This document shows positions 1-64,000 of a stretch of 64,000 nucleotides of DNA, in pieces. The notes beneath the pieces are model-generated. The model made no database searches. It was not told the DNA's origin and worked only from the letters and a program-made list of their open reading frames with translations. The DNA comes from Pedococcus aerophilus (GTDB taxonomy: Bacteria > Actinomycetota > Actinomycetes > Actinomycetales > Dermatophilaceae). The DNA lies in NCBI RefSeq assembly GCF_039532215.1, contig NZ_BAAARN010000003.1, positions 124,001 to 188,000 on the forward strand, written 5' to 3'. The position numbers were made by a program, and so were the translations under genes. The stretch's first letter is position 1. The number at the start of each line of letters is the position of its first letter.

Positions 1-111
1 AGGGCTCCGAATGTGAGGTGGGTCACCCCAGCGTCGGATCCCCGCATCCGGCGTGAGGCCCCACCCAGCGCGGCAGCAACCAGCCGGTCGCGCCCAGCGA
101 AGGAGATCCTC

Positions 112-378
112 ATGTCCGATGCCACTCGGCGAACGTTCCTGGCTGCAGCCGGGACGGGCGCCGCTGCCGCCGCTGCAGCGGTCGCAGCCGCCCCGGGGGC
201 CAGCGCGGCCCCCGCGACCACCACAGCCGCCGGGTCCGCGGCACCGACGGGGCCCCGCCTCGTCGCCTACGTCGACGACCCGAAGTCCGGGCGCCTCACC
301 GTCATGTACGGCGAGGACGAGGTCACCGTCCAGGACGCCGACCTCGTCCGCCGCCTCACCCGAGCAGCAGGGAAGTGA
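112..378 (+). CDS. small Tat-exported protein, unknown function
   Basis: 88 aa. I start at the ATG at 112 because AAGGAG lies 7 bases upstream; the reading frame is open further 5' but without a ribosome site. The N-terminus carries a twin-arginine motif (TRRTFLA, about residues 5-11) followed by a long Ala-rich hydrophobic stretch and an ASA-type cleavage region near residue 35, so Tat export is likely. The remaining ~50 residues (LVAYVDDPKSGRLTVMYGED and after) match no family I recognise. Its stop is 3 bases before the DUF4331 gene, so the two are probably cotranslated, and the protein may act with that product outside the cytoplasm. Function unknown. Confidence 0.75.
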   Translation: MSDATRRTFLAAAGTGAAAAAAAVAAAPGASAAPATTTAAGSAAPTGPRLVAYVDDPKSGRLTVMYGEDEVTVQDADLVRRLTRAAGK

Positions 379-381
379 CCC

Positions 382-1761
382 ATGTCCTCGCACCGTGAAG
401 CCCCAGAGGTCTCCAAGGACCCCGTCGCCGACAACACCGACGTCTACGCCTTCGTCAGCCCCGACCGTCCCGACTCGGTCACGCTGATCGCCAACTTCAT
501 CCCGTTCCAGAACCCCCAGGGCGGACCGAACTTCTACGAGTTCGGCGACGACGTCCTCTACGAGATCCACGTCAGCAACCGCGGCGACGCCCGGCCCGAC
601 GTCACCTACCAGTTCCGGTTCACGACCAAGATCCGCAACCAGAACACCTTCCTCTACAACGTGGGTCCGATCGGCTCGATCACGGACCCCAACTGGAACC
701 GGCCGCAGTACTACTCGGTGACCCGGGTGGCGCGCGGTGACCGACCGCGGATGCTGGCCAGCAACCTGACCTGCCCGCCGGTCAACATCGGGCCGCGCTC
801 GACGCCGAACTACGCGCGCTTCACCGACCAGGCCGTCCACCCCATCCAGGGGGGACGCAAGGTCTTCGCGGGTCAGCGGTCCGACGGCTTCCACGTCGAC
901 CTCGGCAGCATCTTCGACCTGGGGACGCTGCGCCCCTTCCAGATGGCCCACCTCATCCCGTCGGCCACCGCGGCCGGCGTCAACGGCACGCAGGGCCTCA
1001 ACGTCCACAGCATCGCGATCCAGGTCCCGATCCGGGACCTCACCCGCTACCGCGACAAGCCCCGCGACCCCATGGAGCCGCGCTCCGTCATCGGCGTGTG
1101 GGCGACGGCCAGCCGCCAGCGCTCCCGCGTCTGGGACTCCGAGAAGGGCAGGTACAGCTGGCAGGGCCCCTGGAGCCAGGTGTCACGCCTGGGCAACCCG
1201 CTGTTCAACGAGGTCATCACGCCGATGGCCAAGAAGGACACGTGGAACGCGAAGACTCCCAGCGGGGACAAGGAGTTCGCCAGGTATGTCGCGAAGCCCG
1301 AGCTCGCGGGGCTGCTCCCCGTCCTCTACCCGGGCGTCTTCCCGAAGCTGGCGAAGTACACCAAGGACCGGGCCGACCTGCTCGCGATCCTGCTGACGGG
1401 CATCCCGAAGGGTGTCGTCCCCGGGTTCCAGAACTACACGGGACCCACCCAGGCCGACATGCTGCGCCTCAACGTGGCCATCCCGCCGACCAAGAACCCC
1501 AACCCGATCGGCCTCGTCGCAGGCGACCCCGCCGGCTTCCCCAACGGCCGTCGGATCATCGATGACGTCGTCGCGATCGAGCTGCGGGCCGTGGCCGGTG
1601 CCACCATCCCGCTCGTCGACCCGACCTACACGCCCGACGCAGCCAGCGGCGGTCTCAACGACGGGACGACGAACACGAACCTGCCGTACCTCGACTCGTT
1701 CCCGTACCTCGGCAACCCTGCCGGTGGGTACCAGACCAAGCCCGGCCAGCCGGCGGCCTGA
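382..1761 (+). CDS. DUF4331 domain protein
   Basis: 459 aa beginning MSSHREAPEVSKDPVADNTD, the typical opening of DUF4331 proteins (the SHREAP and DN.D.YAF segments). The DUF4331 fold spans nearly the whole chain, including the F..F.TKI region near residue 80 and a terminal NLPYLDSFPYLG motif. No signal peptide is visible on this chain, although its 5' neighbour carries a Tat signal, so export as a complex is conceivable (inference). The biochemical role of the family is not established as far as I know. The gene sits between the small Tat protein and a His/Asp-rich protein in one transcription unit, with a strong hairpin after its stop. Confidence 0.88.
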   Translation: MSSHREAPEVSKDPVADNTDVYAFVSPDRPDSVTLIANFIPFQNPQGGPNFYEFGDDVLYEIHVSNRGDARPDVTYQFRFTTKIRNQNTFLYNVGPIGSITDPNWNRPQYYSVTRVARGDRPRMLASNLTCPPVNIGPRSTPNYARFTDQAVHPIQGGRKVFAGQRSDGFHVDLGSIFDLGTLRPFQMAHLIPSATAAGVNGTQGLNVHSIAIQVPIRDLTRYRDKPRDPMEPRSVIGVWATASRQRSRVWDSEKGRYSWQGPWSQVSRLGNPLFNEVITPMAKKDTWNAKTPSGDKEFARYVAKPELAGLLPVLYPGVFPKLAKYTKDRADLLAILLTGIPKGVVPGFQNYTGPTQADMLRLNVAIPPTKNPNPIGLVAGDPAGFPNGRRIIDDVVAIELRAVAGATIPLVDPTYTPDAASGGLNDGTTNTNLPYLDSFPYLGNPAGGYQTKPGQPAA

Positions 1762-1775
1762 CCCACCCCACCAAC

Positions 1776-1811
1776 CCTGCCCGGGCGGCGGGCTCCTGCC
1801 GCCCGGGCAGG
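1776..1811 (+). terminator. 14-bp hairpin after the DUF4331 gene
   Basis: Perfect inverted repeat, arms 1776-1789 and 1798-1811, 8-base loop, starting 14 bases after the DUF4331 stop and 20 bases before the next ATG. No T-run follows. It could be a partial terminator or an mRNA-stabilising stem that sets a lower level for the downstream His-rich gene. Confidence 0.6.
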
Positions 1812-1831
1812 CTCCACCTCTGGAGAGCGCC

Positions 1832-2275
<444 letters not shown>

Positions 2276-2288
2276 TCCTGCGCTGGGA

Positions 2289-2909
2289 TCAGGACCGTCG
2301 CTCGTCGAGCTCGGTCCAGGGCAGGCCGAGGGAGGACAGGAACTGCCGGACGAAGCTCTCGCGAGCACTCTCGTCCCCGGTCCGGCTCGCGAGCGTGCGG
2401 GTGAACCACCGCGCCAGGTCCTCGTCGGACATCCCCGCCTGGCACGACATCGCCCGCAGGACGAGCGACGAGTCCTCCTCGTCGAGACCGAGGGAGGCCA
2501 TCAGGACGCGGGCCGCGGCAGTGGTGAACCGGTCCTGCGTCAGCAGCAGTGGGTGCTCGAACCCGGCCGCCTCGCCCAGGTCGATGAGGAGCCCGTGCAG
2601 GCCCTTGAGCTCGCCGTCGCGGTAGTAGGGCTGGCCGGTGTTGAGGACCAGCCTCGGGACCCCGATCCGGTCCAGGACGCGGTAGGCCGAGGCGAACGGC
2701 TCCTCCAGCTCCAGGCGTGCCCAGAAGTGGGCGAAGACGAGCTCACGGTCGTCCGGGTGCACCATGGCAGCGACCTCCTCGGTGGAGAACCACAGCTTCG
2801 CCGGCGGCTCGCCGGACCCGTGGAACGCCGGCTGCAGCGTCCACTTCTGCTGGGCGATCCGGTAGCGGTAGGCGCTGACCGACACCGGTTCGCGTGAGGC
2901 GGTCACCAT
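2289..2909 (-). CDS. PAS sensor protein with degenerate ANTAR-like tail
   Basis: 206 aa. Residues ~15-120 form a PAS_3-type fold: YRYRIAQQKWTLQPAF, then VHPDD, Y.VLDR.G..R.VLN.G and LHG.LIDLGEA. The C-terminal ~80 residues (QDRFTTAAARVLMASLGLDE to the end) are helical and placed like an ANTAR RNA-binding domain, but lack the usual A.G.LM motif, so I treat the output domain as unassigned. It is monocistronic, and its stop faces that of the His-rich gene 13 bases away. It resembles the PAS-ANTAR genes at 40.8-41.4 kb and the two broken copies at 12.0 and 39.7 kb. It probably senses a small ligand or redox state in the cytoplasm; no partner is visible. Confidence 0.7.
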   Translation of the reverse strand: MVTASREPVSVSAYRYRIAQQKWTLQPAFHGSGEPPAKLWFSTEEVAAMVHPDDRELVFAHFWARLELEEPFASAYRVLDRIGVPRLVLNTGQPYYRDGELKGLHGLLIDLGEAAGFEHPLLLTQDRFTTAAARVLMASLGLDEEDSSLVLRAMSCQAGMSDEDLARWFTRTLASRTGDESARESFVRQFLSSLGLPWTELDERRS

Positions 2910-2963
2910 GACCCGCTGCCTCGCTCCTCGTCGTTCATGTCCCGCCGCGCGATGGTGTCATTG

Positions 2964-2996
2964 CGTCTCCCGGGGCCGGCACTCCCGCCCCACCTG
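2964..2996 (+). repeat. 33-base direct repeat, copy 1
   Basis: Begins cgtctcccggggccggc and ends cccgccccacctg. It matches 12375-12407 with one substitution (a for g at 2981). The flanks on either side do not match. Copy 2 begins exactly where the ANTAR reading frame of a broken gene loses homology. Confidence 0.7.
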
Positions 2997-3020
2997 CCAT
3001 CAGCCCATGGCGAGGGACAC

Positions 3021-3050
3021 GACGGACAGGGACCTACGGCCCTGTCCGTC
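3021..3050 (-). terminator. 11-bp hairpin
   Basis: Perfect arms gacggacaggg (3021-3031) and ccctgtccgtc (3040-3050), 8-base loop. It is 167 bases beyond the ABM gene stop on the minus strand. No T-tract. It could be a secondary transcription stop or a structured 5' element of the PAS gene transcript. Confidence 0.4.
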
Positions 3051-3130
3051 GCGGGTCGTCGGGGTCGTCGGCCTCGCTCGCATCGGAGGTCTCGTCGGGG
3101 ACGACCACCGTCGTGGGCATCATCCAAGGG

Positions 3131-3172
3131 TCCGCCCCACCACCGTCCGGGCAGGGACGAGGGTGGGGCGGA
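3131..3172 (-). terminator. probable terminator of the alcohol dehydrogenase operon
   Basis: Arms tccgccccacc (3131-3141) and ggtggggcgga (3162-3172), 20-base loop, 45 bases after the stop of the last gene of the leftward operon. It is GC-rich with no T-run, as is usual for actinobacterial stops. Confidence 0.5.
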
Positions 3173-3216
3173 TCCGTCGGTGGGACCGCGGAGCGCGGGC
3201 GGCGGGTGGCGGGAGG

Positions 3217-3546
3217 TCAGCCCCGGGGGGCGATCTCGCCCATGGGCCCGAACCCCGTCACCTCGTCGGCATCGACGTAGATGATCTGCGGCTGGGCCGA
3301 GACGATGTCGGGCATCTCCTGCATGAAGCGGGCGACGTGGTCCTGCGCCATGTGCTCCTTGCCGGCGTCGCCGTCCCGGAACCCCTCGATGCAGACGAAC
3401 GTGTCGGGCTCGTTGAGGCTCCTGGAGAACTCGAAGAACACGCAGCCGGGCTCTTCGTTGACCGCCTTCGCGTAGAAGGTGGACAGCTCCTCCCACTGCT
3501 CGAGCCGGTCCTGGCGGATCGGGAACTTCACGGCGATCAGGATCAT
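3217..3546 (-). CDS. ABM-domain (antibiotic biosynthesis monooxygenase-like) protein
   Basis: 109 aa from the ATG at 3546, with AAGGAGG 7 bases upstream. It has the ferredoxin-like ABM fold: opening MILIAVKFPIRQDRLEQWEE, a central E.GCVFFEFSRS strand, and H..Q.HVARFMQEMPDI. Family members act as cofactor-free oxygenases on aromatics, as heme-degrading enzymes or as quinol-type monooxygenases, so the substrate cannot be read here. It is the last gene of a leftward run with DUF1097, alcohol dehydrogenase, DUF59 and amidohydrolase genes, which suggests a role in metabolising or detoxifying a small oxygenated compound. Cytoplasmic; no signal peptide. Confidence 0.85.
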   Translation of the reverse strand: MILIAVKFPIRQDRLEQWEELSTFYAKAVNEEPGCVFFEFSRSLNEPDTFVCIEGFRDGDAGKEHMAQDHVARFMQEMPDIVSAQPQIIYVDADEVTGFGPMGEIAPRG

Positions 3547-3626
3547 GGTCGTCCTCCTTGGGTGGTCGTGTGAACCTGGCTCTTCATGAGTGCGCCGGTG
3601 CCGCCGCGGCACCGTCCGGGACGTGC

Positions 3627-4124
3627 TTACGCCGTCGCCTGCACGGGCCCGGCCGGGGGCTCCGCCACCGGGGCACGACCCGAGATCGCCGTCTGGAGCC
3701 GTGCACCCAGCAGCCCGGACGTCCATCCGAGCAGGGCCCCGACCACCAGGGCGATGAGCGTCGGCCAGAACGAGAAGGCGGTGCCGAAGTAGGCGGCCGC
3801 GCCGACGAAGGCACCCGGGATGAACGACAACGTCGGCCACGCGGCCTGCAGGCACATCAGGGCGGCGACGATGCCGACGGCGATGGCCAGGGATCCTTCG
3901 AACGTCGCGACGCCGATGAACGCGGCCACCAGCCAGCCGTAGACGAGCCCCGACACGTTGGCGGCGAGGCCACGGGTGAAACCGACTCGCCCCGTACCGG
4001 CCGCGAAATAGCAGGCCCAGGCGAGGAACCCGACCCAGGTGACGAGCTCGAGGCTCACGCTCACCTGGGTCCACACTGCGGCGAGCACGCCGATCGAGAC
4101 AGCGATTCCGAGGTAGTTCTTCAT
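3627..4124 (-). CDS. DUF1097 membrane protein
   Basis: 165 aa from the ATG at 4124 (MKNYLGIAVSIGVLAAV), with AAAGGAG 7 bases upstream. About five hydrophobic helices alternate with short loops (LVTWVGFLAWACYFAAGTG, GLVYGWLVAAFIGV, LSFIPGAFVGAAAYFG, LIALVVGALLGWTSGLLG), the pattern of DUF1097 inner-membrane proteins. The tail (SGRAPVAEPPAGPVQATA) is disordered. It lies between the alcohol dehydrogenase and ABM genes on the same strand. A transport or permeability role for the substrate of this operon is possible but purely inferred from context. Confidence 0.8.
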   Translation of the reverse strand: MKNYLGIAVSIGVLAAVWTQVSVSLELVTWVGFLAWACYFAAGTGRVGFTRGLAANVSGLVYGWLVAAFIGVATFEGSLAIAVGIVAALMCLQAAWPTLSFIPGAFVGAAAYFGTAFSFWPTLIALVVGALLGWTSGLLGARLQTAISGRAPVAEPPAGPVQATA

Positions 4125-4204
4125 GACGGACTCCTTTGTCCGAGTAGTGAAAGGGGCGGCACGGGTCGCGACCTGCACGTGGAGCGACCCGCGCCGAGGT
4201 CGTG

Positions 4205-5239
4205 TCAGGGCACGAGGATGGCGCGTCCGCGGACGTTGCCGTTGTCGAGGTCGGTGATGGCCTGCTGGAAGTCGTCGAGCGCGTACTTCTGGGTGTGCAG
4301 GGTCACCGCCCCGCTCGCCGCCAGGGCCATCAGGTCCTGGAGGTCGTTGTAGGAGCCCACGAGGTTCCCGACGACGTTCTTCTCCGTCGACACGAGGTCG
4401 ATGGTCGGCACGTCCACGTTCTCGCCGTAGCCGACCACGTGGTAGTCACCGGCCTGACGAGTCATGGCGATCCCCTCGGCGGTGGAGCCGTTCTCGCCCA
4501 CGAAGTCGACGACCACCTCGGCGCCGAAGCCGGCGGTGAGCCCGAGGACGGCGTCCACCTGCCCGCCGTCGGCGAGGACGCCCTCGTGCGCCCCGATGGA
4601 TGTGGCGAGGTCGAGGGCTGCCCTGTTGCGGTCGACCACGACCAGACGCGCCGGGGTGAGTGCCTTGAGGACCTGGATCCCGATGTGGCCCAGGCCTCCT
4701 GCGCCGATGACCACGCACGTGTCGCGCGGGCTCAGGCGGCGGGCCGCCTTGGCGGCCGCGTGGTACGCCGTGAGGCCGGCGTCCGCGAGCGCGGCGACGT
4801 CCGCGGGCTCGAGGGAGTCGTCGATGCGCACGACCGAGCGGGCCGACGTGAGGAGGTACTCCGCATACCCGCCGTTGGTGCTGATGCCGGGGAAGGCGTT
4901 GTTCTCGCAGTGGACGTCGTCACCCGAGCGGCACGCGCGGCAGAGCCCGCACGTGATGAGCGGGTGGAGGATGACCTTGTCGCCCTCCTTGACGTTGGTG
5001 ACGGCCGAGCCGACCGCGTGCACCCACCCGGCGTTCTCGTGGCCGATCGTGTAGGGCAGGACGACCTGCGACTTCTCGGCCCACTGTCCCTCGAGGATGT
5101 GCAGGTCGGTCCGGCACACGCCGGCACCACCGATCCGCACGACCACGTCCCACGGCCCCTTGGCCTCGGGGACGGGGACCTCGGCCATCTCGAGCTTCTC
5201 GTGGTAGCCCACGACCTGGACGGCGCGCATGGTGCTCAT
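4205..5239 (-). CDS. zinc-dependent alcohol dehydrogenase, propane-pathway type
   Basis: 344 aa medium-chain dehydrogenase/reductase. It shows the catalytic zinc ligands (GGAGVCRTDLH and GHE), the structural zinc lobe CGLCRACRSGDDVHC, and the nucleotide site GAGGLGHIG followed by VVVDRNRAAL, whose acidic residue suggests NAD rather than NADP. The chain closely resembles the alcohol dehydrogenases encoded in mycobacterial and rhodococcal propane monooxygenase clusters (MRAVQVVGYHEKL opening, ITCGLCRACR). It would oxidise a short secondary or primary alcohol such as 2-propanol or 1-propanol in the cytoplasm (inference from family). It overlaps the DUF59 gene by 4 bases and so is translationally coupled to it. 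Confidence 0.9.
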   Translation of the reverse strand: MSTMRAVQVVGYHEKLEMAEVPVPEAKGPWDVVVRIGGAGVCRTDLHILEGQWAEKSQVVLPYTIGHENAGWVHAVGSAVTNVKEGDKVILHPLITCGLCRACRSGDDVHCENNAFPGISTNGGYAEYLLTSARSVVRIDDSLEPADVAALADAGLTAYHAAAKAARRLSPRDTCVVIGAGGLGHIGIQVLKALTPARLVVVDRNRAALDLATSIGAHEGVLADGGQVDAVLGLTAGFGAEVVVDFVGENGSTAEGIAMTRQAGDYHVVGYGENVDVPTIDLVSTEKNVVGNLVGSYNDLQDLMALAASGAVTLHTQKYALDDFQQAITDLDNGNVRGRAILVP

Positions 5240-6024
5240 CGGGGAATCTCCTTCAGGGTCAACGGGATCAGGTGGTGGTGGTCGGCCGGCTCGGCGCCGT
5301 CCGGACGGGGAGCCTGGTCGGCGCCAGAGCCCTCGTAACGGGTGCGCAGCAGGCCGCGGCAGAAGTGCGCGTTGCCGTCGATCGAGATGCGCGTCGACCG
5401 GGCCCGACGCAGTGCCATCGGCACCTCGTCCGCGGGGTACCCCCGGCCCTCGTGGTCGACGAGGACCAGTGAGTCCGGGTCGTCGGGCAGGCCGAGGGCG
5501 AGGCGCCGCCGCAGCAGGGCGTCGGTGGTCCTCCCGGCGGGGAGCTGCCGCAGGCGCACCTGCCCCACGGCCTCCTCCCGCAGGTCCGGTGTCGAACGCA
5601 GGAGCTCGGTCAGGACCCGCTCGGCAGCAGCCGTGTGGGCCTTGCGGCGGAAAGTCGTCCGCAGCTCGTCGAGGCTGCTCTCCGCCTCGTGGCCGAACGT
5701 GCCGACGTAGCCGGCGTCGGCTGCCAGCCCGGCGTTGATGAGGGTCGAGTCGTGGTGGTCGTCGAGCTCGACCACGACCCGCCCCACGCCCTCGACCCCG
5801 CTGAGCGCGTCCTTGGCGTCCGAGGCCATGAGGTAGGCGAAGTTCGGCGAGCAGAACGACGTGGGCAGCCGCAGGTGCACGGTGACGTCGACCCCGTCGA
5901 CCTCGACCGAGCGGACGAAGCCGAGGTCGGTCACCGGCTCGTCGAGCTCGGGGTCGATGACGGTGTCGAGGGCGCGGCGGAGGTCAGCCCCCGACACCGT
6001 CCGCTGGTGGGTGAGGACGGTCAT
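5236..6024 (-). CDS. DUF59/MIP18-family metal-sulfur cluster protein with C-terminal extension
   Basis: 262 aa. Residues ~12-110 are a DUF59 (MIP18) domain: LRRALDTVIDPELDEPVTDL, then VTVHLRLPTSFCSPNFAYLM, where the Cys sits at the position used by SufT-like Fe-S assembly factors. The following ~150 residues are a less common extension found on the DUF59 proteins of propane monooxygenase clusters. It probably assists assembly or repair of a diiron or Fe-S enzyme. It starts 3 bases after the amidohydrolase stop and overlaps the dehydrogenase start. Its likely metal-enzyme client is not encoded in this window. Confidence 0.85.
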   Translation of the reverse strand: MTVLTHQRTVSGADLRRALDTVIDPELDEPVTDLGFVRSVEVDGVDVTVHLRLPTSFCSPNFAYLMASDAKDALSGVEGVGRVVVELDDHHDSTLINAGLAADAGYVGTFGHEAESSLDELRTTFRRKAHTAAAERVLTELLRSTPDLREEAVGQVRLRQLPAGRTTDALLRRRLALGLPDDPDSLVLVDHEGRGYPADEVPMALRRARSTRISIDGNAHFCRGLLRTRYEGSGADQAPRPDGAEPADHHHLIPLTLKEIPR

Positions 6025-6027
6025 CGC

Positions 6028-7071
6028 TCAGACCGTCGCCAGGTCGGCAGCGGCCGGGTCGCGCGGCCCGGTCGCGGTGGCGTCGGCCTCGGGGAGACGC
6101 AGCTCGGCCGGCACCTCGATGCCGTACATCTTCGCCGCGTTGAGACCGAGGATCTTCTTCTTCTGGTCGGTCGTGATCGGGGCGTACTCGCTCATGTCCT
6201 CGGGGATCTGGAAGTCGACGAACTTCTCGACGAGCCACTTCGGCGTCCAGATCGCGTAGTCGCTGGAGAAGAACAGCCGGTCCTCGCCCACCCAGTAGAG
6301 GAGCTCTCCCATGATCTGCGCGAAGTAACGGGGACGGGTGTGGATGAACGGCATCGCGACGGCGAGCCCGCCGTAGACATTCGGCTCCTGGGTGGCGATC
6401 CAGCAGTAGTCCTCCAGTCGCGGCAGCCCGACGTGCTCGACGATGAAGTTGAGGTCGGTGAAGTCCGTGGCGACGTGGTCGATGTCGGCGACGTCGAAGG
6501 CGTCCCGGTCCAGGGGGCGGATGGTCGGGCCCTTGTGGACGTGGATGTTGGTGATGCCGAGCTCACGGCAGAGCTCGAAGTAGCGGTAGGCCCACGGGTC
6601 GTTGAGCTTCCAGCCGCGCGACTCCCCGTGCCACTCGGCGGTGTAGAGCTTGACCCCGGTGAACTTCATCTTCTCGTGGTCGGCTCGCAGCTGGTCCATC
6701 CCCTGCTCGCCGTTGCGGGGGTCGAAGTTGTGGTTGTAGGTGAGCTTGCCGGGGTTGGCGCGAGCCAGCTCGTAGGCCTCTTGGGTCTGGCCGAAACCGG
6801 TCTTGTAGAACTCCTGGAGGTAGGCCGGCTGGAAGATGGCGTGGTCCACGTAGCCGTCCTCGAACAGGTCCTTCATCAGCCGTTGTCCGCCCTGGTAGAG
6901 GTAGTCCTCGTAGGACCACACCTCCGACTCGGGGCTGAGGTTGCGGTGGTAGTCGTAGAAGCAGTCGATGAACTGCTTGCCGTGGATGTTCCGCTGGTTC
7001 TCGGGGCGGGCGTCCCACAGCGCGATGTGCGCGTCGACGATGAAGTAGTTCTCGCCATCCTTGGTGTACAT
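6028..7071 (-). CDS. amidohydrolase-2 family protein, propane-cluster type
   Basis: 347 aa from the ATG at 7071 (MYTKDGENYFIVDAHIALWD), with AGGAGA upstream. It is a TIM-barrel amidohydrolase_2: the first metal motif is DAH rather than DxH; further motifs are THNHNF-like (KLTYNHNFDPRN), HVHKGPT, FIVEHVGLPRLEDY, and SSDYAIWTP near the C-terminus. Proteins of this group sit next to DUF59 and alcohol dehydrogenase genes in actinobacterial propane monooxygenase operons, where their exact reaction is unsettled. It is the first gene of the leftward operon and is transcribed from the divergent promoter shared with the AcoR-like activator. Confidence 0.85.
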   Translation of the reverse strand: MYTKDGENYFIVDAHIALWDARPENQRNIHGKQFIDCFYDYHRNLSPESEVWSYEDYLYQGGQRLMKDLFEDGYVDHAIFQPAYLQEFYKTGFGQTQEAYELARANPGKLTYNHNFDPRNGEQGMDQLRADHEKMKFTGVKLYTAEWHGESRGWKLNDPWAYRYFELCRELGITNIHVHKGPTIRPLDRDAFDVADIDHVATDFTDLNFIVEHVGLPRLEDYCWIATQEPNVYGGLAVAMPFIHTRPRYFAQIMGELLYWVGEDRLFFSSDYAIWTPKWLVEKFVDFQIPEDMSEYAPITTDQKKKILGLNAAKMYGIEVPAELRLPEADATATGPRDPAAADLATV

Positions 7072-7149
7072 CGGTGTCTCCTGTCCGGGGTCCTCGTTGA
7101 CCTCGTCCCGACCGTAGGCAGCGCGACCATCCCCGCCACAGACCCCGGT

Positions 7150-7166
7150 TGTCTCAATTTGAGACA
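7150..7166. promoter_or_regulatory. 17-base palindromic operator in divergent promoter
   Basis: TGTCTCAATTTGAGACA, 8-base perfect arms around one base. It lies 79 bases upstream of the amidohydrolase ATG and 62 bases upstream of the regulator ATG. The TGTC...GACA form is what Fis-type HTH activators of the AcoR group commonly bind, so the divergent regulator is the obvious ligand (inference). Confidence 0.7.
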
Positions 7167-7228
7167 CGCGTGCACTGCTCAGGACACCGCTTCCGGGGGT
7201 ACCGTCGGCAGGGACGAAGGAGGCGGCG

Positions 7229-8734
7229 ATGGGGCCGGACCGCGAGAGAGCGCTGCCCGAGCGGGCGACGTCCGCGCGCGGCCTCGACGTGGCGGCGGTG
7301 CCCGACCGACTGATGGCCTCGTGGCGGCGCAGCGAGGAGTATGGCGTCTCGCTCGAGTCCGTCGACCCCGTCTTCGCGGGGACCGGAGCCTCGGACACGC
7401 TGTTCTTCCAGTGCGGTCAGGAGGTGCTGTCCGGGCTGCACGAGACGCTCGCGAACGAGCCCGTCAGCCTCATGCTCACCGACGCCGAAGGGCTGGTGCT
7501 GCAGAGGATGAGCGGGGACAGCTCGCTGCTGCGGGCCCTGGACAAGGTCCACCTCGCGCCGGGCTTCGCGTTCTCCGAGCGTGAGGCCGGGACCAACGGG
7601 CTCGGGCTCGCCCTCGCCGACCGCGTGCCCTCGCTGGTGCGCGCGGAGCAGCACTACAGCTCCAGCCTGTGCGTCTACACCTGTGCGGCGGTGCCCGTGC
7701 TCGACCCGGTGACCGGTCGCCTCGAGGGCGCCGTGAACATCACCACGTGGTCCCGCTCCCGCAGCGACCTCCTGCTGGCCCTGGCGCAGTCGGCTGCGGG
7801 CAACACCGCCGCCCTGATGCTGGCCCGCTCCACGGGACGCGCGCCACGTCCGACCCCGAAGGGCGAGGTGTTCCGGGTGGAGTCTGCTCGCCTCGAACCC
7901 GGGGCCGGCACCGCCCACGCCCTCTCGGCTGCCTGGGTGGAGGCCGTCACCCGGGCCACCGTCGCCCTCGAGTCGGGCCGCGTCGTCGCGGTCGTCGGCG
8001 AGTCCGGAGTCGGACGAACCACGCTGCTGGCACAGGCGATCCGCCGCGCTCGGCCGCACGACCGCATCCTGAACGCCCGTGTCCCCGCACCCCAGGACGT
8101 CGAGGCCTGGTTGTCCGCGTGGGGACCGGAGATCGGCAAGCACAGCACTGCCGTCATCCTCAGTGACGTCGACGAGCTGCCGGCGTGGACCGAGACCCCG
8201 CTGCTGGACCTCGTGACCGAGTCCATCGCGCCCGACTGGCTCGACGCACCCATGCTGCGTCGTCCGGTGCCCGTCAGCGTCACCGCCCGGTCGTTCCGCA
8301 CCATCCCCGAGTCACTGGCACTCCTCGTCGACACCGTCATCGAGGTGCCGCCGTTGCGGGACCGGGTCGAGGACGTCCTGCCGATCGCCCGTCACGTCGC
8401 CCTGCGGACCCGGGGCCGAGCGGTCGACTTCACCCCGGCCGCCGAGCGTGCGCTCTCGACCTGCGGCTGGCCCGGCAACACCGAGCAGCTGGTCCGGGTC
8501 ATCCGGCAGGCGGCTGCCCGCGGCGAGGTGATCGACATCCACCACCTCTCCGCAGAGGTCCTCACCGGCTCCCGTCACCGACTGACCCGTATCGAGTCCC
8601 TCGAACGCGAGGAGATCGCACGGTGCGTGGCCCAGCCGGGAACCACCATGCGAGCCGCCGCGGCCCAGCTGGGCGTGAGCCGCGCGACCCTCTACCGCAA
8701 GATGGCGCAGTACGACCTGCACGTGCCTCGCTGA
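7229..8734 (+). CDS. AcoR-type GAF/AAA+/Fis-HTH transcriptional activator
   Basis: 501 aa, ATG preceded by GAAGGAGG. Residues ~80-210 are a GAF sensor (FAFSEREAGTNGLGLALADR is the classic AcoR signature). Residues ~250-430 are an AAA+ core with Walker A GESGVGRTT and LSDVDEL at the Walker B position. The C-terminus holds a Fis-like HTH (TMRAAAAQLGVSRATLYRKM). The sigma54-contact loop GAFTGA is absent, as in most actinobacterial members, which act with other sigma factors. It is divergent from the amidohydrolase-DUF59-ADH operon and probably activates it in response to an alcohol, ketone or alkane signal, like MimR/PrmR-type regulators. Confidence 0.9.
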   Translation: MGPDRERALPERATSARGLDVAAVPDRLMASWRRSEEYGVSLESVDPVFAGTGASDTLFFQCGQEVLSGLHETLANEPVSLMLTDAEGLVLQRMSGDSSLLRALDKVHLAPGFAFSEREAGTNGLGLALADRVPSLVRAEQHYSSSLCVYTCAAVPVLDPVTGRLEGAVNITTWSRSRSDLLLALAQSAAGNTAALMLARSTGRAPRPTPKGEVFRVESARLEPGAGTAHALSAAWVEAVTRATVALESGRVVAVVGESGVGRTTLLAQAIRRARPHDRILNARVPAPQDVEAWLSAWGPEIGKHSTAVILSDVDELPAWTETPLLDLVTESIAPDWLDAPMLRRPVPVSVTARSFRTIPESLALLVDTVIEVPPLRDRVEDVLPIARHVALRTRGRAVDFTPAAERALSTCGWPGNTEQLVRVIRQAAARGEVIDIHHLSAEVLTGSRHRLTRIESLEREEIARCVAQPGTTMRAAAAQLGVSRATLYRKMAQYDLHVPR

Positions 8735-8756
8735 ACAGCAGCCGCGGCGCCTGCGA

Positions 8757-9026
8757 TCAGTGCTTGCGCAACGCCTCGATGAGCTCAGCTTTCGACATCG
8801 CCGACCGGCCTCGGATGCCGATCTCCCGGGCTCGGGCGAGCAGGTCCTTCGTGGTCCAGTCCTCGTAGTCACCACTGCGTCCTCCCTTGGCGCCGACAGC
8901 CTTGCGGGACGTGTTCGCCGCGGCGTTCGCGATGCGCGCGGCCTTCTCCTTGCTGGCTCCGTCCTCCCGCAGCGCCTCGTACAGCTCCGGGTCCTTCACG
9001 GACGGACCGGGGTTGCGTGCTGGCAT
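8757..9026 (-). CDS. small Rho-N (SAP-like) domain protein, DUF7218-type
   Basis: 89 aa from the ATG at 9026, with AGGAGGT 5 bases upstream. N-terminal half MPARNPGPSVKDPELYEALR, with a lysine/alanine-rich helix (GASKEKAARIANAAANTSRK). The C-terminal ~35 residues (WTTKDLLARAREIGIRGRSA and after) form a Rho-N/SAP helix-extended-helix motif that binds nucleic acid. It is highly charged and cytoplasmic. Such short proteins are common in Actinobacteria and are often annotated only by this domain; the cellular role is unknown. The stop faces that of the AcoR-like gene 22 bases away. Confidence 0.85.
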   Translation of the reverse strand: MPARNPGPSVKDPELYEALREDGASKEKAARIANAAANTSRKAVGAKGGRSGDYEDWTTKDLLARAREIGIRGRSAMSKAELIEALRKH

Positions 9027-9168
9027 GGTGACCTCCTGTGTCGTCGCCTCGGCGCCGCCTGACCAGCCGCCGGGGGTGGCGCCCAACTTCGCACGTTTGT
9101 CCTGCCGTGTCAGCGGGAAGGACGATGGCAGGAGAGCGCCGCGGGTGCTCGTCAGGGCGGGAGGAAGC

Positions 9169-9864
9169 ATGTCCGACACTCTCACCAGGGCCACGGGGAT
9201 CGTCTTCGACCTCGACGGCACCCTCGTCGACTCGACCTACGTGCACACCATCTGCTGGTGGGAGGCCATCGCGCAGTTCGGTCACGAGCGCCCGATGGCC
9301 GTGGTCCACCACGCCGTCGGCATGGGCGCCGGCCATCTGCTGGAGCACGTGCTCGGCGACGTCCGCGACCCTGGCCAGGACGCCGCGATGTCAGCGGCGC
9401 ACGACGCGCTGTTCGCGACCTGGCACGAACGCCTCCATCCCTTTCCCGCTGCCCGCTCGCTGCTCAACTGGTGCCGCGATGCCAAGCTCACGGTCGCGTT
9501 GGCCACCTCGAGCAGCTCGCGCGACCTGTGGGCGATGCTCGACGTCCTCGACCACCCGGACTTCGACGTGGTCGTCACCACGGACGAGGCCCGCGGTTCA
9601 CAGGCCGGAGGGGGCCTGCTCGAGTCCGTCCTGGACCGCACCGGTCTCGAGCCGGAGGACCTTCTGGTCGTCGGCGACTCGGTCTGGGACATGCGGGCCG
9701 CGACCCGCATCGGGGCCCCGGCGCTCGGCGTCGCGACCGGGGGCACCAGCGCTCCCGAGCTCCACGAGGCGGGCGCAGAGCTGACCTATCCCGACCTCAC
9801 AGCCCTTCAACGCGCCATGCAGGACGCGCGCGCCGAAGCCCTGCCGCCGGGCTACATCCCTTGA
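9169..9864 (+). CDS. HAD-superfamily hydrolase, beta-phosphoglucomutase-like
   Basis: 231 aa from the ATG at 9169, with GGAGG upstream. Motif I is FDLDGTLVDS near residue 13 (both catalytic Asp present), motif II is ALATSSSSRD and motif IV is VVGDSVWDMRAA. A helical cap follows motif I, as in subfamily I phosphatases. The motif III segment reads DEARGSQAGGGLLES where most relatives have RGKPxP, so the usual lysine is missing and activity may be altered. Likely a phosphatase on a small phosphorylated metabolite; substrate unknown. It stands alone between a Rho-N gene and the stress operon. Confidence 0.85.
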   Translation: MSDTLTRATGIVFDLDGTLVDSTYVHTICWWEAIAQFGHERPMAVVHHAVGMGAGHLLEHVLGDVRDPGQDAAMSAAHDALFATWHERLHPFPAARSLLNWCRDAKLTVALATSSSSRDLWAMLDVLDHPDFDVVVTTDEARGSQAGGGLLESVLDRTGLEPEDLLVVGDSVWDMRAATRIGAPALGVATGGTSAPELHEAGAELTYPDLTALQRAMQDARAEALPPGYIP

Positions 9865-10059
9865 GGGACCGCAGGAGGTTTGCCCCCCGGTCTGCTCCCA
9901 TCGGCGGGCGCCTGATGTGCCGCCACACCACCTCGGCAGCACATTTGCGCAGGTCAGAGGCCTTCGCGATGTTTGGGCCCTCTCGGAGGGGGTAGGTGGG
10001 AGAGAAGACGCGCGGCACCGACTGCACGTCCCACCCTCTTCGACAGGACTGGACTGGAC

Positions 10060-10833
10060 ATGAGCGAGACCTACGGAACGACCAGCAAGGACGAGCACGA
10101 CGACACCCGTGAGCTCGGCACCGTGGAGGTGTACCCGGGACGCGAGGACTACGGCTTCTCCGGCACGCAGCCCACCGGCACGACGGGCGCCGACAGCACC
10201 GATCAAAGCACCAAGGACGTCGCCAAGGACGAGGCGATGGCCACCGGACAGCAGGCCAAGGATGGCGCGCTCCACGTGGCTGAGGTGGGCAAGGACGAGG
10301 TGAAGAACGTCGCCCAGGAGACCAGTCAGCAGGCCAAGGAGCTGTGGCAGCAGACGCGAACCCAGCTGATGGACCAGAGTGCCCAGCAGCAGACCCGTGT
10401 CGCCGAGGGACTGCGGTCCCTGAGCGACGAGCTGTCGGGCATGGCGCGATCTTCGGAGCAGCAGGGCGTGGCCAGCGACCTCGCCCACCAGGCCTCGCAG
10501 CGGATGGGCGACGTGGCGGGCTGGCTCGACCAGCGTGACCCCGGCTCGCTCGTCTCGGAGGTCAAGCAGTTCGCCCGTCAGCGCCCGGGGACCTTCCTTG
10601 CGACGGCTGCCCTCGTGGGGCTCGTCGGCGGCCGCCTGAGCCGCGGTCTCGTCGCGGAGCACCAGGACGAGAAGGCTGCCGACGGCGGTGTCGACGACTC
10701 CGCCTCCGCGGGGGCGTCGACTCCGGTCGCCGCGCCCACTGCCGCACCGGCCACACCACCGGTCGTCGACCACAGCACAGCCGGGTACTCCGCCTACAGC
10801 GCCCCCGTGGGCACCGGCGAGTCCCCGCGATGA
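10060..10833 (+). CDS. Gln/Lys-rich helical protein with one membrane helix, stress-operon member
   Basis: 257 aa from the ATG at 10060. The first ~55 residues are acidic and disordered; residues ~60-190 are amphipathic helices rich in Gln, Ala and Lys (TKDVAKDEAMATGQQAKDGA, ETSQQAKELWQQTRTQLM) that resemble LEA or CsbD-like repeats. One hydrophobic segment (GTFLATAALVGLVGGRLSRG, near residue 185) should anchor it. The tail is Pro/Ala-rich. Its stop overlaps the next gene's start (ATGA). With the following holin-like and DUF3618 proteins it forms a three-gene envelope/stress operon seen widely in Actinobacteria. Precise role unknown. Confidence 0.75.
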   Translation: MSETYGTTSKDEHDDTRELGTVEVYPGREDYGFSGTQPTGTTGADSTDQSTKDVAKDEAMATGQQAKDGALHVAEVGKDEVKNVAQETSQQAKELWQQTRTQLMDQSAQQQTRVAEGLRSLSDELSGMARSSEQQGVASDLAHQASQRMGDVAGWLDQRDPGSLVSEVKQFARQRPGTFLATAALVGLVGGRLSRGLVAEHQDEKAADGGVDDSASAGASTPVAAPTAAPATPPVVDHSTAGYSAYSAPVGTGESPR

Positions 10834-11249
10834 GCTACCAGGACCACCAGGACGACGGCTCGACCCGTTCCCTGAGCAATGTCGGGGAGCTGTTCGCCGA
10901 CATCAGCCGGGACCTCTCCACCCTGGTGCGCCAGGAGATGGAGCTGGCCAAGGTCGAGATGCGAGAGTCCGCCACCAAGGCGGGCAAGGGCGCCGGAATG
11001 CTTGCGGGAGCCGGGGTGGCTGGCCATTTCGTGCTGCTGTTCCTGTCGGTCGCGGCGTGGTGGGGTCTGGGCAACCAGATCGGCCGCGGATGGTCTGCCC
11101 TCGTGGTAGCTGCCGTCTGGGCCGTCATCGCCGCGGTCCTTGCCGCCCGAGGGCGCCGAGAAATCAAGCAGGTCAAGGGAATTCCACAGACGACGAAGAC
11201 TGCGCGGGAGATCCCCGACGCGCTCAAAGGGAACGAGGACCACGCATGA
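10830..11249 (+). CDS. phage-holin-family membrane protein (DUF1469 type)
   Basis: 139 aa. The N-terminal amphipathic helix SRDLSTLVRQEMELAKVEMR leads into two membrane helices (GAGMLAGAGVAGHFVLLFLS and ALVVAAVWAVIAAVLAARGR) and a basic tail, the layout of the actinobacterial Phage_holin_3_6/DUF1469 family. Despite the name this is a chromosomal envelope protein, not a lysis gene. Its start overlaps the previous stop, and its own stop overlaps the DUF3618 ATG, so the three proteins are made together. Confidence 0.85.
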   Translation: MSYQDHQDDGSTRSLSNVGELFADISRDLSTLVRQEMELAKVEMRESATKAGKGAGMLAGAGVAGHFVLLFLSVAAWWGLGNQIGRGWSALVVAAVWAVIAAVLAARGRREIKQVKGIPQTTKTAREIPDALKGNEDHA

Positions 11250-11824
11250 GCAACAACCCAGACCAGATCCGTCGTGAGATCGAGGACACCCGCGGTCGGC
11301 TCAGCAGTGACGTCAATGCGCTGACCGAGACCGTGAGCCCCTCCAACGTCGCTCGCCGCCAGGCGGACAAGGTCGCCGGTGCGGCGACCTCGGTGAAGGA
11401 GCGTGTGATGGGTGCCGCTGACGACGTCCGCGGCACCGGCTCCGACGCCGCCTCCAGCGTGGGCAAGGCCCCCGGAGCGGCGGCCGACAAGGCCCGGCGC
11501 AAGACCGAGGGCAACCCCCTCGCTGCGGGTCTCATCGCCCTCGGCGCGGGCTGGCTCGTCGGGTCGATGCTCCCGGCCTCGGAAAAGGAGAAGCAGGCGG
11601 CGGTGGCCCTCAAGGAGAAGGCCGAGCCCCTCGTCGAGGAGGCGAAGTCCGTGGCACAGGACACCGCACAGGAGCTCAAGGAGCCTGCCCAGCAGGCCGC
11701 CGAGAGCGTCAGGGTCGCAGCCACCGACGCCGCGAGCACGGTGACCGAGGAAGGCAAGGCGACCGCCGAGGACGTCAAGTCCCAGGCCCAGTCCTCGGCC
11801 GACACGGTGCGCTCGACGCAGTAG
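11246..11824 (+). CDS. DUF3618 protein
   Basis: 192 aa. It opens with the DUF3618 signature (PDQIRREIEDTRGRLSSDVN), followed by a short membrane segment near residue 95 (AAGLIALGAGWLVGSMLPAS) and a long Ala/Glu/Lys helix to the C-terminus. It forms the third cistron of the stress-type operon and overlaps the holin-like gene by 4 bases. It probably sits on the inner face of the membrane; biochemical function unknown. Confidence 0.88.
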   Translation: MSNNPDQIRREIEDTRGRLSSDVNALTETVSPSNVARRQADKVAGAATSVKERVMGAADDVRGTGSDAASSVGKAPGAAADKARRKTEGNPLAAGLIALGAGWLVGSMLPASEKEKQAAVALKEKAEPLVEEAKSVAQDTAQELKEPAQQAAESVRVAATDAASTVTEEGKATAEDVKSQAQSSADTVRSTQ

Positions 11825-11883
11825 GCACCAACTGTCGACCCCTCGGAGATCGACCAGCACGAGCTCGTTCGACGGGTGGACGT

Positions 11884-12430
11884 CCGGGACAGACCTGGGC
11901 GCCCACCCGTCGTGCTGCCTCCTCGACCACGTGGACGTCCTCGGTGACGCCCGCGTGCCAGGCGTTGTACGGCATCCCCCTTGGAGAGTCCCCCACCACC
12001 GAGCACCTCGCGTCTCGCATGGTCGACGAGGACCGGGACCAGATGCTTGAGCGCTTCGGGTTCCACACCGAGACCCCCGGGCCCTTCCAGTACGAGTACC
12101 GGATCCGCGACCACGCAGACCGAGTTCGCCACCTCGTCCTCGTCGGCGTCAGCGAGGACTCAGGCGGACAGGTCAAGCGACTCTGCGGCTACCTGGTGGA
12201 CATCACGACGACCCTCAGCGACGAGGCGCAGGCGGCTGTGGCCGCCTCGGCCGAGCACCGGGCGGTCATCGGGCAGAGCAAGGGCATCCTCATGGCCGGC
12301 TTCGGGCTGTCCGACGACGCTGCCTTAGCCCTCTCGCGCAAGTGCTCCAACGAGCACGACGTCAGGCTTGCCAACGTCTCCCGGGGCCGGCGCTCCCGCC
12401 CCACCTGTGCCCGGGGGTCGGAGCCGAGGC
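11884..12430 (+). pseudogene. decayed PAS-ANTAR regulator gene
   Basis: Reading one frame from 11884 gives recognisable PAS-ANTAR sequence: TTWTSS...ACQALYG at 11926-11973 (compare TDTWTCSEGIRALYG in the intact gene at 40.8-41.4 kb), then PGPFQYEYRIRDH, LVLVGVSEDSGGQVKRL, and the ANTAR start SAEHRAVIGQSKGILMAGFG. The N-terminal PAS helix and any start codon are missing. Homology stops after NEHDVRLANVSR, exactly where a 33-base repeat shared with 2964-2996 begins, and the frame then runs into unrelated sequence. I read it as truncated at both ends. A short protein from a GTG at 11944 cannot be excluded. Confidence 0.7.
12375..12407 (+). repeat. 33-base direct repeat, copy 2
   Basis: Matches 2964-2996 with one substitution. 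It starts inside the broken ANTAR domain and replaces the expected continuation of that domain. Confidence 0.7.
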
Positions 12431-12465
12431 TCACCCCCCCGGCCCCGACACCACGCCTGATCGCC

Positions 12466-13536
12466 TCAGGCGTCGTCGGCGTCGTCGTCGCCGCGGGTCT
12501 CCCGTAGACGCTTGCCCCGCTGCACGTCCTCCTCCTCCTTGGCACGTGCCTTGTCGCTGGTCCTCGTGTCCCTCGGCGGCAGCTGGAGGGACCGTTCCGC
12601 GGCGACTCCCGACTGCAGCTCACGGCCGCGTTCGAGCTCGCTGTCGAGCTCGGCCCCGAAGAGCAGCGCGAGGTTGGTGATCCACAACCACAGGAGGAAG
12701 ACCACGACGCCGGCCAGGGCGCCATACGTCTTGTCGTAGCTGGCGAAGGTCGAGACGTAGAAGCCGAAGCCGGCGGACGCGAGGACCCACACGACGATGG
12801 CGACGACGGCGCCGACGCTGATCCAGCGGAAGCGCGGCTGCTTGACGTTGGGGGTCGCGTAGTAGAGGAGAGCGACGACCAGGGCGACCACGGCCAGGAC
12901 CACCGGCCACTTCCCGATGTTCCAGACGAGCAGGGCCGTCGAGCCGAGGCCGATCGCGTCCCCGACCGCCTGCGCGGCAGGCCCGGTGAGGACCAGGGCC
13001 ATCGCGACGACGGCCACGAGGACGAGGGCCACCAGGGTGACGGCCAGCATGACGGGCCGGAGCTTCCAGAACGGCCGCCCCTCCCTGATCTCGTACATCC
13101 GGTTCATCGCCCGCCCGAACGAGCCGACGTAGCCGGAGGCGGACCACAGGGACGCCGCCAGCCCGAGGACGAACGCCACGCCCGCCGCACTGCTGCGTCC
13201 GGCCAGGGACTGCAGCGTCGGTTCCAGGGTCTGCGCCGCGGACCCCGCCCCCACGTCCCGCAGGATCCCCAGGAGGGTGTCGACGGTCTGCTGCCCCTGG
13301 CCGAAGAGCCCCACGAGGGAGAGCAGGGCGATCATCGCCGGGAACAGGGCGAGGACCGCGTAGTAGGTCAGCGCTGCGGCGAGGTCGGTGCACTGGTCCC
13401 TGCTGAACTCCCTGAACGTCTTGCGGACGACGTAGCGCCACGACTCCTTGGTGACGTCGGTCGGTGATTCTGGTTCGTTCCCTGCCGACGCTCGTGCGGC
13501 GGTGGGCTGGTCCGGCTTCTCGGTGGTGCGCGACAT
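12466..13536 (-). CDS. YihY/virulence factor BrkB family membrane protein
   Basis: 356 aa from the ATG at 13536. After a ~35-residue polar N-terminus comes the YihY core: ESWRYVVRKTFREFSRDQ, DLAAALTYYAVLALFPAMIA, SASGYVGSFGRAMNRMYEI, YYATPNVK and LWLWITNLALLFGAELD. Six membrane helices are evident. The C-terminal ~55 residues are charged (KEEEDVQRGKRLRE) and end in Asp repeats. The family was once called RNase BN in error and is now regarded as an integral membrane protein of unsettled role. It is monocistronic and divergent from the MerR-like gene. Confidence 0.88.
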   Translation of the reverse strand: MSRTTEKPDQPTAARASAGNEPESPTDVTKESWRYVVRKTFREFSRDQCTDLAAALTYYAVLALFPAMIALLSLVGLFGQGQQTVDTLLGILRDVGAGSAAQTLEPTLQSLAGRSSAAGVAFVLGLAASLWSASGYVGSFGRAMNRMYEIREGRPFWKLRPVMLAVTLVALVLVAVVAMALVLTGPAAQAVGDAIGLGSTALLVWNIGKWPVVLAVVALVVALLYYATPNVKQPRFRWISVGAVVAIVVWVLASAGFGFYVSTFASYDKTYGALAGVVVFLLWLWITNLALLFGAELDSELERGRELQSGVAAERSLQLPPRDTRTSDKARAKEEEDVQRGKRLRETRGDDDADDA

Positions 13537-13711
13537 ACCTCTTCTGTGCCCCGTCCCGCGCCTGCCCAACCCTCCCGGCACCGGGCCGCATGACCCACTC
13601 GTGCGGGAGGCGCTCCGTCGTGCGCAGGGACCATCGTCCCTACCCACCACCGACCCGAGCGGGGAAGGTCGACCCAGGGCAACAGCTGCCCGGGCAGGGG
13701 TGCAGGGTGTC

Positions 13712-14008
13712 GTGAGTCCAGCGGGAGGTGACGCGCCCGACGTCGCCGCGCACGTCGAGTGGATGCTCGCCGAAGTGGCCGAGCGCGTCGGGGTGCCCGC
13801 CCGGACCCTGCGGTCCTGGGACCGCCGGTACGGTGTCGGCCCGAGCCACCGGTCGGCCGGCCCCTGTCGGGGATACGACGAGCACGACGTCCTCCGGCTC
13901 CGGACGATGCGCCGCCTCACCGAGCAGGGACTCCCCGCGCTGGTGTCAGCGCGCGTCGTCCTCTCCTCCGACCCGTCCCGGCTCGCGGCGCTGGCCGCGG
14001 GCGACTGA
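13712..14008 (+). CDS. MerR-type winged-helix DNA-binding protein, CarH/LitR-like HTH only
   Basis: 98 aa from the GTG at 13712 (an ATG at 13763 is the alternative; neither has a strong ribosome site). The core WMLAEVAERVGVPARTLRSW, with DRRYGVGP and GYDEHDVLRLRTMRRLTEQG, is the MerR winged helix of the LitR/CarH subgroup. No cobalamin-binding or other effector domain follows, so it may be a stand-alone DNA-binding domain or a trimmed relative. It lies between the divergent YihY gene and the MASE1 kinase 108 bases downstream. Target unknown. Confidence 0.6.
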   Translation: MSPAGGDAPDVAAHVEWMLAEVAERVGVPARTLRSWDRRYGVGPSHRSAGPCRGYDEHDVLRLRTMRRLTEQGLPALVSARVVLSSDPSRLAALAAGD

Positions 14009-14116
14009 CGGGACCTTCCGGACATCGATCTGGCAGGCACCCTCAAGATCGTGCCGCTCCGGCCGATGGGAGTCAGTACTCGATCGGTCCGGGTCGAGGT
14101 GGGGCGAGCGAACGGC

Positions 14117-16258
14117 GTGGATGGGATGACAGCGGCGCAGCGATGGCGGCCGTCGGCACGGAGGGTGGTGACCTCCCGGGTTTTCCGGGTGATGCTGCTC
14201 CAGCTCGGCGTGTTCGCCACCGCCTGGGTGGTGCTGGCTGACGTGGAGGCAGCCAGCCGCGTGCCTGCGATGTGGCCCGCGGTGGGCCTGGTCGCGGGCT
14301 TCCACCTGACGTCGCCGTCGACGTGGCGTCGCTGGCTGATGGCCGGCAGCGGTGCGCTGCTCGTGCTCGCCTTTCTCGCCCAGGACTACCCGCCGGCGCT
14401 GGCCGTCGGATTCAGCGCGAGCTCCATCGCGGCGGCACACGTCGTGCGCCGCCTCCTCACCCGTCGCACCGGGCGCGCCACCCTGCTCGACAAGGGCGAC
14501 GTGTCCACCATGATCGGAGCCACCGCCCTCGGCTCGTCCGTGGCCGGCCTCGGGTACGGCGCCACGTGCGCCCTCACCGGCACCGGCGACCCCCTGCTGG
14601 GGGCGCTCTCGGCCTTCGGTGGCCACACGGCCTCGATGATGGTCCTGCTGCCCCTGTTCGTCAGGGCACCGAAGTTCCAGCCGCTGGCGGGGGTCCAGGA
14701 GCGCCTGGTGCAGTCGGTGATCCTCGTCGCCACCACCGTCGTGGTGTTCGTGCTGGCCGACGCCCCTCCGATCATCTTCGTCGTCATGCCGATGTTCGCG
14801 TGGTTGGCGTTCCGGGGGACGCTGCGCGAGGCCACCCTGCTGCTGACCGTCGTCGGTGTCATCGGTACCGGTCTGACGGCCGCGCACATCGGCCCGATCT
14901 GGGACATCACCACGCGCTACGACCTGCCCCCCGAGCTCGCCGCGGGGGTGCTGCAGCTGTTCCTCATCGACTCCGGCCTGATCCTGCTCCCGCTGGCGGT
15001 GATGGCGACCCAACAGCGGATGTCGGCGGCCAACGCCGCCCGCGAGCGGGAGACCCGCGAACGACTCGTGGCGCAGGCGACCGGCACGGCCGTGATCACG
15101 ACCGACCTCGAGGGGCGGGTGACCCTGTTCAACCCGGGCGCGGAGACGATGCTGGGCCGTCCCGCAGCGGACGTGCTGGGGAGCCTGCTGGACACCCTGT
15201 TGTCCCCCGAGGAGCTGGACCGCCACGCCTCCGACCTGCGCGCCCTCCCCTCCTTCGCGGCGATCTGCCGCGCGTCGCTCGAGTCCGGCGACACCGACCG
15301 CCTGTGGGGGTTCCGCCGGGGTGACGGCGAGGTGAGGTCGATGCGGATGACGTTGAGCGCCATACCGGACGACGATGGTGGGGTGCTGGGATTCCTCGCG
15401 ACGGCGGAGGACGTCACCGAGCGGGAGGCTGCGCACGACGCACTCGTCCTGACCCTGCAGCACGAACGCGACGCGGCCGAGCGGCTCCGGGAGACCGACC
15501 GGGTCAAGGCCGACTTCCTCGCCACCGTCAGCCACGAGCTGCGGACCCCCATCACCAACATCATCGGCTACTCCGAGGTGCTCGAGGACGGCGGTGCCGG
15601 TGAGCTGACCCAGCGCCAGCTCGACGTCCTGGGTCGCGTCGACCGCAACAGCCGACGCCTGCTGCTGCTGGTCGAGGACCTCTTGACCCTGTCGCAGATC
15701 GAGGCGTCCGAGCTCGACATCAAGCTCCGCCCGACCGACCTGCGGAGCACGGTCGAGGGCGCCCTCGCGCTGCTGGCACCGGTCCTCGCCACGCGGTCCC
15801 TCGAGGTCTCGACGAGCGTGCCCGAGGAAGCCCTCGTCGGACAGGTCGACCCGGACCAGCTCCAGCGCGCGCTGCTCAACCTGTTGACCAACGCGGTGAA
15901 GTTCACGCCCGACGGCGGCACCATCGAGGTCCGGCTGTCCCACCGTCCGCCGGGGAACGAGATCGTCGTGAGCGACACCGGGATGGGGATCCCCGAGGCG
16001 GAGCAGGGACAGCTCTTCCGGCGGTTCTTCCGCAGCTCGACGGCCACGGAGCAGGCGATCCAGGGCGCGGGCCTCGGACTCAGCATCGTCCACGCGATCA
16101 TCACCCAGCACCAGGGCCGCATCGAGGTGACCTCGGCCGAGGGCGAGGGGACGACCTTCACCGTGGTGCTGCCCGTCACGGCACCCGAGCGCCCAGACCA
16201 CCCGAAGTCACCCGAACCCTCTGCTGAGCCGTCAGCCCGGAGCGCGTCCCCGGCGTGA
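14117..16258 (+). CDS. MASE1-PAS hybrid sensor histidine kinase
   Basis: About 713 aa. The start is uncertain: GTG 14117 has GAGGTGGGG 12 bases upstream, and GTG 14051, ATG 14066 and ATG 14126 are also in frame. Residues ~20-300 are a MASE1 membrane sensor of about eight helices (AMWPAVGLVAGFHL). A PAS domain follows (GTAVITTDLEGRVTLFNPGA), then HisKA (FLATVSHELRTPITNIIGYS, phospho-acceptor His) and HATPase_c with LLTNAVKFTPDGG, SDTGMGIP and GAGLGLSIVHAI. A soluble, acidic Ser/Pro tail ends the chain. No response regulator is adjacent, so it is an orphan kinase. Its 3' end overlaps the convergent HspR-like gene by 27 bases. Confidence 0.85.
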   Translation: MDGMTAAQRWRPSARRVVTSRVFRVMLLQLGVFATAWVVLADVEAASRVPAMWPAVGLVAGFHLTSPSTWRRWLMAGSGALLVLAFLAQDYPPALAVGFSASSIAAAHVVRRLLTRRTGRATLLDKGDVSTMIGATALGSSVAGLGYGATCALTGTGDPLLGALSAFGGHTASMMVLLPLFVRAPKFQPLAGVQERLVQSVILVATTVVVFVLADAPPIIFVVMPMFAWLAFRGTLREATLLLTVVGVIGTGLTAAHIGPIWDITTRYDLPPELAAGVLQLFLIDSGLILLPLAVMATQQRMSAANAARERETRERLVAQATGTAVITTDLEGRVTLFNPGAETMLGRPAADVLGSLLDTLLSPEELDRHASDLRALPSFAAICRASLESGDTDRLWGFRRGDGEVRSMRMTLSAIPDDDGGVLGFLATAEDVTEREAAHDALVLTLQHERDAAERLRETDRVKADFLATVSHELRTPITNIIGYSEVLEDGGAGELTQRQLDVLGRVDRNSRRLLLLVEDLLTLSQIEASELDIKLRPTDLRSTVEGALALLAPVLATRSLEVSTSVPEEALVGQVDPDQLQRALLNLLTNAVKFTPDGGTIEVRLSHRPPGNEIVVSDTGMGIPEAEQGQLFRRFFRSSTATEQAIQGAGLGLSIVHAIITQHQGRIEVTSAEGEGTTFTVVLPVTAPERPDHPKSPEPSAEPSARSASPA

Positions 16259-16546
16259 CCCCGGGCTGTCGTTCTCGGCCCGCAGTCGCGCGTTCTCGTC
16301 CTGCAGGTCCAACAGCATGGCGATGCCGACCAGGTTGACCCCTGCGTCGAGCAGGTCGTTGATGCGACGCAGGCGCTCCACGTCGTTCGCGCTGTAACGA
16401 CGAGTGCCTCCAGCCGTCCGCGCCGGCTCGACGAGTCCCCGGGCCTCGTACAACCGCAGGCTCTGGGCTCCCGCGCCCACCAGTTCGGCGGCGACCGAGA
16501 TGCCGTAGACCCCACGGTCCCCATCGGGACCCGGCAGACCGGTCAT
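16232..16546 (-). CDS. HspR-like MerR-family heat-shock repressor
   Basis: 104 aa from the ATG at 16546, with GAAGGGG 8 bases upstream (an ATG at 16594 is in frame without a site). The HTH is VYGISVAAELVGAGAQSLRL followed by YEARGLVEPARTAGGTRRYS and GVNLVGIAMLLDLQ, close to HspR in the wing and dimer helix but with AGAQSLRLYE where HspR has HPQTLRQYD. It is divergent from an Hsp20 gene, the usual partner of this subgroup, and probably represses it at normal temperature. I see no HAIR box (CTTGAGT-N7-ACTCAAG) in the shared promoter. Confidence 0.82.
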   Translation of the reverse strand: MTGLPGPDGDRGVYGISVAAELVGAGAQSLRLYEARGLVEPARTAGGTRRYSANDVERLRRINDLLDAGVNLVGIAMLLDLQDENARLRAENDSPGSRRGRAPG

Positions 16547-16575
16547 CAAGCACCCCTTCTCGAAAATCATGCGCA

Positions 16576-16639
16576 TCAGATCTTGCGCCAGCATGACACC
16601 AGTGCTACAAGAAACCTATAGCGCTGACCATAGATCTGA
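16576..16639. promoter_or_regulatory. inverted AGATCTGA sites in hsp20/hspR-like intergenic region
   Basis: TCAGATCT at 16576-16583 and AGATCTGA at 16632-16639, about 56 bases centre to centre and mirror-arranged in the divergent promoter. They could be the operator pair of the MerR-type repressor. Speculative. Confidence 0.35.
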
Positions 16640-16692
16640 CCGCGATCCGTGGCCCACGAGGAGCATCACCAGACACGACGGAGGTGACCACG

Positions 16693-17124
16693 ATGCTGAT
16701 GCGCACCGACCCTTTCCGTGACCTCGACCGACTGACCCAACAGGTCTTCGGCACCGACGGCACGCTCGCCCGCCCCTCGGTCATGCCGATGGACGCCTGG
16801 CGCGACGGAGACCTGTTCCAGGTCGAGTTCGACCTCCCGGGCGTGAGCCCGGACTCGATCGACCTCGACGTCGAACGCAACGTGGTGACCGTGAGGGCCG
16901 AACGACCGCCACGGGCCAGCGACGCCGAGCTCATCGCTGCCGAACGGCCACGAGGAGTGTTCAGTCGGCAGCTCGTCCTGGGCGACAACCTGGACACCGA
17001 ACGGATCCAGGCCAGCTACGACACCGGCGTGCTCACCCTGAGGATCCCCGTGGCCGAACAGGCCAAGCCGCGCAAGATCTCGATCGCCAGCAGCGGCGCG
17101 GACCGGCACGCGATCAGCTCGTGA
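16693..17124 (+). CDS. Hsp20/alpha-crystallin small heat-shock protein
   Basis: 143 aa. The start is ATG 16693, because GGAGGTGA lies 7 bases upstream; the in-frame GTG at 16684 overlaps that site. The alpha-crystallin domain covers residues ~35-130: [44 protein letters not shown], and [14 protein letters not shown] before the KPRKISI tail strand. It acts as an ATP-independent holdase in the cytoplasm. It faces the HspR-like gene across a 146-base promoter and is presumably under its control. Confidence 0.92.
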
Positions 17125-17137
17125 CCGGGGGTCGGTC

Positions 17138-17488
17138 ATGCTCGTCGACCCGACACCTCAGGGCCTGACTCCGGTCGCCGACCGGGATGCCTTCGTCGAC
17201 CTGGTCTGCTCCGACCCGGAGTGGTTGAGGGCTGAGTTCGACGCCATCGTCGCCGGGCAGTGGGAGGACTCCCCTCCCTCCGGGACGGAGCCGACGGTCC
17301 CGACGCACGAGCACCATCCGCCGATCCCGCTGTTCGCAGACGGACTGGCGACGCCACCGAGCCGGCCGCAGCGCCTCGACCACCACGGGTGGGTTCGCCA
17401 GCGCTCACCTCCGCGAGCGCGCGGGACCCCTCCCACACCTCCGGGCGGCGCTCGAGGCTCCCCGCACGTCCGGGCCGGCGGGTCCTGA
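17138..17488 (+). CDS. small actinobacterial protein, unknown function
   Basis: 116 aa from the ATG at 17138, 13 bases after the Hsp20 stop. The segment ADRDAFVDLVCSDPEWLRAE followed by FDAIVAGQW recurs in short actinobacterial proteins of unknown role; the rest is Pro/Arg-rich and may be disordered. The coding call beyond residue ~50 rests only on frame openness, so the true C-terminus is less certain. It may be cotranscribed with the Hsp20 gene. Confidence 0.55.
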   Translation: MLVDPTPQGLTPVADRDAFVDLVCSDPEWLRAEFDAIVAGQWEDSPPSGTEPTVPTHEHHPPIPLFADGLATPPSRPQRLDHHGWVRQRSPPRARGTPPTPPGGARGSPHVRAGGS

Positions 17489-17610
17489 CACCGATCGATC
17501 ACGGTCGACCAGCCCGCAGCCGTGACCACGGTCCCCGACCACCTGCGGCACCATGGTCACGGCAGCGAGGGTCCGTCCTCGCTCGATCCGTCCAGGACGT
17601 GAGGAGTCAG

Positions 17611-18804
17611 GTGGCCGGCAGGCACGCGCACCCGTCGTCGGGCAGCACGCCCACCTCGCCGAAGGTGCTGGCGGCGATGGCCGCCGTATTGTGCGCCGTC
17701 GGGCTAGCCATGGTGGCGCTGTGGCCCGACGGCAGCACCGCGTCCGGGAGGCCGGGAGCGCAACAGGTCAACGGCGTCGTCGACGACGTGGAGCGACAGT
17801 CCTGCCCGGCGTCCGCCGAGCCCCAACCCGGATCCCCTTCCGCGGGCGCTCCGGGGTCAACGGCCTGCGGCACGGCGCAGGTGCGGCTCACCTCCGGCCC
17901 GCAGTCGGGGAACACCTTCACCGTCCCGCTCCCCTCGGGCGTTGGCGCGCCCCAGGTGTCGGCGGGTGACGAGATCACGCTGGCATACTCCCCCGAGAGC
18001 AGTCCTGCCTCCCGCTACGCCATCCTCGACCACCAGCGCGGCACGCAGCTGTGGGTCCTGCTCGCGGCCTTCGCCCTGTCGGTGGTCGCCTTCGGCCGGT
18101 GGCGCGGCGTCAGTGCGCTCCTCGGTCTCGGGGTGACGTTCACCGTCATCATGGGCTTCGTCATCCCCGCCGTCCTCGGCGGCAGACCCCCTCTCGCGGT
18201 GGCGGTGGTCGGCTGCTCGGCCATCGTGCTCGTCGTGCTCTACCTGACCCACGGCCTCGGGCGCACCACCACCGTCGCTCTCGCCGGGACGTTGGCGAGC
18301 CTGCTCCTCACGGGCCTGCTCGCCGCGGTGTCGGTGAGCGTCATGAGGTTGTCCGGCGCCGGTGACGAGAGCTCGTTCATCCTCGGCCAGTCACAGGGCA
18401 TCGACCTGCGGGGCCTGCTCCTCGCCGGGATCCTCATCGGCTCCCTCGGCGTCCTCGACGACGTCACCGTCACCCAGGCGGTCACCGTCGACGAGCTCGC
18501 CCGCGCCAACCCCGAGTTCAGTGCGCGTGAGCTGTATGCAGCCGCGACGCGCGTCGGGCGCGCCCACATCGCCTCCGTCATCAACACCATCGTCCTCGCG
18601 TATGCGGGCGCGTCGCTGCCGCTGCTCGTCCTGATCGTGGCGCTGGACGACCCGGTCCGGGACATCCTCACCGACCAGCTCGTCGCCACCGAGCTGGTCC
18701 GCAGTGCGGTCGGGACGATGGGCCTGATCGCCGCTGTCCCCCTCACCACGGCCGCAGCGGCATTCCTCGCGCGCAGGCCGCGCAGCGGCGTCAGCCCGGC
18801 CTGA
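17611..18804 (+). CDS. YibE/F family membrane protein
   Basis: 397 aa from the GTG at 17611, which has AGGAG 4 bases upstream (GTG 17599 is also in frame). One N-terminal helix precedes an extracytoplasmic domain of ~130 residues, then about eight helices of the YibE/F domain: GVSALLGLGVTFTVIMGFVI, VLYLTHGLGRTTTVALAGTL, and the conserved GVLDDVTVTQA followed by IVLAYAGASLPLLV. The extracytoplasmic part opens VNGVVDDVERQSCPAS with a Cys pair, CPAS...ACGTA. The transport or regulatory role is unproven. The gene end overlaps the convergent, broken GNAT gene by 14 bases. Confidence 0.88.
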   Translation: MAGRHAHPSSGSTPTSPKVLAAMAAVLCAVGLAMVALWPDGSTASGRPGAQQVNGVVDDVERQSCPASAEPQPGSPSAGAPGSTACGTAQVRLTSGPQSGNTFTVPLPSGVGAPQVSAGDEITLAYSPESSPASRYAILDHQRGTQLWVLLAAFALSVVAFGRWRGVSALLGLGVTFTVIMGFVIPAVLGGRPPLAVAVVGCSAIVLVVLYLTHGLGRTTTVALAGTLASLLLTGLLAAVSVSVMRLSGAGDESSFILGQSQGIDLRGLLLAGILIGSLGVLDDVTVTQAVTVDELARANPEFSARELYAAATRVGRAHIASVINTIVLAYAGASLPLLVLIVALDDPVRDILTDQLVATELVRSAVGTMGLIAAVPLTTAAAAFLARRPRSGVSPA

Positions 18805-19693
18805 CGAGGTCGGCCACCTCAGGGCCTGCGGTGAAACCTGCTGCCACGTAGGTGGCCACGGCGGCGGCGTTCGAGGACTCGGCCGCGACGACGGCGCTCG
18901 AGGCTCCCATCGCGCGCAGGCTGGCGGCCGCGGCCGCACAGGCGGCGACGCCATACCCTCGACCCCGGTGGTCCCGGTGCACGCCGAGAGGTTCGACCAG
19001 ACCGGGCCGTCTCGGGCCCGCCGACCACACCCCGACCACGGCGACACGGCGACCGGCGGGCTCGGCGACAGCGAGCATTCGTCCGCTCTCTGCGAAGGGT
19101 CCCGACATCATCGCCTCCCACCAAGCGACACGCTTGGCCCTCTCCTTCTCGCTGAGAGGGGTGCCGCGGAACGCCGAGTGGTGCACCTCCATCCAGGCTC
19201 CTGCTCGCTCAGGGCCGACCTCCTCGACCTCCAGGTCGGTCCAGTTCGTTCAGCTGGACTCAGAGAGGTTGCGGCACAACGGGGTCCACGGTTCGTCGGG
19301 AACCCATCCCTCGCCTCGCAACGCCTGCTGCAGAGCCACCGCTCCCCGGGACTCGACCACCGCGCTCCCAGCCGAAAGGACTCCGCGGCCGGGGTCGACG
19401 ACATCCGCGCAGACCTGTCGAGCAAGGGCCACGTCGTCCCGCACCTCGGGGTCGAGCGCGAGCCTGAGCAGGTCCTCGCCGTCGAGCAGCCCCATCGCGA
19501 GGGGCCCGCCGTCACGGGACCAGATGCGCAGGGCCTCGGCCGTCGCGTCGGCGCCGCGCATGGAGTACCAGCCCAGGTCGCCCGGGTGGAGCTGCACCTG
19601 CCCGTCGTCCACCTGCCACCCTGCCAGCACCTCGGCGAGGTCGGTGAGCTCTGATGCAGCGGGAGTCCTCAGCACGGTGTCCACGGGAGTCAA
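18791..19693 (-). pseudogene. GNAT acetyltransferase split by an in-frame TGA
   Basis: Two pieces lie in one frame. The 5' piece (19250-19693, TTG start, GTG 19684 possible) ends WTPLCRNLSESS then TGA (19250-19252). The frame then continues TNWTDLEVEEVGPERAGAWM, leading into EVHHSAFRGTPL and a full GNAT acetyl-CoA domain (VAVVGVWS, V.RDHRGRGYGVAACAAAA, AAVATYVAAGF) to 18791. Together they make a ~300-residue GNAT with no frame shift, so a single nonsense change, or a sequencing error, separates them. A separate start at 19192 (ATG, MEVHHSAF) could still express the catalytic half. Confidence 0.75.
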
Positions 19694-19777
19694 CCCACCA
19701 CGCGAGCGCCGGCGCCCGCAACAGGTTTGCGGGAGTCCCCGCCCGGGCGGCCATCATGCCGACCTTGCGGCCACCCG

Positions 19778-20383
19778 TCAGTGAAGCGAGAGGTCCGGGT
19801 CCGTGGTCGTGTAGTCCGTGAAGACGACGCTGAGCCCGGCCCGGGTGGGGGCGGCGCAGTAGAGGCCGGCACTGATCGACGCGTCCGGGTCGACGTGGGC
19901 CACGCGCACGAGGCGCCAGTCCTCGTCGTCGACGCGGGCTCGCACCACGACGGCATCCCCGCTGCGGCTGGCACGCAGGCCGACCACCCGCCCCACCCAC
20001 TCCGGCACGGGGGCCACCGACCAGTCCGAGGTGCCGTGGGTGACCACCGCTCCCACCTGGGGCGCACCGTCCGAGACCTCGACCCCGGCCTTGACCCAGT
20101 CGGTCGCCGACTGCCGAAGGAACAGGCCCGCTTGGTCGAACTGCTCGGTGTAGTCGAGGACGAAGGACACCTGCACGGCGGAGTCCGGACGCATGGGCGC
20201 GAGCAGTGCGTGCTCCGAGTCGTGCACGAACCCGTACGACGTGTGACGCCAGGCGTCGCTGCCCTCGACCGCCGTCACGCGCAGCCTCGCACCGTCGAGC
20301 GTGGCCTCCACGGGGCCGTGGGTCCACCGACCCTCACGGACGAGGTCACCCAGGCTCTCCGGGTCGCGACGAGAGCTGCCCAT
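19778..20383 (-). CDS. DUF1349 (concanavalin-like) domain protein
   Basis: 201 aa from the ATG at 20383, with GAGGAGG 5 bases upstream. The whole chain fits DUF1349: YGFVHDSEHALLAPMRPDSA, VSFVLDYTEQFDQAGLFLRQ, DWVKAGVEVSDG, and GLYCAAPTRAGLSVVFTDY near the end, a beta-sandwich related to laminin G/concanavalin lectins. No signal peptide. Probably a cytosolic carbohydrate-binding or regulatory protein of unknown ligand. It precedes the broken GNAT gene on the same strand with an ~84-base gap. Confidence 0.88.
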   Translation of the reverse strand: MGSSRRDPESLGDLVREGRWTHGPVEATLDGARLRVTAVEGSDAWRHTSYGFVHDSEHALLAPMRPDSAVQVSFVLDYTEQFDQAGLFLRQSATDWVKAGVEVSDGAPQVGAVVTHGTSDWSVAPVPEWVGRVVGLRASRSGDAVVVRARVDDEDWRLVRVAHVDPDASISAGLYCAAPTRAGLSVVFTDYTTTDPDLSLH

Positions 20384-20543
20384 CGTTCCTCCTCACGTCC
20401 GTCGTCCGGCGGGGCGATGGCTGCAGGGCTGACGCCGGGTGTCTGGAAACCCTAGCTCCCCGAGTTCTGCGCGCAGCTCTACCGGTCGTCCTGGCCGCTG
20501 CTGATCGCCTCTGCTCTGGTCGTCAGAGGAGATTCATGGCCGA

Positions 20544-21281
20544 TCAGGAGGTGAGGTGGGCGAACGCGACGATGTTGTCGACGTAGTGCCCGGTGGACTG
20601 GTCGAAGGCACCGCCGCAGGTGATGAGGCGGAGCTCAGCGCGACCCTTGGTGTCGCCGTAGACGATCGAGGTCGGAAAGTCCGCCTTCGAGTAGCGCGCC
20701 ACCCGGTCGACGACGAAGCGCGCGGTCGAGCCGTCCTTGCGGACCACCGACACCTCGGCGCCCTTCTTGAGCGAGCCCAGGCGATAGAAGACGGCCGGGC
20801 CGGACTTGCTGTCGACATGGGCGCCGATGACCGCCGGGCCGAACTCCCCGGGAGTCGGGCCATCAGCCCACCAGCCCGCCTTGGCGAAGTCGGTTGGCGC
20901 CTCGAGCTTTCCGGACTTGTCTATCCCGAGGTCCACGATCCCCTTGGTGCTGACTCCGATCGAGGGGATGACCAAGGACGCCGGAGCGCTGGGACCCATG
21001 ATCGGGCCGAAGTCCGAGGACGTCTGCGGAGCGGCCTTGGTCGTGCTGCCGGCTGATGTCGACGGGGCGCTCGACGGGGCGGTGGCCGCGGAGGTGGTCG
21101 GGGACGGGGCCGGGTCGCCCTGCGTCACCTCGGGTGCCGACTGGGCCGCATCGGGCTGGGGCGGTGCGTCGTTGCCGGTGAAGGACTTCGCGACCAGCAC
21201 TCCCCCGACCAGGAGGAGCACGACGGTGACCGCCGCGGCAATGCTGCCACGGCGGTCACCGAACTTCGAGGAGTCTGACAT
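20544..21281 (-). CDS. class F sortase
   Basis: 245 aa. N-terminal membrane anchor (GSIAAAVTVVLLLVGGVLVA), a ~75-residue Ser/Thr/Pro linker, then a sortase domain with the catalytic His in AVIGAHVDSKSG, Cys in LRLITCGG, and a downstream Asp-rich GHYVDNIV tail. The compact size and the motif fit class F. It cleaves sorting signals and attaches proteins to cell wall or to each other. It overlaps the upstream CHRD gene by one base (TGATG), making that protein the best substrate candidate, although no LPXTG motif is present there. Confidence 0.88.
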   Translation of the reverse strand: MSDSSKFGDRRGSIAAAVTVVLLLVGGVLVAKSFTGNDAPPQPDAAQSAPEVTQGDPAPSPTTSAATAPSSAPSTSAGSTTKAAPQTSSDFGPIMGPSAPASLVIPSIGVSTKGIVDLGIDKSGKLEAPTDFAKAGWWADGPTPGEFGPAVIGAHVDSKSGPAVFYRLGSLKKGAEVSVVRKDGSTARFVVDRVARYSKADFPTSIVYGDTKGRAELRLITCGGAFDQSTGHYVDNIVAFAHLTS

Positions 21282-22045
21282 CAGGCGCGGTTGCGAGCCT
21301 TGCGAGCGGTGAACGCACCCGTACCCGCGGCGGCGACGAGCAGGCCCCCACCGAGGAGGAGCATGCTCTCGTTCGTGCCGGAGCCGGTGCCACCAGCGCC
21401 GGTGTCCATGCCACCGGCGGGAGCGGCGTTCAGGACGCCACAGATGGCCGGGTCGGTGGCCTCGGTGGGCAGGCTCGGGTCGAGGTCACTCTTGGTCTCG
21501 CCGTCGTACTTGCCGTTGTCGTTGTGGTCGACACCGTGGACGACGACGACAGCCTTGCCCTCGGTGATGGCCTGGGCCACGTCGGAGGAGACGTTGATGC
21601 TGCCGCGCTCGTAGTTGATCTTGCCGCCGGGGGCGGTGTCGAAACGGTCGACGGCCAGGCCACTCTTGGGCGAGGTGTCACCGGTCTTGGTCAGCGACAC
21701 CACGATGGGGCCGTACGCGGGACCACCGTCGGTGGTGTTGATGGTGCCGTCGTTCTTCGCGTCGTCAGCTGCGACCGGGCACTCGTGGCGCGCGTCGGCA
21801 CCGAAGTGGATGTGCGCCGCGTGCGGGTTGTCGGGAAGCAGGCCGTTGGCCGCCATGGTCACGTCGATGCGGGTGCCGCTGACGGTCACCATCGCCGTGC
21901 CGCTGCCCTTCACGCCGTTGAGCGCGACCGGGCGGAGTGTCGCCATGGTGTTGCCGTCAGCAGCCTGGGCCACGCCGGCGCCGAGGAACGGCAGGAGCAC
22001 GGCAGACCCGAGGGCCACGGAAGCAATCTTGGAGGTAGTACGCAT
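21281..22045 (-). CDS. secreted CHRD-domain protein with C-terminal membrane anchor
   Basis: 254 aa from the ATG at 22045, with AAGGAGA 7 bases upstream. Sec signal peptide ending VAQAA (residue ~29), then a CHRD domain with ANGLLPDNPHAAHIHFGADA and VVVVHGVDHNDNGKYDGETK (His and acidic residues). C-terminal Gly/Thr/Ser linker, hydrophobic stretch (LLLGGGLLVAAAGTGAF) and basic tail ARKARNRA, the geometry of a sorting signal, but the motif before the helix reads GTGSGTNES rather than LPXTG. It is transcribed with the class F sortase. Role at the cell surface unknown. Confidence 0.85.
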   Translation of the reverse strand: MRTTSKIASVALGSAVLLPFLGAGVAQAADGNTMATLRPVALNGVKGSGTAMVTVSGTRIDVTMAANGLLPDNPHAAHIHFGADARHECPVAADDAKNDGTINTTDGGPAYGPIVVSLTKTGDTSPKSGLAVDRFDTAPGGKINYERGSINVSSDVAQAITEGKAVVVVHGVDHNDNGKYDGETKSDLDPSLPTEATDPAICGVLNAAPAGGMDTGAGGTGSGTNESMLLLGGGLLVAAAGTGAFTARKARNRA

Positions 22046-22249
22046 TCAGGTATCTCCTTGGTTGGCGACCGAGTCGGGTCGCACTGGGAACCACGCTTGT
22101 ATGGGGTCATTCGTTTCGCGACGCCCTCTGGATGGGTCTGCGGCGGTGAACGTTTGCACGGCGCCGCGTGAGGGTGCCGTTCACGTCGGGGCAGGTTGCT
22201 CTCGGCAGGCGTGGCGAGCTGCGCGCAGGGTGCCCCCACCCACCGGTGA

Positions 22250-22684
22250 TCACTTCACGACGAGCGTGCCGGTCATGTTGGCGTGGAACGTGCAGATGAA
22301 CGTGTAGCTGCCCGGCTTGTCTGGCGCCTTCATCGTGGCCGTCCCGTTCGGGTCGATCTTCACGTCGAAGCCACCGTCCTTCGACGTGACGGTGTGCGCC
22401 TGGGAGTCCCCGTTCTTGATGGTGATCGTGGACCCCGGGGCGACCGACGCGGGAACCTCATACGCGAAGTCGGCGATGGTGATGACAGCCTCATCCTCTG
22501 TCGTCGTGGACGAGGAGGACGAGGACGGAGCCGCGGCACTGGTGGAGCTCGACGACGGCATGTCCATCGATGACATCGGGCTGGCAGTCGAGGACTGCGC
22601 GGTGTCGGTGCCCGACGAACCACAGGCGGACAGACCCAGGGCCAGGGCCGGGACGAGAGCGAGAAGGGCGATCTTGCGGGTCAT
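22250..22684 (-). CDS. cupredoxin-domain lipoprotein
   Basis: 144 aa from the ATG at 22684, with GGAGG 6 bases upstream. Lipobox LSAC at residues ~18-21, then a Ser/Thr-rich linker with a short Met-rich patch (SPMSSMDMPSS) that could bind copper. The plastocyanin-like domain has ITIADFAYEVPASVAPGSTI, the first copper ligand in DSQAHTV, and the C..H....M set in FICTFHANMTGTLVV. All four type 1 copper ligands are present, so it should be a blue copper electron carrier or copper-handling protein on the outer face of the membrane. Monocistronic, next to the CHRD-sortase pair. Confidence 0.9.
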   Translation of the reverse strand: MTRKIALLALVPALALGLSACGSSGTDTAQSSTASPMSSMDMPSSSSTSAAAPSSSSSSTTTEDEAVITIADFAYEVPASVAPGSTITIKNGDSQAHTVTSKDGGFDVKIDPNGTATMKAPDKPGSYTFICTFHANMTGTLVVK

Positions 22685-22770
22685 GTGATGCCTCCGGATC
22701 AGGCGGCCGATGCGACGACCACGGTCGGGAGTTCGGCGCAGAGGGCTCCACGGCTTGGTTCCCGGGACGA

Positions 22771-23820
22771 CTACGCGTCTCGCAGGGGGTCGCTCGCGAA
22801 GTGCGCCAGACCATCCTTCGGATCGACCTGGGCCGTGAAACCCAGCTCTGCTGCGGCCAGGACCGGGGAAGCCACGATGTGGCGAACGTCGCCGAGCCGG
22901 TACTCCCCCGACACGACCGGAGCCAGGGCACCCTGCTGACCGGCGGTCACCATACGGGCCACGTCGAGGATGGTCACGGGACGACCGGAGCACACGTTGT
23001 AGGCCTCGTGGCCACCCGGGTCCCGGCTGCGGACTGCCTCCACCGCGGCGACGTTGGCACGGGCAACGTCGGCGACGTGGACGAAGTCACGCACCTGTCC
23101 GCCGTCCTCGAAGACGATCGGAGCACGGCCAGCTTCCATCGCGGAGCGGAAGATGGCTGCCACGCCCGAGTAGGGGGTGTCCTTGGGCATTCCCGGTCCG
23201 TAGACGTTGTGGTAGCGAAGCGAGATGGCGCAGCCGGGAGCCTGCCTGGCCCACGCGCTCGCGTAGTGCTCCTGGGCGACCTTGCTCGCGGCATAGCTGC
23301 TGCGCGGGTCGAGGGCAGCGTCTTCTGTAACCGTCTCCCAGTCGAGGACGGTGCGGCAGCGAGGGCAGGTGTTGGTGAACCGACCTGCGTCGAGGTCCTT
23401 CACGCGCCTGGGTGCTGGCGCCTGGGCTCCGTGGACCGGGCACCGGTAGAGCCCTTCCCCGTAGACCACCATCGACGACGCCTGCACGAACCGTGACACC
23501 CCCGCTCTGCTCATCGCGGCGAGGAGGGCGGCTGTGCCGAGGTCGTTGTTCGCGGCGTACAGGGGCAGGTCCGCCACAGTCACGCCGGCGCCCACCATCG
23601 CGGCCAGGTGGCACACGACGTCCACTCCCTCGAGGAGCTCCACCCAGTCGCCCGCATGCCGCACGTCCAACAGGTGCACGCTGTCGGGTGGGGTGTCCCT
23701 GCGCGAGTGCGCCTGAGGCACCAGCGCGTCCACCTCGACGACGTCGTGACCTGACGCCCGTAGAGCGGTGCCTGTGGCGGTGCCGATGAAGCCGGCGGAG
23801 CCGGTCAGCAGCACCCGCAT
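22771..23820 (-). CDS. NAD-dependent sugar epimerase with CxxH/CxxC insert (dTDP-rhamnose 4-epimerase-like)
   Basis: 349 aa extended SDR: Rossmann motif GSAGFIG at residues 7-13, active-site SYAASK (Tyr and Lys), and VYGPGMPKDTPYSGVAAIF. Between the fourth strand and the active site it carries an insert with YRCPVHGAQAPAPRR and NTCPRCRTV, a CxxH...CxxC zinc-ribbon pattern that I associate with dTDP-L-rhamnose 4-epimerase-type proteins. The substrate is therefore probably an activated deoxysugar for surface glycan; not proven. Its start is 11 bases after the stop of the membrane protein upstream, so they share a transcript. Confidence 0.85.
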   Translation of the reverse strand: MRVLLTGSAGFIGTATGTALRASGHDVVEVDALVPQAHSRRDTPPDSVHLLDVRHAGDWVELLEGVDVVCHLAAMVGAGVTVADLPLYAANNDLGTAALLAAMSRAGVSRFVQASSMVVYGEGLYRCPVHGAQAPAPRRVKDLDAGRFTNTCPRCRTVLDWETVTEDAALDPRSSYAASKVAQEHYASAWARQAPGCAISLRYHNVYGPGMPKDTPYSGVAAIFRSAMEAGRAPIVFEDGGQVRDFVHVADVARANVAAVEAVRSRDPGGHEAYNVCSGRPVTILDVARMVTAGQQGALAPVVSGEYRLGDVRHIVASPVLAAAELGFTAQVDPKDGLAHFASDPLRDA

Positions 23821-23831
23821 CGGACCGGAGG

Positions 23832-25247
23832 TCACCACGGCGTGACCACCAGCGTCTGGACCAGCAGCCCCAGCACGGCCTGCCCGACCAGTGCGGGGCG
23901 GCGCCACCGGACAGGGACGAGTGCCGTGGTCAGGAGCAGCCATGGCACGAAGGGGAGCCAGATGCGTTCCACCTCGGCCTTGCTCATCAGCGACACGTCG
24001 GCGACCGCCACCGCCACCACAGCGGCGGTTGCCAGCGCCAGGACCGGATCCTCCCGGGGGCGTGCGACCACATTCTTCATCTGCCGACCCGATGCGGCGA
24101 GAGCCGCGAACAAGATCGGTCCGGCGGACACGGCCACCAGCGCCACGTTCGCCCAGAGCCAGTACCACGCGGGTCGAGCCGAGGCGAGACCGTTCCAGTA
24201 CCGCTGATGCAGGACCGGGTAGGCCTCCCAGTAGCTGAACCCCGCGACCACGAACCCGGCCACGACAACCGCCAGCCCTGCCGTGACCACGGCCAAGAGG
24301 GGAGCTAGGTCCCGGTGCCAGCCACGTGTCGAGACCAGCGCTGCAAGGACGACCACGGCAATGAGGTTCAGGCCGTACGACATCATGGCGCATCCCCCGA
24401 GACCGACTCCTGCGCCGGCTGCCCACACCAGTGCTCTCGCCCTGGTGTGTGCGGTCCCGGCCATGGCGGCGAGGGCCACCGTCCACGCTGCGGCCGCGGC
24501 GAACACGGCGTCGGCGGACACGGCCTGCCACACCGCGAACGGTCCCAGCACCAGGAACGGCAGCACGACTCTGACGCGGTCCTCCTGGCCGAGGGCCCGG
24601 CAAGTCACGGCGACCGCGGCGGGGGCCGTTGCAGCGACAGCAACCACCACCAGCCCGGCAGCCAGACCCGACCCCAGCCCGAGCCGGGTCAGACCGACGA
24701 AGAAGAGCAGCGCGCCCGGTGGGTGTCCTGCCACGTGCACCGGCCAGTTCTCGTTCGCAGACAACGGAATTCGGCTCGTGAAGGAGCGCACCAGGGCCCC
24801 CGTGTCATCGACGGCGCGGGCGGTGGCGAGGTACTCCGTGTCGTGGTCCAGAACAGCACCGATGCCATCCACTCCGTCGACGAGCGCGAGCGACACCATC
24901 CACGCGAGTGACAGCGCCCAGACCCCCAGCAACAGTCGGCCCCAGCTCAGCCTCTTCGCGAGGATCCAGGGGTGAGGCGATGCTGCCCAGGCCAGCAGCG
25001 CCAACGCAGGGACGGTGCCCATCCCGATCCTGGGTGACCACGCCGCCAACAGCGGTGCTGCCGGTCCCGCATGGACGTCCACCCCCGGCAGGTGGGCGAC
25101 GAGGGCAGCGGCCACGAACAGGGTGACCGCCACGGCGCACCCGCCCGCGAGCGTCCGCCCGGTCGCGGGGACCGTGTGCCCGAGCGGGTCGCAACCCTCC
25201 GGCGAACGTGACTGCTCGGGGTGGCTGTGGGGGCGTGCCGCAGACAT
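23832..25247 (-). CDS. polytopic membrane protein, GT-C glycosyltransferase-like
   Basis: 471 aa from the ATG at 25247 (a GTG at 25262 is in frame; neither has a clear ribosome site). About ten to eleven hydrophobic helices. After the first helices comes an extracytoplasmic loop with LDHDTEYLATARAV and NWPVHVAGHPPGALLFFVGL. An acidic pair in the first loop plus a HPPG segment fits the layout of GT-C polyprenyl-phosphate-dependent glycosyltransferases, but I cannot name the family. Gene context (epimerase downstream, GT2 divergent) supports a role in building an exported glycan. Confidence 0.6.
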   Translation of the reverse strand: MSAARPHSHPEQSRSPEGCDPLGHTVPATGRTLAGGCAVAVTLFVAAALVAHLPGVDVHAGPAAPLLAAWSPRIGMGTVPALALLAWAASPHPWILAKRLSWGRLLLGVWALSLAWMVSLALVDGVDGIGAVLDHDTEYLATARAVDDTGALVRSFTSRIPLSANENWPVHVAGHPPGALLFFVGLTRLGLGSGLAAGLVVVAVAATAPAAVAVTCRALGQEDRVRVVLPFLVLGPFAVWQAVSADAVFAAAAAWTVALAAMAGTAHTRARALVWAAGAGVGLGGCAMMSYGLNLIAVVVLAALVSTRGWHRDLAPLLAVVTAGLAVVVAGFVVAGFSYWEAYPVLHQRYWNGLASARPAWYWLWANVALVAVSAGPILFAALAASGRQMKNVVARPREDPVLALATAAVVAVAVADVSLMSKAEVERIWLPFVPWLLLTTALVPVRWRRPALVGQAVLGLLVQTLVVTPW

Positions 25248-25374
25248 CGACGGAGGGGTCACGTCGCCGACCTTCGCATCGCGAACGGCCCCGCGACAGT
25301 CAACGAGTCGCGCGGTCAGAATTCCGTAATCTTTGGCCCCACGATGCAATCCGTGCCGGTCATACCGTCGGCTC

Positions 25375-26034
25375 ATGGACCTGGACTGCGAACTGATTCT
25401 GCCGTGCCGCAACGAAGCCGGTGCACTTCCGGCGTTGCTCACGAGGGTGCCGGTGGGCATGTCGGTCGTGGTCGTCGACAACGGCTCCACCGACGGAACC
25501 GCGGACGTCGCCCGCTCACTGGGGGCACGCGTGGTCGTCGAACACCTCCTCGGGTACGGCGCTGCGGTCCAGGCAGGCGTCAACGGCGCTCGAGCCAGGT
25601 ATGTCGCCGTCATGGATGGCGACGGGTCCCTCGACCCGGCCCAGCTACCGCCACTGCTCGCAGACGTGGCCCATGGGGTGGCCACGATGGCAGTCGGACG
25701 ACGTCGACCCGTCACCCGCGCCACCATGGCGTGGCACGCCCGAGCATTCAACGTGGCGGCAGCGTGGTGGATCGGCCGGCGCACCGGTCTCCGGCTGCAC
25801 GACATCCCGTCCGTGCGGGTGACCCGCCGCGCGGATCTGCTGGCACTCGGGGTGCGCGACCTCCGGTTCGGGTACCCAGTCGAGATCTTGGTGCGCGCTC
25901 ACGAAGCGGGGTGGTCCGTCGTCGAGCACGACATGACGTACCGACCACGCGCCGAGGGCACCACGTCCAAGGTGTCCGGGTCGCTGCGCGGCTCGATCAG
26001 GGCAGCCCGCGACCTCGTGAAGGCCCTCCCGTGA
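25375..26034 (+). CDS. family 2 glycosyltransferase
   Basis: 219 aa. ATG at 25375; no ribosome site is visible upstream, so it may be leaderless. GT-A fold: ELILPCRNEAGALPALL, VVVVDNGSTDGTADVARSLG, GYGAAVQAGVNGA, and the metal-binding VAVMDGDGSLDP. The C-terminal region (RFGYPVEILVRAHEAGWSVV, KVSGSLRGS) is typical of dolichyl-phosphate-sugar synthase-like GT2 enzymes, which would charge a lipid carrier for the GT-C-like protein encoded divergently. First gene of a seven-gene overlapping operon. Confidence 0.9.
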   Translation: MDLDCELILPCRNEAGALPALLTRVPVGMSVVVVDNGSTDGTADVARSLGARVVVEHLLGYGAAVQAGVNGARARYVAVMDGDGSLDPAQLPPLLADVAHGVATMAVGRRRPVTRATMAWHARAFNVAAAWWIGRRTGLRLHDIPSVRVTRRADLLALGVRDLRFGYPVEILVRAHEAGWSVVEHDMTYRPRAEGTTSKVSGSLRGSIRAARDLVKALP

Positions 26035-26714
26035 CCACGGGGACGGTTCTCGTCATGGCCAAGGCTCCCGTCGCCGGTGAGGTCAAGACGCGATTGGGGG
26101 CGACGATCGGCGACGCCCCGTCCGCGGTGCTGGCGCACGCCGCCCTGCTCGACACCCTCGCCGTGTGCGAGGCGGTCTTCCCGCCGGGGCGCCGGGTGGT
26201 GGCGCTGGCCGGGAGCATCGACCGGTCCGTGGGACCTGCCGCACTGCGCCAGGCGCTCACCGGCTGGGACGTCATCGGACAGGAAGGCCCCACGTTGGGG
26301 CACCGGCTCGCGGCGGCGCACCGGACCGTCCACGACACCCACGGCGGCCCCGTGGTCCAGGTCGGCATGGACACACCACACCTCACTCCCGACCACCTCG
26401 GGCACGTCATCGCCACCGCAGGCACCGGTCGTCCGGTTCTCGGTCGGGCCCTCGACGGCGGCTGGTGGGTCCTGGCGACGACGTCGCCCGGCGACGTGGT
26501 CGGTCTGCACCTGGTGCCCATGTCGCGCCCGGACACCTGGACCTGCACCCGGGCCGCCATCGAGGCCGCCGTCGGCTCGGTGCTGCCCACCTGCGAGCTC
26601 GGCGACGTCGACACCGCCGCCGACGCCCAGCTCGTCGCCGCGCAGGCACCCGACACCCGGTTCGCCCGCGCCTGGTACCAGCTGGACACGACCCTCGAGA
26701 GCAGGACCCCATGA
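26031..26714 (+). CDS. DUF2064/TIGR04282 glycosyltransferase-like nucleotidyltransferase
   Basis: 227 aa, GTG start overlapping the GT2 stop (GTGA). VLVMAKAPVAGEVKTRLGAT is the diagnostic motif of the TIGR04282 arsenosugar-cluster/DUF2064 family, with PTLGHRLAAAH, VGMDTPHLTPDHLGH and GRALDGGWWVLA after it. The fold is that of a GT-A nucleotidyl or glycosyl transferase. It is frequently paired with a GT2, as here; the product is unknown. It ends in an ATGA overlap with the methyltransferase gene. Confidence 0.88.
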   Translation: MTTGTVLVMAKAPVAGEVKTRLGATIGDAPSAVLAHAALLDTLAVCEAVFPPGRRVVALAGSIDRSVGPAALRQALTGWDVIGQEGPTLGHRLAAAHRTVHDTHGGPVVQVGMDTPHLTPDHLGHVIATAGTGRPVLGRALDGGWWVLATTSPGDVVGLHLVPMSRPDTWTCTRAAIEAAVGSVLPTCELGDVDTAADAQLVAAQAPDTRFARAWYQLDTTLESRTP

Positions 26715-27481
26715 ATGCAGGCACCGACACCAGGACCAGCACCCGTGCCGGCGTCCCCCACGATCCCCGAACCGACACCGGAGGTCACGGCGCGGAGACC
26801 GGCGGCGTCGACGAGAATGCCGAACGGCGCCCCGGGCACGCCCCACCGGCTCTGGTGTTCGCCACCGCCCTGGCTGTCGGGACGCTCACCGCCGTCATCG
26901 AAGGCCACCCTGTCCACCGTGAGCTCCCGGTCCGCTCCTGGATCGGGAACGCGTCGCACAGCGACCGGTTCCTACTCGATCACTGCGACGGGTCCACCAT
27001 CGACCTCGGATGCGGTCCGGGTCGTCTGGCTGCCGAGCTTCTCAGCCGCGGTCACGATGTCCTGGGCGTCGATGCGTCCCCCACCGCGCTGGTCGAGGCG
27101 AGGCGTCGCGGCATCCGAGTCGCCTGCGGCAGTCTCTTCGACCCCGTTCCGAGAGAGGGCACGTGGGACACGGCCCTTCTCGCCGACGGCAACATCGGTA
27201 TCGGCGGCGACCCCACCGCCCTGCTCGCCCGGGCCCGTCAGCTCATCCACGACCAGGGGAGGGTCGTGGTCGACCTGGCTGAACCCGGCACCGGATTGCG
27301 CGTGCACCGGCTGCACCTTCGATGCGGCGGGCTCGCGTCCACGTCGTTCGCTTGGGCAGAGCTCGGTCCGGACGCGGCGCCGCGGGCTGCCACCGAGGCC
27401 GGGCTCGCCGTCGCTCTCGTCGCCCGCCGACGGGGACGCACCGTCGCCGTGCTCGTTCCGTCCACCGGCGCGACGTCGTGA
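26711..27481 (+). CDS. class I SAM-dependent methyltransferase
   Basis: 256 aa, ATGA overlap with the previous gene. The first ~60 residues are polar and probably disordered. Residues ~95-200 contain the SAM-binding motif TIDLGCGPGRLAAELLSRGH, the acidic post-II residue in VLGVDASPTALVEARRRG, and TALLADGNIGIGGDPTALLA at motif IV. The substrate, perhaps a sugar or lipid-linked intermediate of this operon, is not readable. It ends in a GTGA overlap with the molybdoenzyme gene. Confidence 0.87.
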   Translation: MNAGTDTRTSTRAGVPHDPRTDTGGHGAETGGVDENAERRPGHAPPALVFATALAVGTLTAVIEGHPVHRELPVRSWIGNASHSDRFLLDHCDGSTIDLGCGPGRLAAELLSRGHDVLGVDASPTALVEARRRGIRVACGSLFDPVPREGTWDTALLADGNIGIGGDPTALLARARQLIHDQGRVVVDLAEPGTGLRVHRLHLRCGGLASTSFAWAELGPDAAPRAATEAGLAVALVARRRGRTVAVLVPSTGATS

Positions 27482-28647
27482 GCAGCACCCGGGTGGCCGA
27501 CGCCCTGGGCCGCCTCGTCGACCGGGCACCGTCACCGGAGGACTTCACCAGCAGCATTCGCACCCGCCAGCTCACGGCTCGGGTGGGCGCGTGGCTCGGC
27601 GTGTGCTTTCTCGTGGCGTTCCTCACCGGTGTATGGAGCCACGTCGCGCAGCTGCCGAACCCTTGGGTGCCGTTGCCGACCAGACCCGTCTGGCTCTACC
27701 GCGTCAGCCAGGGCGTGCACGTGGCGGCCGGGACGGCAGCAGTGCCTCTGCTGCTGGTCAAGCTGTGGTCGGTGTTCCCACAGCTGTTTCGTCGACCGCC
27801 TGCCGCAGCCCGGGCCAGGCTCCTCGACGCCGCCGAACGCGTCTCCATCCTGGTGCTCGTCTCCAGCGCGTCGTTCCAGCTGGTCACCGGCCTGGCCAAC
27901 TCCGCCCAGTGGTACCCGTGGTCGTTCTCTTTCAGGTCAACCCACTTCGCGGTCGGCTGGGTGACCACCGGCTCCTTGCTCGTCCACATCGCGGTGAAGC
28001 TGCCCATCATCCGCGACGCGTGGCTCGGGCCGGAGGTGGTGCCCGAACGCGGCGCCATCTCCCGGCGCAGCGTGTTGGCAGCCACCTGGGCCGCGGCCGG
28101 AGTGGCCGTGGTGAGCAGCGCCGCCTCCGGTGTCCCGGGCATCCGACACCTTTCGGTCCTGGCAACCCGTTCCGGGACCGGGCCGGGCGGCATACCCATC
28201 AACAAGTCCGCTGCTGCAGCAGGCGTCACGGCAGCCGCGACCGACCCCACCTTCACCCTCACGATCGTGGGTCCCGGCACCCAGCGGCAGCTGACCCGGG
28301 CAGATCTGGAGGCCATGCCCCAGACCACCGCAACGCTGCCCATCGCCTGCGTCGAGGGCTGGAGCGCCACCGGGACGTGGAGCGGTGTCCGCATCAGCGA
28401 GCTCGTGGCCCTGGTGAACGCCCCCACGGGTTCAGCGGTCCTCGTCGAGTCCCTCCAGCGCGGTGGCGCATCCAGTCGGAGCCGGCTCCCCGGCAACGTC
28501 GCCGCCGACCCGCAAGCCATCCTTGCCCTCACCCTGGCCGGCCGACGCCTATCCCTCGACCACGGCTACCCGTGCCGCATCATCGCTCCGAACCGCCCCG
28601 GCGCCCTGCAGACCAAGTGGGTCAACCGGCTCGAGGTCCAGCCGTGA
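27478..28647 (+). CDS. membrane cytochrome b-like and molybdopterin (YedY/SUOX-type) oxidoreductase fusion
   Basis: 389 aa. Residues ~30-190 hold four membrane helices with His residues (GVHVAAGTAAVPLLLVKLW, THFAVGWVTTGSLLVHIAVK), like a b561-type heme anchor. A fifth helix follows an RRS segment (ISRRSVLAATWAAAGVAVV). The C-terminal ~150 residues are an oxidoreductase molybdopterin domain with the Mo-ligand Cys in LPIACVEGWSATGTWSGVRI and DHGYPCRIIAPNRPG near the end. It should reduce or oxidise a substrate outside the membrane using heme-coupled electrons. Cotranslated with its neighbours. Confidence 0.85.
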   Translation: MSSTRVADALGRLVDRAPSPEDFTSSIRTRQLTARVGAWLGVCFLVAFLTGVWSHVAQLPNPWVPLPTRPVWLYRVSQGVHVAAGTAAVPLLLVKLWSVFPQLFRRPPAAARARLLDAAERVSILVLVSSASFQLVTGLANSAQWYPWSFSFRSTHFAVGWVTTGSLLVHIAVKLPIIRDAWLGPEVVPERGAISRRSVLAATWAAAGVAVVSSAASGVPGIRHLSVLATRSGTGPGGIPINKSAAAAGVTAAATDPTFTLTIVGPGTQRQLTRADLEAMPQTTATLPIACVEGWSATGTWSGVRISELVALVNAPTGSAVLVESLQRGGASSRSRLPGNVAADPQAILALTLAGRRLSLDHGYPCRIIAPNRPGALQTKWVNRLEVQP

Positions 28648-29069
28648 CCGGCGACCTGCGCACCACCCGGACGATCCTTGCGGCGGTCGGAGTCCTGGTC
28701 GGCCTGTACGGCGCGGTCCGGTTCCTGGCGCTGGGGTGGGAGAACCTCGTCGCCACCCTGCCGTGGCTGGCCGGGGTGGTGATCGTCCACGACGGACTCA
28801 TCGCGCCCCTGGTCGTGGTCGTCGGGGTAGGGGCGGCACGCATGCTGCCGACCTGGATGTGTCGCGCAGCCCTGCTGGTCACGGTTTCTTTGGGGTCGGT
28901 GACGCTGCTGGCCGTGCCGGTGCTGGGGCGGTTCGGTGCCAAGGCGGACAACGCCACGCTGCTGGATCGCCCGTATGCCGCGGGGTGGGTCGTGGTCGCC
29001 GCCGTAGTCTTGGGGGCAGCGGCCGTGATCGCGGTCCGCGACAGGCGCAAGGGAGCATCTGGTGGCTGA
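28644..29069 (+). CDS. four-helix membrane protein, unknown function
   Basis: 141 aa, GTG start in a GTGA overlap with the molybdoenzyme. Four hydrophobic stretches (TILAAVGVLVGLYGAVRFLA, LPWLAGVVIVHDGLIAPLVV, AALLVTVSLGSVTLLAVPVL, AAGWVVVAAVVLGAAAVIAV) with short loops and a basic C-terminus. No family recognised. It overlaps the response regulator start by 8 bases. Its fixed position between oxidoreductase and two-component system suggests a helper of the molybdoenzyme, such as an electron-transfer or assembly partner (inference). Confidence 0.75.
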   Translation: MTGDLRTTRTILAAVGVLVGLYGAVRFLALGWENLVATLPWLAGVVIVHDGLIAPLVVVVGVGAARMLPTWMCRAALLVTVSLGSVTLLAVPVLGRFGAKADNATLLDRPYAAGWVVVAAVVLGAAAVIAVRDRRKGASGG

Positions 29070-29739
29070 GGTCCTCGTCGTCGACGACGACCTCACCGTC
29101 CGCGAGGTCGTCGTGTCCTACCTTCGCGCCGGTGGCCACGAGGTGCAGGAGGCAGGCGACGGCGAGGCAGCGTTGCGGGCGATGCGCGGTCGCGGTGCTG
29201 ACCTGGTCGTCCTCGACCTGATGCTTCCCGGGGTCGATGGGCTCGAGGTCTGCCGGAGGCTGCGCGAGACCAGCGATGTACCCATCATCATGCTCACCGC
29301 CCTCGGTGCCGAGACGGACCGCCTCGTGGGGCTGCGCCTGGGGGCTGACGACTACGTGACCAAACCGTTCAGTCCTCGCGAGCTCGCCCTGCGTGTCGAG
29401 TCCGTGCTGCGACGAGTCGGGCAGCTCCACCCCAAGGGCGCCACCGTGACCGACGGCGATCTCGTCATCGAACCCACCGCGCACTCGGCCACTCTCGCCG
29501 GCACCGTCCTTCCCCTGACGGTGCGCGAGTTCGACCTGCTGCACTTCCTGGTCGCCAACCCTCTCCAGGTCTGGTCCCGCGACGCGTTGCTGCGGGAGGT
29601 GTGGGGGTGGTCCTTCGGCGACCAGTCGACCGTCACCGTCCACGTACGGCGCCTGCGGGAGAAGGTCGAGACCGATCCGCGCCGACCGGCCCGGCTGCTG
29701 ACCGTGTGGGGAGTCGGGTACCGGTGGGAGCCGCAGTGA
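29062..29739 (+). CDS. OmpR/PhoB-type response regulator
   Basis: 225 aa, GTG start. Receiver domain: acidic cluster VVDDD, phospho-acceptor Asp in LVVLDLMLPGVDGLE, Thr in IIMLTALGA and Lys in DYVTKPFSPRELALRV. The winged-helix DNA-binding domain ends STVTVHVRRLREKVETDPRR and WGVGYRWEP. It overlaps the following kinase gene by 4 bases, forming a two-component system cotranslated with the glycosyl/methyl/molybdoenzyme genes upstream, which it probably regulates. Confidence 0.92.
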   Translation: MAEVLVVDDDLTVREVVVSYLRAGGHEVQEAGDGEAALRAMRGRGADLVVLDLMLPGVDGLEVCRRLRETSDVPIIMLTALGAETDRLVGLRLGADDYVTKPFSPRELALRVESVLRRVGQLHPKGATVTDGDLVIEPTAHSATLAGTVLPLTVREFDLLHFLVANPLQVWSRDALLREVWGWSFGDQSTVTVHVRRLREKVETDPRRPARLLTVWGVGYRWEPQ

Positions 29740-30857
29740 CCAAGGACCAGGTCACCGTCGTCCTCATCGCCTCCGCGTGGTCCCTGGGTGTCGGTGTCAT
29801 CGGGGCACTCATCGGTTGGCGCATCAGGCGTGCCCCCATCCGCTGGTCCGCCGGGCTCATTGCCGCCGTCGCCGTCGCCGGCGTCGTTGCCGGCGTCATC
29901 GGTACTGCCCGGGCCATGTTCCTGTCCGCTCACGACCTGGGCGTCGTCGTCCTCGTCTGCGCCGTGTCCGGCGTGGTGTCGTCGCTCTTCGCCCTGCTGC
30001 TCGCTCGAGCCCTGACCAGGTCCGCTCGACGCCTGCGGGGTATGGCTGCCGCTGTCGGTGCGGGCCAGGAAGTCCGCTCACCGGGCAACGACCCTGCCGA
30101 GATCCGCGCTGTGGCCGACGAGCTCGCGCGCAGCAGCGAGAGGCTCCTCGACGCCCAGGCCCGGGAACGCCAGCTCGAGCAGTCTCGCCGAGAGCTCGTC
30201 GCCTGGGTGTCCCACGACCTGCGCACCCCGTTGGCCGGGCTGCGAGCCATGGCCGAGGCTCTCGATGACGGCATCGCGACCGACCCGCAGCGCTACCACC
30301 GGCAGATGCTGCGGGAGACCAACCGGATGTCGTCGATGGTCGACGACCTCTTCGAGCTGTCACGCATCCACGCGGGTGCACTGAACCTGACCATGCAGCC
30401 CCTGTCCCTCCGCGACGTGGTCAGCGAGTCCATCGCCGGCGCCACTCCGGTCGCCAGGACGCGAGGTGTCGAACTCGGTGGTCGGGTCCACTCCCAGGTC
30501 GAGGTCCGTGCTGATGCAGCGGCCCTGTCCCGCATCGTGGGGAACCTGGTGATGAACGCGGTCCGGCACACACCGGCCGACGGTGTCGTCCTCGTCGAGG
30601 GGCGAACCGCCGGGGGCACGATCGAGCTGAGCGTGACCGACGGCTGTGGCGGCATGGATCCGGATGAGTTCGAGTCGGTGTTCGAGGTCGGCTGGCGCGG
30701 GAACCACGCCCGGACGCCCGGACCGGACACCGGGGCGGGGCTCGGCCTGGCCATCGTTCGAGGACTCGTCGAAGCGCACCACGGCACTGTTGCCGTCAGC
30801 AACCACGGTGACGGCTGCCGGTTCATCGTCCAGCTGCCCCGGCCGACGGTCGCCTGA
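29736..30857 (+). CDS. sensor histidine kinase (HAMP-HisKA-HATPase)
   Basis: 373 aa, GTG start. Two or three N-terminal helices with a very short external part (so it may sense within the membrane), a HAMP-like linker (ALTRSARRLRGMAAAVGAGQ), HisKA with VAWVSHDLRTPLAGLRAMAE, and HATPase_c with GNLVMNAVRHTPADG, TDGCGGMDP and GAGLGLAIVRGLVEAHHG. Cognate to the upstream regulator. Last gene of the seven-gene operon; its stop lies 8 bases from the convergent ECF sigma gene. Confidence 0.92.
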   Translation: MTKDQVTVVLIASAWSLGVGVIGALIGWRIRRAPIRWSAGLIAAVAVAGVVAGVIGTARAMFLSAHDLGVVVLVCAVSGVVSSLFALLLARALTRSARRLRGMAAAVGAGQEVRSPGNDPAEIRAVADELARSSERLLDAQARERQLEQSRRELVAWVSHDLRTPLAGLRAMAEALDDGIATDPQRYHRQMLRETNRMSSMVDDLFELSRIHAGALNLTMQPLSLRDVVSESIAGATPVARTRGVELGGRVHSQVEVRADAAALSRIVGNLVMNAVRHTPADGVVLVEGRTAGGTIELSVTDGCGGMDPDEFESVFEVGWRGNHARTPGPDTGAGLGLAIVRGLVEAHHGTVAVSNHGDGCRFIVQLPRPTVA

Positions 30858-30865
30858 CCCGCGGG

Positions 30866-31513
30866 CTATGTGCCTACCCGCTCCAGGGTCGTCGACATGA
30901 TCCGCATGCCATCGCGAATTCGCGCCTTGGCCGTGCCCAGCGGGACACCGAGGCGCTCGGCGACCTTGTGGTGGGAGTGGCCCTCGAAGAAGGCCAGGGT
31001 CAGGGCTGACCGCTGCTTGTCGCTGAGTGCCTGCAACGCCTCACGAACCAGCAGGGCGTCGGCCGTGGCATGCACCAGATCCGCTGTCGAGTCGCAGGCG
31101 TCGTCACACTGTCGTCGCCCCCAGGCCGCCTCGCGCCTCGAACGGGCCTCCGTGCTTCTCACTGCGTCGATCGCACGCCCGTTCACGATGGCCGACATCC
31201 ACGGCAGCGCTCTGCCACGACTGGCATCGAAGCGACCGCAGTTGGCCCAGATGTAGAGATACGACTCCTGGACGACGTCCTCGGCAAGAGCTCGATCACG
31301 GACCGTGTGAAGGGCCAGGCCCAGGAACCGCGATGCAGTGAGGAGGTGGAGCTCGGAGAATGCGTCACGGTCGCCCGTCGCGCTCACCGTCAGCAACTGC
31401 GCCAGCCAGGCGTCGGGGTCCGGAGTTGGCCCGCCCTCGCGAAGGGCGGTTTCCGAGATGCAGCCTGGTTGGTGCGGGAGCCGACTCGGGATCGACTTCG
31501 ACGTCGCGTTCAT
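30866..31513 (-). CDS. ECF RNA polymerase sigma factor, SigK-like
   Basis: 215 aa from the ATG at 31513 (longer in-frame 5' sequence exists; the ribosome site is weak). Region 2: AFSELHLLTASRFLGLALHT, DRALAEDVVQESYLYIWANC. Region 4: LSDKQRSALTLAFFEGHSHH and LGVPLGTAKARIRDGMR. It belongs to the SigK-like ECF group, whose members are normally held by an RskA-type membrane anti-sigma, but none is encoded next to it here. A GGAAC-N17-GTT motif 90-110 bases upstream suggests self-activation. Confidence 0.88.
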   Translation of the reverse strand: MNATSKSIPSRLPHQPGCISETALREGGPTPDPDAWLAQLLTVSATGDRDAFSELHLLTASRFLGLALHTVRDRALAEDVVQESYLYIWANCGRFDASRGRALPWMSAIVNGRAIDAVRSTEARSRREAAWGRRQCDDACDSTADLVHATADALLVREALQALSDKQRSALTLAFFEGHSHHKVAERLGVPLGTAKARIRDGMRIMSTTLERVGT

Positions 31514-31600
31514 GGCCAAGGTCGCTCGTGTCCTCGGGCCCCCCGATGGTCGCCGACTGGGTCGAGGAGACCACGCACGGGAGGACCCGGCAACAGGACC

Positions 31601-31625
31601 AACACTTAACTCGTTCACACGTTCC
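31601..31625 (-). promoter_or_regulatory. candidate ECF-type promoter upstream of the sigma gene
   Basis: On the minus strand GGAAC (31621-31625), 17 bases, then GTT (31601-31603), the general ECF -35/-10 pattern, with the sigma gene ATG about 90 bases downstream. Short motifs such as this occur by chance, so this is a candidate only. Confidence 0.4.
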
Positions 31626-31952
31626 TCTAGTGCGATCGTTCCTCGGTGGCCGAACAGGGCTGGCAGCACAGGATCTCGACGACCCGTGCACACCCGGTGG
31701 CACCTCGCGAGGCACCCCGAAGGTACGGATGCGCGGCGCCCTCCGTCATGTGACAGTGGGCAGGCCGGCGTCGCCCATCCCCGCCGCCACTGCCGGCATC
31801 AGGACACCGGCTCGCCCGGGCTCCGTGGTCCGGGCGGGCAGGTGCGCCGTCGGTGCAAGGGGCGGGGAACAACTCCGACGCGTGCTCTTCTGGCCGGTGG
31901 GACGCCGCACCGGTGGGTGCCGACCGCACGAGCGTGCAGCACCGCGGTCGTT

Positions 31953-31971
31953 CGTCACGAATCCGTCACGA
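31953..31971 (+). promoter_or_regulatory. 11-base-period direct repeat (GTCAC-N6-GTCAC)
   Basis: CGTCACGA occurs at 31953-31960 and 31964-31971, one helical turn apart. This spacing and the GTCAC core resemble direct-repeat boxes of OmpR-family regulators of the MtrA type. It lies 103 bases upstream of the small helical-protein gene. Confidence 0.4.
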
Positions 31972-32073
31972 GGATGCAAGACGATTGAACGAGGTCCGGT
32001 CATGTGGTCCTGCCAGTGTCGTCCTGTCTGCGAAGTCGCCCCGCTGGGGGCGCTACAGGAAGTGAGGATCGAC

Positions 32074-32307
32074 ATGTCAATGGCATCAGTGGTCATCGAG
32101 GAGATCGACGAGCCCACATCTCACGCAGTCGTCGCAGCGCAGCTCCGCGGCGAGGCGAAGGTGGAGGGCGACCATCCCGACCTCGTGGTGAGCGCGATCG
32201 CGACCGAGCTCGAAGGTCTGGGCCTCGAACCGGATCGCACAGAGCTCGAACGTCGCTACCAGATCGGCCAGACGAAGGTTCCGGAATCCTTGCGTCAGCG
32301 CATGTAG
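32074..32307 (+). CDS. small three-helix-bundle protein, unknown function
   Basis: 77 aa from the ATG at 32074, with AGGAAG/GTGAGG upstream. Predicted helices in SHAVVAAQLRGEAKVEGDHP and VSAIATELEGLGLEPDRTEL, then ERRYQIGQ. It resembles the small actinobacterial proteins described only as three-helix-bundle dimerisation domains. Acidic, cytoplasmic. It stands alone between the ECF sigma gene and a convergent lipoprotein gene 17 bases away. Function unknown. Confidence 0.65.
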   Translation: MSMASVVIEEIDEPTSHAVVAAQLRGEAKVEGDHPDLVVSAIATELEGLGLEPDRTELERRYQIGQTKVPESLRQRM

Positions 32308-32324
32308 CTCGCACCGCAACGGTC

Positions 32325-32930
32325 TCAGTCGGACGGGGAGGCCGTCAGGTCGGACCCGATGAGGTAGGTGTAGTCCCGAGCGTCGAGGGGGCGTTCGGTC
32401 AACACCCCTCCCGGCAGAGGGGCCGGGATGCGCTCTCCGTCGGCGGTGAGCGACACGTCGTCGACCCCGGGGATCGACGTCAGTGTCAGCACGACCTGCC
32501 CGACGGCGAGCGGGAGCTCACCGGCTCCAGGCGCCTGCCCACCCTGCCGGATGTCCAGGACCGCGTGGCCGTCACGCAGCGATGTGACGGACAGCCGCAC
32601 ACCGGGGCTGAGCGCGGTGGAGAAGCCTCGAGCCCTCTCGTCGTCCGAGGGACCTGACGCCAGCCGACGCATGACCTGCGCGGCGGCGGACTCCGCCGTG
32701 CTGGCACGAGCGGGAACGGGAACGGCGACCAAGGCCGAATCGCGCACCAACCAGACCTCGAGCGTGGCATCGGCTTCCCTCGTGGGATCGGTCGATGCGG
32801 TCGAAGGCCGGGACAGCTCGTAGGGCACCTGGGTGACCACCTCGGGCGAGCTCTGATCGGGTGCGCCGCACCCACTCGACACCAGCACGAGCACCATGAG
32901 CATCCACCTGAGGATCTGCGACCTCGTCAC
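32325..32930 (-). CDS. GerMN-domain lipoprotein (LpqB/CseA-like position)
   Basis: 201 aa, GTG start overlapping the kinase stop. Lipobox SSGCG at residues ~18-22. Residues ~55-170 fit the GerMN (sporulation/spore germination) domain: LEVWLVRDSALVAVPVP, AAAQVMRRLASGPSDDERAR, GVRLSVTSLRDGHAVLDI, VVLTLTSIPGVDDVSLTADG. LpqB, which follows MtrAB in Actinobacteria, also carries GerMN but with a long C-terminal propeller that is absent here. Third gene of the regulator-kinase-lipoprotein operon; probably modulates the kinase from outside. Confidence 0.85.
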   Translation of the reverse strand: MTRSQILRWMLMVLVLVSSGCGAPDQSSPEVVTQVPYELSRPSTASTDPTREADATLEVWLVRDSALVAVPVPARASTAESAAAQVMRRLASGPSDDERARGFSTALSPGVRLSVTSLRDGHAVLDIRQGGQAPGAGELPLAVGQVVLTLTSIPGVDDVSLTADGERIPAPLPGGVLTERPLDARDYTYLIGSDLTASPSD

Positions 32931-34305
32931 GGCGACACCGACTCAGTGACTGCGGCGGTCGGTAGTCGTACGACGAATGTCGCGCCGCCCCCCGGCGACG
33001 GTTCGCACCACACCGTCCCCGCATGGGCTCTGACCGTCTCCGCGACCAGGCTCAGGCCCAGACCAGTTCCTGGTCGAGATCCTCGCGACCCCACTCGAGC
33101 GAATCGCTCGAAGATGCGTTGTTGATCGGCCAGCGGCACCCCCGGGCCGGCGTCGACGACACGCACCTCGGACGCACCTCGCACACGAGTGAGGTCGACC
33201 CGGAGCAGACCCCCGCCGTGCAGGTCAGCATTGTCGAACAGGTTCACCAGTGCTCGCAGCAGCAGCTGTTTGTCCCCCTGCACGAGATGCGGTTCGGATG
33301 AGGCGCGCAGCAGTTCCGCTGGACGGTGGCTCTGCACCAGCGCGTGGCCCAGGAGATCGGCCAGATCGACACGGTCGAGCTCGATGGTGGCCACGGCTGA
33401 GTCCAACCGCCCCAGGGCGAGCAGGTGCTCGAGCGAGCGGTGCAGGCGAGTGACCTCCCGTTCGACCAGATCCACCACCGCCGACCGACGTCCCCCACTT
33501 CCGCCGTCCTCGGTGCGCAGGAGAGCGACACTGGTCATGAGCGTCGTCACGGGCGACCGCAGCTCGTGGGCGACGTCAGCGGCGAACCGGGCATCACGCC
33601 TGATGCGGTCGTCCAGCGCCTCGACCATGGTGTTGAACGATCCGACGATGACCGCGAGGTCCGGATCGGACGTCCCACGGAGGCGAGTGTCCATCTCTCC
33701 GGCTGCGATGCTCGCCGCCGCCGTGGCCACGGCGTCGAGGGGAGCGACGACCCTGGACGAGGCCGCCCGACCGATGAGAGCTCCGCCGACCGACGTGGCG
33801 GCGGCAAAGGCGGCGAGCACGAGCCCGAGCGTCTTCAGGGTCGAGTCGAGCTCGGTGGTCGGGGTGATCTCGTAGAACTCCGTGCCCACCGAGGGGATCG
33901 GCAACCCGACAGCGATGACAGGCTCTCCCCCGAGTCGGTGCCACGACCGAACTGCGGCGCCCTCCTCGACCGACGACTGGACCGAGGCGGGGATCGAGTC
34001 TCGCCCCTGGTCCAAGGATGACGAGTACCACTCTCCCGCGCGCCTGATCACCACGACACCTCCCGGCGGCGGGGACGTCCGGTCCAGCACATCACTCACC
34101 CGGGCTCCGGACGTGAGCAGCCCATCACGCACGAAGGCGGCATCCAGAAAGGCCTGTCTCAACGCGGTGGCCTGACGTTGTTCGACCAGGAAGTGTCTGG
34201 CCGTCAGGTACGTGCCGGTTGCCAGCACGACCGAGACCAGCAGTCCCAGCGCGGCGAACGACAGGGTCGACATCGTTCGGACGCCGAGGGAGCTCGGTCT
34301 CGAGC

Positions 34306-34309
<4 letters not shown>
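32927..34309 (-). CDS. sensor histidine kinase, MtrB-like
   Basis: 460 aa from the ATG at 34309. Two membrane helices (residues ~15-38 and ~155-180) flank an ~115-residue external sensor; a HAMP follows (RVVAPLDAVATAAASIAAGE), then HisKA with FAADVAHELRSPVTTLMTSV and HATPase_c with NLFDNADLHGGG, VDAGPGVPL and GTGLGLSLVAETVRAHAG. The AHELRSPVTTL box and the order regulator-kinase-lipoprotein resemble MtrAB-LpqB or CseBC. It overlaps both neighbours by 4 bases (GTGA), so the three proteins are coupled. Confidence 0.9.
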
Positions 34310-35088
<779 letters not shown>

Positions 35089-35161
35089 GAAACTGCAAAG
35101 TCTCGGACGCTGCTGTCGTCATGCCCTCTTGCCACGGTGGCGACATGCCGAAGGTCAGCTC

Positions 35162-35488
35162 ATGAGAACGACACCAGTGGGATCCTCTGGACCCGAGTGC
35201 GATCCGACGACGGTGGTGGTCCGCCTGCGGGACGGCTCGCTTGCCAGCGACCTCACCCACCTCCGGTCGGAGGTCGCGCACGCGGTCCTGCTCGGACACG
35301 GAGGAGTCAGCGTGGATCTCTCGGGGCTCGACCACCTCTCCTCGCCCACGGTTGCCGCGATCCTGTGGGCACGGCGCACCTGCTCAGCGCGTCGAGTTCC
35401 GTTCACGGTCACCGGTGGAGCCGGCCTCAACGCGAGGGTCCTGCGTTCCTGCGGTCTTGCGCACCAGGGATCGAGATCGCGGTGGTGA
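35162..35488 (+). CDS. STAS-domain anti-sigma-factor-antagonist-like protein
   Basis: 108 aa from the ATG at 35162, with AAGGT upstream. STAS fold: TTVVVRLRDGSLASDLTHLR, GGVSVDLSGLDHLSSPTVAA with Ser where the phosphorylatable Ser of SpoIIAA/RsbV sits, and RRVPFTVTGGAGLNARVLRS. The short length (RsbV is ~110 aa) fits. It overlaps the next gene by 4 bases and is followed by a phosphatase-like and an RsbW-like ATPase gene, the three roles of a partner-switching module, though each member is small or divergent. Confidence 0.75.
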   Translation: MRTTPVGSSGPECDPTTVVVRLRDGSLASDLTHLRSEVAHAVLLGHGGVSVDLSGLDHLSSPTVAAILWARRTCSARRVPFTVTGGAGLNARVLRSCGLAHQGSRSRW

Positions 35489-36003
35489 GCCATCTCGTCG
35501 GGAGCGCCATCGTCCACGCCGAGGTGGACGACAGCTGGGCGGTGACGTCGCTCGAGTGCGCGAAGGGACTCGTTCGCGTCGACCGACGTCAGGGGCTGAC
35601 CCGGGTCGTCGTCGGTGACACCCACGACTCGGTGGCCGGCATGCACGAGCCACCGGCCTTCTCCGCGGCAGCCTTCACCTCGGACGGCGAGTTCATCGTG
35701 GTGGCTCGCCGCTCGCCGCCGGCCATAGCCATGGATCCCACCGGCTCACGGATCACTCCGGCGGGGGGTGCGACTCTCGACTCCGAGTATCCGGAGCCGG
35801 GACGCCGCTTCCTCCTGCTGTCCTGTGCTGCCTTCGAGGACCTGCCGGAGTTCCTCGCCACCGGCCTCGAACGCTCCCCGAGCGAACTCATCTCACGAGA
35901 CGCCGAGGACCTGCTGCTCTGCATCTTCGCGGACCACGAGCGGGGCGCCGGAGCGGTGATCGATCGCCTGCCCCCTCGACCCTTGGGAGAACTAAACACG
36001 TGA
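35485..36003 (+). CDS. divergent SpoIIE/PP2C-like protein, possibly the phosphatase of a partner switch
   Basis: 172 aa, GTG start in a GTGA overlap with the STAS gene. GSAIVHAEVDDSWAVTSLEC leads into PAFSAAAFTSDGEFIVVARR, IAMDPTGSRITPAGGATLDS and a GRRFLLLSC...DLPEFLATG segment, the spacing seen in SpoIIE/PP2C C-terminal halves. The metal-binding GD and D.A motifs of active phosphatases are not convincing, so it may be inactive or only fold-related. Assignment by weak pattern plus context; 52 bases upstream of the RsbW-like gene. Confidence 0.5.
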   Translation: MSHLVGSAIVHAEVDDSWAVTSLECAKGLVRVDRRQGLTRVVVGDTHDSVAGMHEPPAFSAAAFTSDGEFIVVARRSPPAIAMDPTGSRITPAGGATLDSEYPEPGRRFLLLSCAAFEDLPEFLATGLERSPSELISRDAEDLLLCIFADHERGAGAVIDRLPPRPLGELNT

Positions 36004-36055
36004 CCAGTTCACGTCGGTCGGGCCTTCAGCGCCGTTCTGACGGCGCACTCGTGAG

Positions 36056-36481
36056 GTGTGCGCGGCCTGCGGGACGCCGGTGGTGAAGCGCACCAGCTCA
36101 CCGGCTCCCGGGAGGTGGCTCCTCTCTGGTCGACGTGGCACCCCCCGACTCGCCCGTGGGCTGGTTAGGACGTGGATGAGGGACCTGCACCTCGATGATG
36201 ACCAGGTCGACGACGTGGCACTGGTCTGCACCGAGCTCGTCACGAACGTCGTGCTGCACACCGCTGGACCGGTCAGCTTGACGGTTCGGGTGGATGGCAC
36301 GGGGGTGCTGGTCGAGGTCAGCGACGACGAACCGACACTGTCGCCAGAGCGCCACCGTTCACACGACCTCGCTGCCGAGAGTGGTCGGGGCCTGACCATC
36401 GTCGAGGCGATCTCGTCGAGCTGGGGTGTCAGGTGCGCCGGGAGGTCGAAGACCGTGTGGGCCCACGTCGACTTCCCGTGA
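36056..36481 (+). CDS. RsbW-like ATP-binding (HATPase_c) regulator
   Basis: Up to 141 aa; GTG 36056 is the longest start, GTG 36080 or 36083 (KRTSSPAPGRWLL) are alternatives. HATPase_c_2 motifs: N-box VCTELVTNVVLHTAGPVSLT, G1 VEVSDDEPTL, G2 ESGRGLTIVEAISSSWGVRC. This is the standard short actinobacterial anti-sigma/serine kinase-like protein. With the preceding STAS and phosphatase-like genes it could regulate a sigma factor by phosphorylation; the ECF gene at 30.9 kb is not the usual target type. Confidence 0.85.
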   Translation: MCAACGTPVVKRTSSPAPGRWLLSGRRGTPRLARGLVRTWMRDLHLDDDQVDDVALVCTELVTNVVLHTAGPVSLTVRVDGTGVLVEVSDDEPTLSPERHRSHDLAAESGRGLTIVEAISSSWGVRCAGRSKTVWAHVDFP

Positions 36482-36540
36482 ACGAGGACCGAGTCGCGAG
36501 TCACCGTGCCAGGTGCCGGTTCCTGCGAGACTCCTCGACC

Positions 36541-37851
36541 ATGGGACCACTTCGGAGAATTGTCGAGCGCTTCTGGTTCCTGCCCGGGGTGATGTGTCTG
36601 GCCGCCGTCGCGTTGTCCGAGCTGTTGATCACCCTGGACACCCACCTGGACGAGCCCGTCAGGTCGAGCTGGAGCAGGGTGCTCTTCTATCGGGTCGGCG
36701 AGAGCGGAACCCGAGACATCCTCGGCACCATCGCCACAGCCACTCTCGGTGTCGCAGGCACCACCTTCTCGATCACGATGGCCGTGCTTGCGCTGACGTC
36801 GTCCAGCTACGGTCCCCGATTGGTGCGCAACTTCATGGCTGACCGGGCCAACCAGATGGTGCTGGGGGTCTTCGTCGCCACATTCCTCTACAGCCTGCTG
36901 GTGCTTCGTTCTGTCGGAGGTTCGGGCGGCGTACCGGAGGGTGGGTCGTTCGTCCCCCACCTCGCGGTGAACGCGGCAATCGTCTTGGCCCTGGCCAACG
37001 TCGCCGCGATGGTCTACTTCATCCACCACATCAGCGACTCCATCCAGATCTCCACGCTGTCGGGTGGCGTGCGGACCGACCTCCACCGCGTCATCGACCG
37101 AACGTTCCCGGCAGCCCCTCCCGGTGATCCATCGACGGAGCTCGGGGATCCTCCGTTGCCCCTACGTGCCCGGGTGACCGCCCGTGAGGACGGCTACCTG
37201 CAGGTGGTGCGCCACCAGAGCCTGCTGAAGTTGGCGAGGAGGCAGGGCTTCGAAGCGGTGCTGCTCGTCCGGCCGGGGCAGTACGTGATGAACGGCACGC
37301 CGATGCTTGCGCTGCACGCCACGCGTGACATCGAGCCCGATGCGGTGGACAAGGCGCGCAGGCTGCTCGAGATCGACAACGCTCGAAGCCCGCACCAGGA
37401 CATCGACTTCGCTGTGCAGCAGCTGACGGAGATGGCCGTGCGAGCCCTGTCCCCCGGGACCAACGATCCCAACACCGCGATCAACGCGCTCGACGACCTG
37501 TCCTCCGGGCTGGCCACGCTGGCGTCGCGCCCCGTTCCCTCTGGGGTCCTACGGGACGAGCAAGGGGTCGTCCGGGTCCGCCTGGACGTCCCGGACCCCG
37601 TCCAGATCGTCACCGACGTGCTCGATCGGCTTCGCTGGCACGCAAGTGCGTCACCTTCAGTCATGCACGCGGCACTGACGTTGATCGAACGAGTCGGCGC
37701 CAGAGCTCACGCGCCTGCCCTGGTGGTGGCCCTCACCTCGCAGATCGGACTGCTGCGCGACGCCTTCGTCACTGCCGGGCACCATGCGCACGACGTGGAC
37801 CGCTTCGACCTCCGCGCCGTCAGCGTCAGCCAGAACATGCCTCACTGCTGA
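36541..37851 (+). CDS. DUF2254 membrane protein
   Basis: 436 aa from the ATG at 36541. Four N-terminal helices (residues ~10-160), then a soluble region. DUF2254 hallmarks: ILGTIATATLGVAGTTFSIT, VLALTSSSYGPRLVRNFMAD, HHISDSIQIS, and the highly conserved DIDFAVQQLTEMAVRALSPG with TNDPNTA. Function unknown; members have been proposed as ion-channel-like proteins. It is the last chromosomal gene before the left att-like repeat at 37860, only 8 bases beyond its stop. Confidence 0.9.
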   Translation: MGPLRRIVERFWFLPGVMCLAAVALSELLITLDTHLDEPVRSSWSRVLFYRVGESGTRDILGTIATATLGVAGTTFSITMAVLALTSSSYGPRLVRNFMADRANQMVLGVFVATFLYSLLVLRSVGGSGGVPEGGSFVPHLAVNAAIVLALANVAAMVYFIHHISDSIQISTLSGGVRTDLHRVIDRTFPAAPPGDPSTELGDPPLPLRARVTAREDGYLQVVRHQSLLKLARRQGFEAVLLVRPGQYVMNGTPMLALHATRDIEPDAVDKARRLLEIDNARSPHQDIDFAVQQLTEMAVRALSPGTNDPNTAINALDDLSSGLATLASRPVPSGVLRDEQGVVRVRLDVPDPVQIVTDVLDRLRWHASASPSVMHAALTLIERVGARAHAPALVVALTSQIGLLRDAFVTAGHHAHDVDRFDLRAVSVSQNMPHC

Positions 37852-37859
37852 GGGTCGGA

Positions 37860-37895
37860 GCCGACGAGGGGACTTGAACCCCTAACGCCCTGTTT
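37860..37895 (-). repeat. left attachment-site relic: duplicated 3' half of tRNA-Thr
   Basis: 36 bases identical to 41862-41897 except at 37887 (g for c), beginning gccgacgaggggacttgaac, in the same orientation. It covers the T arm, variable region and part of the anticodon arm of the tRNA, then diverges completely. A duplicated tRNA 3' half is the classic footprint of tyrosine-integrase insertion. Confidence 0.85.
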
Positions 37896-38357
37896 CTGTG
37901 CGCAAATCTTCCGCTTGTCTTGGCTGTTGCCGAGCGTCGCTGTGCTGCAACCGATTTGGGTCGGATCGACCACTGGACGTCTCGCGTCATTTCCGGCTGT
38001 CTCGGACCCAAAGAGATGGCCAGATAGATGGCAGCCGGGCCCTCGGCGGGCGACCCCGCGGGTCTGCGCACCGACCTCGACTCAGCACCACCACCCGGTG
38101 ACCCGCTGCGATGCGGGTACGAGGCGGAACGCAAGGGGTGCTGTGGCCCAGCCCGGCTGGGAGGTCGGGCGCGGCTCGCGACGAGGCAGCGTTCAAGCCA
38201 GCAAGAGACCTCTCACCAAGCCCTCGAGCCTGGCGTGAACTCGGTCGGCAAGAAGTGCGGGGGTCGACCGGGACGAGCCCACGGACAGCCATCGCCCACC
38301 CCTTTGACCTGCGCCGATGCCCTCATCGTGGAACTCCGCAGTGGCTGAAGTCGCCCT
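37896..38357. other. gene-free left end of island
   Basis: No supported gene in ~460 bases; base composition is more AT-rich than the surroundings near 37890-38020. An integrase would normally lie at this position next to the att site, but I see no conserved R-H-R-Y remnants. Confidence 0.5.
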
Positions 38358-38768
38358 GTGCGCCCCATCCGCAGGCTCTCCTCAGCCGCTGGCCGCTGCA
38401 CAGCTGGGTTCGTCCTTAACGGGTGCGCCGGTCAAGGCAGCGCGGAGGACCACAACGCCGAAGCAGTCGTCACACAGTTCGTCGGCTCCATCCGCACCGA
38501 CCCGGCAGCCGCGTGCGCACTGCTGGCACCCGCCACGCTCACAGCCCTCCAGGACCACGATGGAGACTGCCCCACCGGTCTGCCCAAACAGATCCAGCCC
38601 TCCAGCGGCCTGGCGACATCCACTGCGGTGTACGGCAAGTACGCCATCGTCCACGTAGGCGCCGACACCATCTTCGCCGCCCGGTTCGAGGACGGATGGC
38701 GTGTCACCGCCGCCGGGTGCACCCCCCAGGCGGATCGCCCCTACAACTGCAAGATCAAGGGGAACTGA
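38358..38768 (+). CDS. putative small lipoprotein, unknown function
   Basis: 136 aa from the GTG at 38358. Basic N-terminus (RPIRRLSSAAGR), a weakly hydrophobic stretch and a lipobox-like VLNGC near residue 23. The mature part has VVTQFVGSIRTDPAAACALL, ALQDHDGDCPTGL, VYGKYAIVHVGADTIFAARF and a closing CTPQADRPYNCKIKGN, with four to five Cys that could pair. The pattern (an NTF2-like fold with FEDGWRV.AAGC) is common in actinobacterial secreted proteins. It is followed after 1 base by a 27-aa membrane peptide and then by DUF6766. Island cargo. Confidence 0.65.
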   Translation: MRPIRRLSSAAGRCTAGFVLNGCAGQGSAEDHNAEAVVTQFVGSIRTDPAAACALLAPATLTALQDHDGDCPTGLPKQIQPSSGLATSTAVYGKYAIVHVGADTIFAARFEDGWRVTAAGCTPQADRPYNCKIKGN

Positions 38769-38769
38769 C

Positions 38770-38853
38770 ATGCGCGCCCTGTTCACCGGCTACGTCGTGT
38801 TCATCGTGCTCGGGATCGCCTATTGCCTCGCCATCGGGTTGGCGCACCGATGA
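38770..38853 (+). CDS. 27-residue single-helix membrane peptide
   Basis: ATG at 38770, one base after the lipoprotein stop: RALFTGYVVFIVLGIAYCLA then IGLAHR. It is a single hydrophobic helix with basic ends. Its stop overlaps the DUF6766 ATG (ATGA), so expression is coupled to both neighbours. Short peptides of this type occur upstream of DUF6766 genes; the role is unknown. Confidence 0.6.
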   Translation: MRALFTGYVVFIVLGIAYCLAIGLAHR

Positions 38854-39524
38854 AGAAGACTCTGCGCAACAACAGCCTCACCCTGGCCTTCACGGCCCTG
38901 CTCTTGGTCGCGCTGGTCGGCCAAGCGCTCACCGGGCGAGCCGGGTACAACGAGTCCGCGCTCGACCTTGGCCTCCCCACCGCAAGCATGCTCGAGTACC
39001 TGACGTCATCACAGTTCACCGTCGACGTCGCCGAGAACTGGCAGTCCGAGTACCTGCAGTTCCTCCTCTACATCCTGCTCACTGTCTGGCTGCTTCAGAG
39101 AGGGTCCCCGGAGTCCAAACCTCTGGGCTCCCCTGGCCGCGAAACTGACGAGGACCACAAAGCCGGCCGGTACGCGGACGACCACTCACCACGTTGGGCC
39201 GCCGTCGGCGGGTGGCGCACCGCCCTGTTTTCCAGGTCATTGGGGCCGACGATGGGCGCGGTCTTCATCGGGTCGTGGAGCGCGCAGTTCATCGCCGGCC
39301 GCTCCGCATACAACGCCGAACAGCTCCAAGACCTCCAAGTCCCCTTCAGCTGGTCCCAGTATCTCGTCGCACCCGACTTCTGGAACCGCTCGTTCCAGAG
39401 CTGGCAGTCCGAGTTCCTCGCCGTTGCCAGCATGGTCATCTTCAGCGTCTACCTGCGTGAACGTGGCTCACCCGAATCGAAACCCGTCGGCACCTCCAAC
39501 ACGGCCACAGGAGTCGAGGGCTGA
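38850..39524 (+). CDS. DUF6766 family membrane protein
   Basis: 224 aa from the ATG at 38850. The chain is an internal duplication: each half has a membrane helix, a GRxxYN loop, a WQSE(F/Y)L helix and the cap RGSPESKP (residues ~87-95 and ~207-214). About four helices with extracytoplasmic loops. I recognise the family only as DUF6766. As the main gene of the island mini-operon (lipoprotein, 27-aa peptide, DUF6766) it probably forms an envelope complex with those two products; substrate unknown. Confidence 0.82.
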   Translation: MKKTLRNNSLTLAFTALLLVALVGQALTGRAGYNESALDLGLPTASMLEYLTSSQFTVDVAENWQSEYLQFLLYILLTVWLLQRGSPESKPLGSPGRETDEDHKAGRYADDHSPRWAAVGGWRTALFSRSLGPTMGAVFIGSWSAQFIAGRSAYNAEQLQDLQVPFSWSQYLVAPDFWNRSFQSWQSEFLAVASMVIFSVYLRERGSPESKPVGTSNTATGVEG

Positions 39525-39597
39525 CCCGACAAGAATCCCTTTGCCTCGGTCACAGAGCGGCCACACCTTCACCTCGACCAGTCAGCGGGAGTCCCTC

Positions 39598-39906
39598 GTG
39601 TCGTCTGCCGACACCACCATCACCGACTCCGCTCTCACGTTTGAGCTCGATGCCCCCAGGGGCCGGTGGGGCCGCTCACCACCCCGCAACCCCGGCCCGT
39701 TCCAGTACGGGTACCGCATCCACGACCACTCCGGCCGCATCCGACAGCTCGTCCTGGTCGGCAACAGCGAAGACTCTGGCGGACAAGTCAAACGCCTCAG
39801 CGATGTTGCCGGGCGCATCGTCGACTCGTTCGGCAGCCCTAGCTTCAACGCCGACGGCACATCGCCAGCAGCGACGTCGTCTCTGCCAGCAGCGCAGCGC
39901 CGGCGC
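39598..39906 (+). pseudogene. truncated PAS-domain gene, relative of the PAS-ANTAR proteins
   Basis: Reading from a GTG at 39598 gives ALTFELDAPRGRWG, like the start of PAS-ANTAR proteins, then jumps to NPGPFQYGYRIHDHSGRIRQ and LVLVGNSEDSGGQVKRLSD, which normally lies ~45 residues further on. The segment is nearly the same as in the decayed copy at 12.05-12.18 kb. After GRIVDSFG similarity ends, and no ANTAR domain follows. Internal deletion plus C-terminal loss is the simplest reading. Confidence 0.7.
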
Positions 39907-40071
39907 CTAGTCGTCATCAGAGGGTGTCGCGGGGGACTCCTCTGCTTCCAACGGGACCGCCCCGCACTCCATCACGACTGGCTCGACATAGCCTGGCGGG
40001 GCCGGCGGGTCTGGCGTCACAGGGGGAAACGTCGTTCCATCCGGGAGCAGATGGCTTGAACCATTGGTCAT
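39907..40071 (-). CDS. possible 54-residue proline-rich small protein
   Basis: ATG at 40071 has a strong GGAGGTGG about 9 bases upstream. The product opens TNGSSHLLPDGTTFPPVTPD, continues with PAPPGYVEPVVM and ends acidic (EAEESPATPSDDD). No homology that I recognise and no membrane segment. It lies inside the island, antisense to the tail of the broken PAS gene. The good ribosome site is the main support; it could be chance. Confidence 0.4.
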   Translation of the reverse strand: MTNGSSHLLPDGTTFPPVTPDPPAPPGYVEPVVMECGAVPLEAEESPATPSDDD

Positions 40072-40801
40072 CGTTGACCACCTCCACCACGTCACTTGCC
40101 CCGCCACGGTCCCTGCAAACGTTCGCTCGGGGCGTGGGCAGAACATGCCTGCTGACGAGCCCTGGACCCAGGTCGTCGGCAACGCCTGCGAGCGTCCCGT
40201 TGTCCAAGTCACCAGCGGCACGGCTTCACCTTCTCCGGCAGAGAAGCCAACGCTGGGTTGCGGCCACGCACACCTCAGAGTTGGCGCACACGTGGGCCAG
40301 GCGCCGGGTCCCGCTGGAGGTTGCCCCGTCTCTGATCGCTGCGCTGCCCGATCCTGCTCGCAGAGGACTAGTTCCAGAATGGTCCGGATGGGCCATGGCC
40401 GGATCCGTTCACCGATGACAACGTTGTCTCAGGAGACAGTCGGGGTTGTGAAGTGCCCTGCGTCCTCATCCAACAGCGTGGTGAGAGTCTCCATGCACGT
40501 TCACGACCACCGAGAACACCGACGTTGGCGCGTAGTGGCTGTTTTGGTGGCCGTCGAGCGACGTGCGGCGACGCCTCGTCCTTCCCCCCCAGGACGAGGC
40601 GTCGCTGCATCTGCAGGCAGGAGCTGGGTGTGATCTGCGAGCGGCGACCGCGCCACCGCTCTCGCGCGCGTCTGTGGTCTTCCGTTTGTGACCCGATGGC
40701 CGGGGTATGTACCTCGCACCCGTGGCTCGGCAGCACGCGTGGGGACGCGGTACCGAGAGCGCCGAGTCACGGGTCGCCCATCGTGTGCTGAGCGCGTGGA
40801 C
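40072..40801. other. gene-poor island segment
   Basis: About 730 bases without a supported gene. Contains a strong hairpin at 40568-40605 and a small palindrome TGTCTCAGGAGACA at 40425-40438. Frames open across parts of it lack ribosome sites and family motifs; probably decayed coding DNA. Confidence 0.5.
40568..40605. terminator. 15-bp hairpin in the island
   Basis: Perfect arms 40568-40582 (gcgacgcctcgtcct) and 40591-40605, with an 8-base C-rich loop. It is 197 bases downstream of the PAS-ANTAR stop on the minus strand and could end that transcript. No T-run. Confidence 0.6.
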
Positions 40802-41431
40802 TCACGCGGGTGTGCCACTGAACATCTGCCGGATCCGCGTGACGTCGTCCTCGGACCCGCAGACCCCGTCAGAAACAACTCGAGCAGCCAGATCTCGAAG
40901 CTTGATGTTGTGGTTCTGCGAAAAGCGCTGGAGCACAGCGAAAGCGGCGGCCTCGTTCATGCCGAAGGTGGCCATGATCGCTCCTTTCGCCTGCTCGATC
41001 ACGGCTCGGTGCTCGGCTGAGGCTTCCACAGCCTCGGCCGCACCCTGCCGGACGGAGTTGGTGATGTCCACCATGAACCCCTGCACCCGCTCCACCTGCC
41101 CAGGGGCGGCTCGACTCTCACCGGCAAGGACCACGTGATGAATCGTCCCTCGGGGGTCGCAGATTCGGAACTCACACGAGAAGGGGCCCGGGGTCTGGAG
41201 GGTGCGCTGGAACATTCCGAAGATCGTGTCTCGGTCCTCGGCGACGATGCGCGCCAGCATGTGCGCCGTCTTCACAGGCTGCCCCTCGGCCACACCGTAC
41301 AGAGCCCTGATGCCTTCGGAGCAGGTCCAAGTGTCCGTGTTCACGAGGTAGTCGAACATCAACGACGGGCCGAGGTTGTCAACGGCTTCGAACGGCACTT
41401 CATCCTCCAGCAATGCGTCTGGTCGCGTCAC
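40802..41431 (-). CDS. PAS-ANTAR regulatory RNA-binding protein
   Basis: 209 aa, GTG start at 41431 with a weak ribosome site. PAS_3 domain, residues ~20-125: FDYLVNTDTWTCSEGIRALY, LARIVAEDRDTIFGMF, PGPFSCEFRICDPRGTIHHV. ANTAR domain, residues ~140-200: SAEHRAVIEQAKGAIMATFG, MNEAAAFAVLQRFSQNHNIK, LRDLAARVV, with the conserved Ala and Gly of the RNA-contacting helix. It should bind paired hexaloop hairpins in mRNA leaders and antiterminate in response to a PAS ligand. It is the only intact regulator in the island. Confidence 0.88.
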   Translation of the reverse strand: MTRPDALLEDEVPFEAVDNLGPSLMFDYLVNTDTWTCSEGIRALYGVAEGQPVKTAHMLARIVAEDRDTIFGMFQRTLQTPGPFSCEFRICDPRGTIHHVVLAGESRAAPGQVERVQGFMVDITNSVRQGAAEAVEASAEHRAVIEQAKGAIMATFGMNEAAAFAVLQRFSQNHNIKLRDLAARVVSDGVCGSEDDVTRIRQMFSGTPA

Positions 41432-41860
41432 TGGCCGGCTTTCTGACCTGCGCCGATGCTAATACAGGGAGAGGCGTCAAAGCCAAGCCTTCACACGGGA
41501 CTGCGGCAGCACCTTCGGCCCGCGGCCTTGACGTTCAACTGCACGACGTAGCCGCCGCGTCCACATGACGGGAACGACGCGGCCACGTAGGTCGCGGTCC
41601 GGATCAGGCGTCGCAGTCGCCACGCGAGCCCGACTTCGCCAGTCACGAGCGATGAGGTGGGCGATGGTCAGGAACGTGATGTGGCGCAGGGACTGCTCGA
41701 CGCTGAACGGGTCGGCACCGCCGTCGCCACCGTCACCGACCCCACGTCTTCCAGCCGCCCTCGAAGGAGCAGATCCGCGGCGGTTCGTGGGCGAAGAGGA
41801 TGGCCAAAACGATGGGGTGGGGTGGTTACCGGACCGAGGAGGTGTTTCCGCTGGGCCAAG
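41432..41860. other. island right end, no assigned gene
   Basis: A minus-strand frame ending at 41477 reads DPFSVEQSLRHITFLTIAHL and RDWRSRARVATATPDP, which has a protein-like composition, but no start with a ribosome site lies between it and the tRNA, and I recognise no family. Possibly a remnant of island cargo or of the lost integration module. Confidence 0.35.
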
Positions 41861-41933
41861 GGCCGACGAGGGGACTTGAACCCCTAACCCCCTGTTTACA
41901 AGACAGGTGCGCTGCCAATTGCGCCACGCCGGC
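41861..41933 (-). tRNA. tRNA-Thr (anticodon TGT)
   Basis: Minus-strand cloverleaf: acceptor GCCGGCG pairs with CGTCGGC (one G-T), D arm GCGC/GCGC, anticodon stem CCTGT/ACAGG with loop CTTGTAA so anticodon TGT, T arm AGGGG/CCCCT with loop TTCAAGT. 72 bases plus discriminator. CCA is not encoded. Its 3' half is duplicated at 37860-37895, marking it as an integration target. It decodes ACA and, by wobble, ACG. Confidence 0.93.
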
Positions 41934-42173
41934 ACGCCTGCCGACTGTTCGTCGACGGACGGCGACGATGCTACCGACGTCAGCTCGGACGACGACACCC
42001 AGTCGCCGACAGGCAGCGGAGAGGACGCCCCTCGGTCCAGACTCCGAGGACCGCAGCAGACGCCTGATGCACCTGGGTGACAGGCCTCACACCCGAGAAG
42101 TTCGCGATAGGGCGTGCCGTTTTCCCGGGTCGGGACGACGAAGTGGTGACAACACTTCCGAGAGAGGATCCCG

Positions 42174-42974
42174 ATGCCCAACCACCCGACCCCCGCCCCT
42201 GCCGACCGACCGGTCGAGTACAGCCTGGCTCGTCGCCTGTCCGCCGAGTTCGTTGGCACCCTGTGGCTCGTCCTCGCCGGCTGCGGAACCGCCGTGCTGG
42301 CCGCCACCGCCACCGCGGAGTCCGGCGGGTCGGCGCTGTTCGTCGGCGTCGGCTACCTCGGCGTCGCGCTCGCCTTCGGCCTGGCGGTCACCACGATGGC
42401 CTACGGCCTCGGCCACGTCTCGGGCGGTCACTTCAACCCCGCGGTGAGCCTCGGCCTGGCGATGGCCGGACGCCTCGGCTGGCGACAGCTCCCGACCTAC
42501 TTCCTGGCCCAGCTCGGTGGCGCCATCACCGGCGCGGCCATCGTGTTTGCGGTGGCCTCCGGGCGCGACGGCTTCGACGCTGCCGACGGCTTCGCCACCA
42601 ACGGGTATGGCGCGGCGTCGCCCCAGGGGTACGCCATGACGGCCGCGCTGGTCACCGAGTTCGTCCTGACCGCAGTCTTCGTGGTGGTCATCCTCGGTGC
42701 GACCGACTCGGCAGCACCCAAGGGCTTCGCACCGCTGGCCATCGGCCTGACCCTGACCGTGGTGCACCTGATCTCGATCCCGGTAACCAACACGTCGGTC
42801 AACCCCGCCCGCTCCATCGCCCCAGCCCTGTTCGCCGGGGGCACGGCCCTGAGCCAGGTCTGGCTGTTCGTCCTCGCACCGCTGGCCGGAGGCCTGGTGG
42901 CTGGCGTCGCCTACAAGGCGCTGTTCGCCTCCCCCACCGACCCCGCCACCCTTCAGGACGCCTCCCGCACCTGA
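42174..42974 (+). CDS. aqpZ: aquaporin Z
   Basis: 266 aa from the ATG at 42174, with AGAGAGG upstream. Six-helix MIP fold with both NPA boxes: [14 protein letters not shown] near residue 85 and [15 protein letters not shown] near residue 205. The selectivity residues ([14 protein letters not shown] first helix-loop, His in [14 protein letters not shown], and the Arg after the second NPA) match water-selective AqpZ rather than glycerol facilitators. It allows rapid water flux in osmotic shock. Monocistronic; a strong hairpin separates it from the convergent Rpf gene. Confidence 0.93.
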
Positions 42975-43022
42975 TCCCGACACCGCTGATCCTGGTCCCA
43001 CCGATACCGGCGCCGGACATGC

Positions 43023-43054
43023 AGAAGGGCCACCGGACATCCGGTGGCCCTTCT
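43023..43054. terminator. bidirectional terminator between aqpZ and the Rpf gene
   Basis: 15-base arms 43023-43037 and 43040-43054 (agaagggccaccgga and its complement), flanked by AGAA/TTCT so usable from both sides; it lies 49 bases after aqpZ and 14 bases after the Rpf stop. Confidence 0.85.
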
Positions 43055-43067
43055 CCCAGTGCAGTGG

Positions 43068-43787
43068 TCAGCGACGGTTGAGGTACGCCTGGAGCGTCTT
43101 CACCGTGGCGCGGTCCAGCGTGCGGGCACCGTTCTTCTTGGCGCCGATCTTGGTCTGGAGGGCGCGGATCGTCTTCGGACCGACGACACCGTCGGGCGAC
43201 GAGCCGACCTTGCGCTGCAGGGCCTTGACGTCGGACGTGGAGATCGCGGCGTTGACCGAGCCGCCGACCCAGCGCTCGATGGCGCGGTTGGTCTTCGGGC
43301 CGCGGATGCCGTCGACGACGAGCTTGCCGCCGGTGACGGGCTTGGCGGGGGCCTTGCGCACGGTCGAGCGGGAGGAGCGGGCGGTGCTGCCGGCACCGGC
43401 TGCACCACCGTTGGACTTGGTCAGACCCGCACGGGCGCCGCAGGTGGGCCAGGCGCCGGGGCCCTGGACCGCAAGGACCTTCTTGGCGATGGTGATCTGC
43501 TCGGCCTTGGTGGCGCGGTGCGCGGAGGAGGCGTAGCGCTCGCCACCGAACCCGTCCCAGGTGCGGTCGGAGAACTGCAGGCCGCCGTAATAGCCGTTGC
43601 CGGTGTTGATCGACCAGTTGCCACCGCTCTCGCAGGCGGCGACGCGGTCCCACACGGTGCCCGCGGAGGCAGAGGTTGCGGTGGCCATGCCACCGGCGAT
43701 GGTGGCGGCGCCGGCGATGGCGACACCCGCCATGCGACGACGGACGGGCTTGGGCTTCCGGGCAGAGTGCTTCGGGGCGTAGAACAT
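43068..43787 (-). CDS. resuscitation-promoting-factor-like transglycosylase with C-terminal peptidoglycan-binding repeats
   Basis: 239 aa from the ATG at 43787, with GGAAGGA upstream. Basic N-terminus, signal peptide ([20 protein letters not shown], cleavage near SASA), Rpf domain residues ~44-115: [20 protein letters not shown] with the catalytic Glu, [28 protein letters not shown] with the second Cys of the disulfide. Two peptidoglycan-binding modules follow ([16 protein letters not shown] and [16 protein letters not shown]). It cleaves peptidoglycan glycan strands to allow growth and resuscitation. A c-di-AMP riboswitch precedes it. Confidence 0.92.
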
Positions 43788-43810
43788 TGCAGGGGGGGTC
43801 CTTCCTGACC

Positions 43811-43971
43811 GGCGCCTGCGAGGTGAGCTGTCGGGTTCGGGCTGTCAGGTGCCCGGCCGGCGTGAACCGGCTTCACCCCAAGACCGCCGGGGCGGTCGCG
43901 TTGGGTCCCCCGTCCTCGTCGTTGCCCGGAGATCTTCCGGTGAAACACCCGCATGACGAGGCTCGGCGCGG
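43811..43971 (-). ncRNA. c-di-AMP (ydaO/yuaA-type) riboswitch
   Basis: In the 5' leader of the Rpf gene. The minus strand reads CGCCGAGCC, then GACGGGGGACCCAA, TTGGGGTGAAG, and CCGAACCCGACAGCT followed by CACCTCGCAGGCG, the conserved core blocks in the correct order for ydaO RNAs that precede actinobacterial rpf genes. P1 is formed by GCGCC (43965-43969) and GGCGCC (43811-43816). The end of P1 is ~24 bases from the ATG and close to the ribosome site GGAAGGA. High c-di-AMP would shut down Rpf expression, as known for this class. Confidence 0.92.
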
Positions 43972-44130
43972 CGGGTGTGCAGTGGATGGGAATGCAGTGG
44001 TGTGCAGTTGTGGGCGCGAATGCGCTGGTCAAAGGTAAGGCGCGCGCGCCTCCGGGACAAGCCGCTGGCCGAAAAACAAGCCGAAGTGGGTATGGCGCGT
44101 TCGTCCCTTTTGTGCCGTGGGCTGGTGCCG

Positions 44131-45630
44131 TCAGCGGCGACGGACCCGACGCTTCTGCACCATCCGGCGGTCGAACGGCGCTGCCATGAACTCCCCGAGC
44201 ACGCTGCCCGCCGCGATGGCCAGCAGCACGGCCATCGCCCCCAGCAGCGTCGTGATGCCACCCTGGAGCGAGAGGCTGCCGGAGTCCGGAGACGAACCGT
44301 TCACCATCTCGTAGAGGCCGCGGAAGATCGCCAGACCCGGCAGCAGGCCGTAGGACGCGGGGACGGCCAGCACCATCGCGGGCGCCCCCATGCGCAGGGC
44401 GAGGAGGCGGCCGGCGAACCCGAGCACCGTCGCCGCGACCCCGGCGGCCGCGAGCTGGCCCAGGGCGTCGAGCCGGTCGACACCCAGGGACACGCCCACA
44501 CCGACCGCGGACAGCACCCCCGCCGGCACGACGAGGTTGCGGCGGCTGCGCAGCGAGACGGCACCGGACATGCCGACGACGAAGGCACCCACGACGGCCA
44601 GGAGCACCGGCGCGCTGAGGGCACGGGTCGACATCACGGACGGCGAGACCAGCTGCAGGTCGAACGTCGAGGTGAGCGCCAGCGTCACCGACAGGCCGGT
44701 GGCGACCCCGAGGATGATGCCGGCCGTGGTCAGGAACACCCCGAACATCCGACCGGCGCCGGTCACCGAGTAGCCGGAGATGGCGTCCTCGAAGGCCGAG
44801 GCGACGGTGCGACCCGGGAGCAGCACGGTGATGCCACCGGCGACGATGAACGCGAACTCCTCCGAGGACACCGGGATCCACCCGTTCGCCCCCAGGCTGA
44901 ACGCGCCCCAGGCGATCACGGTCGCGAGGAACCCACCGATCGCGCACTGGTAGAAGTCCGGGAGGCCGCGACGGCCCGTGGCGCGCGCTGCATACCCGAC
45001 GAGCAGGGCCGACCCGCCCGCGACGAGCGACGCGACGATCCCCGCGCCGAGCATCAGGGCGATGGCGGCCGACAGGACGCCGAGCGAGCCACGCACCATC
45101 CACCGCGGCCAGAACCTCGGGGCCCGGCGGATCTCGCGCAGCCGTGCGGCAGCCGCCTCGAGGTCGTAGCTGCCGGCGACGAGGTTCTCGACGAACTCGT
45201 GGACGGCGGTCAGCCGGTCGAAGTCACGCGTCGCCGAACGCACGACACGCAGCATGGTGATGGGTGAGCCGGACGCCGTCGTGCACTGCACCAGCAGCGA
45301 CTGGAGCGTGATGTCGACCTCGAGGTTGTCGAGCCCGGCGGCAGCGGCCACCGCGATGACCGAAGACTCGACCTGGGGGGCGCCGGCGCCGCAGCGCAGC
45401 ATGAGCTCCCCGACCCGCAGGGCCAGGTCGAGCGATGCCCGCGCGTCGCGCTCCTCGGCCGCAGCCTGGCGCACCCGGGCGTTGCGGTAGGGCGTGTGGC
45501 GCAGCGAGTCGACCATCGGGATGGTGTCGGTGATCTCCTCACCGCGCCAGATCCGGCTCTGCCGCAACGTCGGACGCTTCGCCGGACGGCGCGGGGGAAG
45601 CGGAGGCGGCGGGTTGACCCCGGTGGCCAT
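44131..45630 (-). CDS. ThrE-like threonine/serine exporter family membrane protein
   Basis: 499 aa from the ATG at 45630. The N-terminal ~140 residues are the soluble ThrE domain: LDLALRVGELMLRCGAGAPQ, VESSVIAVAAAAGL, ITLQSLLVQCTTASGSPITM. It continues with about ten membrane helices in two blocks (ThrE and ThrE_2): VLSAAIALMLGAGIVASLVA, FIVAGGITVLLPGRTVASAF, GVGVSLGVDRLDALGQLAAA. Like C. glutamicum ThrE it should export threonine/serine, though regulation and substrate here are inferred. It overlaps the Ser/Thr kinase stop by one base (TGATG). Confidence 0.88.
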   Translation of the reverse strand: MATGVNPPPPLPPRRPAKRPTLRQSRIWRGEEITDTIPMVDSLRHTPYRNARVRQAAAEERDARASLDLALRVGELMLRCGAGAPQVESSVIAVAAAAGLDNLEVDITLQSLLVQCTTASGSPITMLRVVRSATRDFDRLTAVHEFVENLVAGSYDLEAAAARLREIRRAPRFWPRWMVRGSLGVLSAAIALMLGAGIVASLVAGGSALLVGYAARATGRRGLPDFYQCAIGGFLATVIAWGAFSLGANGWIPVSSEEFAFIVAGGITVLLPGRTVASAFEDAISGYSVTGAGRMFGVFLTTAGIILGVATGLSVTLALTSTFDLQLVSPSVMSTRALSAPVLLAVVGAFVVGMSGAVSLRSRRNLVVPAGVLSAVGVGVSLGVDRLDALGQLAAAGVAATVLGFAGRLLALRMGAPAMVLAVPASYGLLPGLAIFRGLYEMVNGSSPDSGSLSLQGGITTLLGAMAVLLAIAAGSVLGEFMAAPFDRRMVQKRRVRRR

Positions 45631-47360
45631 CAGGCGCCCACGCCGGGCACGGCGACCGAAGGCTGCTGGGTCGGCCACCACTGCGGCACCGCACCCTGCT
45701 GGAGGCTCCAGACCGCGAACCCGGCAGCGACGACGAGCAGGAGCCCCGCGGCGACCTTGGTCGCCCGCGGGCCCGGCGTGGTGCCCCGGACGATGCTGCG
45801 CGAGCCCCGGCGCAGGCCGGCTCCCCCGGGTCCCCACCACGCCATCAGGCCGGCGACGGCCGCGCCCACGGCGATCGGCCCTGAGTGGTCGGGCTCGGGC
45901 GAACCCCCGGTCACCGCCACGATCGCCAGCGCCGCGCTGAACACCGCGCACACCCCCACGACCGCAGGCAGGATCGCGCTGACCACCGTCGCCACGAGGC
46001 CGACGACGAGGTGCCACGGGCTGGCCGCCACGGCGAACGGGACGTCGGAGCGCCGCCGCCCGCGGTCGTGCCGGCGCAGGACGAGCGACGTCACCGAACG
46101 GTCCGCGGTCCGCGCCGCCCACGACCAGAGCAGGGCAACCACGCCCGCCACGACGGGGAAGGCCGCTGCTGCAGCGACCATCGCGAGGAGCAGTGCGAGC
46201 AGGGTGCCGGTCCGGCCGGCCCGCCCGATGCGCGGGTCGGGCTCGCCCGGCCCGCCCTCCCGGGCGGCCTCCCAGTCGGAGGACTCCCCCTCCACCTCGC
46301 CGAACCCCACGAGGTCGGCACCGCCGTCCCAGTCGCGCTCGTCGTCAGGGCCGACGTACGGGTCGTCGTCCCGGTCCACCGGGAGGGCCACCGGCCCCAC
46401 GGGGCGGCGCGACAGCGGTGCGACGGGAGCTGCCGCCGGACGGTCGAACCGTGCCGTGGGCCCCTGCTCGAGCACCTGCGTATGGCGCGGGGGCGCGCTG
46501 AGCACGGCGGTCACCGGTTTGCCCGCGGCATAGCGTTCGAGCGCCTCCACCACCTCGTCCGCGTCGGGGCGCTGGTGCGGCTCCGGGGACAGCGCGGCGT
46601 GCAGGAGTGGGGCGAGCCGGGGGTCGACACCGGTGAGGTCGGCCTCGCCGCGGCTGACGCGGTTGAGCACGACGTCCATCGGGCCACGGCCGAAGGGCGG
46701 CGCGCCACTGGCGGCGAAGGCGAGCGTGGCGGCCCAGCCCCACCAGTCGGTGGCCTCGGTCACCGGCGCTCCCTCGACCACCTCGGGCGAGAGGTATCCG
46801 GGGGTGCCCATCACCAGACCGGTCATCGTGATCCGGACGTCGTCGGCGACGTGCGCGATCCCGAAGTCGATGAGGACGGGGTCGCCGTCGAGGAGCAGGA
46901 CGTTCGCAGGCTTGAGGTCGCGGTGGATGACGTCGGCGGAGTGGATCGCGTCAAGCGCCTCGGCCAGGCCGCGGCCCAGCGACAGCAGCTCCCCGCCCTT
47001 GATCGGGCCGTGCTCCCTGACGACGTCGTCGAGCGCCGGCCCGGGCACGTAGCGCGTGACGAGGTAGGGGCGCTCACCGTCGAGGTCGGCGTCGATGACC
47101 GCGGCGACCCGCGGGTCCCTGATCCTCCCCAGCACGTCGACCTCGCGGGCCAGGCGCGTCCGCGCGTCGGTGTCGTGGGCGATGTGGGGGCGCAGCAGCT
47201 TGAGCGCGACGGCTCGTCCGTGCCGGTCGAGGGCGAGGTGGACGACCCCCATGCCGCCCTCGCCGATCTGCTGGATCAGGCGGTACGGACCGACCCGGGG
47301 CCCCTCGGGCGCGCTGGTGCCCTCGCCGCCGTCGCTCCCCTCGATGGCCTCCGTCCGCAT
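45630..47360 (-). CDS. membrane-anchored Ser/Thr protein kinase
   Basis: 576 aa. Kinase domain residues ~25-275: IGEGGMGVVHLAL, VALKLL, catalytic VIHRDLKPANVLLLDG, LIDFGIAHVADD and GTPGYLSPEVVEG. A ~110-residue acidic/Pro linker follows, then four to five membrane helices (TGTLLALLLAMVAAAAAFPV, LVVGLVATVVSAILPAVVGV, ALAIVAVTGGSPEPDH and others) and no PASTA or other known sensor. AGGAGG directly abuts the ATG at 47360, closer than usual, but no better start is in frame. It overlaps the exporter gene downstream, suggesting that it regulates that transporter or envelope status. Confidence 0.9.
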   Translation of the reverse strand: MRTEAIEGSDGGEGTSAPEGPRVGPYRLIQQIGEGGMGVVHLALDRHGRAVALKLLRPHIAHDTDARTRLAREVDVLGRIRDPRVAAVIDADLDGERPYLVTRYVPGPALDDVVREHGPIKGGELLSLGRGLAEALDAIHSADVIHRDLKPANVLLLDGDPVLIDFGIAHVADDVRITMTGLVMGTPGYLSPEVVEGAPVTEATDWWGWAATLAFAASGAPPFGRGPMDVVLNRVSRGEADLTGVDPRLAPLLHAALSPEPHQRPDADEVVEALERYAAGKPVTAVLSAPPRHTQVLEQGPTARFDRPAAAPVAPLSRRPVGPVALPVDRDDDPYVGPDDERDWDGGADLVGFGEVEGESSDWEAAREGGPGEPDPRIGRAGRTGTLLALLLAMVAAAAAFPVVAGVVALLWSWAARTADRSVTSLVLRRHDRGRRRSDVPFAVAASPWHLVVGLVATVVSAILPAVVGVCAVFSAALAIVAVTGGSPEPDHSGPIAVGAAVAGLMAWWGPGGAGLRRGSRSIVRGTTPGPRATKVAAGLLLVVAAGFAVWSLQQGAVPQWWPTQQPSVAVPGVGA

Positions 47361-47401
47361 CCTCCTACGGTAAGGGAGGCGGCTGGGGGAATCGGGGAGG
47401 G

Positions 47402-47830
47402 CTACTGCTGGATGTAGCCGACGAGCTGGTCGCGCTCGGTCTGGAGCTCGTCGATCCGGTGCTTGACGATGTCGCCGATGCTGACGATCGCCTGGAGCCG
47501 ACCCTCCACGACGACGGGGACGTGCCTGATGCGCAGGTCCGTCATGGTGCGGGCAAGGTCCTCGATCGCGACCTCGGGGTCGCAGGTCGTCACCTCGGCG
47601 GTCATGATCGCCGAGATCGGCAGGGCGAGCACCGCGGCACCCTTGCTGTGCAGGTGGCGCACGATGTCGCGCTCGCTCACGATGCCGTCCACGGCGGTCT
47701 CGTCCGTGCTCACCACCACCGCACCGATGCGGTGCTCGTCGAGCAGCTGGAGGAGCCTTTCGACCGTCTCGTCCGGGCGGACGGTCACGACCTGGTCACC
47801 CTTGCGACGCACCACATCCGAGATCTTCAT
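47402..47830 (-). CDS. two-CBS-domain protein
   Basis: 142 aa. Two CBS motifs: residues ~8-60 (VVTVRPDETVERLLQLLDEH, AVDGIVSERDIVRHL) and ~75-128 (MTAEVTTCDPEVAIEDLART, LRIRHVPVVVEGRLQAIVSI GD). A stand-alone Bateman module that probably binds an adenine nucleotide; the role is unassigned. Monocistronic, divergent from otsA. C-terminal tail IDELQTERDQLVGYIQQ may form a coiled coil. Confidence 0.9.
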   Translation of the reverse strand: MKISDVVRRKGDQVVTVRPDETVERLLQLLDEHRIGAVVVSTDETAVDGIVSERDIVRHLHSKGAAVLALPISAIMTAEVTTCDPEVAIEDLARTMTDLRIRHVPVVVEGRLQAIVSIGDIVKHRIDELQTERDQLVGYIQQ

Positions 47831-47939
47831 GGTCAGACGGTAGACCGCAGCGGGGGTCCTCGCTAGGGGAGATCCGAGGCAGTCCTGCGCGGCGGGTCAT
47901 AGGGTTGGGGCCGAACCAGAACCCGGAGTTGATGAACCA

Positions 47940-49367
47940 GTGCCCCGCACCGCCACACAGTTCGACCTCGTGATCGCCGCCAACCGCCTGCCCGTCGACC
48001 GCGTCGTCGACGCGGACGGCACCGAGTCGTGGCGCACCAGCCCAGGTGGCCTCGTCACCGCGATGGAGTCCGTGATGCGCGGCCGGGAAGGCGCCTGGGT
48101 CGGGTGGGCCGGCGAGGCGGGCGATGCCCCCGAGCCCTTCGTCGAGGACGACATGTACCTGCGTCCCGTCGCACTCTCCGAGGACGAGGTCGCCCACTAC
48201 TACGAGGGCTTCAGCAACGACACCCTGTGGCCGATCTACCACGACGTCATCGTGTCGGCGACGTTCCACCGCTTCTGGTTCGCGTCCTACGAGGCCGTGA
48301 ACCGTCGGTTCGCCGAGGCCATCTGCGACGTCGCCGCCAAGGGTGCGACGGTCTGGGTGCACGACTACCAGCTCCAGCTCGTGCCGGCGATGGTCCGTGA
48401 GATGCGGCCCGACGTGCGGATCGGGTGGTTCAACCACATCCCCTTCCCCCCGGTCGAGCTGTTCGCCCAGCTGCCGTGGCGACGCGCCATCCTCGAGGGC
48501 CTGCTCGGCGCCGACTACCTCGGCTTCCAGCGGGTCGCCGACGCGCAGAACTTCATCCGTGCCTGCCGCCAGCTGCTCAACCTGCCGACCAAGGGCGACA
48601 CCGTCTCGGAGTCCCGGTCCGAGGGCGCCCGACGCGTGCGGGCCAGCGCCGTCCCGATCTCCATCGACTTCGTCGGGCTGGAGGAGCTCGCCAAGAAGCC
48701 GGAGACCAAGGCCCGCGCGGCCGAGATCCGCGAGTCCCTCGGAGACCCGGAGACGCTCATCCTCGGGGTTGACCGGCTCGACTACACCAAGGGCATCGGC
48801 CACCGGATCAAGGCCTACGGCGAGCTCCTCGAGGAGGGCCGCGTCTCCCCGCCCAAGCAGATGTTCGTCCAGGTCGCAACCCCCAGCCGCGAGCGGGTGG
48901 ACGCCTACCGTGACCTGCGCAACGAGATCGAGGGCGAGGTGGGGCGGCTCAACGGCGAGTTCAGCGACATCGGCGCACCGGCGGTGCAGTACCTGCACCA
49001 CTCCTACCCCAGGCAGGAGATGGCGGCCCTCTACCTCGCGGCCGACGTCCTGCTCGTCACCCCGCTGCGCGACGGCATGAACCTCGTCGCCAAGGAGTAC
49101 GTCACCTGCCGCTACGACGACGGCGGCGCGCTCGTGCTCTCCGAGTTCACCGGCGCCTTCCACGAGCTGCACCAGGCGTTCGTCTGCAACCCGCACGACA
49201 TCGAGGGCCTTAAGCAGACGATCATGCGGGCCATCGAGACGCCCGACAAGGAGAAGCGCCGCCTCATGCGCGCCATGCGACGCCGGGTCGCCGACCACGA
49301 CGTCCAGCGCTGGGCTGCCCGCTTCCTCGACAACCTCGCCAACGCCCCCGAGAAGGGCGGCTCGTGA
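47940..49367 (+). CDS. otsA: alpha,alpha-trehalose-phosphate synthase (GT20)
   Basis: 475 aa, GTG start at 47940 with GGAG 11 bases upstream. GT20 motifs: VIAANRLPVDRVVD (N-terminal loop), WVHDYQLQLVPAMVREMRPD, GWFNHIPFPPVELFAQLPWR, the phosphate-binding LGVDRLDYTKGIGHRIKAYG, and LVTPLRDGMNLVAKEYVTCR near the C-terminus. It transfers glucose from UDP- (or ADP-) glucose to glucose-6-phosphate in trehalose synthesis. It overlaps otsB by 4 bases, so the two steps are coupled. Confidence 0.95.
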   Translation: MPRTATQFDLVIAANRLPVDRVVDADGTESWRTSPGGLVTAMESVMRGREGAWVGWAGEAGDAPEPFVEDDMYLRPVALSEDEVAHYYEGFSNDTLWPIYHDVIVSATFHRFWFASYEAVNRRFAEAICDVAAKGATVWVHDYQLQLVPAMVREMRPDVRIGWFNHIPFPPVELFAQLPWRRAILEGLLGADYLGFQRVADAQNFIRACRQLLNLPTKGDTVSESRSEGARRVRASAVPISIDFVGLEELAKKPETKARAAEIRESLGDPETLILGVDRLDYTKGIGHRIKAYGELLEEGRVSPPKQMFVQVATPSRERVDAYRDLRNEIEGEVGRLNGEFSDIGAPAVQYLHHSYPRQEMAALYLAADVLLVTPLRDGMNLVAKEYVTCRYDDGGALVLSEFTGAFHELHQAFVCNPHDIEGLKQTIMRAIETPDKEKRRLMRAMRRRVADHDVQRWAARFLDNLANAPEKGGS

Positions 49368-50170
49368 CCCTCCCTGCCGACCTCCGCGAGGCAGCCGCGC
49401 TCTTCGCCGAGCGGGACCGGGTCCTCGTGGCCACCGACTTCGACGGCGTGCTGGCCCCGCTCGTGCTCGACCCGTCCACGTCCGCCCCGCTCCCGGGGAC
49501 GATCGAGGACCTGCGTGCCCTGCACGGCTACCCGCAGACGTGGGCGGCCGTGGTGTCCGGTCGCGACCTGGCCACCCTCACCGAGCTGACCGGTCTGGGC
49601 GACAGCAGCGTCACCCGGATCGGGAGCCACGGCGCGGAGTCCAGCGAGGCCGCGGACGACGCCGGTGGCACCGAGCTGACCGACGCCCAGCGTGAGCACC
49701 TGACCGCCCTGACGGCCGAGCTCGAGGACCTGTGCGCCGGGCTGTCCGAGGGGGTCTACCTCGAGCACAAGCCGAGCGCCGTCGTGCTGCACACGCGCCG
49801 GATGGCGGACGAACCCGCCGCCGAGGCCGAGCAGGCGGCGCTCGAGGTGGCCGCGCGCCATACCGGCCTGCACGTCCTGCACGGCAAGCAGGTGGTGGAG
49901 ATGAGCGTCCTGCAGGCCGACAAGGGCACCGCGCTCGTCGCCCTGCGCGACGCCGTCGGGGCCACCCACGTGGCCTACTTCGGCGACGACGTGACCGACG
50001 AGCACGCGTTCAGCGCCCTCGGCGACGACGACCTCACGGTGAAGGTCGGCGACGGGGAGACCGCCGCGCGGTTCCGCGTCGCCGGTCCGCAGGACGCAGC
50101 CCAGGCGCTGTCCCTCCTGCGCACCCTCCGCGCCGCCGCCACCACCGCCACCGACCCCCTTGCGATGTGA
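49364..50170 (+). CDS. otsB: trehalose-6-phosphate phosphatase
   Basis: 268 aa, GTG start in a GTGA overlap with otsA. HAD phosphatase: motif I VATDFDGVLAPL near residue 22, motif II VVSGRDLATL, cap residues HGAESSEAAD and LEHKPSAVVLHTR, motif III VLQADKGTALVAL, motif IV YFGDDVTDEHAFSAL. Dephosphorylates trehalose-6-phosphate to trehalose. A perfect 40-base palindrome starts inside its last codons and ends transcription on both strands. Confidence 0.94.
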   Translation: MTLPADLREAAALFAERDRVLVATDFDGVLAPLVLDPSTSAPLPGTIEDLRALHGYPQTWAAVVSGRDLATLTELTGLGDSSVTRIGSHGAESSEAADDAGGTELTDAQREHLTALTAELEDLCAGLSEGVYLEHKPSAVVLHTRRMADEPAAEAEQAALEVAARHTGLHVLHGKQVVEMSVLQADKGTALVALRDAVGATHVAYFGDDVTDEHAFSALGDDDLTVKVGDGETAARFRVAGPQDAAQALSLLRTLRAAATTATDPLAM

Positions 50171-50202
50171 ACGCGCCGGGGATCCCCGGCGCGTTCACAT
50201 CG
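50163..50202. terminator. 40-base perfect palindrome at the otsB end
   Basis: Every base from 50163 to 50202 is self-complementary about 50182/50183 and it includes the otsB stop (50168-50170). In RNA it would form a stem of up to ~18 pairs with a minimal loop. It lies between convergent otsB and the LacI gene (stop at 50250), so it probably serves both as a bidirectional terminator. Confidence 0.75.
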
Positions 50203-50249
50203 AACCGCGAGGAAACCGCGAGCAAGGGGTGCGCCACCAGGCGGAGGAG

Positions 50250-51263
50250 CTAGCGTCTGGGCACGGCTCCGGTCGAGGCACGGACGACGAGCTCGGGACG
50301 GAAGACGTACTCCGCCCGCGGGGTCGGCTCGCCACGGATCTCGTCGAGCAGCGCCCGGACCGCGGCCTCCGCCATCGGCTGCACGCTCTGGCGGACGGTC
50401 GTCAGCGGCGGGTCGGTGAAGGCGATGAGCGGTGAGTCGTCGTACCCGACGACGGAGAAGTCCTCCGGCACCCGCAGGCCCGCGCGCCGGGCTGCGCGGA
50501 TCGCCCCGAGGGCCATGAGGTCGGAGCCGCAGACGACGGCGGTGCAGCCCTTGTCGAGGAGCCGGGCACCAGCGGTGTCGCCACCCTCGACGGAGAACAT
50601 CGTGCGCTCGATGAGCTCCTCCACGTCGTCGCGGCCGAGCAGCGTGTGCATCGAGGACCGGAAGCCCGCGATCTTGCGGATGACCGGCACGAACCGGTCG
50701 GGGCCGATGGCGAGCCCGATGCGGGTGTGGCCGAGCTGCACGAGGTGCGTCAGCGCCAGCTCCATGGACGCCACGTCGTCGTTGGAGATGAACGGGGCGT
50801 CGATGCCCTGCTGGTAGCCGTTGACCAGGACGATCGGCAGGCCGCGTTCGCGCAGGGCGGCGTAGCGGTCGGTGTCCTCGGTGACGTCGGCGTGCTGGCC
50901 CGAGACGTAGATGATCCCGGCGACGCCGCGGTCGAGGAGCATCTGGACGTACTCGTCCTCGTGCACCCCACCGGGGGTCTGCGTGCACAGGACCGGGGTG
51001 AACTGGTGGCGCGCGAGGGCCGTCTCGATGATCTGCGCGAAGGCCGGGAAGATCGGGTTGGTGAGCTCGGGGACGATCAGGCCGACGAGGTCGGCGGACT
51101 TGCGCCGCAGCCGCGAGGGCCGGTCGTAGCCGAGCACGTCGAGGGAGTGCAGCACGGCCTCGCGGGTGGACTCGGCCACCCCGGGCTTGCCGTTGAGCAC
51201 CCTGCTGACCGTCGCCTCGCTGACGTCCGCATGGACCGCGATGTCGGCCAGTCTCGCCTTCAC
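50250..51263 (-). CDS. LacI-family transcriptional regulator
   Basis: 337 aa. HTH at residues ~4-22 (RLADIAVHADVSEATVSRVL, then NGKPGVAEST and the hinge), followed by a periplasmic-binding-protein-like effector domain (DLVGLIVPELTNPIFPAFAQ, GYDDSPLIAFTDPPLTTVRQ). The ligand is probably a sugar. It is divergent from the MsmK-like ABC ATPase gene; three candidate operators lie between them. Likely represses itself and the ATPase gene. Confidence 0.93.
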   Translation of the reverse strand: MKARLADIAVHADVSEATVSRVLNGKPGVAESTREAVLHSLDVLGYDRPSRLRRKSADLVGLIVPELTNPIFPAFAQIIETALARHQFTPVLCTQTPGGVHEDEYVQMLLDRGVAGIIYVSGQHADVTEDTDRYAALRERGLPIVLVNGYQQGIDAPFISNDDVASMELALTHLVQLGHTRIGLAIGPDRFVPVIRKIAGFRSSMHTLLGRDDVEELIERTMFSVEGGDTAGARLLDKGCTAVVCGSDLMALGAIRAARRAGLRVPEDFSVVGYDDSPLIAFTDPPLTTVRQSVQPMAEAAVRALLDEIRGEPTPRAEYVFRPELVVRASTGAVPRR

Positions 51264-51302
51264 GACGTCCCTCCCCCGTAGCTGGTGTGGCTGCGCAATC
51301 TA

Positions 51303-51314
51303 GCAAGAACTTGC
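51303..51314. promoter_or_regulatory. candidate LacI-family operator 1
   Basis: GCAAGAACTTGC, perfect 5-base arms around AA, 40 bases upstream of the LacI gene start. Confidence 0.5.
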
Positions 51315-51333
51315 AGCCTCCCCGGTCACGTCC

Positions 51334-51349
51334 GTGCAAGAAGTTTCAC
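51334..51349. promoter_or_regulatory. candidate LacI-family operator 2
   Basis: GTGCAAGAAGTTTCAC, imperfect palindrome sharing the GCAAGAA half of site 1. Confidence 0.4.
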
Positions 51350-51405
51350 CTCGGGAGCGGTCGTCGAGCGGCGCCAGCGAGGGCGACGCGACGCACACTC
51401 GCTGC

Positions 51406-51417
51406 GCAAACGTTTCC
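51406..51417. promoter_or_regulatory. candidate LacI-family operator 3
   Basis: GCAAACGTTTCC with the central CG and AAACGTTT core typical of LacI/GalR operators, 140 bases upstream of the ABC ATPase ATG. Confidence 0.55.
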
Positions 51418-51556
51418 ATCCTGCGGATGGGAGGTGGTCAAACCGCCCTCGCTCCGACAGACTGACCTCACCGACGACACCGATGTCGCCGGTGTTCCAC
51501 CTTTACAACGGATCGTCCGGCACGTTCCTGCCGGTGAAGGAAAGGCAAAGACGCCC

Positions 51557-52666
<1,110 letters not shown>

Positions 52667-52686
52667 CCGCAGCAGCACCGTGTACG

Positions 52687-52725
52687 CCGTGTGGCCGGCT
52701 CCCGCGCAGGGGGCCGGCCACACGG
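52687..52725 (+). terminator. terminator of the ABC ATPase gene
   Basis: 13-base arms 52687-52699 and 52713-52725 (ccgtgtggccggc and complement), 13-base loop, 20 bases after the stop. Confidence 0.75.
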
Positions 52726-52786
52726 CTGTCCGGGACCGACGCGAACACCTCGTCCCACCCGACGACCTGAGTGGGAGCATGGACCC

Positions 52787-54037
52787 GTGGCCCTGAACAT
52801 CACCGCATCCCGGCCCGACCCGGCCCTGCTCGACCTCCCCTGGGAGCTCCCGCTGGAGACCTGGCCGGAGGAGTACCTCGCCGCCCTGCCCCGAGGCATC
52901 TCGCGTCACGTCGTGCGCTTCGTCAAGCTCTCCGGGCGGGTCCTGGCGGTCAAGGAGATCAAGGCCGACATCGCCGCCCGCGAGTACCAGATGCTGCGGG
53001 TGCTCAACAAGATCGAGGTCCCCTGCGTCCAGCCGTTCGGCGTCGTCAGCGGTCGGGTGGACGTCGACGGCAACCCGCTCGACGCCTGCCTGATCACCCA
53101 GCACCTGCAGTTCTCGCTGCCCTACCGCGCCCTGTTCAGCCAGTCGCTGCGCGAGGGCACCTCGACCCGCCTCATCGACGCCCTCGCGGTGCTGCTCGTC
53201 CGGCTGCACCTCAGCGGCTTCTGGTGGGGCGACGTGTCGTTGTCCAACACCCTGTTCCGCCGGGACGCCGGCGCCTTCGCCGCCTACCTCGTCGACGCCG
53301 AGACCGGTGAGCTGCACCAGTCGCTCACCGACGGCCAGCGCGAGCACGACCTCGACATCGCCCGCGTCAACATCGCCGGCGAGCTGATGGACCTCGAGGC
53401 CGGCGGCTTCCTCGAGGCGGGCACCGACGCCGTGGACACCTCCAACCGGATCGTCACCCGCTACACCGAGCTCTGGGACGAGCTGACCGGTCTCGAACGC
53501 TTCGAGCGCGGCGACCGGTGGCGGGTCGACGAGCGCATCCGCCGGCTCAACGAGCTGGGGTTCGACGTCGGCGAGCTCGCCATCTCCACCGACTTCGACG
53601 GCACCACGATCCAGATCCAGCCCAAGGTCGTCGACGCGGGTCACCACTCCCGTCGTCTCCTGCGCCTCACCGGGCTCGACGTCGAGGAGAACCAGGCCCG
53701 TCGCCTGCTCAACGACCTCGACTCCTACCGTGCCGGCACCGACCGCCAGAACGACGACGAGGAGATCGTGGCCCACGACTGGCTGGCCAGGATCTACGAG
53801 CCGATCACCCGGACCGTGCCGCGCGACATGGCTGCCAAGCTCGAGCCGGCCGAGCTCTTCCACGAGGTGCTGGAGCACCGCTGGTACATGTCCGAGCGGG
53901 CCGGGCACGACGTGCCGATCGAGGACGCGATCCGGGACTACGTCGCGACGGTCCTGCCGAACAAGCCGGACGAGGCCAGGGTCGTGGGCGTCGACACGGT
54001 GGAGATGCCGGTCGTCGCGATGTTCGACGACCGGTAG
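52787..54037 (+). CDS. DUF4032 domain protein
   Basis: 416 aa from the GTG at 52787, with GGGAG upstream. N-terminal ~210 residues look like a kinase-fold remnant (LSGRVLAVKEIKADIAAREY, LLVRLHLSGFWWGDVSLSN with an HxxD-like WWGD) as described for DUF4032/Lipopolysaccharide-kinase-like proteins; residues ~250-410 form the DUF4032 C-terminal region (DVEENQARRLLNDLDSYRAG, HDWLARIYEPITRTVP). Widespread in Actinobacteria; the substrate is unknown. Followed by short cytosine-rich repeats and the RDD genes. Confidence 0.88.
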   Translation: MALNITASRPDPALLDLPWELPLETWPEEYLAALPRGISRHVVRFVKLSGRVLAVKEIKADIAAREYQMLRVLNKIEVPCVQPFGVVSGRVDVDGNPLDACLITQHLQFSLPYRALFSQSLREGTSTRLIDALAVLLVRLHLSGFWWGDVSLSNTLFRRDAGAFAAYLVDAETGELHQSLTDGQREHDLDIARVNIAGELMDLEAGGFLEAGTDAVDTSNRIVTRYTELWDELTGLERFERGDRWRVDERIRRLNELGFDVGELAISTDFDGTTIQIQPKVVDAGHHSRRLLRLTGLDVEENQARRLLNDLDSYRAGTDRQNDDEEIVAHDWLARIYEPITRTVPRDMAAKLEPAELFHEVLEHRWYMSERAGHDVPIEDAIRDYVATVLPNKPDEARVVGVDTVEMPVVAMFDDR

Positions 54038-54075
54038 GACGGTGTCCGGGGACGGTAGGGCGGCCGGCGGCCCCT

Positions 54076-54145
54076 CCAATCGTCACCCTCCCTCGTCACC
54101 CTCCAATCGTCACCCTCCCCTCGTCACCTTCCCCTCGTCCCCTCT
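54076..54145. repeat. short tandem repeats (cgtcaccctcc-like units)
   Basis: About five imperfect 13-14 base units around the core cgtcaccctcc. Located between the DUF4032 stop and the RDD gene. Possibly slippage-generated; function unknown. Confidence 0.7.
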
Positions 54146-54252
54146 CCCTGTGGGGATCGAGAAGTCCCGAATCCGCCTCGCCGGTCCCGGTCCGGGCGCT
54201 ACCTTTTCCGCCGGGCCCGGGGGCGGGACACGGTGGCGGCAAGGGGACGACC

Positions 54253-54864
54253 ATGAGCGAGCACGAGCAGCTGACGACCGCCAACGGCGTCGTGTCGGGC
54301 CACTGGGTCCCGATGGCGGGGTGGGGACGGCGCGTCGCCGCGCGGCTCATCGACGAGGCCCTCTACCTCGTGGCCCTGACGCCGTACTTCGTCGGCTGGT
54401 TCGTCCTCGCCGGCGCACTCCCGGGCCTCACCGTCGTCTCGACGAACCCGCCCAGCTCGTCCTCGTCGGTCGACCTCGGCACCCTGCTGCTGGCGACCGG
54501 GCTGATGCTGCTGGGCTCGGTCCTCGCGCTCGTCGCCTTCATCTGGAACCGCGTCATCCAGCAGGGCCGCACCGGGCAGAGCATCGGCAAGTCCGCGCTG
54601 AGCCTGCACCTCGTGAGTGCGACGAGCGGCACGCCCATCGGCGCCGGGACGTCGTTCCTGCGAGAGCTCGCGCACGTCCTCGACGGGTTCTTCTACCTCG
54701 GCTACCTCTGGCCGCTGTGGGACCGGCAGAAGCAGACCTTCGCCGACAAGATCGTCGGCAGCGTCGTGGCCCACGCGGTGGCTGCACCCGGGCCTGCACC
54801 GGCGCCGGCGCCTGGGGCCGGCGACACGGCCCCGGGTCAGCTCCCCGGTAGCCTCCCGGCATGA
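54253..54864 (+). CDS. RDD-family membrane protein
   Basis: 203 aa from the ATG at 54253. RDD fold: GRRVAARLIDEALYLVALTP (the Arg-Asp pair), two further helices, and the conserved QQGRTGQSIGKSALSLHLVS and WDRQKQTFADKIVGSVV. C-terminal ~25 residues are Pro/Ala rich. Function of the family is unproven (possibly transport or antiporter-like). Its stop overlaps the next RDD gene by 4 bases (ATGA), so they are cotranslated paralogues. Confidence 0.9.
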   Translation: MSEHEQLTTANGVVSGHWVPMAGWGRRVAARLIDEALYLVALTPYFVGWFVLAGALPGLTVVSTNPPSSSSSVDLGTLLLATGLMLLGSVLALVAFIWNRVIQQGRTGQSIGKSALSLHLVSATSGTPIGAGTSFLRELAHVLDGFFYLGYLWPLWDRQKQTFADKIVGSVVAHAVAAPGPAPAPAPGAGDTAPGQLPGSLPA

Positions 54865-55427
54865 CCGAGCAGCCGCCGACGCCATACCTCCAGCCCGCGA
54901 CCGGTCATCCCTCCGGTGGGTTCGACAGGTCTTTCGACGGGCCCTGGGGCCCGCTCGCCGACTGGGGCACCCGCGTCGGCGCCTCCATCATCGACTCGCT
55001 CGTCGCCCTGGTCGCCGCGATCCCCTACGTCATCGGGTTCGTGCTCATCATCACGGGAGCCGGCAGCGGCTACGACACCACGACGATCGAGTACGAACCG
55101 GACGATGCCAGCCGCGGGCTGGTCGTGACCGGGATCGTGCTCATCGCGGTCGGCTTCCTGCTCGCCCTTGGCCTGGTGCTGTGGAACCGCGTCCTGCGCC
55201 AGGGCCGTACCGGCCAGAGCATCGGCAAGAAGGTCCTGGGCATCAAGCTCGTCGACGAGCACACCGGCCAGCCCGTCGGCCCGGGCATGGCGTTCGTGCG
55301 CGAGATCGCCCACACGCTCGACGGCTTCGCCTACATCGGCTACCTCTGGCCGCTGTGGGACTCCAAGCGCCAGACCTTCGCCGACAAGGTCGTCAAGACG
55401 CTCGTGGTGCGGGTCCCCAGCTCCTGA
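54861..55427 (+). CDS. RDD-family membrane protein, second copy
   Basis: 188 aa. Same layout as the upstream gene: WGTRVGASIIDSLVALVAAI, RQGRTGQSIGKKVLGIKLVD, and WDSKRQTFADKVVKTLVV. Shared IGYLWPLWD and GQSIGK segments show that the two arose by duplication. A 17-base hairpin terminator follows 18 bases after the stop and also serves the convergent gene. Confidence 0.9.
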   Translation: MTEQPPTPYLQPATGHPSGGFDRSFDGPWGPLADWGTRVGASIIDSLVALVAAIPYVIGFVLIITGAGSGYDTTTIEYEPDDASRGLVVTGIVLIAVGFLLALGLVLWNRVLRQGRTGQSIGKKVLGIKLVDEHTGQPVGPGMAFVREIAHTLDGFAYIGYLWPLWDSKRQTFADKVVKTLVVRVPSS

Positions 55428-55444
55428 CTCCACGCAGGGACGAC

Positions 55445-55481
55445 GAAGGGCGGTGACCACCCGTGGTGGTCACCGCCCTTC
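55445..55481. terminator. bidirectional hairpin terminator
   Basis: 17-base perfect arms 55445-55461 and 55465-55481, 3-base loop, between the second RDD gene and the convergent small membrane protein gene. Confidence 0.85.
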
Positions 55482-55503
55482 ACTGCGTATGGCGCCGCCG
55501 GCG

Positions 55504-56055
55504 TCAGGCCCGCGGCCCGGAGGAGGCCCGGTAGAACTCCGAGGACTCCTTCTTCCAGAGCAGGACGATGATGTACGCGCCCAACAGGGTCGACACCACC
55601 GTGAGCAGCTTGGAGACGACCGGACCGGGCTGGATCACGGTGCTCAGCAGCCCGAGGACGCTGAAGCCGAAGAACACCGTGGCCACGATCCGCGCCCACG
55701 ACTTGCCCTTGCCGTTCGCCGAGGCCATCCAGAGCCACAGCCCGACGCCGATGAGGCCGAAGACGATGCCCGTCGCGGTGCCGATGGTCACGGCGCTGTC
55801 GACCTGGGCAGGCGTGAGGCTGGTGCTGGACTTCTCCACCGCGTCGCGCACGGCGTCCCGCATGAACAGCGACAGCAGCAGGCCGAGGACGCTGAGACCT
55901 GCCCCGACCTTCATGAGCAGGACGGCCTGGTCCATGGCCGGCGGACGCGTGACCGCGGCGGCAGGCGGCGCCTGGCTCGGGTCTAACTGGGGCATCTGGC
56001 CGTAGCCGCCGCCCTGCGGTCCGGGCGGAGGCGGCGGGTTTCCGTAGTCAGACAT
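55504..56055 (-). CDS. four-helix membrane protein with proline-rich N-terminus
   Basis: 183 aa from the ATG at 56055. First ~40 residues are Pro/Gly/Gln-rich (MSDYGNPPPPPGPQGGG), then four helices: AVLLMKVGAGLSVLGLLLSL, TATGIVFGLIGVGLWLWMAS, ARIVATVFFGFSVLGLLSTV, TVVSTLLGAYIIVLLWKKES. Resembles many actinobacterial proteins of unknown role with cytoplasmic PPxG tails. Monocistronic, 98 bases upstream (by transcription) of the rlmB stop. Confidence 0.8.
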   Translation of the reverse strand: MSDYGNPPPPPGPQGGGYGQMPQLDPSQAPPAAAVTRPPAMDQAVLLMKVGAGLSVLGLLLSLFMRDAVRDAVEKSSTSLTPAQVDSAVTIGTATGIVFGLIGVGLWLWMASANGKGKSWARIVATVFFGFSVLGLLSTVIQPGPVVSKLLTVVSTLLGAYIIVLLWKKESSEFYRASSGPRA

Positions 56056-56153
56056 GTGTCGTTCCCTTCGAACGGGTCGCCGCTCCCCCCATGGGCGCGA
56101 CGCTGGGAACGCTAGCGGAAGGCCTGCCGGTTTGCCCTGATTGACGCCCCTGC

Positions 56154-57152
56154 TCAGCCCTGCTTGGCCTCCGCGCGACGACGCGCGACCTCGTAGAGCG
56201 TCACACCGGTCGCGATGCCGGCATTGAGCGACTCGGTCGCCGCCGACATGGGGATGGAGACGATCTGGTCGCAGGTCTCGCTGACGAGGCGCGACAGGCC
56301 CTTGCCCTCGGAGCCCACGACGATGACGATCGGCTCGGTCGCCAGGGCGAGTCCGGGCAGTTCGACGTCACCGTCCATGTCGAGGCCGAGGATGAAGAAA
56401 CCGGCCTTGCGGTACTCCTCCAGGGCGCGGGTCAGGTTGGAGGCCAACGCCACCGGCACCCGGGCCGCCGCACCGGCAGAGGTCTTCCAGGCGCTCGCGG
56501 TCATGCCGACGGAGCGGCGCTCCGGCACGACGACACCATGGCCACCGAAGGCCGCGACGGACCGGATGATCGCGCCGAGGTTCCGCGGGTCCGTGATGCC
56601 GTCCAGGGCCACGACGAGCGGGATGCCGGGCACCTGCGGGTCGATGAAGTCCTGGGGGTGGGCGTACTCGTAGGGCGGCACCTGCAGGGCCAGGCCTTGG
56701 TGGACGGCTCCGTCGGTGATGCGGTCGAGCTCACCCCGGGGCGTCTCGAGGATGGCGATGCCCTTGGCGGTGGCGGTCTTCAGGGCCTCACGGACGCGGT
56801 CGTCGGCGTCGATGCGCCCGGCGACGTACATCGTGGTGACGGGGATGTCGGCACGCAGCGCCTCGACGACCGAGTTGCGGCCGGCGACGATCTCACTGGA
56901 GGCCTTGCCACCGCGTCGCGAGCTGCCGCCGCGCGAGCCGGAGCCGCCGGAGCTGCGCGGCCCGGACGGACCGCCGCTCTTGGCAGCGGCCTTGGCCATC
57001 TTGTGCGCCTTGTGGTTGGGGCGGTCCTCCGCCCGCGGCGTGGGCCCCTTGCCCTCGAGACCACGACGACGCTGGCCGCCGGAGCCGACCGATGCACCCT
57101 TCTTGGACGCGCCCTTGCGGATCGCGCCGCGGCGCTGGGAGTTGCCTGCCAT
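56154..57152 (-). CDS. rlmB: 23S rRNA (guanosine-2'-O-)-methyltransferase RlmB/TrmH family
   Basis: 332 aa from the ATG at 57152. A ~85-residue basic, Gly/Ser/Arg-rich N-terminal extension precedes the SpoU substrate-binding domain ([20 protein letters not shown]) and the SpoU methyltransferase domain: [20 protein letters not shown] (motif 1), [20 protein letters not shown] (motif 2) and [20 protein letters not shown] (motif 3). It modifies G2251 in 23S rRNA. Overlaps cysS by one base (TGATG); this pair is conserved in Actinobacteria. Confidence 0.92.
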
Positions 57153-58609
57153 CAGATGTCGCCTGTCTCTTCGTTGTCCCGCCGGGCCAGCGACCAGTTC
57201 GCTCCCGACGCGGTGTCCTCGATGACGATGCCGGCCAGCCCGAGCTGGTCGCGGATCGCGTCCGCCGTGGCGAAGTCGCGTGCTGCCCGGGCCGCGGCCC
57301 GGGCCTCGAGCTGGACCTGCACGAGGGCGTCGAGGGCGCCCTGGGCGTCGCCGGAGCCCGACGTGGTGTCGGTGCCCCACTGCGGGTCGAGGGGGTTGAC
57401 CCCCAGGAGGTCGGTCATGGCGACGACCGCGGCGAACGCCGTCGCCACCGCCTCGTCGTCGCCGTCGTCGAGCGCGGTGTTGCCGGCCCGCACGGTGTCG
57501 TGGACGACCGCGAGCGCACCGCTCACGTTGAGGTCGTCGTCCATCGCCGCGGCATACGCATCAGGGACGGTGCTGTGGTCGGGCGTCGTCGACGTGCCGT
57601 CGGGCAGCGCCCGCAGGGCGCGGGCGAGGAAGCCCTCGATGCGCGCCACGGTGGCCTCGGCCTCGCGCAGCGAACCCTCGTAGAAGTCGATAGTCGAGCG
57701 GTAGTGCGCGGCCGTGAGGTAGTAGCGCAGCGCCAGCGGACGGGCGACCTTGGTGACCTCGGAGACGACCAGGCTGTTGCCGAGCGACTTGCTCATCTTC
57801 TCGCCGCCCAGGGTGACCCAGGCGTTGTGCAGCCAGAAGTTGGCGAAGCCGAGGCCGGCCGCGTGCGACTGTGCCTGCTCGTTCTCGTGGTGCGGGAAGC
57901 GCAGGTCGACGCCGCCACCGTGGATGTCGAAGGCGTCACCGAGGTACTTGCGCGCCATGGCCGAGCACTCGAGGTGCCAGCCCGGGCGGCCGACCCCGAA
58001 CGGCGTCGGCCACGAGGCGGTCGCCGGCTCGGACTCCTTGCGTCCCTTCCAGAGCGCGAAGTCACGGGGGTCGCGCTTGCCGCGCGGGTCGGCGTCCTGC
58101 GCCGCCTCCATGTCCTCGATCTTCTGGTGGGTGAGCGATCCGTACTCCGGGAAGCTCTTGACGTCGAAGTAGACGTCGCCGCTGCCGTCGGTGGCCGCGT
58201 AGGCGTGACCCTTCTCGACGAGGGTGTCCATCAGCTCGACCATCTCGGTGATGTGCCCGGTCGCGCGCGGCTCGTAGGTCGGGGGCAGGACCCCCAGCGA
58301 CGCGAGCGCGGCTGCCGTGGCGACCTCGTTGCGGTAGGAGAGGGCAAACCACTCCTCGCCGGCCTCCGCGGACTTGGCCAGGATCTTGTCGTCGATGTCG
58401 GTGACGTTGCGGACCAGGGAGACGTCGTAGCCGTGACGGCCCTCGAGCCACCGGCGCAACACGTCGAAGGCGACGGCGAAACGGACGTGGCCGATGTGCG
58501 GCTGGCTCTGGGTCGTGAGCCCACAGATGTAGATCCCCACCTTGCCGGGCACCAAGGGGGTGAAGTCGCGCAGCTGCCGCGCGGCGGTGTCGTACAGGCG
58601 AAGACTCAC
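57152..58609 (-). CDS. cysS: cysteinyl-tRNA synthetase
   Basis: 485 aa. Class I synthetase: zinc/adenylate site [17 protein letters not shown] (HIGH), the CP1 zinc ligands in [20 protein letters not shown] and [20 protein letters not shown], and KMSKS in [12 protein letters not shown]. Size and motifs are complete. Essential for translation. In Actinobacteria it normally follows ispF; here two plus-strand genes lie between them. Confidence 0.95.
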
Positions 58610-58795
58610 GGGCGCAAGGCTACCGGCGCGGGCACCCTCAGCCGAACCGCGAGCGCCTCAGGTGCGACCAGACCTGCCGTCCTGACCTGCTGCAAGCAGA
58701 ACTCATCAAAGGCAACCACGCACGAAACCGGGCCAGGGGGCCTAGGGTGACAAACAGGGGGCGTTCGCGCCACGGCCCGACGAGGGGGGTCGAGC

Positions 58796-60901
58796 ATGAG
58801 CACGACAGAACACGGTCGCACCACCTCGATGCGCGGCGCGCCCGTGTGGACCCGGATCCTGCTCCTGCTCACCGTCGCGCTGGTCGGCGCCTACACCGTG
58901 TGGACGTTCCCCGGGGTCCGCCCGGCACCGGGCTTCGACCCGCGCTTCGACGGCCTGCTGCAAGGTGGTGCGTACACGTGCCTGGCTGTGTTTGCCGTGA
59001 TCGGCACCTGGCAGCGGCGCACGGCGTCGGCGGTGTCGTGGTTCATCGTGGCCTTCCTCGTGCTGAGGGCAGTGGGCTTCGGCATCGCCCTCACCGGCCT
59101 TGGCCTGGGGCACACGCCCTCCTACCCCTCCTGGGCAGATGCCGCGTGGCTCGCGTCCTCGCTGTGCCTGTTCGTCGGCCTGGTGCTGCGGCTGCGCATC
59201 CTGTCCCGGCGACGGGGAATGCTGATCATCCTCGACGCGGTGAGCGTGTCACTGGTCGCCCTCGGTCTCGTGATCAACGCGCTCGACAGCCCGCTGCAGG
59301 CGCTGGCCGGCGTTGGTGTGGCGAGACCGGCCATCGTCATGAACATCGTCTACCCGGTTCTGGACGTCGCCCTGCTCGTCGCCACCGCCTGGCTCCTCAC
59401 GACCGCGCGCTCACGGATCACGCGAGCCGACCTGGCCCTGGTCGCCGGAGTCGTCACGCTAGCCGTGGTCGACGTGGCGTACTTCGTCCTGCTGGCTGAA
59501 GGCCTGTGGCGACCCGGGACCTGGGTGAGCTCACTGTCCACCATCGCGACCCTGGTCGTCGCCACCTCGGTCGCCCTCCCGCGGCTGGCCTGGCGCGCCA
59601 GGAGGACGCCCTTGCGTCGCACAGGGGAGCTCCCGGCCGCAGACCTCGCGTCGGGGATCAACGTGCCCGCCGCCCTCGTGGGAATCCTCATCGTCGTGTG
59701 CGCCTTGTCCGGGTACATCATCCCCGCCGTTGCGCCTGCCCTCCTCTGCTACGGGGTGGGCGGGGCCATCGCCATCACCCGAGGCGTGCTCACGGTGCGC
59801 TCGGTTCAGCTCGAAGCCCAGCGGGTGCTGGGTGTGGCGAGCGTCGACGTCCAGCTGTTCAAGTCGCTCGTCGACGCCTCTGGGGAGCTGATCGGCATCG
59901 CCGGAGCCGACGGTCGGCTGTTGTACCTCAACCCTGCCGGACGAGAGTTGCTGCACGTCCGCGACCCTGCGCAGGTACCCGATCTGCACGTCTCGGAGCT
60001 CGTTCCCGGAGTTGGTCCCACCACCTTCGACCGGCGATGGCCGGAGCTGCTGCGACGGGGTCGCTTCGTGGGTGAGGCCGAAGCGATCCCGGTCGACGCC
60101 AGCCCTCCTGTCCCCGTCGAGGTCTCGACCTTCGTGGTCGAGGACCCCGCGCAAGAGGGCGGTGTGGTCGTGGCCACCATCCAGCGCGACATCAGCGAGC
60201 GCCGTCGCAACGAGCGGGCGATGCACGACCTCGCCGAGCAACGGGCCCGACTGCTCCAGCGGCTCGTCAAGGCCCAGGAGGACGAGCGAGCCCGCATCGC
60301 CGGGGACGTCCACGACGACTCCGTGCAGGTGCTGGCCGCCGTGTCGTTGCGGCTGGGGATGCTGCGGCGACACATCGCGAAGCAGGCGCCGTCCCTGGCC
60401 GACGACGTCGAGACCCTGCAGGAGATCGTCTCGATCGCGACCGAGCGCCTGCGCCACCTGCTGTTCGACCTCGAGTCGCTCCCCGAGGGCATGAGCCTGT
60501 CCACCGCGGTGGAGGAGGCAGCCAACTTCATCTTCGCCGGCACCGACGTCGAGGTGCGCGTCGTCGGGGAGAACGACTTGCCGATCCCAGCGGCGGAGCG
60601 CGTGACGATCCACCGCGTGGTCAAGGAGGCCCTCGTCAACGCCCGGAAGCATGCCGGCGCCACGACGGTAGTGGTCGAGCTCGCCGTGTCCGACGACCAC
60701 GCCGTCGCCACCGTCGTCGACGACGGCCGAGGGATCGCGGACGGCGAGGACCGGGACCGGCCCGGTCACCTCGGGCTCTCCGGGATGCGTGACCGTGCGC
60801 AGGTGGCCGGGGCCTCGGTAGAGGTGGTCCGCCGAGCCGAGGGTGGCACCCGGGTCTGCCTGCGGCTGCCCCTGCCGCGGGTCGGCGCCGCCTGCGACTG
60901 A
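58796..60901 (+). CDS. orphan NarL-type sensor histidine kinase
   Basis: 701 aa from the ATG at 58796, with GAGGGGG upstream. About ten N-terminal membrane helices (ILLLLTVALVGAYTVWTFPG and others to residue ~330), a PAS domain (LVDASGELIGIAGADGRLLY and VEVSTFVVEDP), then HisKA_3 with RARIAGDVHDDSVQVLAAVS, and HATPase_c (IHRVVKEALVNARKHAGATT, VDDGRGIADG, GLSGMRDRAQVAGAS). No response regulator or partner gene is adjacent. It shares the plus-strand pair with the phospholipase that separates cysS from ispF. Confidence 0.9.
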   Translation: MSTTEHGRTTSMRGAPVWTRILLLLTVALVGAYTVWTFPGVRPAPGFDPRFDGLLQGGAYTCLAVFAVIGTWQRRTASAVSWFIVAFLVLRAVGFGIALTGLGLGHTPSYPSWADAAWLASSLCLFVGLVLRLRILSRRRGMLIILDAVSVSLVALGLVINALDSPLQALAGVGVARPAIVMNIVYPVLDVALLVATAWLLTTARSRITRADLALVAGVVTLAVVDVAYFVLLAEGLWRPGTWVSSLSTIATLVVATSVALPRLAWRARRTPLRRTGELPAADLASGINVPAALVGILIVVCALSGYIIPAVAPALLCYGVGGAIAITRGVLTVRSVQLEAQRVLGVASVDVQLFKSLVDASGELIGIAGADGRLLYLNPAGRELLHVRDPAQVPDLHVSELVPGVGPTTFDRRWPELLRRGRFVGEAEAIPVDASPPVPVEVSTFVVEDPAQEGGVVVATIQRDISERRRNERAMHDLAEQRARLLQRLVKAQEDERARIAGDVHDDSVQVLAAVSLRLGMLRRHIAKQAPSLADDVETLQEIVSIATERLRHLLFDLESLPEGMSLSTAVEEAANFIFAGTDVEVRVVGENDLPIPAAERVTIHRVVKEALVNARKHAGATTVVVELAVSDDHAVATVVDDGRGIADGEDRDRPGHLGLSGMRDRAQVAGASVEVVRRAEGGTRVCLRLPLPRVGAACD

Positions 60902-61006
60902 CCGACTGTTCACCCTCACCCATGACATCCGTCAGGGGACCGGACGCCGCGCGTCCGAGATGTTGGGGAATGTGCGCCGCTCGCGCACCGCACCCAGGAG
61001 GACCTC

Positions 61007-62644
61007 GTGACCAGACGCACCACCGCCGTCATCGGCGCCCTGTTGCTCGGTGCGGGCGCGGCAGCCGCCGCCCTGCCCGGCACCGCCCTCGCCTCGTACG
61101 ACGGCCACGCCGCCGGCAACGACGGCAAGGGACACCACGCAGCGCCGGGCGCCCTTCCCGACGGCTACACCAACCTCGTCGTGATCTACGAGGAGAACCA
61201 CTCGTTCGACAACCTGTACGGCGGGTGGGGCCGCATCGGCGGCGACACCGTCAACGGCGCGACCCGGCCGGCGGTGACCCAGGTGGCCCAGGACGGCACG
61301 GCATACGGGTGCCTGCTCCAGGACGACGTCAACCTGGCCACGCCCCCGCAACCGAACACCTGCCAGGACGCCGGCCACGGTGTCCCGGCCAGCAGCTTCA
61401 CCAACGACGCCTTCACCATCGACGACTACATCGAGCCGTCGGACACCACGTGTGCCCCCGAGGGGGTCTTCGCCCCCAACGGCGTCCTCAAGGGCACAGG
61501 CCTCCCGGGTGGCTGCACCCGCGACCAGGTCCACCGGTTCTACCAGGAGCAGTACCAGCTCGACGGCGGCAAGCAGGACCGCTACGTGACCGGCTCCGAC
61601 GCCGTCGGCCTGACCATGGGTCGGTACGACACCAGGGCGCTGCCCGTCTACCAGTACCTCCACTCGCACGACGCCCCCCACTACGTCCTCGCCGACAACT
61701 TCTTCCAGGGCGCCTTCGGCGGGTCGTTCCTCAACCACCAGTTCCTCATCTCGGCGCGCGCTCCCCTGGACACGTCGGCCGGCGCACTCGGCGCGAAGAG
61801 CTCGGTGCTGGACAGCAACGGCATGCCGACCACCTACCCGCTCTACAAGCCCACCGAGGCGGTCGTCGACGGCCAGCTCACCCAGAAGTGCAGCGCAGGG
61901 GGCAACGACCCCGTCGCCGCCTGCGGGGACTACGCCGTCAACACCGTCCAGCCCTCGTCGGCCCCGTCGGGCAACGGGGCCAAGATCCCGCTCATCGACG
62001 ACGCGGCCTACCCCAACATCGGTGACCGGCTCAGCGCCGCGAAGGTGAGCTGGAACTGGTACTCCGGCGGGTGGGACGACGCCGTCGCCGGACACCCGGG
62101 CGCGAACTTCCAGTACCACCACCAGCCGTTCGACTACTTCGCGAACTACGCGACCGGCGCCCCCGGCCGCTCACACCTCCAGGACGAGAAGAACTTCATC
62201 GCCTCGGCGAAGAACGGCACGCTCCCCCAGGTCTCCTTCGTCAAGCCGTACGGCTCGGAGAACGAGCACCCCGGGTACGCCAGCGAGCACACCGGCAGCG
62301 ACCACCTCGTCGACCTGCTGCGGACCATCACGCACGGTCCGCAGGCCGACAAGACCCTGGTCGTCGTGACGTACGACGAGTTCGGCGGGTCCTACGACCA
62401 CGTCTCCCCGCCGAGGACCGACGCCTGGGGCCCCGGCACCCGCGTCCCGGCCCTGGTGCTGTCCGCCGGCATGAAGCACTCGGGCGTCAGCCACACGAGC
62501 TACGACACCACGTCGATCCTCGCCACCATCGAGCACGCGTGGGGCCTGGCACCTCTGTCCCCGCGCGACGCGAAGGTCGCCGACCTCTCGGCGGCGATCT
62601 CCGTCGGTGGACGGCACGTCGACAGCCGACCGTCCCACCGCTGA
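61007..62644 (+). CDS. secreted phospholipase C/acid phosphatase-family (phosphoesterase) protein
   Basis: 545 aa, GTG start with AGGAGG 5 bases upstream. Sec signal peptide (VIGALLLGAGAAAAALPGTA). Phosphoesterase family (PLC/acid phosphatase AcpA type): YTNLVVIYEENHSFDNLYGG (metal Glu/Asn), HYVLADNFFQGAFGGSFLNH, VSFVKPYGSENEHPGYASEH and TLVVVTYDEFGGSYDHVSPP with the metal Asp/His. It would hydrolyse phosphodiesters or monoesters outside the cell. Stop faces ispF; a 15-bp terminator lies between them. Confidence 0.9.
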   Translation: MTRRTTAVIGALLLGAGAAAAALPGTALASYDGHAAGNDGKGHHAAPGALPDGYTNLVVIYEENHSFDNLYGGWGRIGGDTVNGATRPAVTQVAQDGTAYGCLLQDDVNLATPPQPNTCQDAGHGVPASSFTNDAFTIDDYIEPSDTTCAPEGVFAPNGVLKGTGLPGGCTRDQVHRFYQEQYQLDGGKQDRYVTGSDAVGLTMGRYDTRALPVYQYLHSHDAPHYVLADNFFQGAFGGSFLNHQFLISARAPLDTSAGALGAKSSVLDSNGMPTTYPLYKPTEAVVDGQLTQKCSAGGNDPVAACGDYAVNTVQPSSAPSGNGAKIPLIDDAAYPNIGDRLSAAKVSWNWYSGGWDDAVAGHPGANFQYHHQPFDYFANYATGAPGRSHLQDEKNFIASAKNGTLPQVSFVKPYGSENEHPGYASEHTGSDHLVDLLRTITHGPQADKTLVVVTYDEFGGSYDHVSPPRTDAWGPGTRVPALVLSAGMKHSGVSHTSYDTTSILATIEHAWGLAPLSPRDAKVADLSAAISVGGRHVDSRPSHR

Positions 62645-62666
62645 GCGCAGCCCAGCGCCGCTCCTG

Positions 62667-62701
62667 CGACGGCCCCGGACCGCCCCGGTCCGGGGCCGTC
62701 G
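62667..62701. terminator. bidirectional terminator between phosphoesterase and ispF
   Basis: 15-base perfect arms 62667-62681 and 62687-62701, 5-base loop. Confidence 0.85.
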
Positions 62702-62723
62702 TCGGTAGGGCGCGCGGCCGGGG

Positions 62724-63209
62724 TCAGGCGGAGTAGACCAGCGCCGTCGCGATCGCCGCGACGCCCTCGCCCCGACCGGTCAGGCCGAGGCCGTCGGTGG
62801 TCGTGCCGCTGAGGGACACCGGGGCGTCGACCGCAGCCGACATGACCTGCTCGGCGAGGTGGCGCTGCGTACCGATCTTGGGGGTGTTGCCGATGACCTG
62901 GACCCCGAGGTTGCCGACCTCGAAGCCGGCCTCGCGCACGAGGCGGGCCGCCTCGGCGAGCAGGACCCGCCCGGCGGCACCGGCCCACTCGGGCCGACCG
63001 GTCCCGAAGTGCAGCCCCAGGTCGCCGATGCCGGCAGCCGAGAACAGTGCGTCGCACGCCGCATGGCAGGCCACGTCGGCGTCGGAGTGCCCGTCCAGCC
63101 CCACTCCCGGCCAGAGCAGCCCCGCCACCCACAACTCCCGGGTCTGGTCGGTCGAGAAGGCGTGGACGTCCACACCGATCCCTGTGCGCGGCATACCGGG
63201 GGTGACCAT
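62724..63209 (-). CDS. ispF: 2-C-methyl-D-erythritol 2,4-cyclodiphosphate synthase
   Basis: 161 aa from the ATG at 63209 (a TTG 12 bases further and an ATG at 63194 are alternatives). IspF motifs: [10 protein letters not shown] and [20 protein letters not shown] (zinc ligands D, H, H), [10 protein letters not shown], the CDP-binding VIGNTPKIG, and [20 protein letters not shown]. Catalyses step five of the MEP isoprenoid pathway. ispD lies upstream on the same strand with a GNAT gene, in the opposite direction, between them. Confidence 0.95.
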
Positions 63210-63282
63210 CTCGCCATCCAACCACCGCAGTCGGCGTTAACCAGGTGAACCGGCAAACCCAGCCCCGCTAGCGTGACCGCGC

Positions 63283-63867
63283 ATGAGCGAAGTGCTGCCG
63301 ATCCCTGTCCTCACCGGTGACCTCGTCACCCTGCGAGCGCACGACCCGTCGCACGCGCAAGGAGTCTTCGAACGGGCGGTCGACCCCGTGACGCAGCAGT
63401 TCACGACGGTCCCGCGCGACTACACGCTCGAGATGGCGCACGAGTACGTCACCGAGTTCACCGCCCCGTCGCCCGACCAGATCTGCTGGGCGATCGAGGT
63501 GGACGACACCTATGCGGGGTCGATCGACCTGCGCGTGATGGACGTCGAGGCGGGGGCCGGCTCGCTGGGCTTCGCCACCCACCAGGACTTCCGCGGCCGC
63601 GGTGTGATGACCGATGCCGTCCGCACCGTCGTCCGGTACGCCTTCGACCAGCTCGGCTGGCAGACCTGTCGCTGGCAGGCGCACGTCGGCAACTGGGGCA
63701 GCGCCAAGGCCGTGTGGCGGGTCGGCTTCCCCGTGCCGACGTTCGTCCCCGACCTGCTCGTCGAGCGCGGCCGGCTGATCGACGGGTGGATGAGCACCCT
63801 GCACGCCCCGGCTCCGGCCGAGCCGGTGGCGACGTGGGACGAGGTGCGGGCGGCCCTCAGCCGCTGA
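63283..63867 (+). CDS. GNAT-family (RimJ/RimL type) N-acetyltransferase
   Basis: 194 aa from the ATG at 63283. GNAT fold: VTLRAHDPSHAQGVFERAVD, ICWAIEVDDTYAGSIDLRVM, the acetyl-CoA loop LGFATHQDFRGRGVMTDAVR and VVRYAFDQLGWQTCRWQAHV. Substrate unknown; RimJ/L relatives acetylate ribosomal or other amines. It sits between ispF and ispD and its 3' end overlaps the ispD stop by 11 bases. Confidence 0.88.
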   Translation: MSEVLPIPVLTGDLVTLRAHDPSHAQGVFERAVDPVTQQFTTVPRDYTLEMAHEYVTEFTAPSPDQICWAIEVDDTYAGSIDLRVMDVEAGAGSLGFATHQDFRGRGVMTDAVRTVVRYAFDQLGWQTCRWQAHVGNWGSAKAVWRVGFPVPTFVPDLLVERGRLIDGWMSTLHAPAPAEPVATWDEVRAALSR

Positions 63868-64000
63868 GGTGACGCCGGGCCGTCGCGAGGTCGTCGGGGG
63901 TGGTCACCTTGAAGGCCAACCGATCTCCTTCGACCACGCGCACGTGACCACCGACGGCCTCGACCAGCGCTGCGTCGTCGGTGGCGTGCGCCCCGCTCGC
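63857..64000 (-). CDS. ispD: 2-C-methyl-D-erythritol 4-phosphate cytidylyltransferase, C-terminal part
   Basis: Partial: 47 codons plus stop, running off the window. Reads HATDDAALVEAVGGHVRVVE, then GDRLAFKVTTPDDLATARRH, the conserved IspD C-terminus (TDDA..VEA.G and K.T.P.DL..A). IspD transfers CMP to MEP in the isoprenoid pathway, two steps before IspF. Confidence 0.9.
   Translation of the reverse strand, partial: ASGAHATDDAALVEAVGGHVRVVEGDRLAFKVTTPDDLATARRHLSG

Follow-up and report, generated by a model that had tools for sequence, protein, structure and literature searches.

What occupies the DNA between a tRNA-Thr gene and a second copy of that gene's 3′ half in Pedococcus aerophilus? 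We analysed a window of 64,000 nucleotides from this genome (G000; the window is G000:C3:124001-188000), using ten genus mates (G001-G010), a family set of 186 genomes and a series of fetched loci (L numbers). The boundaries of the segment, in window coordinates, are:

41860-41933, minus strand: tRNA-Thr(UGU), the attachment gene (ARAGORN tRNA-Thr(tgt), Rfam, repeat)
41862-41897: tRNA-side att core, the tRNA 3′ half (repeat comparison)
37860-37895, minus strand: distal att core, a displaced duplicate of the 3′ half of the tRNA, matching at 35 of 36 positions (repeat; same layout in other genomes)

A first-pass annotation had read 37860-37895 as a copy of 41862-41897 with one mismatch and in the same orientation, and both this repeat (35/36) and the pairing of an intact tRNA at one end with a duplicated half at the other were borne out by ARAGORN, Rfam (66.8 bits at 41861-41933) and repeat comparison. 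The half copy lies 4,002 bases, core to core, from the intact tRNA-Thr(UGU), and the common 36 bases are the tRNA 3′ half, ending at the anticodon loop. The next best ungapped match to the 36-mer within the 64-kb window reaches 23/36, so the repeat is not due to chance. One hallmark of AICEs is present, namely att repeats placed site-specifically at the 3′ end of a tRNA gene. The discriminator (base 73, window position 41861) of this tRNA-Thr is C, whereas all 38 other distinct anchor-pattern matches in the fetched loci, one or more of them just a half copy, have U; the C is possibly a scar of a decayed element end.

Searching the 186 family genomes with the G010 integrase that lies beside the tRNA, we found a relative at E 1e-20 or better in 49 of them. 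Among the 20 listed integrase loci, 15 of the best 16 contain tRNA-Thr(tgt), with G194 holding only a half copy, and the loci of the four more distant integrases (42-45%) hold tRNA-Lys. Pfam detected Phage_integrase in G006, G008 and G010, as well as in G035, where the integrase is of another type; RepSA in G006 and G010, in the latter with HTH_17 in the same open frame; and FtsK_SpoIIIE together with DUF5753/HTH_31 in G006. The RepSA gene of G006 has a homologue in G008 (96%). NCBIfam matches were below cut-off for RepSA (G006, G010) and TraB (G006, G008) and above it for an excisionase domain in G010. On the basis of these RepSA and FtsK/TraB-like genes, we take the G006-, G008- and G010-type elements to be AICEs.

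As the first-pass annotation had anticipated, relatives carry longer elements at the same tRNA-Thr, each with a half duplicate at the far end. With a near-full-length integrase, the distance from tRNA to distal copy is 7.7 kb in G155, 9.3 in G130, 10.0 in G139, 11.8 in G210, 11.9 in G125, 13.6 in G128, 15.6 in G100, 16.2 in G129, 30.7 in G006 and 39.5 kb in G008. With a truncated integrase it is 3.4 kb in G131, 5.3 in G135 and 8.4 kb in G012, and it is to this set that the 4.0-kb segment of the window belongs. The distal copy lies on a different contig in G127 and G132, the half copy has merely a 22-base match in G044, and no distal half copy was seen in G138. The other integrase type of G035 (29% to the G006 integrase) sits at the same tRNA in an interval of 23.8 kb; in G025 the interval spans 4.2 kb and no integrase was called in it. 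Array-like structures, with extra half copies and integrase pieces at tRNA-Thr, occur in G012 (L129) and G194 (L095, L137).

An integrase remains recognizable in the window as well, abutting a second truncated gene near 41740:

41733-41816, plus strand: C-terminal stub of a tyrosine integrase, 28 aligned residues (local alignment)
41616-41740, minus strand: C-terminal fragment of a small membrane-protein gene (alignment with five matching loci)

The stub aligns with the integrases of G008 (score 74) and G006 (69), compared with a maximum of 55 among 298 control pieces; these two integrases are 99% alike and therefore count as one witness. Against the G010 integrase the score is 54, which 10 of the 298 control pieces reach. 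The stub is oriented as in G006, and its distance to the tRNA is nearly equal too. The earlier claim that the element "has lost its integrase" thus needs qualification: the complete gene is gone, but a C-terminal tail of 28 residues stays. The small membrane-protein gene is called as an open reading frame of 93-101 amino acids in four of the five matching loci, and there is probably a deletion joint near 41740, where a single deletion between divergent genes would explain the loss of the 5′ parts of both the integrase and the membrane-protein gene.

Of the genes by which an AICE is otherwise known, only the stub was detected in the segment. None of the 15 segment ORFs scanned, a subset of those listed, gave a Rep or FtsK/TraB-type Pfam match, and ten of them had no Pfam match of any kind. 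The best match of a relative's RepSA to the segment (28% over 57 residues, E 0.009) is at noise level, as an unrelated gene reached E 0.008. The 4-kb segment yielded neither a complete integrase gene nor one for replication or transfer. At E 1e-20, G000 itself holds no relative of the G010-type integrase; elsewhere in this genome there are five Pfam Phage_integrase matches, one of them partial.

The opposite end also resembles that of the related elements:

37896-38225, strand not assigned: left end, which aligns with the distal element ends of G006, G008 and G010 (alignment and controls)

Positions 37896-38245 scored 61, 59 and 56 against the distal ends of G006, G008 and G010 (contig C10), respectively. 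The maxima of 500 shuffles each were 38, 36 and 32, and those over 167 window pieces were 35, 35 and 31. In G010, the first 72 bp next to the distal core are unlike the window, and the 72 bases at the end of contig C1 gave no signal, with 379 of 500 shuffles reaching their score.

Between these ends lies a mixture of intact and broken genes:

38358-38768, plus strand: 136-aa lipoprotein-like gene before DUF6766, cargo (homologue in L099; no Pfam or NCBIfam hit)
38823-39524, plus strand: DUF6766 membrane protein gene, intact, cargo (Pfam)
39688-39825, plus strand: PAS-domain gene fragment (tblastn, 50% over 46 residues to a G007 gene)
40802-41431, minus strand: PAS-ANTAR regulator, intact, 209 aa, cargo (Pfam)

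The 136-aa gene and DUF6766 (38421-39525) share 76% DNA identity with a module located elsewhere in G007, and 39977-40095 matches the downstream flank of that G007 module; the PAS fragment is located between these two matches. The interior is thus a patchwork of the DUF6766 module, the PAS-ANTAR regulator and gene fragments. NCBIfam gave no match for the DUF6766 and lipoprotein-like genes, nor for the DUF2254 gene that lies beyond the distal copy. The "broken genes" of the first-pass annotation hold for the integrase, the small membrane-protein gene and the PAS gene, but DUF6766 and PAS-ANTAR are intact open reading frames. Its description of the segment as less GC-rich stands (0.658 versus 0.701 for the whole window, with 2 of 240 overlapping 4-kb pieces equally low or lower), but the dip already starts outside the segment, at 33.9-37.86 kb (0.672). 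At 40552-40607, a hairpin with a C-rich loop gives a weak match to 6C RNA (32.4 bits; gathering score 47).

Both ends also carry a tandem repeat at a characteristic distance from the core:

41794-41817, plus strand: tandem 12-bp repeat, probable integrase arm site on the tRNA side (best matrix match in the window)
38010-38033, plus strand: tandem 12-bp repeat, probable integrase arm site on the distal side (second-best matrix match in the window)

The tRNA-side repeat is 44 bp from the core in the window and 47-48 bp in the other elements, the G194 right arm excepted, and the distal repeat is 115 bp inside the core, compared with 111-115 bp elsewhere. The general anatomy of tyrosine-integrase att sites is the basis for calling these repeats arm sites and, together with their position, suggests that they bind integrase.

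The motif was first spotted by eye in listings that included the window ends, and the 24-base matrix was then trained with the window left out, on 31 arms of 17 other genomes. G138, G135 and the G127 right arm were omitted from training although they carry integrase sequences, and the G194 right arm, with its odd spacing, was used for training at first but excluded from the second set. Over all window positions on both strands, the matrix ranked 41794 first (16.7) and 38010 second (11.3), followed by a third match at 8.2. Arms outside the training set scored 36.2 and 35.6 (the two arms of G135) and 28.2 (G010 left arm); no repeat was seen in the G138 flank. Among intact tRNA-Thr 3′ flanks, all 24 scored that lack an adjoining clade integrase had values of -8.2 or less (slightly smaller training set; 2 of 26 such loci went unscored because they misfit the anchor pattern), compared with 24.8-35.3 for all three with a clade integrase and 14.7 for the window. 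The left site kept a score of 11.3-11.5 across matrix versions. Two of 299,554 control positions reached 11.2 or more, one being the genuine right arm of G010 and the other a match of 14.5 in G008 (L094) that is unexplained, and further loci contained unexplained matches of 11.4 (L040) and 11.2 (L136). The left site is therefore identified by its position and not by score alone.

The stub, the likeness of the left end and the predicted arm sites support the earlier view of an inserted element at tRNA-Thr. Taken together, they make it likely that the segment is the deletion-reduced remnant of a tRNA-Thr(UGU)-specific AICE that has kept both ends, each with core and arm site. By sequence it would be classed as an AICE remnant of the CIME type, the AICE label being drawn from the ends only. 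An AICE with a tRNA-Thr(UGU)-specific tyrosine integrase would have recombined the tRNA 3′ half on its circle with the chromosomal one, and integration would have completed the tRNA gene with the 3′ half brought in by the element while displacing the original half to the far end, as the layout suggests. Later deletions would have stripped away almost all of the element, its replication and transfer genes included, and of the integrase gene spared only the final portion, leaving a 4.0-kb remnant of both ends and a cargo patchwork within a larger integration hot spot; autonomous movement would have been lost. An "element of ~4.0 kb", as first described, is accordingly what remains now, and the original insert was probably larger. 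In G008, the displaced half (L093 ~9000, G008:C3:340997-341038) differs from the present tRNA half by a paired T-stem change, A-U versus G-C, the pattern that an exchange of 3′ halves during integration would leave.

Several other histories could produce a similar arrangement. In the one that fares best, a tandem array was fused by deletion, such that the stub stems from one element and the distal half and left arm from another. The patchwork interior is in line with such a fusion, as are the additional half copies followed by integrase pieces that G012 and G194 carry at this tRNA. Comparison of the arms bears on it from the other side, as left and right repeats are more alike within one element than between elements (mean 20.6 versus 15.6 of 24; G194 omitted), a likeness that none of 10,000 permutations reached, although the 14 elements compared include several close relatives, the window among them. 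The window pair matches at 16/24, the right arm being the best partner for the left arm and the left arm tying with those of G006 and G008 for the right, a value that does not settle the origin; overall, we regard fusion of an array as improbable. Decidedly improbable is a remnant of a phage or other integrative island, not an AICE, whose related integrase used the same tRNA: the segment yielded no rep or tra gene and the second integrase type, in G035, shows that the tRNA also serves other integrases, but the ends match the G006, G008 and G010 elements, which carry AICE genes. It is scarcely credible that the half copy arose by partial duplication of the tRNA gene, with ordinary chromosome in between. 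Although tRNA fragments do occur and DUF6766 module homologues lie at other chromosomal places in the family, each end has an arm site near its canonical spacing, a stub of the integrase persists and the left end is homologous to that of elements bearing an integrase, all of which speaks against this reading; we reject simple duplication on the arm sites and stub. Vertically inherited gene order, named at the outset as what would refute an insertion, was likewise rejected, since among the matches listed for the 186 family genomes, with two candidates scored per genome, the longest stretch otherwise matching the 4.0-kb segment measured 1.1 kb in one piece.

AICE remnants are already known, and such remnants are ordinary in these bacteria. 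PMC3218068 reports that integrases of the pSE211 type use a tRNA-Thr gene, and that AICEs occur in tandem and possibly as remnants. The pSAM2-type AICEs covered there resemble the present case in the tRNA target, the integrase beside the tRNA and, in the elements of the relatives, RepSA and FtsK/TraB; by contrast, rep, tra and a complete int were not detected in the window copy. A CIME, as defined in an excerpt of PMC5704250, is a cis-mobilizable element whose integration and transfer genes are lost and whose two att sites are retained. The AICE remnant in the window matches this description: attL and attR are kept, with cores identical at 35 of 36 positions and both predicted arm sites, and the integration and transfer genes are gone according to Pfam, the RepSA comparison and the presence of a stub only. 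However, one base of its core is mismatched, the trailer of the tRNA shows drift, and the likeness concerns sequence, not cis mobilization. Decayed AICEs in a Streptomyces population are the subject of parts of PMC9513070, which report accretion at one tRNA and suggest later cis mobilization; accretion at one tRNA and a traB-less remnant between direct repeats are shared features, whereas the bacteria differ and an empty site, reported there for one decayed element, was not found here. A search for literature on this element among open-licence papers returned no title, and the arm repeats may be published elsewhere.

The AICE remnant suggests that predicted arm sites at fixed spacing make a small remnant recognizable by its ends even when a complete integrase is missing. 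This approach would reveal decayed AICEs missed by gene-based tools, and the co-varying arm sequences could be used for tests of integrase specificity. A bolder and rather unlikely proposal is that the remnant is a working CIME, excisable with its cargo by an incoming AICE, and that the clade has an arm-site recognition code. If so, a tRNA-Thr-specific AICE arriving in the strain could carry off the DUF6766/PAS-ANTAR cargo, and the co-varying left and right arm repeats would reflect a recognition code between integrases and their repeats.

The surroundings show that tRNA-Thr(UGU) is a much-used hot spot for insertion in the genus (Pedococcus/Phycicoccus). Transglycosylase-like, exporter-like and kinase genes (named by eye) recur 5′ of the tRNA, the first adjoining it in nine of the ten genus mates (G009 excepted) and also in G025, G035 and G051. 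In 10 of 11 genus genomes, a primase-polymerase gene of the LigD type (Pfam) shares the contig with the tRNA, on its 3′ side; in G010 the contig is broken. The tRNA-to-LigD distance is 4.9 kb in G004, 6.5 in G002, 12.2 in G007, 12.6 in G009 (tRNA match 82%), 16.6 in G001, 17.9 in G003, 19.7 in G005, 47.1 in G000, 47.8 in G006 and 71.7 kb in G008; the interval is thus a variable hot spot of 4.9 to 72 kb. The clean empty site sought in strains lacking the element was not found in the 10 other genus genomes, in which the left flank has no match. Within the genus, the DUF2254 gene of this flank is matched solely in its own genome (1 of 11); in the family, 68 of the 186 genomes have a match, the best among the 67 others being 56% identical.

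From the tRNA to a DUF4331-like gene (named by eye), the distance is 4.0 kb in G007 and 40.1 kb here, so strain-specific DNA extends beyond the remnant. The roughly 35 kb from the DUF4331-like genes to the distal half (window 2276-37859) have no equally long counterpart at the site in G007. Within this stretch, an ARAGORN tRNA-Met at 21369-21449 overlaps a predicted ORF (21281-22018) and may be a false call. Matches on G000 contig C1 and in G004 were considered as further tRNA-Thr islands and rejected, ARAGORN identifying the tRNA as tRNA-Ala(tgc). The one in G000 (G000:C1:2274410-2287255; L003, L004, L150) is a second island of this genome, with a tRNA-Ala(tgc) 3′-half copy about 12.8 kb from the gene and a partial integrase, a 200-aa open frame, at 2284069.
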